Notes under the pieces: generated by a model | What the model was told of the DNA's origin: nothing | What the model saw: the letters and a program-made list of their open reading frames with translations, nothing else | The model's database searches: none | Source of the DNA: a virus | IMG/VR virus record: IMGVR_UViG_3300028024_000120 | Coordinates: 1-35,248 of that record | Direction: 5' to 3' (one strand) | Length of the DNA stretch: 35,248 nt | Shown: positions 1 through 35,248 of the stretch, one piece after another | Position numbering within the stretch: position 1 is the stretch's first letter | Layout of the letters: every line of letters begins with the position of its first letter | Made by a program: the position numbers and the translations under genes

Positions 1-192
<192 letters not shown>

Positions 193-211
193 AGGGAGAG
201 GGCAGATCAAC

Positions 212-1645
212 ATGGGTATCGTCATCCGCAAGGAAACCATGCGTACCGTCGCCCATACCGGTTCCGGTGAGCGATCATTCGATGTCTGCAATCCCTATAC
301 CGGACAGGTCATCGGATCGTGCCCCAAGGCCAGCATCGCCGATGTGCAACAGGCGTTTCAGTCAGCGAAGAACTACAAGGCAACGCTCAGTCGCGCCGAC
401 CGCTCCAGCATCCTGCGCAAGACCGCCGATTTGCTGGTGGCGCGCAAGCAGGAGATCGCCGAACTGATCACGGCGGAATCCGGCTTGTGCCTGAAGGATA
501 CGATTTATGAGGTCGGCCGGGCCTATGACGTCTTTTTCCTGTCATCGACGGCGGTCATCAAGGATGACGGTGAAATCTTCTCCTGCGATATCACGCCGCA
601 CGGCAAGAAGCGCCGCATCTATACCCAGCGCGATCCGCTGCTGGGGGCCATTTCCGCGATCACGCCCTTCAATCATCCGCTGAATCAGGTCGCGCATAAA
701 ATCGCACCGTCGATTGCTACAAACAACCGCATGGTGCTGAAGCCATCGGAAAAGACGCCGCTGACGGCCTTGCTGCTGGCCGATGTGCTCTATGAAGCCG
801 GATTGCCGCGCGAGATGTTCCAGATCATTACCGGCGATCCTGCGGAAATCGCTGATACCATGCTGACCGATCCGAATGTCGATTTGATCACCTTCACCGG
901 TGGCGTCAAGGTCGGCAAATATATCGCCGACCATATGGGTTATCGCCGGGCCGTTCTGGAACTGGGCGGCAATGATCCGCTGATCGTCATGGAAGATGCC
1001 GATCTCGACGAAGCCAGTAACCTGGCAGTCTATGGTTCCTACAAGAATTCCGGTCAGCGTTGCACGGCAGTCAAGCGGATGATCATCCATGAGGCCGTGG
1101 CGGATCGTTTCGTCGAGCTGCTGGTCGAAAAGACCGGGAAGATCAAATATGGCGATCCCATGGATCCCGATGTCGATATGGGGACCGTCATCGACGAGGC
1201 CTCGGCACGGTATTGCGAAGACATGGTCAATGACGCCGTCAAGCGCGGCGCCAAGCTGCTGCAGGGCAATATCCGCAAGGGCGCGCTTTATTCGCCGACC
1301 GTGGTCGACCATGTCGCTTTCGATGCGCCCTTGGTGAAGTGGGAATGTTTCGGCCCGGTCTCGCCGGTCATTCGCGTGAAGAACATCGATCAGGCGATCC
1401 AGGTGTCGAATTCGACCAGCTATGGCCTGTCATCCGGCATCTGCACCAATCGGTTGGATTACATCACCCGCTTCGTGCGCGAACTCGAAGTCGGCACGGT
1501 CAATGTGCGTGAGGTCCCGGGTTATCGGATCGAGATGTCGCCCTTCGGCGGCATCAAGGATTCGGGCCTAGGTTACAAGGAAGGCGTCATCGAAGCGATG
1601 AAAGGCTTCACCAATGTGAAGACCTATTCCTTGCCCTGGAATTGA
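212..1645 (+). CDS. phnY: Phosphonoacetaldehyde dehydrogenase (aldehyde dehydrogenase family)
   Basis: An NAD(P)-dependent aldehyde dehydrogenase of 477 residues, near the family's usual length. The general base Glu250 lies in LELGGND and the catalytic Cys284 in NSGQRCTAVKRM, with the normal 34-residue spacing. The fold also shows TPFNHPLNQVAHK and TFTGGVKVGK of the cofactor site and PFGGIKDSG near the end. The start at 212 is chosen because GAAGGGAGAGG precedes it and the upstream gene stops at 192; the frame is open further upstream, but that part overlaps phnA. Between phnA and two phosphonate oxygenases, the expected reaction is oxidation of phosphonoacetaldehyde, derived from 2-aminoethylphosphonate, to phosphonoacetate. 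Substrate specificity is inferred from this context and from resemblance to known PhnY proteins. Confidence 0.87.
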   Translation: MGIVIRKETMRTVAHTGSGERSFDVCNPYTGQVIGSCPKASIADVQQAFQSAKNYKATLSRADRSSILRKTADLLVARKQEIAELITAESGLCLKDTIYEVGRAYDVFFLSSTAVIKDDGEIFSCDITPHGKKRRIYTQRDPLLGAISAITPFNHPLNQVAHKIAPSIATNNRMVLKPSEKTPLTALLLADVLYEAGLPREMFQIITGDPAEIADTMLTDPNVDLITFTGGVKVGKYIADHMGYRRAVLELGGNDPLIVMEDADLDEASNLAVYGSYKNSGQRCTAVKRMIIHEAVADRFVELLVEKTGKIKYGDPMDPDVDMGTVIDEASARYCEDMVNDAVKRGAKLLQGNIRKGALYSPTVVDHVAFDAPLVKWECFGPVSPVIRVKNIDQAIQVSNSTSYGLSSGICTNRLDYITRFVRELEVGTVNVREVPGYRIEMSPFGGIKDSGLGYKEGVIEAMKGFTNVKTYSLPWN

Positions 1646-1670
1646 CGCCGGTTTTTGGAGAACTTGGATC

Positions 1671-2816
1671 ATGTCGAATTCATTGTTGTCAGCGTCGATT
1701 GCGGGCGATGTCGTTCAGATCGCCTGGCAGGACGGACGGAAAACTGTTTTTCCGTCGATCTGGCTGCGTGACAATTGCCGCTGTCCGAAATGCCGCCATG
1801 CCAATGGCCAGCGTCTGTTCGAGATCACGGACTTGCCGGATGATTTGGCCTTGAAGCAGGCCGGCATCCAGAACGGCAGGCTGCATCTCGTCTGGGCCCC
1901 GGATGATCACGCCAGCGAGTTTTCGGCGGAATGGCTGGCGGCGCATGAGCTTGGCGCCGAAGCCCGCGCGACGCGCCACGAGAAGCCGGTCTTGTGGGAC
2001 AAGTCTCTGATCGGCAATCTGCCCGTGTCTGATTGGCCGAGCCTGCAGCAGGACCCTGCAACGGAGGTTGCCTGGCTCGACAAATATGCGGCCTATGGCT
2101 TTGGCCTGTTGCGCAATGTGCCGACCCGGCCCGGCATGGTCGAGACGGTCGGCAATCATCTCGGCTTCGTGCGGGTCACCAATTACGGCAATCTGTTCGA
2201 TGTGATCTCGGTGCCGAATCCCAATAATCTCGCTTATACGGCGGTCGGCCTCGGCGTGCATAGCGACAACCCGTATCGCGAGCCGACGCCGGGCGTGCAG
2301 CTGCTGCATTGCCTGGAATCGAATGCCCCCGGCGGCGACACATTGCTAGTCGACGGCTTCAATGCGGCCGGGATCTTGCGCCGGGAAGACCCGGCCGCTT
2401 TCGATATTCTCAGCCGCGTGCCGCTGAATTTCCGCTTCCGCGATACCAAAGCCGATCTGCAGGCATGCATGTCGTTGATCAAGGTCGATTTCGACGGGGC
2501 GGTGAAGGAAGTGCATTTCAACAACAGATCGGCCGACATATTGGATGTGCCGGTCGAGCTGGTGACGCCCTGGTATGCGGCGTATCGCAAGTTTGCCGAG
2601 CTTCTGAAGCGGCCGGAGCTGGAACTGATCTTCCGCCTGGGACCCGGCGATCTCGTCGTCATGATGAATGAGCGGGCGCTACATGGCCGTACCGCTTTCG
2701 ATCCCAGCCGAGGCAGCCGCCATCTGCAGGGTTGCTATATCGACAAGGACGGGATCGAAAGCCGCCGCCGTGTGCTGCGGCGTCAGCTTGGTCTGGCAGA
2801 AGGATTGGCGGCATGA
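1671..2816 (+). CDS. tmpA: 2-(trimethylamino)ethylphosphonate dioxygenase (TmpA-like, Fe(II)/2-oxoglutarate)
   Basis: A 381-residue gamma-butyrobetaine-hydroxylase-like protein. The N-terminal domain carries a zinc site, C36, C38, C41 (NCRCPKC) and H80 (DDHASEF). The TauD-type domain holds the iron triad H197 and D199 (GVHSDNPY) with distal H338 (ERALHGRTAF); R350 is placed to bind 2-oxoglutarate. Enzymes of this kind were long annotated as gamma-butyrobetaine dioxygenase. Next to an HD-domain phosphonate oxygenase the better match is TmpA, which hydroxylates 2-(trimethylamino)ethylphosphonate at C1. The unrelated 2-aminoethylphosphonate hydroxylase PhnY* is a PhyH-type protein without the zinc domain. 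The stop overlaps the next start (ATGA), so the pair is translationally coupled. Confidence 0.82.
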   Translation: MSNSLLSASIAGDVVQIAWQDGRKTVFPSIWLRDNCRCPKCRHANGQRLFEITDLPDDLALKQAGIQNGRLHLVWAPDDHASEFSAEWLAAHELGAEARATRHEKPVLWDKSLIGNLPVSDWPSLQQDPATEVAWLDKYAAYGFGLLRNVPTRPGMVETVGNHLGFVRVTNYGNLFDVISVPNPNNLAYTAVGLGVHSDNPYREPTPGVQLLHCLESNAPGGDTLLVDGFNAAGILRREDPAAFDILSRVPLNFRFRDTKADLQACMSLIKVDFDGAVKEVHFNNRSADILDVPVELVTPWYAAYRKFAELLKRPELELIFRLGPGDLVVMMNERALHGRTAFDPSRGSRHLQGCYIDKDGIESRRRVLRRQLGLAEGLAA

Positions 2817-3370
2817 ATGCGGAGCAGAAAGTTGCCGTGATGGGCGCCATCACCCAAGCCTTCGCCAAGCGCGGACATGAGGGCTATGGGGAGGGCGTGA
2901 CGCAGCTGGATCACGCCTTGCAATGTGCTTTTTGCGCGGAACGTGACGGCGCATCGCCGGCGTTGATCGCCGCCACCTTGCTGCATGATATCGGCCATAT
3001 GTTGCACGAACTCCCCGAAGACATCGCCGACCAAGGCGTCGATACCCAGCATGAATCGTTGGGTTCGGCCTGGCTGTCGCAATATTTCGGGCCGGAGGTG
3101 ACGGAGCCGGTGCGGCTGCATGTCGAAGCCAAACGCTATCTCGCGGCGGTCGAGCCGGGCTATTACGACCGGCTGTCGGCAGCCTCCATTCTCAGCTTGA
3201 AGCTGCAGGGTGGCGTTCTGGATCAGGCTCAGGCAAAGGAATTCGAGCAGCGGCCTTTCGCCGAGGAGGCGGTGAAACTGCGACACTGGGACGAGGAAGG
3301 CAAGGAGGTCGGTATGAAGACGCCCGACCTCACGCATTTCTATCGCTATGTCGAGGCAAGCCTTCTCTAA
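2813..3370 (+). CDS. tmpB: HD-domain mixed-valent diiron oxygenase, TmpB/PhnZ family
   Basis: A 185-residue HD-domain protein of the PhnZ/TmpB type, which cleaves the C-P bond of a 1-hydroxyphosphonate with O2. Expected iron ligands are present: H34 (QLDHALQ), H58 and D59 (LLHDIGH), H80 (TQHESLG), H103 (RLHVEAKRY) and D160 (RHWDEEG). The gating Y25 and E27 segment (GYGEGVTQ) and substrate-binding K107 are also conserved. Paired with the TmpA-like gene, the product should turn 1-hydroxy-2-(trimethylamino)ethylphosphonate into glycine betaine and phosphate. A PhnZ role, giving glycine from 2-aminoethylphosphonate, is the alternative if its partner were a PhyH-type hydroxylase. The start at 2813 overlaps the upstream stop. 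The gene meets the next one tail to tail with 4 bp between stops. Confidence 0.82.
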   Translation: MNAEQKVAVMGAITQAFAKRGHEGYGEGVTQLDHALQCAFCAERDGASPALIAATLLHDIGHMLHELPEDIADQGVDTQHESLGSAWLSQYFGPEVTEPVRLHVEAKRYLAAVEPGYYDRLSAASILSLKLQGGVLDQAQAKEFEQRPFAEEAVKLRHWDEEGKEVGMKTPDLTHFYRYVEASLL

Positions 3371-3374
3371 GGCA

Positions 3375-4403
3375 TCATCGCAGGAACTCTACGACGTCCT
3401 TATTGAACGTGTCCGGTGCCTCCATATGTGGCACATGCCCGACATTGGGCACGACGACCAGCTTGCAGTTGCTGACCTCGGCACATGCCTGTTTTGCCAT
3501 CACGGGAAAGTTGCCCATCCGGCTCGCCAATTCGGGCGGGGCATATTGCCGGAGCGGTGCCGATCGGTCGGCTTCGCCGACGACGATCAGGACCGGCATC
3601 TGCAGAAGGCGATATTCGTAACGAACGGGCTGCCGGTAGATCATCTGGTATGTCAGCGCGACCGCCATGGCATAGCGATCGAACTCGCCGCTGAGGCCAA
3701 TCCGGGCGCGCCATTCCACGAAAGGTTCGTATTGAGCGGCAGGCAGGACGGGGAAGTAGCGCTTGATGAAGGCCCGGTACTGCTCGACCGTCTGGTGCCG
3801 TTCGGCCTCGAATAGGGTTTCCGTCGTCTGGGGCGGGACATAGAGGCGGTAATCCTCCAGCCCGATCGGATCTTCCAGCACCAAATGCTTGACGCGGCTG
3901 GCATAGGTGCGGGCAAAGCGGACCGCCAGCATGCCGCCCGTCGAATGCCCGATCACATCCACATCATGCACACCGAGTTTGTCGAGAAGCCGGGCTGTGT
4001 TGTCCGCCAGCAAATCGAAGGTGTAATCGATCTTCGGCTTTGACGATTTATTGAAACCGATCTGGTCCGGGACAATGACGCGATAGCCCGCCGCCGCCAG
4101 TGCCTGAATGACATTCTTCCAATAGGAACTGTCGAAATTTTTGCCGTGCAGCAGCAATACCGTGCGGCCGTTCGGTGTCTGCGTCGGGGCGATATCCATA
4201 TAGGCCATGCGGAGTTGCTGCCCATCGATCTCCAACGGGAAGAACTGGACCGGATAGGGGTAAGGCCATGAGTCGAGGCCGATGCCAAGTGCTTGCGTGT
4301 AAGTTGGGCCCGGAATGCCCGCTGACTGAGCCCAGGCCAGCGTACCGGTGAAGCTTGCGGCCGACAGACAGAGCGCAAAGATCGCGCGATGAGTTTTTCT
4401 CAA
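3375..4403 (-). CDS. Secreted alpha/beta hydrolase
   Basis: A 342-residue alpha/beta-fold hydrolase with a Sec signal peptide: basic start MRKTHR, hydrophobic stretch, and a likely cut after AWA at residue 25. The triad is complete: Ser154 in the elbow GHSTGG, Asp279 (VVGEADRSAP) and His323 (NVGHVPHMEAP). The oxyanion segment is LLLHGKNF at about 84-90. The product probably acts in the periplasm on an ester or similar bond; the substrate cannot be read from the sequence. It is transcribed toward the phosphonate operon and probably forms its own unit, with its promoter somewhere in the 80 bp between it and the truncated hydrolase upstream. Confidence 0.85.
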   Translation of the reverse strand: MRKTHRAIFALCLSAASFTGTLAWAQSAGIPGPTYTQALGIGLDSWPYPYPVQFFPLEIDGQQLRMAYMDIAPTQTPNGRTVLLLHGKNFDSSYWKNVIQALAAAGYRVIVPDQIGFNKSSKPKIDYTFDLLADNTARLLDKLGVHDVDVIGHSTGGMLAVRFARTYASRVKHLVLEDPIGLEDYRLYVPPQTTETLFEAERHQTVEQYRAFIKRYFPVLPAAQYEPFVEWRARIGLSGEFDRYAMAVALTYQMIYRQPVRYEYRLLQMPVLIVVGEADRSAPLRQYAPPELASRMGNFPVMAKQACAEVSNCKLVVVPNVGHVPHMEAPDTFNKDVVEFLR

Positions 4404-4483
4404 GACCGGCTCCTGATGGATTGGTGAGACGTGACGATGAGCGGGGGGGCAAAACTGCGGTTACGAGCTTCCGCCGGGAACAG

Positions 4484-4943
4484 TCAGTCCAGCTCGTTGG
4501 TGACCGCCGCGATCACCGCAGCCGGTGCCTCACGGGGGAGAAAATGTCCGGCAATCGGAATGACGCGGCGGGTAAAGGAGCCGGTGAAGAAACGGTGGGC
4601 ATCTTCGGATTCGGCGGGGAGATCGACACCATCACAGGCGCCTTGTAACACGACCGTCGGCACGGCGATTTTCGGCTGTTGGGCCAATTGCTGTTCGATC
4701 GCTTCCAAGGCCGGATCGCCAGGTGCGGCCTTGAAGCGGTGCCGATATGAATGAATAACGACCTCGACAAAATCCGGATTATCGAAAGCGGCGGCAGTGC
4801 GATCGAAGGTAGCGTCATCGAACTGCCAGTTGGGCGACCAGAGGCGCCACAGCATGCGGCACAAGTCGCGGCGATTCGCGGTGAGGCCATTACGGCCGCG
4901 TTCGGTGTTGAAATACCATTGGTACTTAGGAGAACCAAGCGAA
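4484..4943 (-). pseudogene. Alpha/beta hydrolase cut at its N-terminus by the phage junction
   Basis: The frame encodes the C-terminal half of a second alpha/beta hydrolase. Recognisable family parts are WYFNTERGRNGLTANRRDL, RMLWRLWSPNW, the acid residue region QGACDGVDLP and the catalytic His in IAGHFLPREAP. The frame is open back to a TAA at about 4985-4987 but has no upstream Met, nucleophile elbow or oxyanion segment. Family-like sequence stops near YQWYF (about 4925); what lies upstream (FSAFSLGSPK) does not look like the family. The simplest reading is that phage integration removed the N-terminal half. An internal ATG at 4862-4864 could give a 126-residue product without a nucleophile, presumably inactive. 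Confidence 0.7.
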
Positions 4944-4986
4944 AACGCACTGAAATAGGGGTTTTGCCCGGCTATTTCAGTGCGTT
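4944..4986. repeat. Perfect 15-bp inverted repeat at the host/phage junction (attachment site or terminator)
   Basis: AACGCACTGAAATAG at 4944-4958 is matched exactly by its reverse complement at 4972-4986, with a 13-nt loop. On the minus strand the stem runs into TTTT (4942-4945), so it could end the long phage minus-strand operon whose last gene stops at 5008. It also sits exactly where the host hydrolase is broken, so it may be part of the left attachment site. Both uses are inferred; the second copy needed to prove an attachment site would lie outside the window. Confidence 0.6.
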
Positions 4987-5007
4987 AGCTTTTGGTGCGT
5001 TCGCCTC

Positions 5008-5253
5008 TCAGTCGGCCTTCTGGCGCGCAACCTGGCGCGTTACGTCCCGGCCGAGCTCGGCCTTCAGTTCAGCGATCGTCATGCTGACGTCCTCGGCCCA
5101 TGTCATGAAAGCCCCGACCACACGCGGGTCGACGTCGGCCGCCGAGAGGGCCTTGAGCAGGTTATTGCGTGATTCCTTGCAACAATCCCTATCCGCTTCA
5201 ACCCCCGCAAGTGTTTCACCATTCCCAGAATCATGATCTAATGCATTTGCCAT
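5008..5253 (-). CDS. Small hypothetical phage protein
   Basis: 81 residues, acidic at the start and mostly helical in appearance (ESRNNLLKALSAADV, then DVSMTIAELKAELGRDV). I do not recognise the family. It is the last gene of the minus-strand operon, 4 bp after the polymerase C-terminal half, so it is probably co-transcribed with replication genes. The inverted repeat at 4944-4986 lies just downstream. Confidence 0.6.
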   Translation of the reverse strand: MANALDHDSGNGETLAGVEADRDCCKESRNNLLKALSAADVDPRVVGAFMTWAEDVSMTIAELKAELGRDVTRQVARQKAD

Positions 5254-5257
5254 GTTT

Positions 5258-6280
5258 TTATTTCCTGTAACGATGGCCGCGCCAACCTTCGGCCGCGATT
5301 GGCATGCCGGCCGCCCACACCGGCTGTTGGATCAACAGGGCGACAAACTCGTCAAGCGACCCGAAGGTCTTCTTGACGTAAGCAATGATTTCGTCGTGGA
5401 CGGTCAGAACGACTTCGTAGCCGGCTTTCTCGACCCGCTGCATCGCTTCGGCCATGATATCGCGGCACATGGCCTGGGTGATGTTCTCAACGAGGGAGCC
5501 CCCATACGTCGGCCCCTCAACCCATTTCCGGCTGAGAGGATCGACGTACTTGTAGTGGAGGGCCGGGCTGATCTCGCCGTTGGACGTCCACCCTCGTTCT
5601 CTCCAGGTGGCCAATTCACTGTATGGAATACGGCGGGATTCGCGTTCATTGTCTGCCTTCTTGCGCTCGGTCCACACGTAGTCGACGAGACGCGGATAGG
5701 GGTAGGAGAGACAGCGGCCGGACGGTAACTGGCAAAAGAGGAACGAGCCTGCTTTGCGGTATTTTACCCGCCCACCCGCACACCTTGTCACTTGGCCGGG
5801 GTTCTGAACTGCCGCGATGGCAGCCGCCTCGGTTTCTTTCCATAAGCTGACGATGTTGCTATTTTTACTCCTCCATCCCTTAACGATGGCTAAAGCTTCA
5901 CGATCCGTTATCCTTAACCCGTAATTAACGGCCATCTTCTGAAAGGCGCCGGTAGAGCCCTGATAGCCGCAAGCGAGTTCGGGCACCTTGCCCGTGGACT
6001 GCCGCTCGTCCTTGGTGACAGCATCGATCGACTTGCCAAGGATCTCGCTGGCCGTCACTTTGTATAGGTCGGGCCCGGTGCCGGCGTCGTAATCCCGAAA
6101 CGCTTGCATCTTCCAATCCTCGCCAGCCAGCCACGCCAGGCCACGCCCCTCGATGTTGGAGAAGTCAGCCGCGATTGTGTCGTAGCCCGGCGGGGCGATG
6201 ATCATGCCGCGGATGCACTCACTGACGACCGTCAACGGCGGCCCGTAGAGCATTTCGAGCGCGAGGTCGGTGTCTTTCAT
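5258..6280 (-). CDS. Family A DNA polymerase, C-terminal half (palm and fingers)
   Basis: 340 residues carrying the catalytic part of a phage PolA-type polymerase. Motif A is AADFSNIEGRGLAWLAG (catalytic Asp near residue 39), the fingers helix is KVPELACGYQGSTGAF, and motif C is LTVHDEIIAYV near residue 300. It begins MKDTDLALEMLYGPPL, which in undivided relatives follows directly on the segment that ends the other half (6465-7529). The polymerase is therefore encoded as two polypeptides with a small gene between them. The ATG at 6278-6280 overlaps the stop of that small gene (ATGA). Both halves keep their motifs, so an assembled two-chain enzyme is plausible, but activity is inferred. Confidence 0.88.
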   Translation of the reverse strand: MKDTDLALEMLYGPPLTVVSECIRGMIIAPPGYDTIAADFSNIEGRGLAWLAGEDWKMQAFRDYDAGTGPDLYKVTASEILGKSIDAVTKDERQSTGKVPELACGYQGSTGAFQKMAVNYGLRITDREALAIVKGWRSKNSNIVSLWKETEAAAIAAVQNPGQVTRCAGGRVKYRKAGSFLFCQLPSGRCLSYPYPRLVDYVWTERKKADNERESRRIPYSELATWRERGWTSNGEISPALHYKYVDPLSRKWVEGPTYGGSLVENITQAMCRDIMAEAMQRVEKAGYEVVLTVHDEIIAYVKKTFGSLDEFVALLIQQPVWAAGMPIAAEGWRGHRYRK

Positions 6281-6468
6281 TTACGCAGCACCGCAGGACG
6301 CACTTTCTGTATCCGAAGTGAGCCGCGGTCGAAGCCCGACATCGGATCTTCGTATATGTGCCGGCCGCCGCACTCGGTGGCAAGTGCGGATTCAACGTAC
6401 TCGCGACACTCGGCTTCAGTCGCGCCTCTCGGGCGATCGAAGCTGATCTGAAATGTGATGCGGCTCAT
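6277..6468 (-). CDS. 63-residue protein gene lying between the two polymerase halves
   Basis: A compact protein with ISFDRPRGATEAECREYVES and DPMSGFDRGSLRIQKV. It resembles small, functionally unknown phage proteins of the type 'TFxVxFxxPxGxTxxxCxxYIE...DPM...D', recalled from memory and not searched. Its start overlaps the stop of the polymerase N-terminal half and its stop overlaps the start of the C-terminal half, both as ATGA. It is not an intein: it has its own start and stop and lacks splicing residues. Its clean insertion at a domain boundary suggests acquired cargo. Confidence 0.72.
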   Translation of the reverse strand: MSRITFQISFDRPRGATEAECREYVESALATECGGRHIYEDPMSGFDRGSLRIQKVRPAVLRK

Positions 6469-7529
6469 GCAGCTCCCTCCAAAATGAGTTCAATCGCGCC
6501 GTCCACATCGTCCAGCGTCTGTCGCGGCAGGTTTTGCAACTGAGCACCGCGAGCAGCCCAACGGCCCGTATTAGCGCCAAGGAACTGAAGATTGCCGCGC
6601 ATGAAGCCATCGTGATCAGAGCGGCGCAGCATCTGATCGATCTTGGCCGTGGATGTCTTCGCGGCTTCGCGGCGAAGCTCCAGGGCGCGACGGACTCCCG
6701 CAAGTAAGGGCTCAGACCCATCCAACAGCTCCGTGATCGTGGCCTTGTTGACGGATTTCGTGTCGATCCCGTTGGCCTTCAGGAAATCGATCAGCTGATA
6801 GACGTTGCTGCAGGCAGATACGGCGCCGTCGGTGACCTCGCGCATCTCGTCGTCCAGCCGCTTCTGCGTGCGGCCGACAACGGCCAGCGCCGCTTGGCAC
6901 AGTTTGCGATCGATGAACACGCCGCGGTCGTTGATTTGCTGATCTAGCCAGTAGAGCTCCTGCTCGCTGGGTTTCAGTGGTAGGAGCCGGTTGTCCAGGT
7001 CGCGCTCAACCCTGACGTCCTGATCGCAGTATTCCTGCAGCCTGGCGATCTTCTCCGGCTGGTCCCACCAGATGATGGAGCCGTCGGGATTGACCTTGCG
7101 CGGCTTGGCCATCTGGAGCATGAGCCGCTGTCCGGCGCCGTCCTTGCCGGCGTCCAGGCCGACAGCTGCCGCAGCGCCGCCGAGGTCGCCCGGGAGGGCC
7201 ATCGCCATCGACCGCACCATCACACAAGACAGGGATTTGAGCTCCGGTCTCGGCCAGCCATAGCGTGGCGTGAGGATGATCCACCAACAAAGTCTTTCGA
7301 AAGAAGCATTGTACGCGCGGATCTCGCCGTCACTCAGGACGTGGGCGATGATCTCGTCGGGGCACGGTTCGCCGGGCACCCACCGCTTCACGTCGCCGTC
7401 GCCGAAGGCGTAGGACATGCACCAGACGTCCGTCGACGAATGTTGAAAATAAATGTGGGATCCGACCTTCTTCAGATCGGCCGCACTTCGGGTCTCCACG
7501 TCACAGTGGAGCACGTCAGATGATGACAT
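6465..7529 (-). CDS. Family A DNA polymerase, N-terminal half (3'-5' exonuclease and thumb)
   Basis: 354 residues from the ATG at 7527-7529. The start holds a DnaQ/PolA proofreading motif, HCDVETRSAADLKKVG (metal-binding D and E). YCDQDVRVERDL near residue 190 looks like the third exonuclease motif. The end holds the polymerase segment NTGRWAARGAQLQNLPR, after which the chain stops at ELILEGAA. Relatives continue here straight into what is now the separate gene at 5258-6280. The start overlaps the HNH endonuclease gene by 14 bp. The frame is open further upstream inside the HNH gene, but the homology begins at this Met. Confidence 0.86.
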   Translation of the reverse strand: MSSSDVLHCDVETRSAADLKKVGSHIYFQHSSTDVWCMSYAFGDGDVKRWVPGEPCPDEIIAHVLSDGEIRAYNASFERLCWWIILTPRYGWPRPELKSLSCVMVRSMAMALPGDLGGAAAAVGLDAGKDGAGQRLMLQMAKPRKVNPDGSIIWWDQPEKIARLQEYCDQDVRVERDLDNRLLPLKPSEQELYWLDQQINDRGVFIDRKLCQAALAVVGRTQKRLDDEMREVTDGAVSACSNVYQLIDFLKANGIDTKSVNKATITELLDGSEPLLAGVRRALELRREAAKTSTAKIDQMLRRSDHDGFMRGNLQFLGANTGRWAARGAQLQNLPRQTLDDVDGAIELILEGAA

Positions 7530-8037
7530 CGCGATGGATCTTTCCAGTCTTGATACAGGACACGGTCGTGGCCGAAACACCGAACCGCGCTGCGATGAGT
7601 TTTTGCTGGACGCCATCGCGCAGCATTAGTTTCAGCAAGCGCGCTTGCTCGCCCGTCAATTTGTAGTTATCCGGAAGCCGATGCCACTTACGGTCTTGCA
7701 CGTTCCGCGAAGGCGTACCGTATTCGAGGTTACAAAGCCGGTTATCGTCGGGTTGCCCGTTCAAGTGCCGAACCTCCATGCGCTCGGGGCGGGGGCCGAT
7801 GAAGGTCTCCGCTATCAGCGCATGCACTCGTACCTTTTCGCGCACCAAGCCGACGTAGACGTGCCCGCTCGGGTATTTTGTTTGGACGAGGATCCGCCCC
7901 TTGACGAAAACTACGTACGGAACGCCGCACATGCTTGTGCGCGAGGCGTAGCGATCCAGTGACCGGATGCGGCCTCGGTCGCTCGCTTCGTACTCGCCCT
8001 CGAAGCCTGGGATTGCCTTCCACACCTCAGAAGTCAA
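7516..8037 (-). CDS. NUMOD4/HNH homing endonuclease
   Basis: 173 residues with a NUMOD4 start (EVWKAIPGFEGEYEASDRGR), an HNH core (VHALIAETFIGPRP, then VRHLNGQPDDNRLCNLEYGT) and a C-terminal helix-turn-helix (QKLIAARFGVSATTVSCIKT). Such free-standing phage enzymes cut related genomes and promote copying of the surrounding DNA. The reading frame begins with TTG at 8035-8037, right after the stop of the preceding gene; a GTG at 8023-8025 is an alternative. It lies just upstream of the split polymerase, so it may have driven the event that split it; that link is inference. Confidence 0.85.
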   Translation of the reverse strand: MTSEVWKAIPGFEGEYEASDRGRIRSLDRYASRTSMCGVPYVVFVKGRILVQTKYPSGHVYVGLVREKVRVHALIAETFIGPRPERMEVRHLNGQPDDNRLCNLEYGTPSRNVQDRKWHRLPDNYKLTGEQARLLKLMLRDGVQQKLIAARFGVSATTVSCIKTGKIHRDVII

Positions 8038-8412
8038 TCAGACCTCCAACCACAAAATCGGCTTCCGCATTTCCGCGAAGCGTCGGCGCTCGTAGGCGAT
8101 ACCTTCGGAGGCATCCCAGCCCGGCATCTTCACAACGATCATGCCGATCGCCGCTTGCATGAACGGCTCGTCGACGGCCATCCAGAATTCGTGATCCGTA
8201 AAGCTCAGGTTGCTCGACTTGCAAAGCACGTGGGAATGGACGATCGGGGAATAAACGTGGACGCCGGCACCGAGCAATTTCGCTGCTTCCTGCGCGGCGC
8301 GGTTGGCGGCGAGGCCAAGCAGCACGTCGTCCGTTGCCCGGTCGGCCACCTCACGCATGTGGTTGGCGTAGCCGGTATACGGGGTCGCGAGGTACCAAAA
8401 GCCTGTCTTCAT
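8038..8412 (-). CDS. DUF1937 protein (nucleoside deoxyribosyltransferase-like fold)
   Basis: 124 residues from the ATG at 8410-8412, preceded by GGAG at a good distance; an in-frame GTG lies two codons upstream. The pattern WYLATPYTGY, VYSPIVHSHV, DHEFWMAVDEPFM and VVKMPGWDASEGI is that of DUF1937, a phage and bacterial family related to nucleoside 2-deoxyribosyltransferases. A role in nucleotide handling during phage replication is possible. The stop is followed immediately by the HNH gene. Confidence 0.82.
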   Translation of the reverse strand: MKTGFWYLATPYTGYANHMREVADRATDDVLLGLAANRAAQEAAKLLGAGVHVYSPIVHSHVLCKSSNLSFTDHEFWMAVDEPFMQAAIGMIVVKMPGWDASEGIAYERRRFAEMRKPILWLEV

Positions 8413-8470
8413 GGCCACTCCGGGAAAAGTGAGCGAGATGGATCACACCATCTCGCACTGAACGAAACAA

Positions 8471-8722
8471 TCAGTTCAAAATGTCTTCGTACATGGCAAG
8501 CAACGCGTCCTGCTCGTCGCGCAACTCCTTGTCCATCTTCCGACGGGCAATGGCCTTGCGCATGATCTTGACGTCGAAGCCGGCCGATTTCGCTTCGGCG
8601 AAGACTTCCTTGATGTCGGTCGCGATCGTGTCTTTTTCCGACGACAGTCGCTCGATGCGTTCGATAAACGACTGAAGCCGGTCTTTCGCGATGGCGCCGC
8701 TGTTGTGTCCGATGTCGCTCAT
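8471..8722 (-). CDS. gapR: GapR-like DNA-binding protein (DUF2312)
   Basis: 83 residues starting MSDIGHNSGAIAKDRLQSF, with SFIERIERLSSEKDTIATDI, EVFAEAKSAGFDVKIMRK and a C-terminal DEQDALLAMYEDIL. This matches the alphaproteobacterial GapR/DUF2312 family, helical proteins that clamp overtwisted DNA and assist topoisomerases at replication forks. A phage copy beside replication genes would fit help with phage DNA topology. The start overlaps the upstream stop by one base (TAATG). Confidence 0.85.
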   Translation of the reverse strand: MSDIGHNSGAIAKDRLQSFIERIERLSSEKDTIATDIKEVFAEAKSAGFDVKIMRKAIARRKMDKELRDEQDALLAMYEDILN

Positions 8723-9261
8723 TAGTCAAAAATCCCCCCACCTTCGCCGCCGGCCGATTCGCCCACCGCCTCGAATTCATTCTCCGGGCGGGCGCGATTG
8801 CCGAACGGCGCATCGTCGCGGGTCTTCTGCAGGTTCTGCAGACCGAACGAAACGCCACGGTTGCCGTTCACGTCATAGGCGAAGGCCCGGACCGACGCGC
8901 GGCCCCAGCAGCCGGAATAGATTTCGCTCTCGTCAATGATCGGCTGCACCTTCGCATCCACCAAGCCCGGCTTTTGCTTGGACGTCGCGGACACCCGGAC
9001 CATGCCGGGCTGATACTCGTCCCGCTCTTCCGGATCGACTTCCTTCAGCGGGTTCCGCAGACCCTTGGGGATCTTATCGCCCCATTTCTCCTTGGAGACA
9101 CGAGCGACGTCCGCCTTCAGCGCGCTCAGGTCGGCGCCCTTGGGGAAAAGCATCACGAGGCTATATTTCTTCTCGCCGGTGCCGTCGGGGTTCGTGGCAC
9201 GAGGTTGAAACACGTTCACGAAGCTCATGCGGAATTCGGGGGTCTTAACGTTGTCGCTCAT
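8722..9261 (-). CDS. DUF2815 single-stranded DNA-binding protein
   Basis: 179 residues with FRMSFVNVFQPRA, KKYSLVMLFPKGADLSAL and a C-terminal half holding YSGCWGRASVRAFAYDVNGN. This is the DUF2815 family, thought to be an OB-fold ssDNA-binding protein like T7 gp2.5. The tail is acidic and flexible (GEGGGIFD), as in many SSBs that recruit partners. It lies between a PD-(D/E)XK nuclease and the GapR-like gene, consistent with a replication and recombination set. Confidence 0.84.
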   Translation of the reverse strand: MSDNVKTPEFRMSFVNVFQPRATNPDGTGEKKYSLVMLFPKGADLSALKADVARVSKEKWGDKIPKGLRNPLKEVDPEERDEYQPGMVRVSATSKQKPGLVDAKVQPIIDESEIYSGCWGRASVRAFAYDVNGNRGVSFGLQNLQKTRDDAPFGNRARPENEFEAVGESAGGEGGGIFD

Positions 9262-9294
9262 TTCTTCTCCATCTAGGTTTCATGTTTCACCAGT

Positions 9295-10482
9295 TCACTC
9301 GACGGCGGTGAATTCCGTCTCCGCTTCCGGCCGTACCGGCGGACGTGGGTCGTCCAGCGGCACCACGACGGTTCCGCTCGAAGTCTTGTTGTAGTAGTCC
9401 TTGATCGCGGCATCGGCCGCGGCACCCTTGAAGCCGTAATGCTTCTTCAGTGCTGCCTCGACCTGGGCCGGTGAATTGAATTTCGGCCGCTGGTAGATGT
9501 GCTCGTCGGCGACATCCCAGAGCAGTTGCAAGGCTGCCTTGGCCGTTTCTTCGTCCTGCCAGCGGCGCGATGGACGGCTCGCCACCAGCTTCGTGCCAGG
9601 TAGCATCCGGCCGGCTTCCGCCTCGTGGTGAACGAAGTCTCGCACCGCCTTGCAGTACCCTTCCAACCGATCAAGCGAGTCCCATACGGCTTTCAGTTGA
9701 TCGAGGTTGAGCGATGTCGGATCCGGCACGGTGATTCCTTCTGCTTGGCTGAATTCGGCTTGCGCTTCCGCGAGTGTCGCCTGGAACTTGGCGGGGCACG
9801 TGGCCGCTGCCTTGCAAAACTTGCACTCGTCTCCAGCCACCAATGGCGCGTCCGGCTGCTGGCTGGCCTCGATCGCCTGTACAGCTTCCTGCGACCAGAT
9901 CAACAGGTCTTCATAGGTCGTCTCGTAATCGCGGATCGGGCCTTTCGGATGCGTCGCCAGCGGCTGGACAATCCAGATCACGATCTTCTCGACGCCCCGG
10001 TTGTGGTGGCGCGTCGCGGCGCCGAGCGCATAGGTCAGACACTGCGGATTCTCGAACGCGTCCACCAGCCGGTAACCGAACTTCCAGTCCGCGACGTGCA
10101 GCTCCTTTGCGTACGGCTTGTAGACTGTCAGATCGCCGATGCCGCCCCAACCTTCGCGGAAGTCGGACAGGTCGAATTGCTGCTCCAGCTCCCACTCGTC
10201 GCCCGGTCCGATCAGTTGCTTGGCGAAGTCGATACAGGTTTGCACCGCTTCGACTTCGCGCTCGGTGATCGGATCGCCCAGCACCTCCTGGGCGTGGATG
10301 TCGAACGTCGTGTTCTTCAGCACCTTTTCGACGATCTCGTGGAGCGCCGTTCCCCGGTCCGCGAACACGCTGCTCTTGTCCGGGATGTGCTGTTGCATCC
10401 GGAACGAGCCGGGGCACTGCATCAGCCGCTTCATGCCGGAGGCAGAGAAGAGAGCGTGTTTGCGGGCGCCGTGGTCGGTCAT
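9295..10482 (-). CDS. DUF2800 PD-(D/E)XK nuclease
   Basis: 395 residues. The N-terminus FSASGMKRLMQCPGSFRMQQ and ADRGTALHEIVEKVL are typical of RecB/Cas4-like phage nucleases. The catalytic core is GGIGDLTVYKPY followed by LHVADWKFGYRLVD (Asp then D-x-K), with a downstream QCLTYALGA. A cysteine group CKFCKAAATCP near residue 225 could hold an Fe-S cluster or zinc together with the early Cys. A role in phage recombination or DNA end processing is likely. It is followed on the operon by the DUF2815 ssDNA-binding gene. Confidence 0.84.
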   Translation of the reverse strand: MTDHGARKHALFSASGMKRLMQCPGSFRMQQHIPDKSSVFADRGTALHEIVEKVLKNTTFDIHAQEVLGDPITEREVEAVQTCIDFAKQLIGPGDEWELEQQFDLSDFREGWGGIGDLTVYKPYAKELHVADWKFGYRLVDAFENPQCLTYALGAATRHHNRGVEKIVIWIVQPLATHPKGPIRDYETTYEDLLIWSQEAVQAIEASQQPDAPLVAGDECKFCKAAATCPAKFQATLAEAQAEFSQAEGITVPDPTSLNLDQLKAVWDSLDRLEGYCKAVRDFVHHEAEAGRMLPGTKLVASRPSRRWQDEETAKAALQLLWDVADEHIYQRPKFNSPAQVEAALKKHYGFKGAAADAAIKDYYNKTSSGTVVVPLDDPRPPVRPEAETEFTAVE

Positions 10483-10488
10483 GCGCAG

Positions 10489-10986
10489 TCACTCGCCAGC
10501 CGCGAACTGTTTCTTGGCCTTGGCCGTGAATTCGACGTAGTGCTCCGGCTTCAGCTTCGAAACGCTCGTCGCGCCAAACTCCTGCAGCAACGCGAATCCT
10601 TCAGCGACACGCTTCGCTTGTACGAATGCTTGAACAATCTCCCGGACGCCGGCTTCCAATTTCTTCACGTCCGGAGCTTCTTCCGCCTCGGTGTCGGGCG
10701 TAACGTCGATCACTTCAGGCTTTGCCGGAGTGCCTTTCGGGGCTTTCGTCTTCTTTTCCTTGACCGGCTCGGCTTCGGGGGTCTCCGGTTCGGGTGCGAC
10801 CGTTGTCTCGACGATGGGCTCGCTTGCGGTCTTCGTCTCGACGGCTTCAACCGCCAGGCTGATGGCCGCTCCAGTTACCGCCACTGCACCGGAAATACGC
10901 TTCGCGTAGCCCATCGCTACGGCCAGCTGGTCGAATTGGAAAATGGCGTCACCACTGTCGTCGCTGGTAATCGTGATCTGGATCAT
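10489..10986 (-). CDS. Hypothetical phage protein with low-complexity acidic linker
   Basis: 165 residues from the ATG at 10984-10986, which has a strong site (AGGAGAG, 3 nt spacer). The N-terminus (MIQITITSDDSGDAIFQFDQ) looks folded. A Pro/Glu/Lys-rich linker follows (about 58-110), then a helical C-terminal domain (VREIVQAFVQAKRVAEGFAL, EFGATSVSKLKPEHY). The last part resembles helical tails next to phage recombination nucleases, but I cannot name it. A promoter is visible just upstream (11012-11040). Confidence 0.7.
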   Translation of the reverse strand: MIQITITSDDSGDAIFQFDQLAVAMGYAKRISGAVAVTGAAISLAVEAVETKTASEPIVETTVAPEPETPEAEPVKEKKTKAPKGTPAKPEVIDVTPDTEAEEAPDVKKLEAGVREIVQAFVQAKRVAEGFALLQEFGATSVSKLKPEHYVEFTAKAKKQFAAGE

Positions 10987-11011
10987 CTTCTCTCCTAGGA
11001 TGTTGAAACGG

Positions 11012-11040
11012 TTATCTGAATTATTCACCAAACGAAGCAA
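11012..11040 (-). promoter_or_regulatory. Promoter with CGTTTGGTGA motif for the replication operon
   Basis: On the minus strand, TTGCTT (11035-11040) and AGATAA (11012-11017) are 17 bp apart. The spacer contains CGTTTGGTGAATAATTC, nearly the same as the spacer and -10 of the primase promoter at 19892-19920. It drives the gene at 10489-10986 and those beyond. Confidence 0.55.
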
Positions 11041-11057
11041 CACAGACGCAAAAAGAC

Positions 11058-11345
11058 CTACGGCGCCCATAGATCGCTGATCGGATCGTTGAACTCTCGC
11101 GCCATCGCGTCTATTTCAGATCTCTTTTTAATGAAGCCTGCTATCGCAGCGTCCGCTAACTTCTCGATATGCGGCATTTGCAGCCGCTTGAGCAGAAGGG
11201 TGGGATTCTCTTTAACCCAGGGCTTTAGGACCTCCAGCATCGATTCGGCCGCCGCTTTGAGACAAATAGTGTCCAGATTATCGTTTTGCCGGGATTGCTT
11301 TTTCGGAGGTGACACGTTTCGTTGTTCTCGTCTCTCGTAGCTCAT
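11058..11345 (-). CDS. Small hypothetical phage protein
   Basis: 95 residues from the ATG at 11343-11345; an in-frame TTG three codons upstream is possible. The start is basic and polar (SYERREQRNVSPPKKQSRQN), followed by helices (KAAAESMLEVLKPWVKENP, LADAAIAGFIKKRSEIDAM). I do not recognise a family. It is the first gene after the promoter at 11367-11395. Confidence 0.6.
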   Translation of the reverse strand: MSYERREQRNVSPPKKQSRQNDNLDTICLKAAAESMLEVLKPWVKENPTLLLKRLQMPHIEKLADAAIAGFIKKRSEIDAMAREFNDPISDLWAP

Positions 11346-11366
11346 TTCACCCAACGTATGAAGAAT

Positions 11367-11402
11367 TGTCTATCATTCAAACTAAACAAAGTCAACAAAC
11401 GA
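11367..11402 (-). promoter_or_regulatory. Promoter upstream of the 11058-11345 gene
   Basis: On the minus strand TTGACT (11390-11395) is followed after 17 bp by TAGACA (11367-11372). CGTTTGTTGA overlaps the -35 element, the same motif as at the other phage promoters. Confidence 0.5.
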
Positions 11403-11477
11403 AACACGTCGAAAAGGGTTTTATCTTCCTGTCAACCAGGACTATACTATCTGTGCAACTTCTGGTGGGGGCTCACC

Positions 11478-11573
11478 ATGAATCCGGTTCTTGCTGCACT
11501 GATCATCGTTGTTTCAGCCATGGGTATGATCGCACTCGTTGTTTTCTATGCGGCCACGACGCCGATCGGATAG
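11478..11573 (+). CDS. 31-residue single-span membrane peptide
   Basis: ATG at 11478 with GGGGG about 8 nt upstream; a TATACT box lies at about 11442-11447. The product MNPVLAALIIVVSAMGMIAL then VVFYAATTPIG is almost wholly hydrophobic, so one membrane span. It reads opposite to all its neighbours. Function is unknown; a short inhibitory or lysis-related peptide is possible. Confidence 0.4.
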   Translation: MNPVLAALIIVVSAMGMIALVVFYAATTPIG

Positions 11574-11606
11574 CGCATATCAGGATGATGGCGGCGGTGG
11601 TCATGC

Positions 11607-11825
11607 CTAAATCCAGTGTTTCCCGTTAGTGTCGAGATCCATCTTGATCTTGGCTAGCGCGTCCAGTGCCGCCCCGCTGAGTCGTATCGTTTTTATCTGC
11701 TCACCCTCTGGGTACTCTTTGTTGGTGAATTCTGCCTAATAGGTGCCGTCGCTAAGCGCGAATACGACGACGCTCCGGTTTGCGTCCAAATCTATTCGGC
11801 GCCCGTCCTTTGCCTTTACTATCAT
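11607..11825 (-). pseudogene. 72-codon gene interrupted by one in-frame amber codon
   Basis: The ATG at 11823-11825 follows GAGAGGAG and opens a frame for MIVKAKDGRRIDLDANRSVV and on to SDGTY, then TAG at 11736-11738. The same frame continues as AEFTNKEYPEGEQIKTIRLS and ends at TAG 11607-11609 after LDTNGKHWI. Protein-like composition on both sides of the stop indicates one former gene with a point mutation (for example TGG or CAG to TAG). Amber read-through in a suppressing host, or a sequencing error, would be the other explanations. Confidence 0.6.
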
Positions 11826-11888
11826 TTTTTCTTCATCGCTCCTCTCACATCCTCACAGCACGCATGATGGTTGGGGTGGTTAGGGTGG

Positions 11889-12098
11889 TCATGGCAGTTC
11901 CTTCAACAAATCAGCGATCTCTCGCATCTCTTTATTTAATTCACGCATTGTCTCTAGCAATTTACGTTGCTCAATGGACGCCTCAGCCATACGGGCAATC
12001 TTTGCCCTGTAATCTGGATTATTCAACCACCGCTTGGCGTAGTCTTCATGCCGCTCTTTGGTGGTGGACATCAGATGAATCTCTTCTTCTCTGGTCAT
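11889..12098 (-). CDS. Small charged hypothetical protein
   Basis: 69 residues (ATG at 12096-12098; a GTG one codon earlier is also possible). Highly charged and probably coiled-coil over most of its length: TKERHEDYAKRWLNNPDYRA, then IEQRKLLETMRELNKEMREI. It is coupled to the upstream gene by TGATG. Function unknown. Confidence 0.55.
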   Translation of the reverse strand: MTREEEIHLMSTTKERHEDYAKRWLNNPDYRAKIARMAEASIEQRKLLETMRELNKEMREIADLLKELP

Positions 12099-12679
12099 CA
12101 CCCATCCCCTGTGCGGCTGGCGAGGAAGGCGTCGACATCGGCTGTTGTCACCCCAGGTTTAAATTGTGCCAATACTTGGAGTGCAAATTTTACAACTTCT
12201 TCTCTCGTATACCCGGCCGGCGCGGGAGGCTGGTGGAGAGCTGCTAGTTGAGCACTGAGCCAGCGAATGCGTTCCTTTGCTGCCGTTTGAAACGAAATCA
12301 GGTCGAAGTCGTGGCGGCTAGCCAAAAACACGGCATTAGCAAGCTCAAAATCGGAAAGGTGTGGCATCGCCAGATTGTCGCGGCTCAGGGCTAAATACTC
12401 CCTGGCCATTTTAGCGCCTTCTTCGCTGGCCCAATGACGCTTTGTCTCGTCTGCGGGAGGCTGGCGGAGGGCTGCTGGCGGCGCGGCGTTGACCATTGCC
12501 TCGTAGCACCACATCGTGCGGGCGTGCGTCTGTACGCCGTCTAGACCTTGTCCGAGAGCGGCGCGGCCGGCCTCTACCATCTCAGGCGTCGGATCAATAG
12601 GCATGAGCTTCCAGCAATCTGGCGAAACGTCCGCCTCGCGCTCGGCTTGGGTAGGTGTGTGGGTCATGGGGTTAGGCAT
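12098..12679 (-). CDS. Hypothetical phage protein
   Basis: 193 residues. CWKLMPIDPTPEMVEAGRAA near residues 22-42 is a pattern common in accessory phage proteins of unknown function. Two similar short segments, AALRQPPADET and AALHQPPAPAGYT, suggest a small internal duplication. A second Met at residue 5 could be the start. It is coupled on both sides to other small genes of the same operon. Confidence 0.6.
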   Translation of the reverse strand: MPNPMTHTPTQAEREADVSPDCWKLMPIDPTPEMVEAGRAALGQGLDGVQTHARTMWCYEAMVNAAPPAALRQPPADETKRHWASEEGAKMAREYLALSRDNLAMPHLSDFELANAVFLASRHDFDLISFQTAAKERIRWLSAQLAALHQPPAPAGYTREEVVKFALQVLAQFKPGVTTADVDAFLASRTGDG

Positions 12680-12875
12680 TGGTCACCTCTTCGCGGATAA
12701 TCTCGCGGATCAAAATTAGTCGTGCTCCTGATGCCTTCCGCTCCTCCATCAGCGCATCGATAAGTACAACAGTGCGAGTATATGCCAGGCTGTCAGCAGG
12801 CGAGTTGATCAGCGCCAACGCTTTCTTTGCCGCCTCATCCCGCCACTTCTTCAGATCATCATCCGATATGGTCAT
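12672..12875 (-). CDS. Small hypothetical protein
   Basis: 67 residues, mostly helical (DDDLKKWRDEAAKKALALIN, LARLI-like C-terminal helices ILIREIIREEV). It overlaps its upstream neighbour by ATGA and its downstream neighbour by 8 bp. Family not recognised. Confidence 0.55.
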   Translation of the reverse strand: MTISDDDLKKWRDEAAKKALALINSPADSLAYTRTVVLIDALMEERKASGARLILIREIIREEVTNA

Positions 12876-13051
12876 GGCTGGATCTCCGCTACTTCAACGC
12901 GCACGCAAATAAAGCCCTGCCGCCTCCAATGATTCCAGTCCTTGCCGGTATCATGTATAAACTCTGCTATGGCATCTCGACGGCGATGATGGATGCACCA
13001 AAACCATTCGCCCAAGCGGCCGTTTCTTTTCTTAATGGCGTACATCCTCAT
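12872..13051 (-). CDS. Small basic hypothetical protein
   Basis: 59 residues from the ATG at 13049-13051, coupled to the upstream stop as TGATG. Rich in Trp, His and Arg (GEWFWCIHHRRRDAIAEFIH, WNHWRRQGFICVRVEV). Possibly a nucleic-acid-binding or regulatory phage protein; nothing specific can be said. Confidence 0.55.
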   Translation of the reverse strand: MRMYAIKKRNGRLGEWFWCIHHRRRDAIAEFIHDTGKDWNHWRRQGFICVRVEVAEIQP

Positions 13052-13263
13052 CACTTCACCTCTGCGGCAGCACGGATGACAGCAGCGAAGTCGGGCTTGG
13101 ACGCGGTCTGTCTGCCCGGCAGTTCGTCAAGCTGAGCCTTCGCACCCATATCGAAGAAGAATTGGGCCACTGACGGAGTAATGTATTCAAAGGAAATACG
13201 CCCGTCTGGCATTGGAACTTCGAATACGACGATCCTGCGTTGGCTGATTTCTGTGATCTTCAT
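13051..13263 (-). CDS. Small hypothetical protein
   Basis: 70 residues; a beta-rich start (ITEISQRRIVVFEVPMPDGR) followed by a helical part (VAQFFFDMGAKAQLDEL). No family recognised. Part of the coupled minus-strand array. Confidence 0.55.
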   Translation of the reverse strand: MKITEISQRRIVVFEVPMPDGRISFEYITPSVAQFFFDMGAKAQLDELPGRQTASKPDFAAVIRAAAEVK

Positions 13264-13283
13264 CGCCCATCCTTCCGCTTCGT

Positions 13284-13499
13284 TCAGGTGGTGGCTTTAG
13301 CTAGCCGCAAGCGCCCGCGCTTTGAGCCAGCCGGATGATAATGTTCGATGATCCCAACAGCGATCAGTGCATTCCAGGTGCCGCGCGTGAACGGTGCACG
13401 CTCACCGGCAGCCAACAGCACGCCGGTATTGTCGAAACAACCATCGCCGTTGTGTCGCTTGAACCAGCGAAGTGCCGTCTTCTGCGCCTCGGTCAACAC
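13284..13499 (-). CDS. Small winged-helix-like phage protein
   Basis: 71 residues with a GTG start (13497-13499) that overlaps the upstream stop. The pattern LTEAQKTALRWFKRHNGDG, LLAAGERAPFTRGTWNALI and LIAVGIIEHY resembles small phage proteins with a winged-helix look; basic C-terminus (SKRGRLRLAKA). DNA binding is a guess from shape and charge. Confidence 0.55.
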   Translation of the reverse strand: MLTEAQKTALRWFKRHNGDGCFDNTGVLLAAGERAPFTRGTWNALIAVGIIEHYHPAGSKRGRLRLAKATT

Positions 13500-13642
13500 T
13501 TCTTCCTCTCCTTCTCGCCCTTCGCCTGCTCTCGCTTCATGCCCTCAACCCGCCGTTCCTCGCGTGCCTGGTCGTAGCCATATAGACCGTCGCGGTTCAC
13601 GGTGCGCTGCAAGGTGGAGTAGAGGCGGGAGAGAAGAGTCAT
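13493..13642 (-). CDS. 49-residue basic protein
   Basis: From the ATG at 13640-13642, 1 bp after the upstream stop. It reads MTLLSRLYSTLQRTVNRDGL and ends in a highly charged tail (REERRVEGMKREQAKGEKER). Its first part is like the 16-residue peptide at 13826-13876, suggesting a duplication. Function unknown. Confidence 0.5.
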   Translation of the reverse strand: MTLLSRLYSTLQRTVNRDGLYGYDQAREERRVEGMKREQAKGEKERKKC

Positions 13643-13643
13643 G

Positions 13644-13826
13644 TTACACCCACCGGCCGTAGCTGATCTGGAACCAAAGCCAACGCGCCCACCAGATCGT
13701 TTCGCCATCTGCCTTAGCTTGTTCGGTCAAGCTGCTCCGATAGCGGAATTCCGGCAGCAGCCACAGACCGAATGGTTGGAACTCAAGAGCGATACGGGTG
13801 GCCCGCAGTGGATACGGAAATCTCAT
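13644..13826 (-). CDS. 60-residue aromatic-rich protein
   Basis: ATG at 13824-13826, coupled as TGATG to the 16-residue reading frame upstream. MRFPYPLRATRIALEFQPFG and TIWWARWLWFQISYGRW show many aromatic residues, suggesting membrane association or a small beta-rich fold. Family not recognised. Confidence 0.5.
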   Translation of the reverse strand: MRFPYPLRATRIALEFQPFGLWLLPEFRYRSSLTEQAKADGETIWWARWLWFQISYGRWV

Positions 13827-13876
13827 CACTTCACCTCGCGGTTTATGGCGCGCTGGAGGAGGGAGTAGAGGGTCAT
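13826..13876 (-). CDS. 16-residue coupled leader-like peptide
   Basis: ATG at 13874-13876 gives MTLYSLLQRAINREVK. The start overlaps the upstream stop (ATGA) and its stop overlaps the next start (TGATG). GGAAGGA lies just upstream. It resembles the N-terminus of the 13493-13642 product (LYSTLQRTVNRD), so it may be a truncated duplicate kept for translational coupling. Confidence 0.4.
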   Translation of the reverse strand: MTLYSLLQRAINREVK

Positions 13877-14067
13877 TCCTTCCACCGCTTCTGGTGGGCA
13901 TCGAAATCCCGCAACTCCTTCTTAAGCTGGACCAGCGTCCACCGATTGACGTGTCTTAGGCGACCCTGAAGGATTTCTGCCATTGCGGACGCGCTCTGAT
14001 CTGCCGCGCTGAATGTTGCTTTCGCTGCGCCCATCGCCGATCTGACATCATCCCAAATGTTGCTCAT
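13873..14067 (-). CDS. Small hypothetical protein
   Basis: 64 residues: NIWDDVRSAMGAAKATFSAA, then a basic helix VNRWTLVQLKKELRDFDAHQ. Helical, unrecognised. The start has only a weak ribosome site; the stop overlaps the next small start. Confidence 0.5.
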   Translation of the reverse strand: MSNIWDDVRSAMGAAKATFSAADQSASAMAEILQGRLRHVNRWTLVQLKKELRDFDAHQKRWKE

Positions 14068-14078
14068 CTCATACCTTC

Positions 14079-14267
14079 CTATTCTGCCGATGGGCGCGAG
14101 GGGTTAGGGAGTGGCGGCGGCTGCGTGGTGCGATTGGCGCGAAAATTCTTGATTAAATAGATAACATCGTCCGCACATTCGCCCGGCGTCTTGCCCAACG
14201 CGTGTCCTTTGTCGATAGCCCACGAGATAGCGCCGTGGAGAGCATCAAGATCCTTCTCGTCGATCAT
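14079..14267 (-). CDS. Small hypothetical protein
   Basis: 62 residues preceded by AGGAGGATGAGGG. IDEKDLDALHGAISWAIDKG and ECADDVIYLIKNFRANR look helical; the tail is proline-rich (TTQPPPLPNPSRPS). Family unknown. Confidence 0.55.
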   Translation of the reverse strand: MIDEKDLDALHGAISWAIDKGHALGKTPGECADDVIYLIKNFRANRTTQPPPLPNPSRPSAE

Positions 14268-14313
14268 CCCTCATCCTCCTTCTATCTGATCGCCTGTGAG
14301 AGTATCCGCGCGG

Positions 14314-14814
14314 CTATGCCAGCAAATCCATTTCACTGATCTTCGCCGGTTCGTCGAGCTCTTCCATGTAGTAGAAGCAGATCGCCAGCGCATCGGCGTG
14401 GTTGTCGTCCTTAGGACTGAACCCGCGCTTGCACGCCGCGTCGATCATCTCGGTCTTGCTCGCGTTACCTTTGCCGGTCCAGTGCCGTTTGATTGTGCCG
14501 ACGCCGACGCCGATGTAAGGAAGCTTCGGGTTCTGATTGTCGGCCCAAGCCGCCATCATCGCGAACATGCCGCCGTATACGTGAGCCGCTGCCGTGCCGC
14601 GGTGCCGATGCACCTCTTCGAACACGATGTCCGTGAACTTGGTCTGCTCGTGCAGGTCCTTGAGCGCATGCCGGAACCGGAGGTACCGCGCGCCACCACT
14701 TTCGAAACGCGAGTGGTTGCCGAAGTCCCATGTGCCGGAGGTGGTAACCTTGCCTGCCTCACCGACGGCGAAACCGCAATTCGTTCCGAGATCGAGGCCA
14801 AGGACGCGGGTCAT
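14314..14814 (-). CDS. RuvC-like Holliday junction resolvase
   Basis: 166 residues with the RNase H-fold acid set of RuvC: Asp7 in VLGLDLGTNCGFAV, Glu in IVFEEVHRHRGT and paired Asp in SPKDDNHADALAICFYY. KRHWTGKGNASKTEMI is the usual segment before the last motif. In phages such enzymes resolve branched DNA before packaging or during recombination. Length fits the phage RuvC group. It is just downstream of a 38-residue membrane peptide and a DUF2493 gene. Confidence 0.86.
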   Translation of the reverse strand: MTRVLGLDLGTNCGFAVGEAGKVTTSGTWDFGNHSRFESGGARYLRFRHALKDLHEQTKFTDIVFEEVHRHRGTAAAHVYGGMFAMMAAWADNQNPKLPYIGVGVGTIKRHWTGKGNASKTEMIDAACKRGFSPKDDNHADALAICFYYMEELDEPAKISEMDLLA

Positions 14815-14931
14815 TCAGCGTCTCGTTGCCAAGAAAACAGCGAAACCCAGGAGGCAGATAACGAGCACTCCGAGGCCAAAAATCTGTGACCACACATAGA
14901 TTGTGGCTGCCAACTTTAACATGTCCGTCAT
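14815..14931 (-). CDS. 38-residue single-span membrane peptide
   Basis: ATG at 14929-14931 with AAGGGAGAG 5 nt upstream; the start overlaps the stop of the DUF2493 gene (ATGA) and its stop abuts ruvC. The product starts MTDMLKLAATIYVWSQIF and continues GLGVLVICLLGFAVFLATRR, one strong membrane span with a basic end. A very small holin-like or regulatory peptide is possible. Confidence 0.55.
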   Translation of the reverse strand: MTDMLKLAATIYVWSQIFGLGVLVICLLGFAVFLATRR

Positions 14932-15353
14932 GCCACTCTCCCTTCGGTCGCCTCTGCTTCTTCAACCACCCGCTGCGCTTCCCGAACATCGTCCGCCGTG
15001 CCGAACCGCATGACGGGCACACCAGCTTCGAGCATCCGCCGACACATATCGGCAGTGCCTTTGCCGCCGGGGAACGCGATCCCGAAATCCGGCTTGCCTT
15101 CTTCGAGCATCTTCGCGTTGCGCAGCGGACCGGCGGATGGTCCGAAGTTCTTCCAATCGGCCGGGAAGCGCTGCGTCGAGACGCTATGCGCGAACGCCCA
15201 TTCTTCGGCCAATGTGTCGGCGCCTCGTGCCGCGCCGTGGATGATGAGCTCGATCGGCGTCAGGCCGAGGTGGCGGTGCTTGAAAATCCGCATGCCGACA
15301 TCGAAGACCGCTCGGTCGGTAAAGTCGCGTCCGCCACAGATGAGGAGTCTCAT
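14928..15353 (-). CDS. DUF2493 (SLOG-type, YspA-like) protein
   Basis: 141 residues from the ATG at 15351-15353 (ATGA overlap with the upstream stop). MRLLICGGRDFTDRAVF, IIHGAARGADTLAEEWA, and AFPGGKGTADMCRRMLEAG form the Rossmann-like SLOG pattern with a nucleotide-binding glycine motif. Such phage proteins may bind nucleotide-derived ligands; the exact role is unknown. Confidence 0.83.
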   Translation of the reverse strand: MRLLICGGRDFTDRAVFDVGMRIFKHRHLGLTPIELIIHGAARGADTLAEEWAFAHSVSTQRFPADWKNFGPSAGPLRNAKMLEEGKPDFGIAFPGGKGTADMCRRMLEAGVPVMRFGTADDVREAQRVVEEAEATEGRVA

Positions 15354-15838
15354 TTCACCACCATCGACTGACAATCGGCATAGCCACAGATATCAACCAG
15401 GGAATCATCGTGGTCGGGCGTCTCGATCAACCGAGCCTCTTTGACCAGGCGCATAAGCTGCGCATGATCGGCCGGCGTGAGTTTCACCCCGGGCTTCAGT
15501 TTGTCGGCGAGCGCCACGTTCCACAGCGCGACGATGCGCTCGAAGTTGCGGGTCGGCGGACCATAAGCCGCGCGCCGCTCTTCGACCACCGCTGCCGCCC
15601 GCGCTGCCGGGCCAAGTTTGCTCGTCTTGCCAAGCATCTCCAGCGGACACGTCGTTTGCGTCAGAAGCTCGTCCTCGATGACCGGATCGATCTGCGTTTC
15701 CCGCGTCGCCCCAACGGTCTGTGCGTTGTCCGAATTCCATTGCGCAACCTCATCGCGCATATTGGGTGCGGCGTCGATTTCGGCGAGCGCGTCTTTCACT
15801 GAGCCTGCATACGGGCGATAGTCGCCAAATCCTGTCAT
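15350..15838 (-). CDS. Phage protein with DUF6378-like domain
   Basis: 162 residues. The C-terminal third RRAAYGPPTRNFERIVALWN, ADHAQLMRLVKEARLI and HDDSLVDICGYADC is a well-spread phage domain (DUF6378-like), helical with conserved acidic residues as in MazG-type folds. The N-terminal part is variable. A role in nucleotide metabolism is possible but unproven. Start at 15836-15838 is coupled to the upstream stop (TGATG). Confidence 0.7.
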   Translation of the reverse strand: MTGFGDYRPYAGSVKDALAEIDAAPNMRDEVAQWNSDNAQTVGATRETQIDPVIEDELLTQTTCPLEMLGKTSKLGPAARAAAVVEERRAAYGPPTRNFERIVALWNVALADKLKPGVKLTPADHAQLMRLVKEARLIETPDHDDSLVDICGYADCQSMVVK

Positions 15839-16026
15839 CACAACCTCACATCAGCTTCTGAAGTACAAAGATCACTGACCTGACCGTTCGCGGTCAGACG
15901 CTCCACCTTGAAGTCCTCGGGATTCGGTCCGAAGACGTACATGGCAATCAGCGGATATCTCGGGCCGGCGCCACGGCCGATAACATATACGGACGTCTCT
16001 CCGTCACGGGTACGTGTCCACATCAT
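15838..16026 (-). CDS. Small hypothetical protein
   Basis: 62 residues, beta-rich (MMWTRTRDGETSVYVIGRG, MYVFGPNPEDFKVERL). No family recognised. Start overlaps the stop of the repeat-protein gene (ATGA). Confidence 0.55.
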   Translation of the reverse strand: MMWTRTRDGETSVYVIGRGAGPRYPLIAMYVFGPNPEDFKVERLTANGQVSDLCTSEADVRL

Positions 16027-16985
16027 TTCGTCTCTTCGAATTCATGCTTGTCGTTGAGGCGATACGCCTTGCCGGGCTCGATGCTGTCTTCGCCGACGTA
16101 GCCGATCTTGATGCGGTAACGATTGGCCGCTTCGTCCCACCAACGGAGCACTAAGACTCCTCGCTTGCCAGCCGTCGCGGTGCCGGCGTCGCCAGCCGTC
16201 GCGGTGCCGGCGTCGCCAGCCGTCGCGGTGCCGGCGTAGCCAGCCGTCGCGGTGCCGGCGTAGCCAGCCGTCGCGGTGCCGGCGTAGCCAGCCGTCGCGG
16301 TGCCGCGGTTGCCAGCCGTCGCGGTGCCGGCGTAGCCAGCCGTCGCGGTGCCGGCGTAGCCAGCCGTCGCGGTGCCGCGGTTGCCGGCCGTCGCGGTGCC
16401 GGCGTAGCCAGCCGTCGCGGTGCCGGCGTAGCCAGCCGTCGCGGTGCCGGCGTAGCCAGCCGTCGCGGTGCCGCGGTTGCCGGCCGTCGCGGTGCCGGCG
16501 TCGCCAGCCGTCGCGGTGCCGCGGTCGCCAGCCGTCGCGGTGCCGGCGTCGCCAGCCGTCGCGGTGCCGGCGTCGCCAGCCGTCGCGGTGCCGGCGTCGC
16601 CAGCCGTCGCGGTGCCGGCGTCGCCAGCCGTCGCGGTGCCACCAACGCACTTGGCGGGATCCGCGCCAAGCTCGATCAGTAACTTTGCAGCGTTCTGCCG
16701 ATCACCAGAATAAACAACACACCCAAGCGGAAACTTTACTTTTCCGTCGAGATCAACCCACTCGTCGATACCGACAACCAACCACTGCGCGTCAACGTCC
16801 CAGTCCAATAGGCTCGAATCGCCCTGACCCCACAGCAGCCCGCGGAGCCCATAGCCGTAACTCGGACGCGGGTCCCAATCGGCACACTTGACCACCCCTT
16901 CAGCCGGCCACTGAAAACCACCGCGGCTCTTCAGTTCCGCGTCGCAGGTACGCAACACATATGCTTTGAATTTCTTCTTAGCCAT
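16023..16985 (-). CDS. DUF7666-like protein with twenty GTATAGxx repeats
   Basis: 320 residues in three parts. The N-terminal part (KAYVLRTCDAELKSRGGFQW, LRGLLWGQGDSSLLDWD, WLVVGIDEWVDLDGKVKF) is like phage proteins of the DUF7666 type. Residues about 116-275 are twenty octapeptides GTATAG(DA/DR/NR/YA/KR). A short C-terminal part (VLVLRWWDEAANRYRIKIGY) closes the chain, and its start GVLVLRW continues the pattern. The repeats would form a regular beta-solenoid-like rod with variable pairs on one face. Expansion at DNA level is evident because the 24-bp units are nearly identical. Role unknown. Confidence 0.78.
   Translation of the reverse strand: MAKKKFKAYVLRTCDAELKSRGGFQWPAEGVVKCADWDPRPSYGYGLRGLLWGQGDSSLLDWDVDAQWLVVGIDEWVDLDGKVKFPLGCVVYSGDRQNAAKLLIELGADPAKCVGGTATAGDAGTATAGDAGTATAGDAGTATAGDAGTATAGDRGTATAGDAGTATAGNRGTATAGYAGTATAGYAGTATAGYAGTATAGNRGTATAGYAGTATAGYAGTATAGNRGTATAGYAGTATAGYAGTATAGYAGTATAGDAGTATAGDAGTATAGKRGVLVLRWWDEAANRYRIKIGYVGEDSIEPGKAYRLNDKHEFEETK
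16161..16640 (-). repeat. Twenty tandem 24-bp repeats inside a coding region
   Basis: Exactly 480 bp of uninterrupted 24-bp units, each with GGCACCGCGACGGCTGGC on the minus strand followed by two variable codons. The variable pairs run DA x4, DR, DA, NR, YA x3, NR, YA x2, NR, YA x3, DA x2, KR. The blocks of YA-YA-NR suggest duplication of multi-unit segments. Confidence 0.95.
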
Positions 16986-17025
16986 TTGAGTTCCTTCATT
17001 GTTGATCAGGCGGAATGCCGGATCT

Positions 17026-17775
17026 TCAAGCTATCGCACCGACGGCGGTTAAGAACGTCGTCAATCGCGAATACAACGTAGCCATTTGCGAGGCGGTCAG
17101 GTGAGTACCGACATGCGCGCAGCCCATGATCGCGCCACTCTCAGAGTAGCCGGTGCCGCCGCTGCGCAGTAACCACAGCGGATTGGCCTGAATCGCGGTA
17201 TTGGTCGCTGTGTTGGATGCGTTCAACGAGCCATTGAGGTATCGCGTCTGGGCGGTACCCGTCCGATCCTGCACCAAGTGGCCGGGTGCTTCGGTCAGAT
17301 TGGAATTGAACGAATTCGCTGCTCCGATCAGCCCCCACGAAGGATCCGGCCCATTAGGCGGTGTACCCACGACCAGAATATCATTGACACGCGTCGTGCC
17401 CATAAAGAGGAACGCATCCGGCGTGATGCCGTAAAAACCGGCGCTGCAATCCGTCGCTGTGAACGTGTTGGCGTTACGGCTGGTGTTCAGGTAGCCTGTG
17501 GCGCCATCAGACGCATACCCCTGGTTGGCGGTGAAGGTGAGCGAGCCCACCTCAGTGAGATCGTTCGTGCCCGGTGCCACCCAATTGATTTTTGCGTAGG
17601 TCGTATCCGGTGCGGCCAACCTGTAAAACAAACCGAACTTCGACCACAGGCCATCCGCCGTCAGGTCCGCAACCAGCTGCGTCTTGAGCTCGTCGTATGT
17701 AGGCGGCACCGGAGGCACATAAGCGCCCATCTTGCCGCGGCTCACCAACTGACCGATGCGAACAAGTTCCGGCAT
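17026..17775 (-). CDS. Lectin-like (concanavalin A/LamG-type) phage tail protein
   Basis: 249 residues from the ATG at 17773-17775. After MPELVRIGQLVS the main part looks like a laminin-G/concanavalin sandwich found in phage tail or spike proteins: GSLTFTANQGYASDGATGYL, NTSRNANTFT, LNGSLNASNTATNT and a terminal helix (HLTASQMATLYSRLTTFLTA). It probably binds surface sugars. The first eight residues match those of the neighbouring SGNH hydrolase (MPxLVRIG), suggesting both dock on the same particle. Start lies 1 bp after the stop of that gene. Confidence 0.7.
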   Translation of the reverse strand: MPELVRIGQLVSRGKMGAYVPPVPPTYDELKTQLVADLTADGLWSKFGLFYRLAAPDTTYAKINWVAPGTNDLTEVGSLTFTANQGYASDGATGYLNTSRNANTFTATDCSAGFYGITPDAFLFMGTTRVNDILVVGTPPNGPDPSWGLIGAANSFNSNLTEAPGHLVQDRTGTAQTRYLNGSLNASNTATNTAIQANPLWLLRSGGTGYSESGAIMGCAHVGTHLTASQMATLYSRLTTFLTAVGAIA

Positions 17776-17776
17776 G

Positions 17777-18961
17777 TCACGCCGCCATCGCGAACTGGAA
17801 GCAAGGGAGCAGTACGTCCTGCGCTTCCTTGGCGTATCCAACCGCGTTCTTATGCGACACGTCGTACATATAGCCGTTGGCGTTCGCGGTTTCCCACGTG
17901 CCGAAGATCGCTTCGGCATCACAGAAGGCGATGCCTTTTTCAATGGCGACATCGATCTGCACTTGGCGGTAAAGCGCCTGCGTTGGGTAATCCGCATGCG
18001 GGCTGCCGTCATCCGTGGGACCTTCACCCAACAGCATAGCGCCGCCGGTCAACAGGCACTTATCCACGATGGCCCGCAGGTTGGTCCGGTAGGTCTCGAC
18101 GCCGATCGCGTTGTTTTCGTCGTTGACTCGGTAGTTGATAATGCTGAAGTCCGGAGCGTACAGCCCGAGCATCACCATCGGACCGTAATTGGCACTCTGT
18201 GCGCCGGCTGCAAAATCCGTCGATGTCCAGCCGCCCCGGCCGATATTCGCGACGAACAGTTGACTGGCCGCGCTGTTCCACGTCTGGATGCCGCACAGTG
18301 AGACGGGAGTAAGCGTCGAGCTACTCCAACCGAAGGCTGTCGTCAGGCCGGGGAAAGTGACGGGGATCTCCCGGCGCACGAAGCCGATACCGCTGTCAGT
18401 GACAGTGACCGCCGTGACGCCATCCCCTTGAAGGATGAAGCCGTTGCCTGTGTTGTTGACGAGATAGACGGTCGCTCGGTCAAACTGATTGGCTGGTGTG
18501 AATGTAGACTTCGAACCGGAGTTGCGCTGCGCGAACATCGTACCGCCCATCGAATAGGCGTTGCTGAACTCACCGTTGGCGCCCCAAACGTACCGGGGAT
18601 CATAGACATTATATTGCGCCGTGGTTCCGAAGCCGGCAGTGCTGAACACGTTATCGATGTTGGCCGAGATGCCGAACTCGGTCGCGAGTAAAGCGGCGAG
18701 CTTGGCAGGCCAACCATTAGCCCGCCTGCTGGCGTTCTGAAGATCGGAACCGGTCGTGTTAGAACCCCAACCGGCGGTTATGCTGTCCCCAAGGCAAGCA
18801 ATTTTCTTGTTGCCGGACCCGGCCTGTACCGCCTGGATCGCCGAACGGAGAGACGCCATATTCGAGCTGGTCATGTTGACCGTGTGAGCTGGCGGCTCGA
18901 CTCCGCTCCCGATGGGCGCGCGGGGACTCATCATACTGCCGATGCGTACGAGCTGTGGCAT
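17777..18961 (-). CDS. SGNH/GDSL hydrolase, probable tail esterase
   Basis: 394 residues. Block I with the nucleophile Ser is IACLGDSITAGWGSN (about residues 54-68); the oxyanion Gly region FSTAGFGTT, an Asn segment (IINYRVNDENNAIG) and the C-terminal Asp-His pair YDVSHKNAVGYAKE complete the fold. In tail proteins such enzymes remove acetyl groups from capsule or O-antigen. No signal peptide is visible. The N-terminus MPQLVRIGSMMS matches the lectin-like protein encoded next. Both lie in the minus-strand operon, opposite to the terminase and portal genes. Confidence 0.83.
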   Translation of the reverse strand: MPQLVRIGSMMSPRAPIGSGVEPPAHTVNMTSSNMASLRSAIQAVQAGSGNKKIACLGDSITAGWGSNTTGSDLQNASRRANGWPAKLAALLATEFGISANIDNVFSTAGFGTTAQYNVYDPRYVWGANGEFSNAYSMGGTMFAQRNSGSKSTFTPANQFDRATVYLVNNTGNGFILQGDGVTAVTVTDSGIGFVRREIPVTFPGLTTAFGWSSSTLTPVSLCGIQTWNSAASQLFVANIGRGGWTSTDFAAGAQSANYGPMVMLGLYAPDFSIINYRVNDENNAIGVETYRTNLRAIVDKCLLTGGAMLLGEGPTDDGSPHADYPTQALYRQVQIDVAIEKGIAFCDAEAIFGTWETANANGYMYDVSHKNAVGYAKEAQDVLLPCFQFAMAA

Positions 18962-18969
18962 GACGCGCC

Positions 18970-19266
18970 TTAGCTGTTTGCGACTGCGGAAATCTTCAAA
19001 CCTGTTCCTGGTTTGACGGCAAAATACTCAACCGTATCGGCCGGGCGCCGCGGATCGGTCGTCACGGCAACATCACTGCCTGCAGTGAAGCGACGCGAGA
19101 AAACCGCATCGGCGGTGATCGCGACAAGATTGGTCTTCGCATTCAGCACGGCCGAAGTGCCCGCCGTGCCGGAGAAGGTAACAGCCTGCGTCGCGATGGC
19201 CGGCTGCTGCCCTGCCTGAACGCCGATCGGCACGATGTCGAATTCTTCGATGTAGAGCGTGGACAT
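18970..19266 (-). CDS. Small probable structural protein
   Basis: 98 residues, beta-rich with low charge (MSTLYIEEFDIVPIGVQAGQ, TQAVTFSGTAGTSAVLNA, TADAVFSRRFTAGSDVAV). The style is that of phage decoration or tail-associated proteins. It precedes the SGNH and lectin genes and is probably made with them. Family not named. Confidence 0.65.
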   Translation of the reverse strand: MSTLYIEEFDIVPIGVQAGQQPAIATQAVTFSGTAGTSAVLNAKTNLVAITADAVFSRRFTAGSDVAVTTDPRRPADTVEYFAVKPGTGLKISAVANS

Positions 19267-19275
19267 ATCTGATCC

Positions 19276-19461
19276 TTAAGAGTTGGAGTCGAGTACGTCT
19301 TGCGCGGCAGCAAGTGCCGCATCTACCGCATCGGGTATGTCGATGAAGGTGTCATCGACTACGTCGACCAGTTGCTTCAGCGCATTCCAAAGCACGTCGC
19401 CATCGCGCACCTTGCCGGGCACCGGTTCGTCGTTCGGCGCGGTGCCGATCACAACGGCCAT
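19276..19461 (-). CDS. Small acidic protein
   Basis: 61 residues from the ATG at 19459-19461: MAVVIGTAPNDEPVPGKVRD, then an acidic helical part (LKQLVDVVDDTFIDIPDAVD). It overlaps its upstream neighbour by 13 bp. Function unknown; the setting suggests a tail-associated or chaperone role. Confidence 0.55.
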   Translation of the reverse strand: MAVVIGTAPNDEPVPGKVRDGDVLWNALKQLVDVVDDTFIDIPDAVDAALAAAQDVLDSNS

Positions 19462-19652
19462 GCCGGCACCTCGTTGGCGAGATTGCTGTAGAACTTGTCG
19501 TTGAGCTCGGATGTCAGACGCAGGGCGGAAAAGCCGTCCGGGCGCTTCACCCATTGGCCGAAGCAGATGCTCTTGCCAGCGTCGTCTTCCACTTCGACGA
19601 ACCGGCGATCCGAGCCTTCACCCGAGAAAACGATATCGACGAACCGGGTCAT
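19449..19652 (-). CDS. Small hypothetical protein
   Basis: 67 residues from the ATG at 19650-19652, overlapping the regulator's stop (ATGA). TRFVDIVFSGEGSDRRFVEV, DAGKSICFGQWVKRPDGFSA and LNDKFYSNLANEVP suggest a small beta-rich protein. Family unknown. Confidence 0.55.
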   Translation of the reverse strand: MTRFVDIVFSGEGSDRRFVEVEDDAGKSICFGQWVKRPDGFSALRLTSELNDKFYSNLANEVPAWPL

Positions 19653-19840
19653 CCCCGCCACTCCTTCATGAAGTCGTATATGCGCTGCGTCGTCGACAGC
19701 CGGGGATCCAACGTCCCCTGCCGGAGCCGCAAAACGAAATTGCCGTTCTTGAGGGCGTCGATACCGAACTGCGTCGCGGTCAATTCGCTGAGCGAAAGAA
19801 ATGCCTCGATGTCTTTGAGTAATTTGTCGCGTATCGTCAT
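19649..19840 (-). CDS. Small HTH regulator (Cro/cI-like candidate)
   Basis: 63 residues: MTIRDKLLKDIEAFLSLSEL, TATQFGIDALKNGNFVLRLR and LSTTQRIYDFMKEWRG. The order of helices, with T-A-T-Q-F-G then N-F-V-L-R-L-R, is that of small XRE-like proteins common in alphaproteobacterial phages. It is first in the minus operon and divergent from the primase/helicase gene; the gap between them holds two facing promoters and CGTTTGGT motifs. It is the best candidate in the window for the protein that reads those motifs. The inferred minus promoter would start transcription about at its ATG, a leaderless message. Confidence 0.68.
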   Translation of the reverse strand: MTIRDKLLKDIEAFLSLSELTATQFGIDALKNGNFVLRLRQGTLDPRLSTTQRIYDFMKEWRG

Positions 19841-19875
19841 AACCAAACGCTACACAACTAACCGACCCTCGTCAA
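19841..19875 (-). promoter_or_regulatory. Promoter of the HTH regulator
   Basis: On the minus strand TTGACG (19870-19875), 17 bp, then TAGCGT (19847-19852), a weak -10. GCGTTTGGTT (19841-19850) overlaps the -10 and the likely start point, placing the operator where bound protein would block transcription. Confidence 0.45.
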
Positions 19876-19891
19876 TAGCCTATTTCTACAT

Positions 19892-19920
19892 TTGACGGTT
19901 TGTTGCGTTTGGTGAATTAT
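19892..19920 (+). promoter_or_regulatory. Promoter of the primase/helicase gene with CGTTTG operator
   Basis: TTGACG (19892-19897), a 17-bp spacer and AATTAT (19915-19920). The spacer holds two direct half-sites, GTTTGTTGC and GTTTGGTGA, 9 bp apart. Transcription would begin near 19927, giving a short leader before the ATG at 19948. Confidence 0.6.
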
Positions 19921-19947
19921 GCAAGGCTCAACCGAGAAGGATACTCG

Positions 19948-21906
19948 ATGGCAAATAGTATGGCCGATCGCGCGCTAGAACTCGCCGCGCGAGGATTTCG
20001 TGTGTTTCCGTTGAAGCCACGCCAACGCATTCCGCAGATTGAGAACTGGCAAGAAGAAGCGACGACCGACCCAGCCATCCTCAAAAACTGGTGGATGAAA
20101 TTCCCCGCGGCCAATCCCGGCATTGCCACTGGCGAAGATGTCATCGTCATCGACATCGACGATAAGGACAACAAGCTCGGCAGCCAATCGCTTCAAGGGC
20201 TTGAGATACTAAACGATACGCTGCCCGACACGCTCCGGGTGGCCACACCATCCGGCGGCACGCATATCTATCTCCGGCCGTCAAAGCCTCTCGGATTGAG
20301 CGCGGGCAAGTTAGGTAGCGGTATCGACGTAAGGGCGGTCGGCGGCTTGGTCGCAGCGCCCGGCGCCAAACGAGCCAACGGCGAATACACGATACAGACC
20401 GACAGCGACATCGCCCCGGCGCCGGCATGGCTCGAAGAGCTGATCGGCCAGCCGAAGCCAAAGGCGGACCAGGCGCCGCTGACCGAGCAGGACAGCAGCC
20501 CGGCGGTCAAATGGGCAGCGCATTACCTGCGACACGATGCGGTAGAAGCGGTCCAGGGTGACGCGGGCGACCAGACGACGTTCAAGGTAGCGGCGACACT
20601 AAAGGCCCGCGGCATCAGCGAACCGATGGCGCTGGAGCTGATGCTGGAGCACTACAACGACAGGTGCTCGCCACCGTGGACCGCTGAAGAGCTCGAGGCG
20701 AAAGTGGCCAACGGATTCAACTATGGCAAGTCGCAGCCGGGCGAGCAATCCCCCGAGCATGAATTCGAACCGGTGGCGGAAGCGCAACAGGAAGGGGAAT
20801 CAATCCTACCCGACACCGTGCCGCTCCGGCGCATCGAACGATTCAACTTCGCCGACGATAACGAGGAGGAAGAGCCGGACCCGCTGATCGAGAGCGTGCT
20901 CGACAGCTCCGGGGTCGGCATCGCGTACGGCGAATCCAGCATAGGCAAGACCTTCGTCGTCATGAGCATGGCGTACGCAATCGCCGCCGGCAAGTCGTGG
21001 GGCGGCAAGAAGGTGAAGCAAGGTGGCGTGCTGTACGTCGCGACGGAAGGCTTCGGCGGCATGCGCAAACGCGTGCGAGCCCTGAAGAAACAGTTCGGCG
21101 GAGGCGACATACCGTTCCGCGTGATGCTCGCCAGTATCAACATCCACAAGAACAAGGCCGATGCGGAGCTGATCGCCAGGGAAGCGAAGCAGATGGAGGA
21201 AGATTTCGGTGTGCCGGTCCGGCTCGTCGTGATCGATACCATGTCCGCGGCAATGGCCGGCGCCGACGAGAACAGCGCCCAAGAGGCCAGCATCGTCCTC
21301 CAGCGGATGAATCAGATCGCCAGGGCCGCTAACTGTTCTGTCCTGGGTGTCCACCATACAGGCAAGAACAAAGACGGCGGTGCGCGGGGATCTTACGTCT
21401 TCAAGGCCAATGCCGATTTCATGCTGGAGATCCGGCAAGGCGAAATCGTGGCGGAAAAGAAGCGCGACGACGAGAAGATCCAGCCGATCGGGTTCAATCT
21501 CAAGGTGGTCGAGTTAGGCCACACGGCCAGCGGCAGGCGCGTGTCGTCCTGCGTGGCTGAGATCCTGACCGGCGCGCAAATGGCTTTCGGCGACATGCCT
21601 CTCACCAAGGAAGCCGAGAAGGCTTTGCGCGCGCTAGAGAACATACAGCAAGCCGATGCCAGCGACCCCGAAGGAGACGACGCGCCTGAGCACGTGTGGC
21701 GGGCGCAAGAGGTCGACTGGGCGGGTTGGCTTGACGGCTATCATGTGGTGGCAAATCCGACGGTGCCGAGGCCCGCAGGCGGGTGGCGCAAGACGGGCTT
21801 GGAGACTGCCTTGCGTCGACTGCGGGACGAGCTGATCAACTGCGGAAGGGTGCAGCGCAAGGGGCGAAATCAGTACGTAACGACCCGTCGGGGCAATGGG
21901 GAGTGA
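19948..21906 (+). CDS. Primase-polymerase / RepA-like helicase
   Basis: 652 residues. The start at 19948 follows GAGAAGG. The N-terminal half is a bifunctional primase-polymerase: metal site D69 and D71 (VIVIDIDDKD), SGGTHIYLR (His106) and GIDVRAVGGLVAAPG. The middle includes a small helical linker (LMLEHYNDRCSPPWTAEELE). The C-terminal half is a RepA/AAA_25-type RecA-fold ATPase: Walker A GESSIGKT at 328-335, Walker B LVVIDTMSAAMAG and GVHHTGKNKDGGARGS. It would open the origin and lay primers for the phage polymerase. An iteron-like array begins just after the stop, typical of an origin next to its initiator. Confidence 0.88.
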   Translation: MANSMADRALELAARGFRVFPLKPRQRIPQIENWQEEATTDPAILKNWWMKFPAANPGIATGEDVIVIDIDDKDNKLGSQSLQGLEILNDTLPDTLRVATPSGGTHIYLRPSKPLGLSAGKLGSGIDVRAVGGLVAAPGAKRANGEYTIQTDSDIAPAPAWLEELIGQPKPKADQAPLTEQDSSPAVKWAAHYLRHDAVEAVQGDAGDQTTFKVAATLKARGISEPMALELMLEHYNDRCSPPWTAEELEAKVANGFNYGKSQPGEQSPEHEFEPVAEAQQEGESILPDTVPLRRIERFNFADDNEEEEPDPLIESVLDSSGVGIAYGESSIGKTFVVMSMAYAIAAGKSWGGKKVKQGGVLYVATEGFGGMRKRVRALKKQFGGGDIPFRVMLASINIHKNKADAELIAREAKQMEEDFGVPVRLVVIDTMSAAMAGADENSAQEASIVLQRMNQIARAANCSVLGVHHTGKNKDGGARGSYVFKANADFMLEIRQGEIVAEKKRDDEKIQPIGFNLKVVELGHTASGRRVSSCVAEILTGAQMAFGDMPLTKEAEKALRALENIQQADASDPEGDDAPEHVWRAQEVDWAGWLDGYHVVANPTVPRPAGGWRKTGLETALRRLRDELINCGRVQRKGRNQYVTTRRGNGE

Positions 21907-21947
21907 GTGATATGAAATCACCTATTCATACGAAAATAGGGAATTGG

Positions 21948-22156
21948 TTGCCGCCAAAAATGGCTGACGGCAAGGCTCTTGCCGTCAAAAGGATTAAAGT
22001 CATTGCCGCCAGTTGCCGTCACCTTGCCGCCAAAAATAAATCGGCCATAATCAAGGGGGTAATATCTTGCCGTCAAATGCCGTCACTTTGCCGTCATGGG
22101 ATTTCCATCCTTGCCGTCAAGCTCTCCTCTCTTAGGAGAGCTGACGGTGGCGGCAA
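21948..22156. repeat. Iteron-like array TTGCCGYCA, candidate replication origin
   Basis: Eleven copies of TTGCCGYCA in 209 bp: direct at 21948, 21979, 22003, 22013, 22024, 22067, 22077 (first base A), 22088 and 22111; inverted at 21965 and 22148. Between 22120 and 22142 is a perfect 9-bp hairpin (AGCTCTCCT, loop CTCTT, AGGAGAGCT) whose flanking iterons can also pair. Close spacing near 10-11 bp for several copies places them on one face of the helix. An open frame crosses here, but the repeats fall in more than one of its codon phases, so the conservation is at DNA level. Binding by the upstream primase/helicase or the downstream protein is inferred. Confidence 0.7.
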
Positions 22157-22178
22157 GCGAAAGGCAGTGGTTTGAGGC

Positions 22179-22598
22179 ATGCCTAAGAAAGGGCAGAAGC
22201 AATCCGATATCCAGTGGCCGATTGTGTTTGAGCTATTTCTGGATGATCGCTGGTGGACGAGGCCGGCACTGCGAAAGGCGCTCCCTGATGTCCCGCGGCA
22301 ATCGGTCAAGGCGTGGGTGGCCTTGTGGGTCCGACGGGGATGGTTGGAGCAGGCACCCAACCCGAATCTGCCGGTTGGCGTTCCGTACCGGCGGAGTACG
22401 AAAGCAGCATACGCGTACCGGATCACGCCGCTTGGCCGGTTGGGTTGGGAGCAGCGACACGAGCTGTGGAACCGGGCGAAGCTGAAAAAGAAAAACCCCG
22501 CTCCTCCAAAGAAGTGGGGCAGGAAGCCGAAGGACGAAGAGGTTTATTCCTGGTCGGTCGAGGTGCCCTGGTGGGAACAGTCCGACGAGCAGGCGTAG
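22179..22598 (+). CDS. Basic winged-helix-like protein next to the iterons
   Basis: 139 residues. The first 90 (SDIQWPIVFELFLDDRWWTR, LRKALPDVPRQSVKAWVALW, VRRGWLEQAP, YRITPLGRLGWEQRHELW) look like a winged helix-turn-helix. A lysine/proline-rich stretch (KLKKKNPAPPKKWGRKPKDE) follows. Its position right after the array suggests an origin-binding or loading role, but no family is recognised. Its last 55 bp overlap the opposite gene at 22544-22834. Confidence 0.6.
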   Translation: MPKKGQKQSDIQWPIVFELFLDDRWWTRPALRKALPDVPRQSVKAWVALWVRRGWLEQAPNPNLPVGVPYRRSTKAAYAYRITPLGRLGWEQRHELWNRAKLKKKNPAPPKKWGRKPKDEEVYSWSVEVPWWEQSDEQA

Positions 22599-22834
22599 TC
22601 TGTGTCGGGTTCCGTGTCGGGTTCGATCGGTACCTGGAACTGCGGCACCGGGGTGGCACGGGCGATCACGGCTTGGGCGCGGTCTGCGGCGGCCCGGCCC
22701 GCGCCGTTGACGCCGCCACCGGAGGGCAGGGAGAAGCTACCCAGGGGCGCACGAGGCTTGGCGTCCTGGGCGTTAGCCGGAATGGCGGCGAAATGGACGG
22801 CGAAGATCAGAGCGGTTACGAGGGTGCGTTTCAT
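22544..22834 (-). CDS. Small exported protein
   Basis: 96 residues with a Sec signal peptide (MKRTLVTALIFAVHFAAIPA, cut after ANA near residue 22). The mature part is Pro/Ala/Gly-rich (PLGSFSLPSGGGVNGAGRAA) with an acidic Cys-containing end. It may be periplasmic and linked to lysis or exclusion, since two membrane peptides are encoded just upstream in the same unit. Its end overlaps the plus-strand gene at 22179-22598. Confidence 0.6.
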   Translation of the reverse strand: MKRTLVTALIFAVHFAAIPANAQDAKPRAPLGSFSLPSGGGVNGAGRAAADRAQAVIARATPVPQFQVPIEPDTEPDTDYACSSDCSHQGTSTDQE

Positions 22835-22863
22835 AGCTTGTGTCCTTAGAAGGTGGGCCGCTC

Positions 22864-22950
22864 TCACAGCGCCACGAAGAACAAGAACAACACTAGCATG
22901 GCGAGCATGCCGGCGGAGAGAAATTCAATGGTTAATTTCTTAAGCGTCAT
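22864..22950 (-). CDS. 28-residue single-span membrane peptide
   Basis: ATG at 22948-22950, overlapping the stop of the next membrane peptide gene (ATGA). MTLKKLTIEFLSAGMLAMLV then LFLFFVALstop: short basic start and one hydrophobic span. Coupling to its neighbour argues that it is translated. Confidence 0.55.
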   Translation of the reverse strand: MTLKKLTIEFLSAGMLAMLVLFLFFVAL

Positions 22951-23045
22951 GACAGCCATCCGTAGACGTAGAGGAGGTTGTAAGCGGCCTCAGCGATGAG
23001 GGCGGCGATCGCGAGCAGGGTTGTGGTGGTCAGCCAGCGGGGCAT
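22947..23045 (-). CDS. 32-residue single-span membrane peptide
   Basis: ATG at 23043-23045 with GGAGAT 7 nt upstream. MPRWLTTTTLLAIAALIAEA then AYNLLYVYGWLS gives one membrane span. Together with the 28-residue peptide and the exported protein it could form a small lysis or membrane module; this is a suggestion from layout only. Confidence 0.55.
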   Translation of the reverse strand: MPRWLTTTTLLAIAALIAEAAYNLLYVYGWLS

Positions 23046-23080
23046 GGCTTTTATCTCCAAAAGCTACTGTGCGGGCAAAA

Positions 23081-23269
23081 CTAGAGGTTGGCCGGTACAC
23101 TGACCCAGTAGCGCTTGTGGACGTGCTCGATTTTTGGGCGTTCGCTTTCACACACGTCACCATTGGCGTACATATCTTCGAGGGACATTTCAGCACGCTC
23201 CCGCGTCTTGTATGGGCCGGCGTAGAGAAACCGAAAGCCGTCTTTGGATTGGATTATTCGGCTGGACAT
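23081..23269 (-). CDS. Small hypothetical protein
   Basis: 62 residues from the ATG at 23267-23269, which has AGGAG about 8 nt upstream. MSSRIIQSKDGFRFLYAGPY, TRERAEMSLEDMYANGDV and VHKRYWVSVPANL are soluble and mixed in character. Not recognised. Confidence 0.55.
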   Translation of the reverse strand: MSSRIIQSKDGFRFLYAGPYKTRERAEMSLEDMYANGDVCESERPKIEHVHKRYWVSVPANL

Positions 23270-23282
23270 AGCTGCATGCTCC

Positions 23283-23651
23283 TCAATCGATGACGACGAT
23301 GACGGCGTAGCCGACTGCTTCAAGCCGGCTCTTCCAGCGGGAACCTGAGTTGGCGGTCATGGCTTGCTGCCAGGCGTTGATGTGGGCGGGGACGTCCGGA
23401 TCCCGGCTGTCGGCGTTGGCGAGCGCTTTGACGGCTTTCTCGGCTGCCGCAGTAGCTTTGTCGTAGCCAAAGCCCTCAACCGAGCCTTTAGCCATCGGCG
23501 CGCCCCAGACCTGGGCGAAGCAGGTCATACGGCCCGCGCCGTCCTTCGGGCACTTGAAGACGATACGGCCGACGTAGTTGCCGCCCTGCAGCACGGCGTA
23601 GGCGCTGGCGGTGCGGAAGGATTTGGCGAAGTCTTCATGAATTGTTGTCAT
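23283..23651 (-). CDS. Hypothetical phage protein
   Basis: 122 residues with GGAGAA upstream. SAYAVLQGGNYVGRIVFKCP, DGAGRMTCFAQVWGAPMAKG and GYDKATAAAEKAVKALANAD suggest a small alpha/beta protein; the last quoted segment is like repeat-strand/helix proteins of phages. A CGTTTGG motif (23662-23668) lies at the start of its leader. Confidence 0.6.
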   Translation of the reverse strand: MTTIHEDFAKSFRTASAYAVLQGGNYVGRIVFKCPKDGAGRMTCFAQVWGAPMAKGSVEGFGYDKATAAAEKAVKALANADSRDPDVPAHINAWQQAMTANSGSRWKSRLEAVGYAVIVVID

Positions 23652-23695
23652 TTCAAATTCTCCAAACGAAACAGTGCAGGCAAGCGAAAGAGCAG

Positions 23696-23902
23696 TTAGG
23701 GGAGACGCATGCGCTCCGGATAATCCAGGCGAAGTCTTGCCGCGTTATCAATCGCCTTTGCGGCCAGGCTCCAGGACCGGCGACCCAGGGGTGATTTTCG
23801 CGCGGCCGCAGCGGTGTCCAGGGCGATGACGTGGCATGACCTGGTGGCGTTACCGGTATGATCTCGTCGCTGCATGCGCAGATGGAATTTGGATGGGGTC
23901 AT
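23696..23902 (-). CDS. Small basic hypothetical protein
   Basis: 68 residues from the ATG at 23900-23902, with AAGGAAAC upstream. Strongly basic: KFHLRMQRRDHTGNATRSCH, RKSPLGRRSWSLAAKAIDNA, ARLRLDYPERMR. Possibly nucleic-acid-binding. Its promoter faces the small terminase gene. Confidence 0.5.
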   Translation of the reverse strand: MTPSKFHLRMQRRDHTGNATRSCHVIALDTAAAARKSPLGRRSWSLAAKAIDNAARLRLDYPERMRLP

Positions 23903-23944
23903 GGCTTTGTTTCCTTGGTCGATTACTGTATGTTTGTTGAGATC

Positions 23945-23974
23945 ATTATCTAACCAAACGCACCAAATAGTCAA
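23945..23974 (-). promoter_or_regulatory. Promoter with TTTGGTGCGTTTGGT operator
   Basis: On the minus strand TTGACT (23969-23974) and GATAAT (23945-23950) are 18 bp apart, or AGATAA with 17 bp. The spacer is two direct half-sites, ATTTGGTGC and GTTTGGTTA, the same layout as the primase promoter. Very good match to a sigma70-type promoter. Confidence 0.65.
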
Positions 23975-23988
23975 TAGGTGATTTTACA

Positions 23989-24489
23989 TTGAGCGAAGAA
24001 AAATCTCTTTCCGAGCAAGAAAGACACTTTGTGGCTGGGCTGGTCGCTGGTTTGCCGATTCAGCGGGCTGGTGAGGAAGCTGGTTATACTATGCATAAAG
24101 CGTACCGGCTCGCACAAAAGCCTATTATTGAGACTGAGCTGGCCCGGCAATTGCATCGCCGGCTCATCATGGACTGCGCGCCCGCGGCGCTGGAACTTCT
24201 GAAAAAGACGGTAGATCATGGGGTTAGGCAGGTCGATGCCGGCAAGGAGCCAAGCCGCGTACACATCGATGCCGCCAAGACGCTGCTAGATCGTACGGGC
24301 CTGGTGGCGCAGCAGGGCGGAAGATCTGGAGAAGAGAAGAGCCTGGGCGAGATGACCGGCGACGAGCTCCGGGCCCGCTTCGACAGCATGCAACGCGAGC
24401 TTGCAAACCGTGCGACGACGGTCATTGAGGGGGATAGCGCGCCAGTTGACGCGCCAACAGATCAGCAAGTCATTGATATACTGGGATAG
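23989..24489 (+). CDS. Terminase small subunit
   Basis: 166 residues with a TTG start at 23989 and AGGTG 7-8 nt upstream. LSEQERHFVAGLVAGLPIQR, AGEEAGYTMHKAYRLAQKP is the small-terminase helix-turn-helix; a central helical part (CAPAALELLKKTVDHGVRQV, VHIDAAKTLLDRTGLVAQ) would form the oligomeric ring, and an acidic tail could contact the large subunit. It recognises phage DNA for packaging. The large subunit is almost 6 kb downstream rather than adjacent, with the RtcB module and tail fibre gene between. Confidence 0.83.
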   Translation: MSEEKSLSEQERHFVAGLVAGLPIQRAGEEAGYTMHKAYRLAQKPIIETELARQLHRRLIMDCAPAALELLKKTVDHGVRQVDAGKEPSRVHIDAAKTLLDRTGLVAQQGGRSGEEKSLGEMTGDELRARFDSMQRELANRATTVIEGDSAPVDAPTDQQVIDILG

Positions 24490-24545
24490 TCTTAGTATCC
24501 AGGCTACTTCAAGCTTAGGTATTGCAACGTTATAACATTCGACCT

Positions 24546-24701
24546 TTACCCCTCCGGGGTCACTTCGCCGCACCAGTGAGTCGGTGCTAGCCCACCTCTG
24601 CTAAATTTCGATCCGCCAAAGTGTTCGATTGGATAAAGCCTATTGACAACATACGAACCATTCGCTATTTCTCTAAACAGACGATTGGTTCCCCTAGCCA
24701 T
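24546..24701 (-). CDS. Possible 51-residue protein
   Basis: ATG at 24699-24701 with GGGGAAG upstream. MARGTNRLFREIANGSYVVN then RLYPIEHFGGSKFSRGGLAP reads like real protein. It would be convergent with the small terminase gene. No family is recognised and no promoter is clear, so this is uncertain. Confidence 0.3.
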   Translation of the reverse strand: MARGTNRLFREIANGSYVVNRLYPIEHFGGSKFSRGGLAPTHWCGEVTPEG

Positions 24702-24740
24702 CGTCTTCCCCGTCGGGAGTGATCCCGGCAAAAAGCAAAC

Positions 24741-24792
24741 TGGCGCCGGCTCCCGTCGAGCCCCCACACGAAAGAGTCGGCGCCAACTTTTT
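24741..24792. terminator. Probable bidirectional terminator
   Basis: TGGCGCCG (24741-24748) pairs with CGGCGCCA (24778-24785). TTTTT follows on the plus strand (24788-24792) and AAAAA precedes at 24730-24734, giving a T-run on the minus strand too. The loop is long (29 nt) but can pair inside. It would separate the terminase gene from the RtcB unit. Confidence 0.45.
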
Positions 24793-24798
24793 AGACTG

Positions 24799-24952
24799 AC
24801 CGCCTTTGCGGTGAACACTGCCTAACGGAGACGTGTCTCTGGTGGCGCCTCCGCCTTGGGCGGACAATGGCAGTGTTCTCCGCAGCGGCGAGGTGACCAA
24901 GCTTTAGCGCCCGTGGCGCGCGGTGCCGACCCGCGCTGTCGTCTTGCAAGAC
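24799..24952 (+). ncRNA. Structured leader or small RNA upstream of the RtcB module
   Basis: Hairpins follow one another without protein coding between: ACCGC/GCGGT (24799-24812), then a three-way junction closed by GAACACTGCC (24813-24822) with GGCAGTGTTC (24869-24878). Inside are GGAGA/TCTCT (24827-24840, loop CGTG) and TCCGCC/GGCGGA (24850-24864, loop TTG). GCGCC/GGCGC (24907-24919) and the palindrome GTCTTGCAAGAC (24941-24952) follow. This order of perfect stems is well beyond chance in intergenic DNA. I do not recognise a known RNA family. It may be the leader of the rtcB transcript or a separate RNA. Confidence 0.5.
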
Positions 24953-24985
24953 TCGTTCGGCGCCGCGGCAATCTGGAGGTATCGG

Positions 24986-25051
24986 ATGCTCTTCGTGTGT
25001 TGGTTGTCCGTCCTGTTGATTGGCGTCGTCGTGCTGGAGCTGGTCAAGTGA
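24986..25051 (+). CDS. 21-residue hydrophobic peptide coupled to the HigA-like gene
   Basis: ATG at 24986 with GGAGG 8 nt upstream. Product MLFVCWLSVLLIGVVVLELV-K, one membrane span. Its TGA overlaps the next ATG (TGATG), so ribosomes ending here can start the HigA-like gene. It may be a small toxin-like peptide or a leader; the sequence alone does not decide. Confidence 0.5.
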   Translation: MLFVCWLSVLLIGVVVLELVK

Positions 25052-25296
25052 TGCAAACCGCTCGAAAGCCCGTATCGGTGGGCGAAATGCTCAAAGAGGA
25101 ATTCGGCGTCACGCAGCAAGACCTCGCTGCGCGGGCCGGGGGGATACCGTCCGTGGCCGCTGGTGTGATGGGCGGCGAACGCCCGATCGATCAGACGATG
25201 GCCGAGGATTTGGCGCTTCTGTGCGGCAACAGCGTTCATTTCTGGCTGAACTGCCAGGAGCGGACCGAGCAGTGGGTGAGGAAACAATGCTTGTAA
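25051..25296 (+). CDS. HigA-like XRE-family regulator
   Basis: 81 residues: RKPVSVGEMLKEEFGVTQQD, LAARAGGIPSVAAGVMGGER and LCGNSVHFWLNCQERTEQW. This is the HigA/VapI antitoxin layout: helix-turn-helix followed by the FWLN-x-Q signature. No HigB-type toxin is next to it; the upstream partner is a hydrophobic peptide and the downstream one RtcB. The 3' part (25155-25265) is copied exactly at 26551-26661. The stop overlaps the rtcB start by 10 bp. Confidence 0.75.
   Translation: MQTARKPVSVGEMLKEEFGVTQQDLAARAGGIPSVAAGVMGGERPIDQTMAEDLALLCGNSVHFWLNCQERTEQWVRKQCL
25155..25265 (+). repeat. 111-bp direct repeat, copy 1 (inside the HigA-like gene)
   Basis: Identical base for base to 26551-26661. This is the in-context copy, since it forms part of the intact HigA-like frame. 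Confidence 0.95.
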
Positions 25297-26504
25297 TTCA
25301 GGACGCTTCCGATCGGCAGATGTCGCCGATCAAAATGTGGACGGATGGGGTGCCTATCGAAGAGGCAGCCATGAAGCAGCTGATCAATGTGGCCTCACTG
25401 CCGTTCATCCACAAGCACGTGGCTGTAATGCCGGATGTCCATTGGGGCATGGGCGCGACCGTCGGGTCAGTCATCCCGACCACTGGCGCCATTATTCCGG
25501 CCGCCGTCGGCGTTGATATCGGTTGCGGCATGATGGCCGCTCGGCTCAAGCTCAGGGCCTCCGATTTGCCCGACGATCTATCGGCGATCCGTTCCGCGAT
25601 CGAGGCGGCCGTGCCGCACGGGCGCACGAACAACGGTCGCGAGAACGATCGAGGTGCCTGGGGTGAGGCGCAGGAGATGCGCCCGGACCTGTCCGGTGCG
25701 CTTCGCGATATCATCGCCAAGCATCCAAAGCTCGAACGCGCCGCAGCCCGGGCGCCGCATCATCTCGGCTCGCTCGGTACCGGCAACCATTTCATTGAGC
25801 TCTGCCTCGACGAGAACGACGACGTCTGGGTCATGCTGCACTCGGGTTCGCGCGGGATCGGCAACGCGATCGGGCAGTACTTCATCGAACTGGCCAAGCA
25901 GGACATGCGGAAGTGGTTCATCAATCTGCCGGACGAGGACCTGGCCTACCTCCCGGAGGGGACTGACCACTTCGACGACTACTACATGGCCCTCAACTTC
26001 GCCCAACGGTTCGCGATGGTGAACCGCGAGCGGATGATGACGTCGGTCTTTGACGTTCTCCGAAAATTCCTCCCCAACCAGGGCCTTCAGGCCGACCAGC
26101 ACGCGGTCAACTGCCACCACAACTACGTTGCCAAGGAATATCACATGGGCAAGAGCGTGTGGCTGACCCGGAAGGGTGCGGTCGCCGCTTATGAAGGCGG
26201 GCTTGGCATCATCCCGGGATCGATGGGCGCCAAGTCGTTCATCGTGCGCGGCAAAGGCAATCCCGAGAGCTTTTGCAGTTGCAGCCACGGCGCCGGCCGG
26301 GCGATGTCGCGTGCTGAAGCGAAACGCCGGTTCACGCTAGACGACCACATCGCGGCGACGGCAGCGGTCGAATGCCGGAAGGATGCCGAGGTCATCGACG
26401 AAACACCGATGGCGTACAAATCGATCGACGACGTGATGGCAGCCCAGTCCGACTTGGTTGAAATCGTCCACACGCTCAAGCAGGTGGTTTGCGTCAAAGG
26501 ATAA
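25287..26504 (+). CDS. rtcB: RtcB RNA-splicing ligase
   Basis: 405 residues, the length of E. coli-type RtcB. It joins RNA 2',3'-cyclic phosphate (or 3'-phosphate) ends to 5'-OH ends using GTP and Mn2+. Ligands are visible: D77 and C80 (GVDIGCGM), H167 (GTGNHFIEL), H184 (MLHSGSRGIG), H276 (VNCHHNYV), and the guanylylated H333 (CSCSHGAGR). The start at 25287 follows GAGGAAAC. In phages RtcB is thought to repair tRNAs cut by host ribonucleases. Here a tRNA-Pro gene, now broken, begins at the base after the stop codon. All key residues are present, so the enzyme should be active. Confidence 0.93.
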   Translation: MLVIQDASDRQMSPIKMWTDGVPIEEAAMKQLINVASLPFIHKHVAVMPDVHWGMGATVGSVIPTTGAIIPAAVGVDIGCGMMAARLKLRASDLPDDLSAIRSAIEAAVPHGRTNNGRENDRGAWGEAQEMRPDLSGALRDIIAKHPKLERAAARAPHHLGSLGTGNHFIELCLDENDDVWVMLHSGSRGIGNAIGQYFIELAKQDMRKWFINLPDEDLAYLPEGTDHFDDYYMALNFAQRFAMVNRERMMTSVFDVLRKFLPNQGLQADQHAVNCHHNYVAKEYHMGKSVWLTRKGAVAAYEGGLGIIPGSMGAKSFIVRGKGNPESFCSCSHGAGRAMSRAEAKRRFTLDDHIAATAAVECRKDAEVIDETPMAYKSIDDVMAAQSDLVEIVHTLKQVVCVKG

Positions 26505-26560
26505 CTGGGTGTAGCTCAGCCCGGCTAGAGTGCCGCACTTGGAATGCGGAGGCCGCTGGT
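26505..26560 (+). pseudogene. tRNA-Pro(UGG), 5' portion joined to a copy of the HigA-like gene
   Basis: Starting at the base after the rtcB stop: acceptor CTGGGTG (26505-26511), TA, D-arm GCTC-AGCCCGGCTA-GAGT (26514-26531), G, anticodon arm CCGCA-CTTGGAA-TGCGG (26533-26549) with anticodon TGG (26540-26542), variable loop AGGCC and T-stem GCTGG (26555-26559). The normal TTCGAAT loop, T-stem 3' side, CACCCAG acceptor strand and CCA are absent. From 26551 the sequence is instead an exact repeat of 25155-25265. The break lies in a roughly 10-bp stretch that fits both. A tRNA-like fold may remain, since GGGTG can pair with CGCCC at 26576-26580. Confidence 0.8.
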
Positions 26561-26661
26561 GTGATGGGCGGCGAACGCCCGATCGATCAGACGATGGCCG
26601 AGGATTTGGCGCTTCTGTGCGGCAACAGCGTTCATTTCTGGCTGAACTGCCAGGAGCGGAC
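26551..26661 (+). repeat. 111-bp direct repeat, copy 2 (fused to tRNA-Pro)
   Basis: Exact copy of 25155-25265, offset 1,396 bp. It would encode the C-terminal part of the HigA-like protein but has lost the helix-turn-helix start. After 26661 the sequences diverge at once. It contains the hairpin GGGCG-gcgaa-CGCCC (26566-26580). Confidence 0.95.
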
Positions 26662-26679
26662 TGATGGATGGTGCGTGTG

Positions 26680-26922
26680 ATGGAGGAAACGGTATACTGG
26701 CTGGGCGAGCCGATCGAAAAAGTGCTGCGCAAACCTCGGAAAGCTGAATGGGTCAAGAGACAGCGCGTCATAGACCTCATGGTCCCCTTGGTGCAGCACA
26801 TGCTTACCCCGCCGCAGATCGACGTGGATTCGCTAGTGCGAGCGCATCTCGACATCTGTTACCCGGATTGGCGGTTCGATTTTGCCGCCGAAGATCGTTG
26901 GAAAGATGATGGAGGTCGGTAG
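26680..26922 (+). CDS. Hypothetical phage protein
   Basis: 80 residues from the ATG at 26680; another in-frame ATG is at 26668. MEETVYWLGEPIEKVLRKPR, KRQRVIDLMVPLVQHMLTPP and HLDICYPDWRFDFAAEDRWK look like a small folded helical protein. No family is recognised. It lies just after the repeat junction, so its original upstream signals may have been replaced; only a weak ribosome site is visible. Confidence 0.55.
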   Translation: MEETVYWLGEPIEKVLRKPRKAEWVKRQRVIDLMVPLVQHMLTPPQIDVDSLVRAHLDICYPDWRFDFAAEDRWKDDGGR

Positions 26923-27147
26923 AGTTCAGCAGCGGCGTGGAAGGACACGCGGTCGCTAGGCGAAAGCCGGTAGTTGGACGTGAAGAGCCGGGGTAGCAAA
27001 CCACTCATGCCGCGAGGCAGGCCCGCCCGGTGTCCTTCAGTGGAATAAGCGCCAACGCCGTGTCAGAAGGGCTGGCACAAACAGGTGTTGAAACCTGTCT
27101 GCTGAAAAGAGAAACCCCGGATCGCCGCAAAGCGCTCCGGGGTTTTT
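26923..27147 (+). ncRNA. Structured non-coding transcript with GNRA hairpins and terminator
   Basis: No credible plus-strand gene lies here. Nested long-range helices can form: CGGCGTGG (26933-26940) with CC-A-ACGCCG (27052-27060, one bulge), and GAAGGACAC (26940-26948) with GTGTCCTTC (27030-27038). Enclosed are GGC-GAAA-GCC (26959-26968) and TGCC-GCGA-GGCA (27008-27019), both GNRA tetraloops. ACAGGT/ACCTGT (27081-27098) follows and then a strong terminator. This is the shape of a folded RNA. I could not match it to RNase P, tmRNA, group I/II introns or a self-cleaving ribozyme. Confidence 0.5.
27112..27147 (+). terminator. Strong intrinsic terminator
   Basis: AAACCCCGGA (27112-27121) pairs with TCCGGGGTTT (27136-27145), 14-nt loop, and the T-run ends at 27147. 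It ends the RtcB unit and the RNA before the tail fibre gene. Confidence 0.85.
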
Positions 27148-27204
27148 AGTTATAGGAGGAAACACCGGGCATTGCACCCAGCCCCATGATGATAATGGGG
27201 AATA

Positions 27205-27233
27205 TTGTGAATTTCAATAGTTCCTGATACGAT
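27205..27233 (+). promoter_or_regulatory. Possible promoter of the tail fibre gene
   Basis: TTGTGA (27205-27210), 17 bp, TACGAT (27228-27233), between the terminator and the ATG at 27264. A small hairpin CCCCAT/ATGGGG (27182-27200) lies upstream. The rest of 27148-27263 shows nothing else. Confidence 0.4.
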
Positions 27234-27263
27234 ACAAACTTCGTTCAACGGAGCAGGAGCTAG

Positions 27264-29450
27264 ATGGCGCAGCCACCGGTCTATACGCGGCAGTATAATT
27301 TCACGGATTTCCAAACGGTTAATCCGACCACACCGCTGCCCGCCAACCAGGTGGACATCGAGTATAACGCCATCAAAACGACGTTGGACGCGACGCTTTT
27401 CAATCTCGGGCTGATCCAGCGCGACGACGGCCGGCTCGGAAATCAGAGCGTGGCCAAGGAGTCTTTGAGCGAGGAAGTGCTGGCGCTGATCGGCGGTGTC
27501 GGCAATCCCCGCGGCAACTGGGCGACCGCGACGGCGTATGCCGTGCTCGATCTCGTCAACAACAGCGGCAACAGCTATCTTTGCGCCGTAGCGCATACTT
27601 CCGGCGGTAGTTTCGCGACGGACCTGGCGGCCGGCAAGTGGGTTATTTTTTCTTCCGGCGCCGGCTCGGTCCGCGCCGACGGTACGACCGTAGTCACCGC
27701 AGACATCACGCTCAGCGGTCACAAGCTTATCGGCGTGGCCAACGGGACGACGCGGACAGATGCGGCAACTGTCGGCCAATTACAGGACGGTAACGCCATT
27801 TGGGCGGGCTCCGCAGGCGGTACCGCTAACGCGATTACCCTGACCGTCTCGCCGGCTATCACCACTCTTACCGAAGGTCTGACGGTCATTTTCGCGGCTT
27901 CCGCGACGAATACTGACGCAGCGACTCTCGCGGTCGATGGTACGGCGGCGACGGCAGTAAAATACGGCGGTGACGTGTTGATCGGCGGCGAAATCGTGTC
28001 GCCGCGACTATACCGCGCAACATATCGCTCGCTGGCGTGGGAGATTCAGCCATATAAGCCCGGATTGTTTGGCGATCAGACCTCGACGTCGATTAACGGG
28101 GGCGCAGCCGCCGGACCGATCTGGACGCTGAATCGTAAGAGCCCGACGCCTGCGGCCAACGACATTCTCGGACAGTTCTTGGTCAAAGGCACCTCTGTTG
28201 GAGTCGGCATTGCTTCCATAACGCGAGTTGGCACGCTCGCGACCCTGACGACTTCCGTTTCTCACGGTCTCACTACGGGCGACCAGGTCACGCTCATTGG
28301 CCAAACACCGGCGGGCTATGGGGGTACCTACGCGGTTACCGTGACCGGCGCGAATATCTTCACCTACACTATGGCTGCCGATCCTGGCGGGTCCGCGTCG
28401 TTGGTCGGCACATACACGGTGCTTGGTCGCAACTACGGCAAGATCACGACGAAAATCGTCGACGCGACATCCGCCACGGAAGACAGCACTGTGGCGCTCG
28501 GAACGTTAGTGGGCGGCGTCGAGACAGATGGCCTGGTCGTCGGGCAGGGCGTGCAGATCGGGGCCCCGAGCGGCGGGGATAAAGGTGTTGGCACGCTCAA
28601 TCTTCCCGGTCCGATATACCTAAACGGCAGTCAATTGCTGCCGGGTTCCGTTCCGGTCCGGCAAACCGTGATGTCCGGTCCGGTCGACACGAACGGATTT
28701 TCCGCGTTCGGCGGTTCGACGGGTTCGGCGACGGTGACGGCTAGCGGTACGCTGCTGGTGACCGCGGCGAACGGATTTGACGTCACCGGGCAGGTGAACC
28801 GGATCGGGCTTATCAGCAATCCGGCGTGGTCAAGTCTGTCGACCAACGGCACGATGTATCTCTATTTGGACATCGCTGCCGATGGCACGTGTACGCCCGG
28901 TGCCGGGACGCTTGCCCCGACCTACCGTAACGGCGGCGCCGATGTCACCACCAACGGGCAGTTTACATTCAACATTGGCGAGATGGTCGGCAAGGTCGGT
29001 AACGGCTCTGCGGCTGTGCAGACGTACCGCGTCTATGTCGGGCAGGTGACGGTCGCTTCGAACGTTGTGAGTGCCATCAATTGGTACGCGCTGAACGGCA
29101 GATATCGTTCGGCGACGATTGCGGCGCTGACTGCGGCGGCTACGACGACAAGCTTTACTCACAACCTTGGCATCTCTATGGACGTGAAGCTCGCCGTCTA
29201 TATGCGCTGCATCGTGAACGACGCCAACTGGCTGGTCGGGCACGTGACGGTTCCGAGCATCAATACCGGCACGAACATTGTTACGACTGCAGTGCCTTAT
29301 CTCTTTGACACGGTGTCCGGGGGCTTCATTTCCGGCGCCACAAGCACGGGGTGGAATGTCGCCAACCGCACGACTGGCGCGATCACAAGCCCGACTGCCG
29401 CGAGCTGGCAATGGTGGGTAACGATGATTCGCGATTGGGGCGGCAGTTGA
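27264..29450 (+). CDS. Phage tail fibre / receptor-binding protein
   Basis: 728 residues, start supported by AGGAG 4-5 nt upstream. The N-terminus (MAQPPVYTRQYNFTDFQTVN, PANQVDIEYNAIKTTLDATL) is a common particle-anchoring segment of tail fibres in alphaproteobacterial phages. GNPRGNWATATAYAVLDLVN-N is like a small carbohydrate-binding module, and TADITLSGHKLIGVANGTTR like the trimeric shaft segments of fibres. The C-terminal two thirds are Ala/Gly/Thr/Ser/Val-rich beta structure, with a small Ig-like segment (SHGLTTGDQVTLIG). It should decide host binding. Confidence 0.82.
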   Translation: MAQPPVYTRQYNFTDFQTVNPTTPLPANQVDIEYNAIKTTLDATLFNLGLIQRDDGRLGNQSVAKESLSEEVLALIGGVGNPRGNWATATAYAVLDLVNNSGNSYLCAVAHTSGGSFATDLAAGKWVIFSSGAGSVRADGTTVVTADITLSGHKLIGVANGTTRTDAATVGQLQDGNAIWAGSAGGTANAITLTVSPAITTLTEGLTVIFAASATNTDAATLAVDGTAATAVKYGGDVLIGGEIVSPRLYRATYRSLAWEIQPYKPGLFGDQTSTSINGGAAAGPIWTLNRKSPTPAANDILGQFLVKGTSVGVGIASITRVGTLATLTTSVSHGLTTGDQVTLIGQTPAGYGGTYAVTVTGANIFTYTMAADPGGSASLVGTYTVLGRNYGKITTKIVDATSATEDSTVALGTLVGGVETDGLVVGQGVQIGAPSGGDKGVGTLNLPGPIYLNGSQLLPGSVPVRQTVMSGPVDTNGFSAFGGSTGSATVTASGTLLVTAANGFDVTGQVNRIGLISNPAWSSLSTNGTMYLYLDIAADGTCTPGAGTLAPTYRNGGADVTTNGQFTFNIGEMVGKVGNGSAAVQTYRVYVGQVTVASNVVSAINWYALNGRYRSATIAALTAAATTTSFTHNLGISMDVKLAVYMRCIVNDANWLVGHVTVPSINTGTNIVTTAVPYLFDTVSGGFISGATSTGWNVANRTTGAITSPTAASWQWWVTMIRDWGGS

Positions 29451-29507
29451 TTTCGACGACGCCCGGCGTTTTCCGGGCGAATGCGTGAAGAGCATGGAGA
29501 TTGCTCT

Positions 29508-29888
29508 ATGGCACTGAGTTCGAAGACGAAGAAGTACCTGATTATCGGTGGCGTGGTCACGGTGGCGCTCGCGCTGCTGGCGACGTGCGCGAAAGCGGCA
29601 ACGACATGCGAATCTCCTGACAAGGTGATTGCAGATATCAAGTTGCAGGCACCGAAAGCCAGTGTGCTGCCGGTGACAAAGGCCGATGGAGTCGAGTTCG
29701 TAAAGTCCATCCTGGTAAAATTGGATGCCAGTAACGACCACGGCGAGGACTTATACCTGCTGTTCTCGCAGGATGGCCACGTCAACGGCTACCTCGTCGG
29801 CTTCTCCAATAGTTGCGTCACCGGCAGCGGTCCGATTCCTGAAGCACTCCGACAGGCGATCGTCCATGCAGTGCAGCCGGGCGCATAA
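29508..29888 (+). CDS. Exported or membrane-anchored hypothetical protein
   Basis: 126 residues from the ATG at 29508 (GGAGA about 8 nt upstream). The start SSKTKKYLIIGGVVTVALAL then LATCAKA is a signal peptide or anchor. The mature part (DKVIADIKLQAPKASVLPVT, DLYLLFSQDGHVNGYLVGFS) is a small alpha/beta domain with two Cys residues, one near each end, which could form a disulfide. Function unknown; in a phage it may act in lysis or superinfection control. TTTTTTT follows the stop (29890-29896). Confidence 0.62.
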   Translation: MALSSKTKKYLIIGGVVTVALALLATCAKAATTCESPDKVIADIKLQAPKASVLPVTKADGVEFVKSILVKLDASNDHGEDLYLLFSQDGHVNGYLVGFSNSCVTGSGPIPEALRQAIVHAVQPGA

Positions 29889-29959
29889 GTTTTTTTGTTG
29901 AAGGGGCCGATCGAAGCTGGCTCGCCCCACGGCGCTGTTGAAGGTGTGGATTATGATCG

Positions 29960-30199
29960 ATGACCGAGTTGGAAATCGAAGCGCTGGTGGAGCGGGCCGC
30001 GAAAGAGGGGGCTCGCCAGGCGCTTGAGCAGATCGGGTTGCATGACGAAGGGGCGGTTAAAGACGTCCTGGAGCTGCGCAGCCTGATCGGTTCCTGGCGT
30101 GAGGTGAAGAAGACGGCGATACAGACTTTCGTTCGCTGGACGACGCTCGGCATCTTGGGTCTTCTGGCTGCTGGCTGGTGGTGGCAGAACCACAAATGA
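29960..30199 (+). CDS. DUF6127 membrane protein (holin-like)
   Basis: 79 residues: a helical cytoplasmic part (ELEIEALVERAAKEGARQAL, EQIGLHDEGAVKDVLELRSL) followed by one membrane span (TLGILGLLAAGWWWQ). This matches DUF6127, a phage family usually near terminase genes. A holin or packaging-associated role is possible. The stop overlaps the terminase start (ATGA). Confidence 0.78.
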   Translation: MTELEIEALVERAAKEGARQALEQIGLHDEGAVKDVLELRSLIGSWREVKKTAIQTFVRWTTLGILGLLAAGWWWQNHK

Positions 30200-32841
30200 G
30201 CCAGTTCAAGGGCAAATCTACCGAAGAGTTGATGCGCGAGCAAAAGCTGCTCAAGCGCATGATCGCTGTTGACGAAGCGAAGAACGACTTCTTGCGGTTT
30301 GTCCAGTTTACCATGCCGGATCCGGACGACATCGACGATTCAGACCTGTCGATGTACACGATCACGCCGCTATCGCGCGTGCTCGGCGAGATCCTGATGA
30401 AGGTGGAGCGGGGCGAGCTGTTGCGCGTGGCGCTGTCGGTTGGTCCGCAGTATGGCAAGTCGGAGATGATCACGCGTCGGTTCCCGCCGTGGTTCTCCGG
30501 TCGCAATCCGCACCGGCATGTCATTCTCGGTACCTACAACCAGGACCGCGCCAGCGAAGAAGGCGGCGAGGTTCGGGAAATCATCGAAGGCACGCCGTTC
30601 AAGCAGGTGTTCCCCAAGTACAGGCTGCGCACCGGCTCACAGTCGAAAGAGCTGATGATCACCGATCGGGGCGGAAAGATGGCGTTCGTGGGCGTCGGCG
30701 GCTCCGGCTCCGGTAAACCCGCCGATCTCATCCTGATCGACGATCCGATCAAGAACGACGAGGAGGCGCAGAGCGAGACCTACCGCGAACGGCAATGGAA
30801 CTGGTTCAACCGCGTGGCGTATGCCCGTGCGAAGACGACGACCGCTATCGTGGTGGTTCACTGCCTGGTCGGTGCAACGCTCGTCACGATGGCGGACGGA
30901 TCGGCCAAGCCGATCGCCGACATCCGGCCAAGTGACGAGGTGTTCGCTCACGAGAACCATCGGTTCGTGCCGCGTCGAGTGCTGAATTGGGCTTCTCAGG
31001 GCGAAGACGACATTCTCGAATTGAAGACCGGAAACCATACGGTCCGTGGCAACGCGCGGCACCCGTTCCTGACGGTACGCGGCGGCAAAACTATTTGGGT
31101 ACCTCTCGGCGAGCTCGTTCCCGGCGACAGCATTGTCTGCTCTGCCATCCAACCGGGGGAAGGCGAACGGCTTGACGAGACAGAAGCGTGGTTGCTGGGC
31201 TTCATGTTCGGCGATGGCTGGGTAACCGTGCGCAACGCGATGAAGTACGACAAGAAGTGGAATCGCACCTACCCGCGGCGCGGCTTTGTCACTTGCTGTG
31301 CCTTTAAAAAATATTTCGAGTTGAATGAGAAAGTCCTTCAACACTTTGAGGCGGTATTCGGGTTCCGACCAAAGGCGACGGAATTCGGGTACTGGCGGAC
31401 AGAAAAGCAGGACGTCGGACGGTGGTTCTCCGAACGCGGCATGATCGGGAAAGCGAAGACGAAGCGACTGCCCGCGTGGCTCTTCTCAGAGTCGGTTGCT
31501 GTCCGTCAGGCATTTATGCAGGGCTTCACTGAAGCCGACGGACACGTTGATAAAAAAAGTCAGACGACTGTTGCGTCGGCGAATCCCAATTTACTTGCCG
31601 ACCTACGGCACCTGGCGCGCTCGGCGGGCGTTAAGCCGTCGAACATTCATCGGTATGCGTTTACGGCCCAGCCGCCGAATTCGCCGAGGCCCGTGGACGG
31701 GGTGACGTACAGCTTCAAGTGGGGGGTCAACGGCTATGATACGGCGTTCGACGTCGTAAATGTTCGCAGCGTGGAAAAAGTCGGCCGCGCCGAGGTCTTC
31801 GACATTCAGGTCGAAGGCGCGGAGAACTTCATCGCCGATGGGCTGGTCTGTCACAACACGCGCTGGTCCGAGGACGACCTGATCGGCCGGCTGTGCGATC
31901 CGGACCATCCGGAGCGCAACAAGAAATATGCCGGCATCGCCGACGACTGGACCTACATCAATCTGCCGGCGGTGGTGAGCGATCCCGCCCTGGCCAAGGC
32001 GTTAGGGCTGACCCTGGAGCCGCAAACCGATCCGCGCGTCATTGCGCAGTTCGGTGCGAAGCCGATGACGACGCTGTGGCCGGAGCGCAAGAGTCTGTTG
32101 CATTTGGCGTCCGCCCGCCGGTTGGACGCGCGCGGCTTCGATGCGCTGTACATGGGCAAACCGTCACCCGACGATGGTGACTATTTCAAGGCTGATTGGC
32201 TGGTCGAACACTTCAAGCCGGAAGAGTATCCGAAGAACCTCCGTAAATACGCGGCATCGGATCACGCGTTGAGCGAGAAGGAGAAGGCGGACAGCACTTG
32301 CATGGGCGCGTTCGGTATCGACGAGCACGACGACATCTGGATCATGCCGGATCTCGTCTGGCGGAAGATGGAGGCCGACACGACGCTGGACGAGATGCTT
32401 GGCGTCATGAAGCAGCACCGGCCGGTCGTGTGGTTCGCCGAAGACGAGCACATCAACAAGACGCTGGGTCCGTTCCGCCGCAAACGCATGGCGGAAGAGA
32501 AGATTTACACGCTCGTCAAGGGCATGACGTCGACGAAGGATCTTCGTGCGCGTGCCCGGTCGATCCAAGGTCGCATGGCGATGCGCAAGGTGCATTTCCC
32601 GGCATGGATGCCGTGGTGGTCAATGGCGAAATCGGAGCTGCTGAAGTTCCCGTTCGCGACCCACGACGACTTCGTGTCGTTCATGAGTTTGATCGGCCGC
32701 GGGCTCGATGCCGAGTATGGCGCCGAGCAGGTCAAGGTCGAGAAGAACGTGATTCGTGTCGGCTCGATCGAGTGGATGAAACGGTCGGCCGCGAACCGTA
32801 ATCGCGCAGCGCAACTGAAGAAGGGACGAGCAGGTTTCTAA
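30196..32841 (+). CDS. Terminase large subunit interrupted by an intein
   Basis: 881 residues as encoded, 549 after splicing, a normal TerL length. ATPase: Walker A GPQYGKS at 83-89, Walker B LILIDDP (Asp182/183), then the coupling motif VVVH/TRWSEDDLIGRL, where the intein is inserted. Nuclease: KYAASDHALSEKEKADST, VVWFAEDEHINKTLGPF and THDDFVSFMSL supply acidic residues of the RNase H-like fold. The product pumps DNA into the prohead and cuts it. Start at 30196 overlaps the DUF6127 stop. Splicing is needed for a working enzyme. Confidence 0.92.
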   Translation: MSQFKGKSTEELMREQKLLKRMIAVDEAKNDFLRFVQFTMPDPDDIDDSDLSMYTITPLSRVLGEILMKVERGELLRVALSVGPQYGKSEMITRRFPPWFSGRNPHRHVILGTYNQDRASEEGGEVREIIEGTPFKQVFPKYRLRTGSQSKELMITDRGGKMAFVGVGGSGSGKPADLILIDDPIKNDEEAQSETYRERQWNWFNRVAYARAKTTTAIVVVHCLVGATLVTMADGSAKPIADIRPSDEVFAHENHRFVPRRVLNWASQGEDDILELKTGNHTVRGNARHPFLTVRGGKTIWVPLGELVPGDSIVCSAIQPGEGERLDETEAWLLGFMFGDGWVTVRNAMKYDKKWNRTYPRRGFVTCCAFKKYFELNEKVLQHFEAVFGFRPKATEFGYWRTEKQDVGRWFSERGMIGKAKTKRLPAWLFSESVAVRQAFMQGFTEADGHVDKKSQTTVASANPNLLADLRHLARSAGVKPSNIHRYAFTAQPPNSPRPVDGVTYSFKWGVNGYDTAFDVVNVRSVEKVGRAEVFDIQVEGAENFIADGLVCHNTRWSEDDLIGRLCDPDHPERNKKYAGIADDWTYINLPAVVSDPALAKALGLTLEPQTDPRVIAQFGAKPMTTLWPERKSLLHLASARRLDARGFDALYMGKPSPDDGDYFKADWLVEHFKPEEYPKNLRKYAASDHALSEKEKADSTCMGAFGIDEHDDIWIMPDLVWRKMEADTTLDEMLGVMKQHRPVVWFAEDEHINKTLGPFRRKRMAEEKIYTLVKGMTSTKDLRARARSIQGRMAMRKVHFPAWMPWWSMAKSELLKFPFATHDDFVSFMSLIGRGLDAEYGAEQVKVEKNVIRVGSIEWMKRSAANRNRAAQLKKGRAGF
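30862..31857 (+). mobile_element. Intein with LAGLIDADG homing endonuclease in TerL
   Basis: Residues 223-554 of the precursor (332 residues). First residue Cys223 (CLVGATLVTMADGS), block B GNARHPFLTV (His289), two LAGLIDADG motifs LLGFMFGDG (333-341) and FMQGFTEADG (about 440-449), block F VFDIQVEGAENFIADG, and the end VCHN with Asn554, followed by Thr555 as the +1 nucleophile. All residues for splicing are in place, and both endonuclease motifs keep an acidic residue, so it may still home. Confidence 0.93.
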
Positions 32842-34998
32842 ATGATCGAACAAGATCCAACCGCAACTGCCCCGGTGGCCGGCACCCCGGCCGACGACAA
32901 GGTGATCCCGCGCGATACGCCTGAGGTCGATCCGAGCCGCGAGCAGTCCATCAGGAAGTGGTTGGACCGGATCGCGCAGGCAGAAAAGAACCTGGAGCCT
33001 GCGTTCAAGAACATGACCCTCAACATGGATTATGTGGCCGAAGGCTGCAATCCCGAGGAGTGGGACCCGAAGGCGCAGTATACGTTGCCGATCATCCGCC
33101 GGCATATCAACCAGGCGGTTGCGTCGCTCTACGCCAAGAATCCGAAGGCGAGCGCCAAGCGCAAGCCTCGAATGGAATTCACGGTTTGGGACGGCGACGA
33201 GAAGACGCTGCAGGCGGCTTACCAGATGGCTATGCCCCAGATAGACCCGGCGACGGGCGGTCCGGTGCTTGACCAGATGACGGGCATGCCGGCTGTCGAC
33301 CCGCAAGCGCAGGCGATCGTCCAGGATTTCGAACAGGGCCGGCAGCGCAAGCAGATGCTGGATAAAGTCGGCAAGACACTGGAAATCCTGTTCAACTATT
33401 CGATTAACGAGCAGGAACCGACTTTCAAGGAAGAGATGAAACAGGCCGTCCGGCGGGTGAAGACCTGTGGCGTGGCCTATACCAAGCTTGGCTTCCAGCG
33501 GCTGTTCGAAAAGCGTCCCGAGGTCGAGGCGCAGATTCGCGACATCACCAATCAGGTCGCTACGATCGAGGCGCTGACCGCCGACGTGGCGGACGGTGAG
33601 GTCATGGGACCGGATCCGAAGCTGGAAGAGCTGCGGATCGCGATCGAAACGCTGCAGGGGCAGCCGGAAGTAGTCGGACGCGAAGGTTTGCTGTTCACCT
33701 TCCCGCGTGCGACGGACATCATCTTCGATCCGAAGACGCGGCAGCTCAAGGGCTGGGTCGGTACGCGGTGGATCGCCGAGAAGTTCCACATGACGTGCGA
33801 CCAGATAAAGGAGACGTACAAGAAAGACGTTAAGACGGGTGATTTCACGTCGTATCGGGGCACCGACGACCGGCTCAGCCGGGAGATCGCGAGCGCCGTA
33901 CGAGGTCAGAGTGCCGAGCCGGAACTGGCCTGCGTCTACGAGGTGCAGGATCGCGATACCGGGACCGTATTCACGATCATGGACGGCTACAAGGATTATC
34001 TGAAGGAGCCGGCCGCGCCCGACGTGGATCTGGAGCGGTTCTTTAACGTCTTCTCGCTGGTTTTCAACTCGCTGGAGCACCCAAAGAAGATCATCCCGCC
34101 GTCGGATGTGCAGGCGCTGCGCCATCCGCAGGATGAGTACAATCGTGCGCGGGAGGGGTTGCGCGAGCAGCGCCACGCTAACCGGCCGAAATACGCCGTC
34201 GTGGCGGGCCGCTTGAGCGATGAGGACAAGAAGAAGCTCCAGAACTCGCCGGCAAATGCCGTGGTCGAACTTAACGCGCTGATGGAAGGCGAAAAGGTCG
34301 AAAATGTCATTCAGCGCTTCGCGTTGATGCCGATCGATCCGGCAATGTACGACGTCGGCCCGCAATTCGACGACGTGCTGCGCGGCGCCGGCTCGCAAGA
34401 AGCGGTGATCGGTGGCGCGTCCGGTTCGTCGGCAACGGAAGCGTCGATCGGCGAGCAGGCGCGCACGACCGGCATGTCGTCGGACGTGGACGACCTGGAC
34501 GATTTCCTGACCGAGTTGGCGCGCAATGCCGGCCAGGTCATGCTGATGGAGCTCTCTCCCGAGACGGTCAAGGAAATCGTCGGGCCGGGGGCTGTGTGGC
34601 CGGAGATGACGCGCCAGGATGTCGCGAAAGAGCTCTATCTGGAGATCAAGGCTGGTTCGTCCGGCCGTCCGAATCGCGCGATGGAGCTGGCGAACATGGA
34701 ACGCGCCATGCCGTGGATCGTCCAGTTCCCCGGCATCAATCCGGAGCCGTTCGGAAAGAAGTATCTCGATCTGCTCGACATAGATGTGGAAGACGCGATC
34801 GTGGCCGGTATGCCGTCGATCACGGCGCAGAACGCGATCGCTGCGAAGATGGCCGCGCAGGCAGCGCAGCCGTCGACGGGCGATCCCAGGTCCGACCCCA
34901 ACGCTCAAGGCGGGCAGGGCGGCAGCAACTCGGCGAAACCGCCCGAGCAAGATCGCAACGTACAGCCGGGCTATCCGGCACAGACAGGTCTAGGTTAA
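32842..34998 (+). CDS. Portal protein
   Basis: 718 residues directly after the terminase stop. QSIRKWLDRIAQAEKNLEPA, YTLPIIRRHINQAVASLYAK, FKEEMKQAVRRVKTCGVAYT and LFTFPRATDIIFDPKTRQLK are typical of large portal proteins. Long helices and QALRHPQDEYNRAREGLREQ lie further on, with a Gln/Gly/Pro-rich tail. It forms the ring through which DNA enters and leaves the head. Position after TerL supports the call. Confidence 0.85.
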   Translation: MIEQDPTATAPVAGTPADDKVIPRDTPEVDPSREQSIRKWLDRIAQAEKNLEPAFKNMTLNMDYVAEGCNPEEWDPKAQYTLPIIRRHINQAVASLYAKNPKASAKRKPRMEFTVWDGDEKTLQAAYQMAMPQIDPATGGPVLDQMTGMPAVDPQAQAIVQDFEQGRQRKQMLDKVGKTLEILFNYSINEQEPTFKEEMKQAVRRVKTCGVAYTKLGFQRLFEKRPEVEAQIRDITNQVATIEALTADVADGEVMGPDPKLEELRIAIETLQGQPEVVGREGLLFTFPRATDIIFDPKTRQLKGWVGTRWIAEKFHMTCDQIKETYKKDVKTGDFTSYRGTDDRLSREIASAVRGQSAEPELACVYEVQDRDTGTVFTIMDGYKDYLKEPAAPDVDLERFFNVFSLVFNSLEHPKKIIPPSDVQALRHPQDEYNRAREGLREQRHANRPKYAVVAGRLSDEDKKKLQNSPANAVVELNALMEGEKVENVIQRFALMPIDPAMYDVGPQFDDVLRGAGSQEAVIGGASGSSATEASIGEQARTTGMSSDVDDLDDFLTELARNAGQVMLMELSPETVKEIVGPGAVWPEMTRQDVAKELYLEIKAGSSGRPNRAMELANMERAMPWIVQFPGINPEPFGKKYLDLLDIDVEDAIVAGMPSITAQNAIAAKMAAQAAQPSTGDPRSDPNAQGGQGGSNSAKPPEQDRNVQPGYPAQTGLG

Positions 34999-35017
34999 CA
35001 CAGAAAGGAGATAGGTT

Positions 35018-35248
35018 ATGGCAAGTCCAGGTTCAGGTGCGGCTGGTCGCTCGGGTGGCGCTGGCTCAGGTGGTAGCTCCGGCAATGGCGGCGCGGCGGG
35101 CGGCGGCGGGGGAGGCGGCGTAGGCGGCGGGGGAGGCGGCGTAGGCGGCCCCGGCCGCGGCGCATCCGGTCGTGCGTCCGGTGCCGGCAGCGCCGGTAGC
35201 TCCGGCAACGGGGGCAACACCGGCAAAGGCGGTCACGATCAACCGGTC
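35018..35248 (+). CDS. Glycine-rich protein, N-terminal part (runs off right edge)
   Basis: ATG at 35018 with AAAGGAG 7 nt upstream. The first 77 residues are almost wholly Gly, Ala and Ser (MASPGSGAAGRSGGAGSGG, later GGGGGGGVGG) with a few Arg. No fold can be seen. After a portal gene a scaffolding or head protein is expected, but such a glycine-rich start is unusual for one. Confidence 0.65.
   Translation, partial: MASPGSGAAGRSGGAGSGGSSGNGGAAGGGGGGGVGGGGGGVGGPGRGASGRASGAGSAGSSGNGGNTGKGGHDQPV

Follow-up and report, generated by a model that had tools for sequence, protein, structure and literature searches.

A family A DNA polymerase encoded by two open reading frames in a provirus, and divisions at the same palm linker among its relatives

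The window analysed here is an IMG/VR viral record of 35,248 bases, the left part of which is host chromosome and the rest a provirus. The host genes encode an aldehyde dehydrogenase, TauD and an alpha/beta hydrolase. The frame of the hydrolase is apparently cut short where the provirus starts, and a strong hairpin lies at the same place; this start, with the truncated gene and the hairpin, is likely the left attachment site. The early operon runs along the minus strand in the order DUF2800 exonuclease, Enc34-type single-stranded DNA (ssDNA)-binding protein, GapR-like protein, DUF1937 protein, NUMOD4/HNH endonuclease, N half of a family A DNA polymerase, an ORF of 63 residues, and C half of the polymerase (Table 1). 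At the GapR-like gene, the gene order of the window is also found in two relatives, contigs L002 and L167. Elsewhere, the provirus bears an RtcB RNA ligase gene, and the terminase large subunit in the window carries a LAGLIDADG intein (Intein_splicing and Hom_end domains).

Table 1. Features of the polymerase locus and of its surroundings (positions are those of the window)
Feature	Position	Strand	Details
Alpha/beta-hydrolase frame (host)	4484-4960		Apparently cut short at provirus start
Hairpin	~4945-4990		Strong; at provirus start
C half, family A DNA polymerase	5258-6280	-	340 aa; PF00476, 4.4e-14; PHROG 17; remaining palm and fingers, with motifs A (DFSNIEGR), B and C (VHDE)
63-aa ORF between the halves	6277-6468	-	ATGA overlap at each end
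N half, family A DNA polymerase	6465-7529	-	354 aa, ends ELILEGAA; PHROG 17 match; covers the DEDDy 3'-5' exonuclease, the thumb and TGRW...QNLPR, the first segment of the palm (Klenow Arg668 counterpart)
NUMOD4 + HNH_3 homing-type endonuclease gene	7516-8037	-	Pfam, 2.1e-13 and 7.4e-11
GapR-like DNA-binding protein, early operon	8471-8722	-	PF10073, 4.8e-29
Enc34-type ssDNA-binding protein, early operon	8722-9261	-	PF10991, 2.5e-45
DUF2800 / PD-(D/E)XK exonuclease	9295-10482	-	Pfam
RtcB RNA ligase gene	25020-26504		Provirus-borne
Terminase large subunit	30178-32841		LAGLIDADG intein

The NUMOD4/HNH gene shares 14 nt with the start of the N half, for which the ATG at 7616 is an alternative start. 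An initial annotation of this DNA had the inserted gene overlapping both of its neighbours, and both junctions are indeed 4-base ATGA overlaps, at 6465-6468 between the N half and the 63-aa ORF and at 6277-6280 between the 63-aa ORF and the C half. The last N-half codon and the C-half start are 187 nt apart and out of frame with each other, and the third frame is that of the 63-aa ORF; the halves can therefore not be joined by any single base change. The sequence GGAGGGAG precedes the ATG of the 63-aa ORF and is a good ribosome-binding site, and the in-frame coding score of this ORF exceeds that of the other frames of the same strand. Judging from this layout, it is plausible that the three ORFs are translated together, coupled at the ATGA overlaps, and re-initiation at both overlaps would be the means.

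The two-gene polymerase is real, in that separate ORFs match one phage polymerase profile, PHROG 17, in tandem, at positions 670-989 (E 4.5e-46) for the N half and 993-1232 (E 1.1e-58) for the C half. Conservation was judged against positions of exonuclease and polymerase catalysis that are invariant in 21 undivided relatives. The N half keeps the DEDDy exonuclease residues (D10/E12, F77/E78 and Y167/D171) and the polymerase residues T321-G322-R323, and the C half keeps the motif A D39, K98 and H295-D296-E297. Alignment with the undivided relatives reveals no catalytic residue lost at the junction, and the gap falls, as first proposed, between catalytic motifs rather than inside one. The proposed division into an exonuclease/thumb chain and a palm/fingers chain stands as far as the chains are separate, but the cut lies inside the palm, and the TGR...QNLPR palm strand sits on the N chain. 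When a profile of undivided relatives is aligned to the Klenow fragment, with numbers counted from the printed alignment, the TGR arginine of the N chain corresponds to Klenow 668 and the motif A aspartate of the C chain to Klenow 705. The break maps between Klenow 686 and 689, within a linker of ~33 residues that is present in the phage family and missing from Klenow; by direct reading, it lies ~35 residues before the motif A Asp in the window. The C half protein begins MKDTDLALEMLYGPP, and the N end ELILEGAA (followed by the stop) and the C start MKDTDLALEM align as plain linker with undivided relatives. Joined, the halves do read like one normal polymerase: the linker is LPRQTLDDVDGAIELILEGAA + DLALEMLYGPPLTVV in the window and IKRPELDDIDEAIEAVMTGN + ADIVDMLFGPPLSVV in the undivided close relative L167, with no residues missing.

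An AF2 model of the C half has a confident fold (pLDDT 87), which Foldseek matches to Aquifex Pol I and Klenow with a probability of 1.00. In the model of the N half (pLDDT 79), the exonuclease and thumb are confident, and the best Foldseek matches are phiVC8 DpoZ, G20c Pol I and T7 gp5. The last 41 residues of the N half (314-354), which hold the TGR...QNLPR palm segment, are disordered when modelled alone and are expected, on the strength of these models, to become ordered only with the C chain.

Both halves are readable in 119 non-redundant relatives, the window included; 113 of these have an undivided polymerase, three of them with in-frame intein-like inserts. One (L013) is interrupted by a split intein, and five (the window, L002, L219, G003 and G014) are split at the same linker without an intein. 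The halves of L002 overlap directly, in different frames and with no insert, while those of L219 are separated by a 252-aa PAPS-reductase-like ORF (L219:6047-6805) in ATGA overlap with the N half. In G003 and G014, the minus strand encodes the N half and the plus strand the C half, at distances of 9.5 kb and 10.1 kb, respectively. The same opposite-strand layout is found in G001, where the halves are 7.9 kb apart and the N half is partial; it is thus seen in three independent contigs, all of the contigs being metagenomic fragments. To this group also belong contigs with an N half and no adjacent C half (L133-L136 and L223) and contigs with a C half and no adjacent N half (L005, L186, L188 and L189). 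G003 yielded no further copy of the N half, and G014 none of either half. Two further contigs may hold other breaks. In L181 (9992-11346), the polymerase is apparently split elsewhere, between the exonuclease (172 aa) and the thumb, at a contig end where an assembly error is possible; in L215 (8841-10261), also at a contig end, the linker is shortened and the halves, separated by a few bases, do not share a frame, possibly a further split.

Within the opposite-strand clade, a Prim-Pol-like/helicase gene is found just downstream of the C half. The N half of this clade belongs to another operon, where it is followed by a tRNA-Lys(CTT)-like sequence and then a tyrosine integrase. The tRNA-like sequence (L224:6020-6095, L223:6020-6095 and L132:11161-11194), which the last codons of the N half overlap in L223 and L224, is probably an attachment site, and movement of this site is a possible alternative cause of the split in this clade. 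The separated halves are under purifying selection, with pairwise Nei-Gojobori dN/dS values of 0.17-0.29 for the C half and 0.08-0.33 for the N half, and no intein sequence was found at their ends. Because the halves lie on opposite strands, frameshift, read-through and cis splicing are impossible in this clade, and, if its enzyme works at all, it has to do so as two chains. The polymerase of the window most likely does likewise, by analogy.

These observations bear on whether a single polypeptide is restored in the window by frameshifting, read-through, intron splicing or protein splicing, as might be suspected from the inteins that occur a few residues upstream in the same polymerase family (L013, L097 and L068), one of them a split intein accompanied by a free GIY-YIG-like gene, and from the introns proposed for the phage MEP401 (PMC10580990). 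Such restoration is very improbable for the window, where the halves are 187 nt out of frame with no intein sequence at either junction end and where a search of 4900-8200 against Rfam, introns included, gave no match up to E 1. No group I or II intron was found between the window halves, the gap being an ORF, and no N or C intein fragments were found at the ends of the window ORFs. In the relatives with opposite-strand halves, neither cis splicing nor a frameshift can join them; this layout excludes read-through, frameshift, intron and local assembly error as general explanations. As for the inteins themselves, the L013 polymerase (2717-5882) carries a split intein at its TGR motif, with the free-standing GIY-YIG-like ORF between the intein halves. 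Apparent in-frame inteins lie at the GR motif in L097, L099, L096 and L068, which are Peptoniphilaceae and other contigs, with inserts of ~960-1000 nt.

The polymerase could also be a decaying pseudogene in a prophage remnant, given that the window virus is integrated, with a host hydrolase gene apparently cut by the provirus end. We consider this unlikely, since the conserved residues are all kept in clean ORFs with overlapping starts, the break recurs in distant relatives, and dN/dS of the separated halves is well below 1. Equally doubtful is that the halves no longer cooperate, so that the N chain would act as an exonuclease on its own and the C chain as a polymerase or primase-like enzyme independent of it. 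The position of the C half just before the Prim-Pol-like/helicase gene in the opposite-strand clade, with the N half in another operon, would suit such a separation, as would the proposal that reduced Pol A-SSB pairs are primases (PMC10061031). Against it, the N chain keeps the TGR palm segment, which is of no use to a free exonuclease and is predicted to be disordered alone. A second polymerase may also exist elsewhere in these genomes, in which case the split enzyme might be dispensable or altered.

Taken from the sequences, the best explanation is that the two ORFs encode two chains of one putatively working family A replicative polymerase, and we hold this to be very probable. The N chain, with its exonuclease, its thumb and the first palm strand that bears the Arg668 equivalent, and the C chain, with motifs A, B and C, would fold separately. 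The chains would then assemble non-covalently via the palm and so rebuild the active site; in the models, the C half folds well alone and the last 41 residues of the N half do not, as would be expected if these residues complete the palm together with the C chain. The gene may have broken at a tolerant point, the family-specific linker that runs from TGR...QNLPR to motif A. In the window, a small gene, perhaps a neighbour, would have come to sit between the halves.

Phylogenetic trees built from the N half alone or from the two halves combined place the window and L219 as sisters (SH-aLRT 96-98), and this pair nests among the undivided L167, L194, L218, L150 and L004. The opposite-strand group forms its own clade with full support among other undivided relatives, while the trees leave the placement of L002 unresolved. 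In AU tests, for which the groups were named after the data were seen, a single clade of all splits is rejected for the N halves (p 0.007) and the concatenation (p 0.022) and not for the C halves (p 0.265). A single ancestral split for all cases is accordingly rejected on the first two data sets and not on the C halves alone, and at least two independent fissions are favoured rather than proven. One fission with later re-fusions, or recombination between halves, is still compatible with these trees.

The initial annotation named the HNH gene directly upstream as a possible agent of the split. A comparable case is reportedly the ribonucleotide reductase of phage Aeh1, described by Friedrich et al. 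in 2007 (cited in PMC5418858), in which two ORFs, separated by a further gene, together encode one enzyme. The insert of Aeh1 is a homing endonuclease; that of the window is not a nuclease, and its HNH gene lies outside the halves, so that the homing endonuclease gene between the halves that characterizes such genes in pieces is absent. The overlap of the NUMOD4/HNH gene with the N-half start invites this comparison, but ten HNH homologues adjoin the outer ends of polymerases, nine of them undivided, and none lies at the junction. Five are at the 5' end (L169, L071, L034, L038 and L261) and the others at the 3' end (L007, L199, L166 and L249, plus the C half of L189). The closest, that of L169 (48% identical), occupies the same position as in the window, before an undivided polymerase. 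No HNH homologue was found in the split loci L002, L219, G003 and G014; splits thus exist without the gene. Splitting by the HNH endonuclease is consequently very unlikely, and the gene is more plausibly an ordinary guest that sits beside the polymerase gene.

Nor is there support for the 63-aa insertion as the maker of the split, as had been supposed: L002 and the opposite-strand clade have divided polymerases with no similar gene between the halves, and L219 has a different gene there. The 63-aa protein has no firm relative in Pfam, PHROGs, NCBIfam, PDB, phages, plasmids or viral contigs, and the insert matches no nuclease family in Pfam, PHROG or NCBIfam. Its one weak match is a 59-aa ORF of L167 (phmmer E 0.006, 17.9 bits, the best of 60 shuffled controls reaching 16.6 bits), and the likeness rests also on similar length and on the same operon. 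In L167, whose polymerase is undivided, this ORF stands in ATGA overlap between the DUF2800 and ssDNA-binding protein genes, where the window has only a 33-bp gap. A scan with the 59-aa protein returned its own contig and one match in L281, which sits inside a longer ORF of unlike sequence and is attributed to chance. The PAPS-reductase-like insert of L219 has homologues next to polymerases that are undivided: that of L177 follows the polymerase gene, and that of Rhizobium phage RHph_N65 stands shortly before it. Together, the weak L167 match and these PAPS-reductase-like neighbours fit a local rearrangement that stranded a neighbouring gene inside the broken polymerase. We infer that the inserts are neighbour genes left behind by such a rearrangement, e.g., a partial tandem duplication in which one half was then lost from each copy; in the window, the 63-aa ORF is perhaps a small gene from the same operon.

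Fractured genes with split inteins were reportedly described by Dassa et al. in 2009. Split inteins are known in the polymerase gene polB of phage MIJ3 (PMC6892783), which, like the window, has two ORFs with an ORF between them; unlike it, the window junction is without intein halves, and L013 is the true counterpart of these fractured genes. The layout of the window is already preceded by the OM43 (Methylophilales) phages MEP401 and MEP402 of the Zobellviridae, whose family A polymerase is encoded by two ORFs that flank a small unknown ORF (PMC10580990). There, too, an exonuclease-bearing N ORF and a C ORF surround one small ORF, and the break falls between the GR...PNLQN motif and motif A. 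The break of MEP401 is nearer motif A (after TLFLSRYGE and just before ILNADAKALEW), ~30 residues further on than in the window, its small ORF of 77 aa has no evident similarity to that of 63 aa, and its polymerase belongs to a different branch. The N/small ORF/C arrangement is therefore present in the window, and a homologous insert and break point are absent; a tblastn search with the 63-aa protein gave zero phage matches in a collection that includes MEP401. The MEP401 genes are adjacent, and an intron was considered by its authors (PMC10580990). Pol III alpha of group 2.2 jumbo phages is also split, with halves in distantly located genes that are predicted to reassemble (PMC7824862). These distant halves resemble those of the opposite-strand clade, but the enzyme is of family C, with a different fold and break point. 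In a limited search of the open-access literature, no earlier report was found in which the halves of a family A polymerase lie on opposite strands.

Family A polymerases such as Klenow, T7 and Taq are treated as single chains. A natural palm break that recurs, with halves kept on opposite strands, suggests that the enzyme can work as a heterodimer, and the break point offers a site for a two-part polymerase switched by assembly. A broader claim, for which we see about even chances, is that the family A replicative polymerase of this phage group has turned into an obligate two-chain enzyme on more than one occasion, always by a break at the same lineage-specific palm linker. The split genes would then be free to enter different operons on opposite strands, with the chains expressed separately, and the inserts would be neighbours and not homing elements. 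The set of relatives is of wider interest than the window alone, as it shows several ways in which the gene of a core replication enzyme can be split, with halves that overlap, halves with a gene between them and halves far apart. Surveys that count one full-length polymerase gene miss or miscount such phages. Listeria phage LWP01, NatCom_6238 and RHph_N65 were considered as carriers of divided polymerases and set aside, each holding one polymerase ORF. NatCom_17901 is annotated on the wrong strand in phage records.
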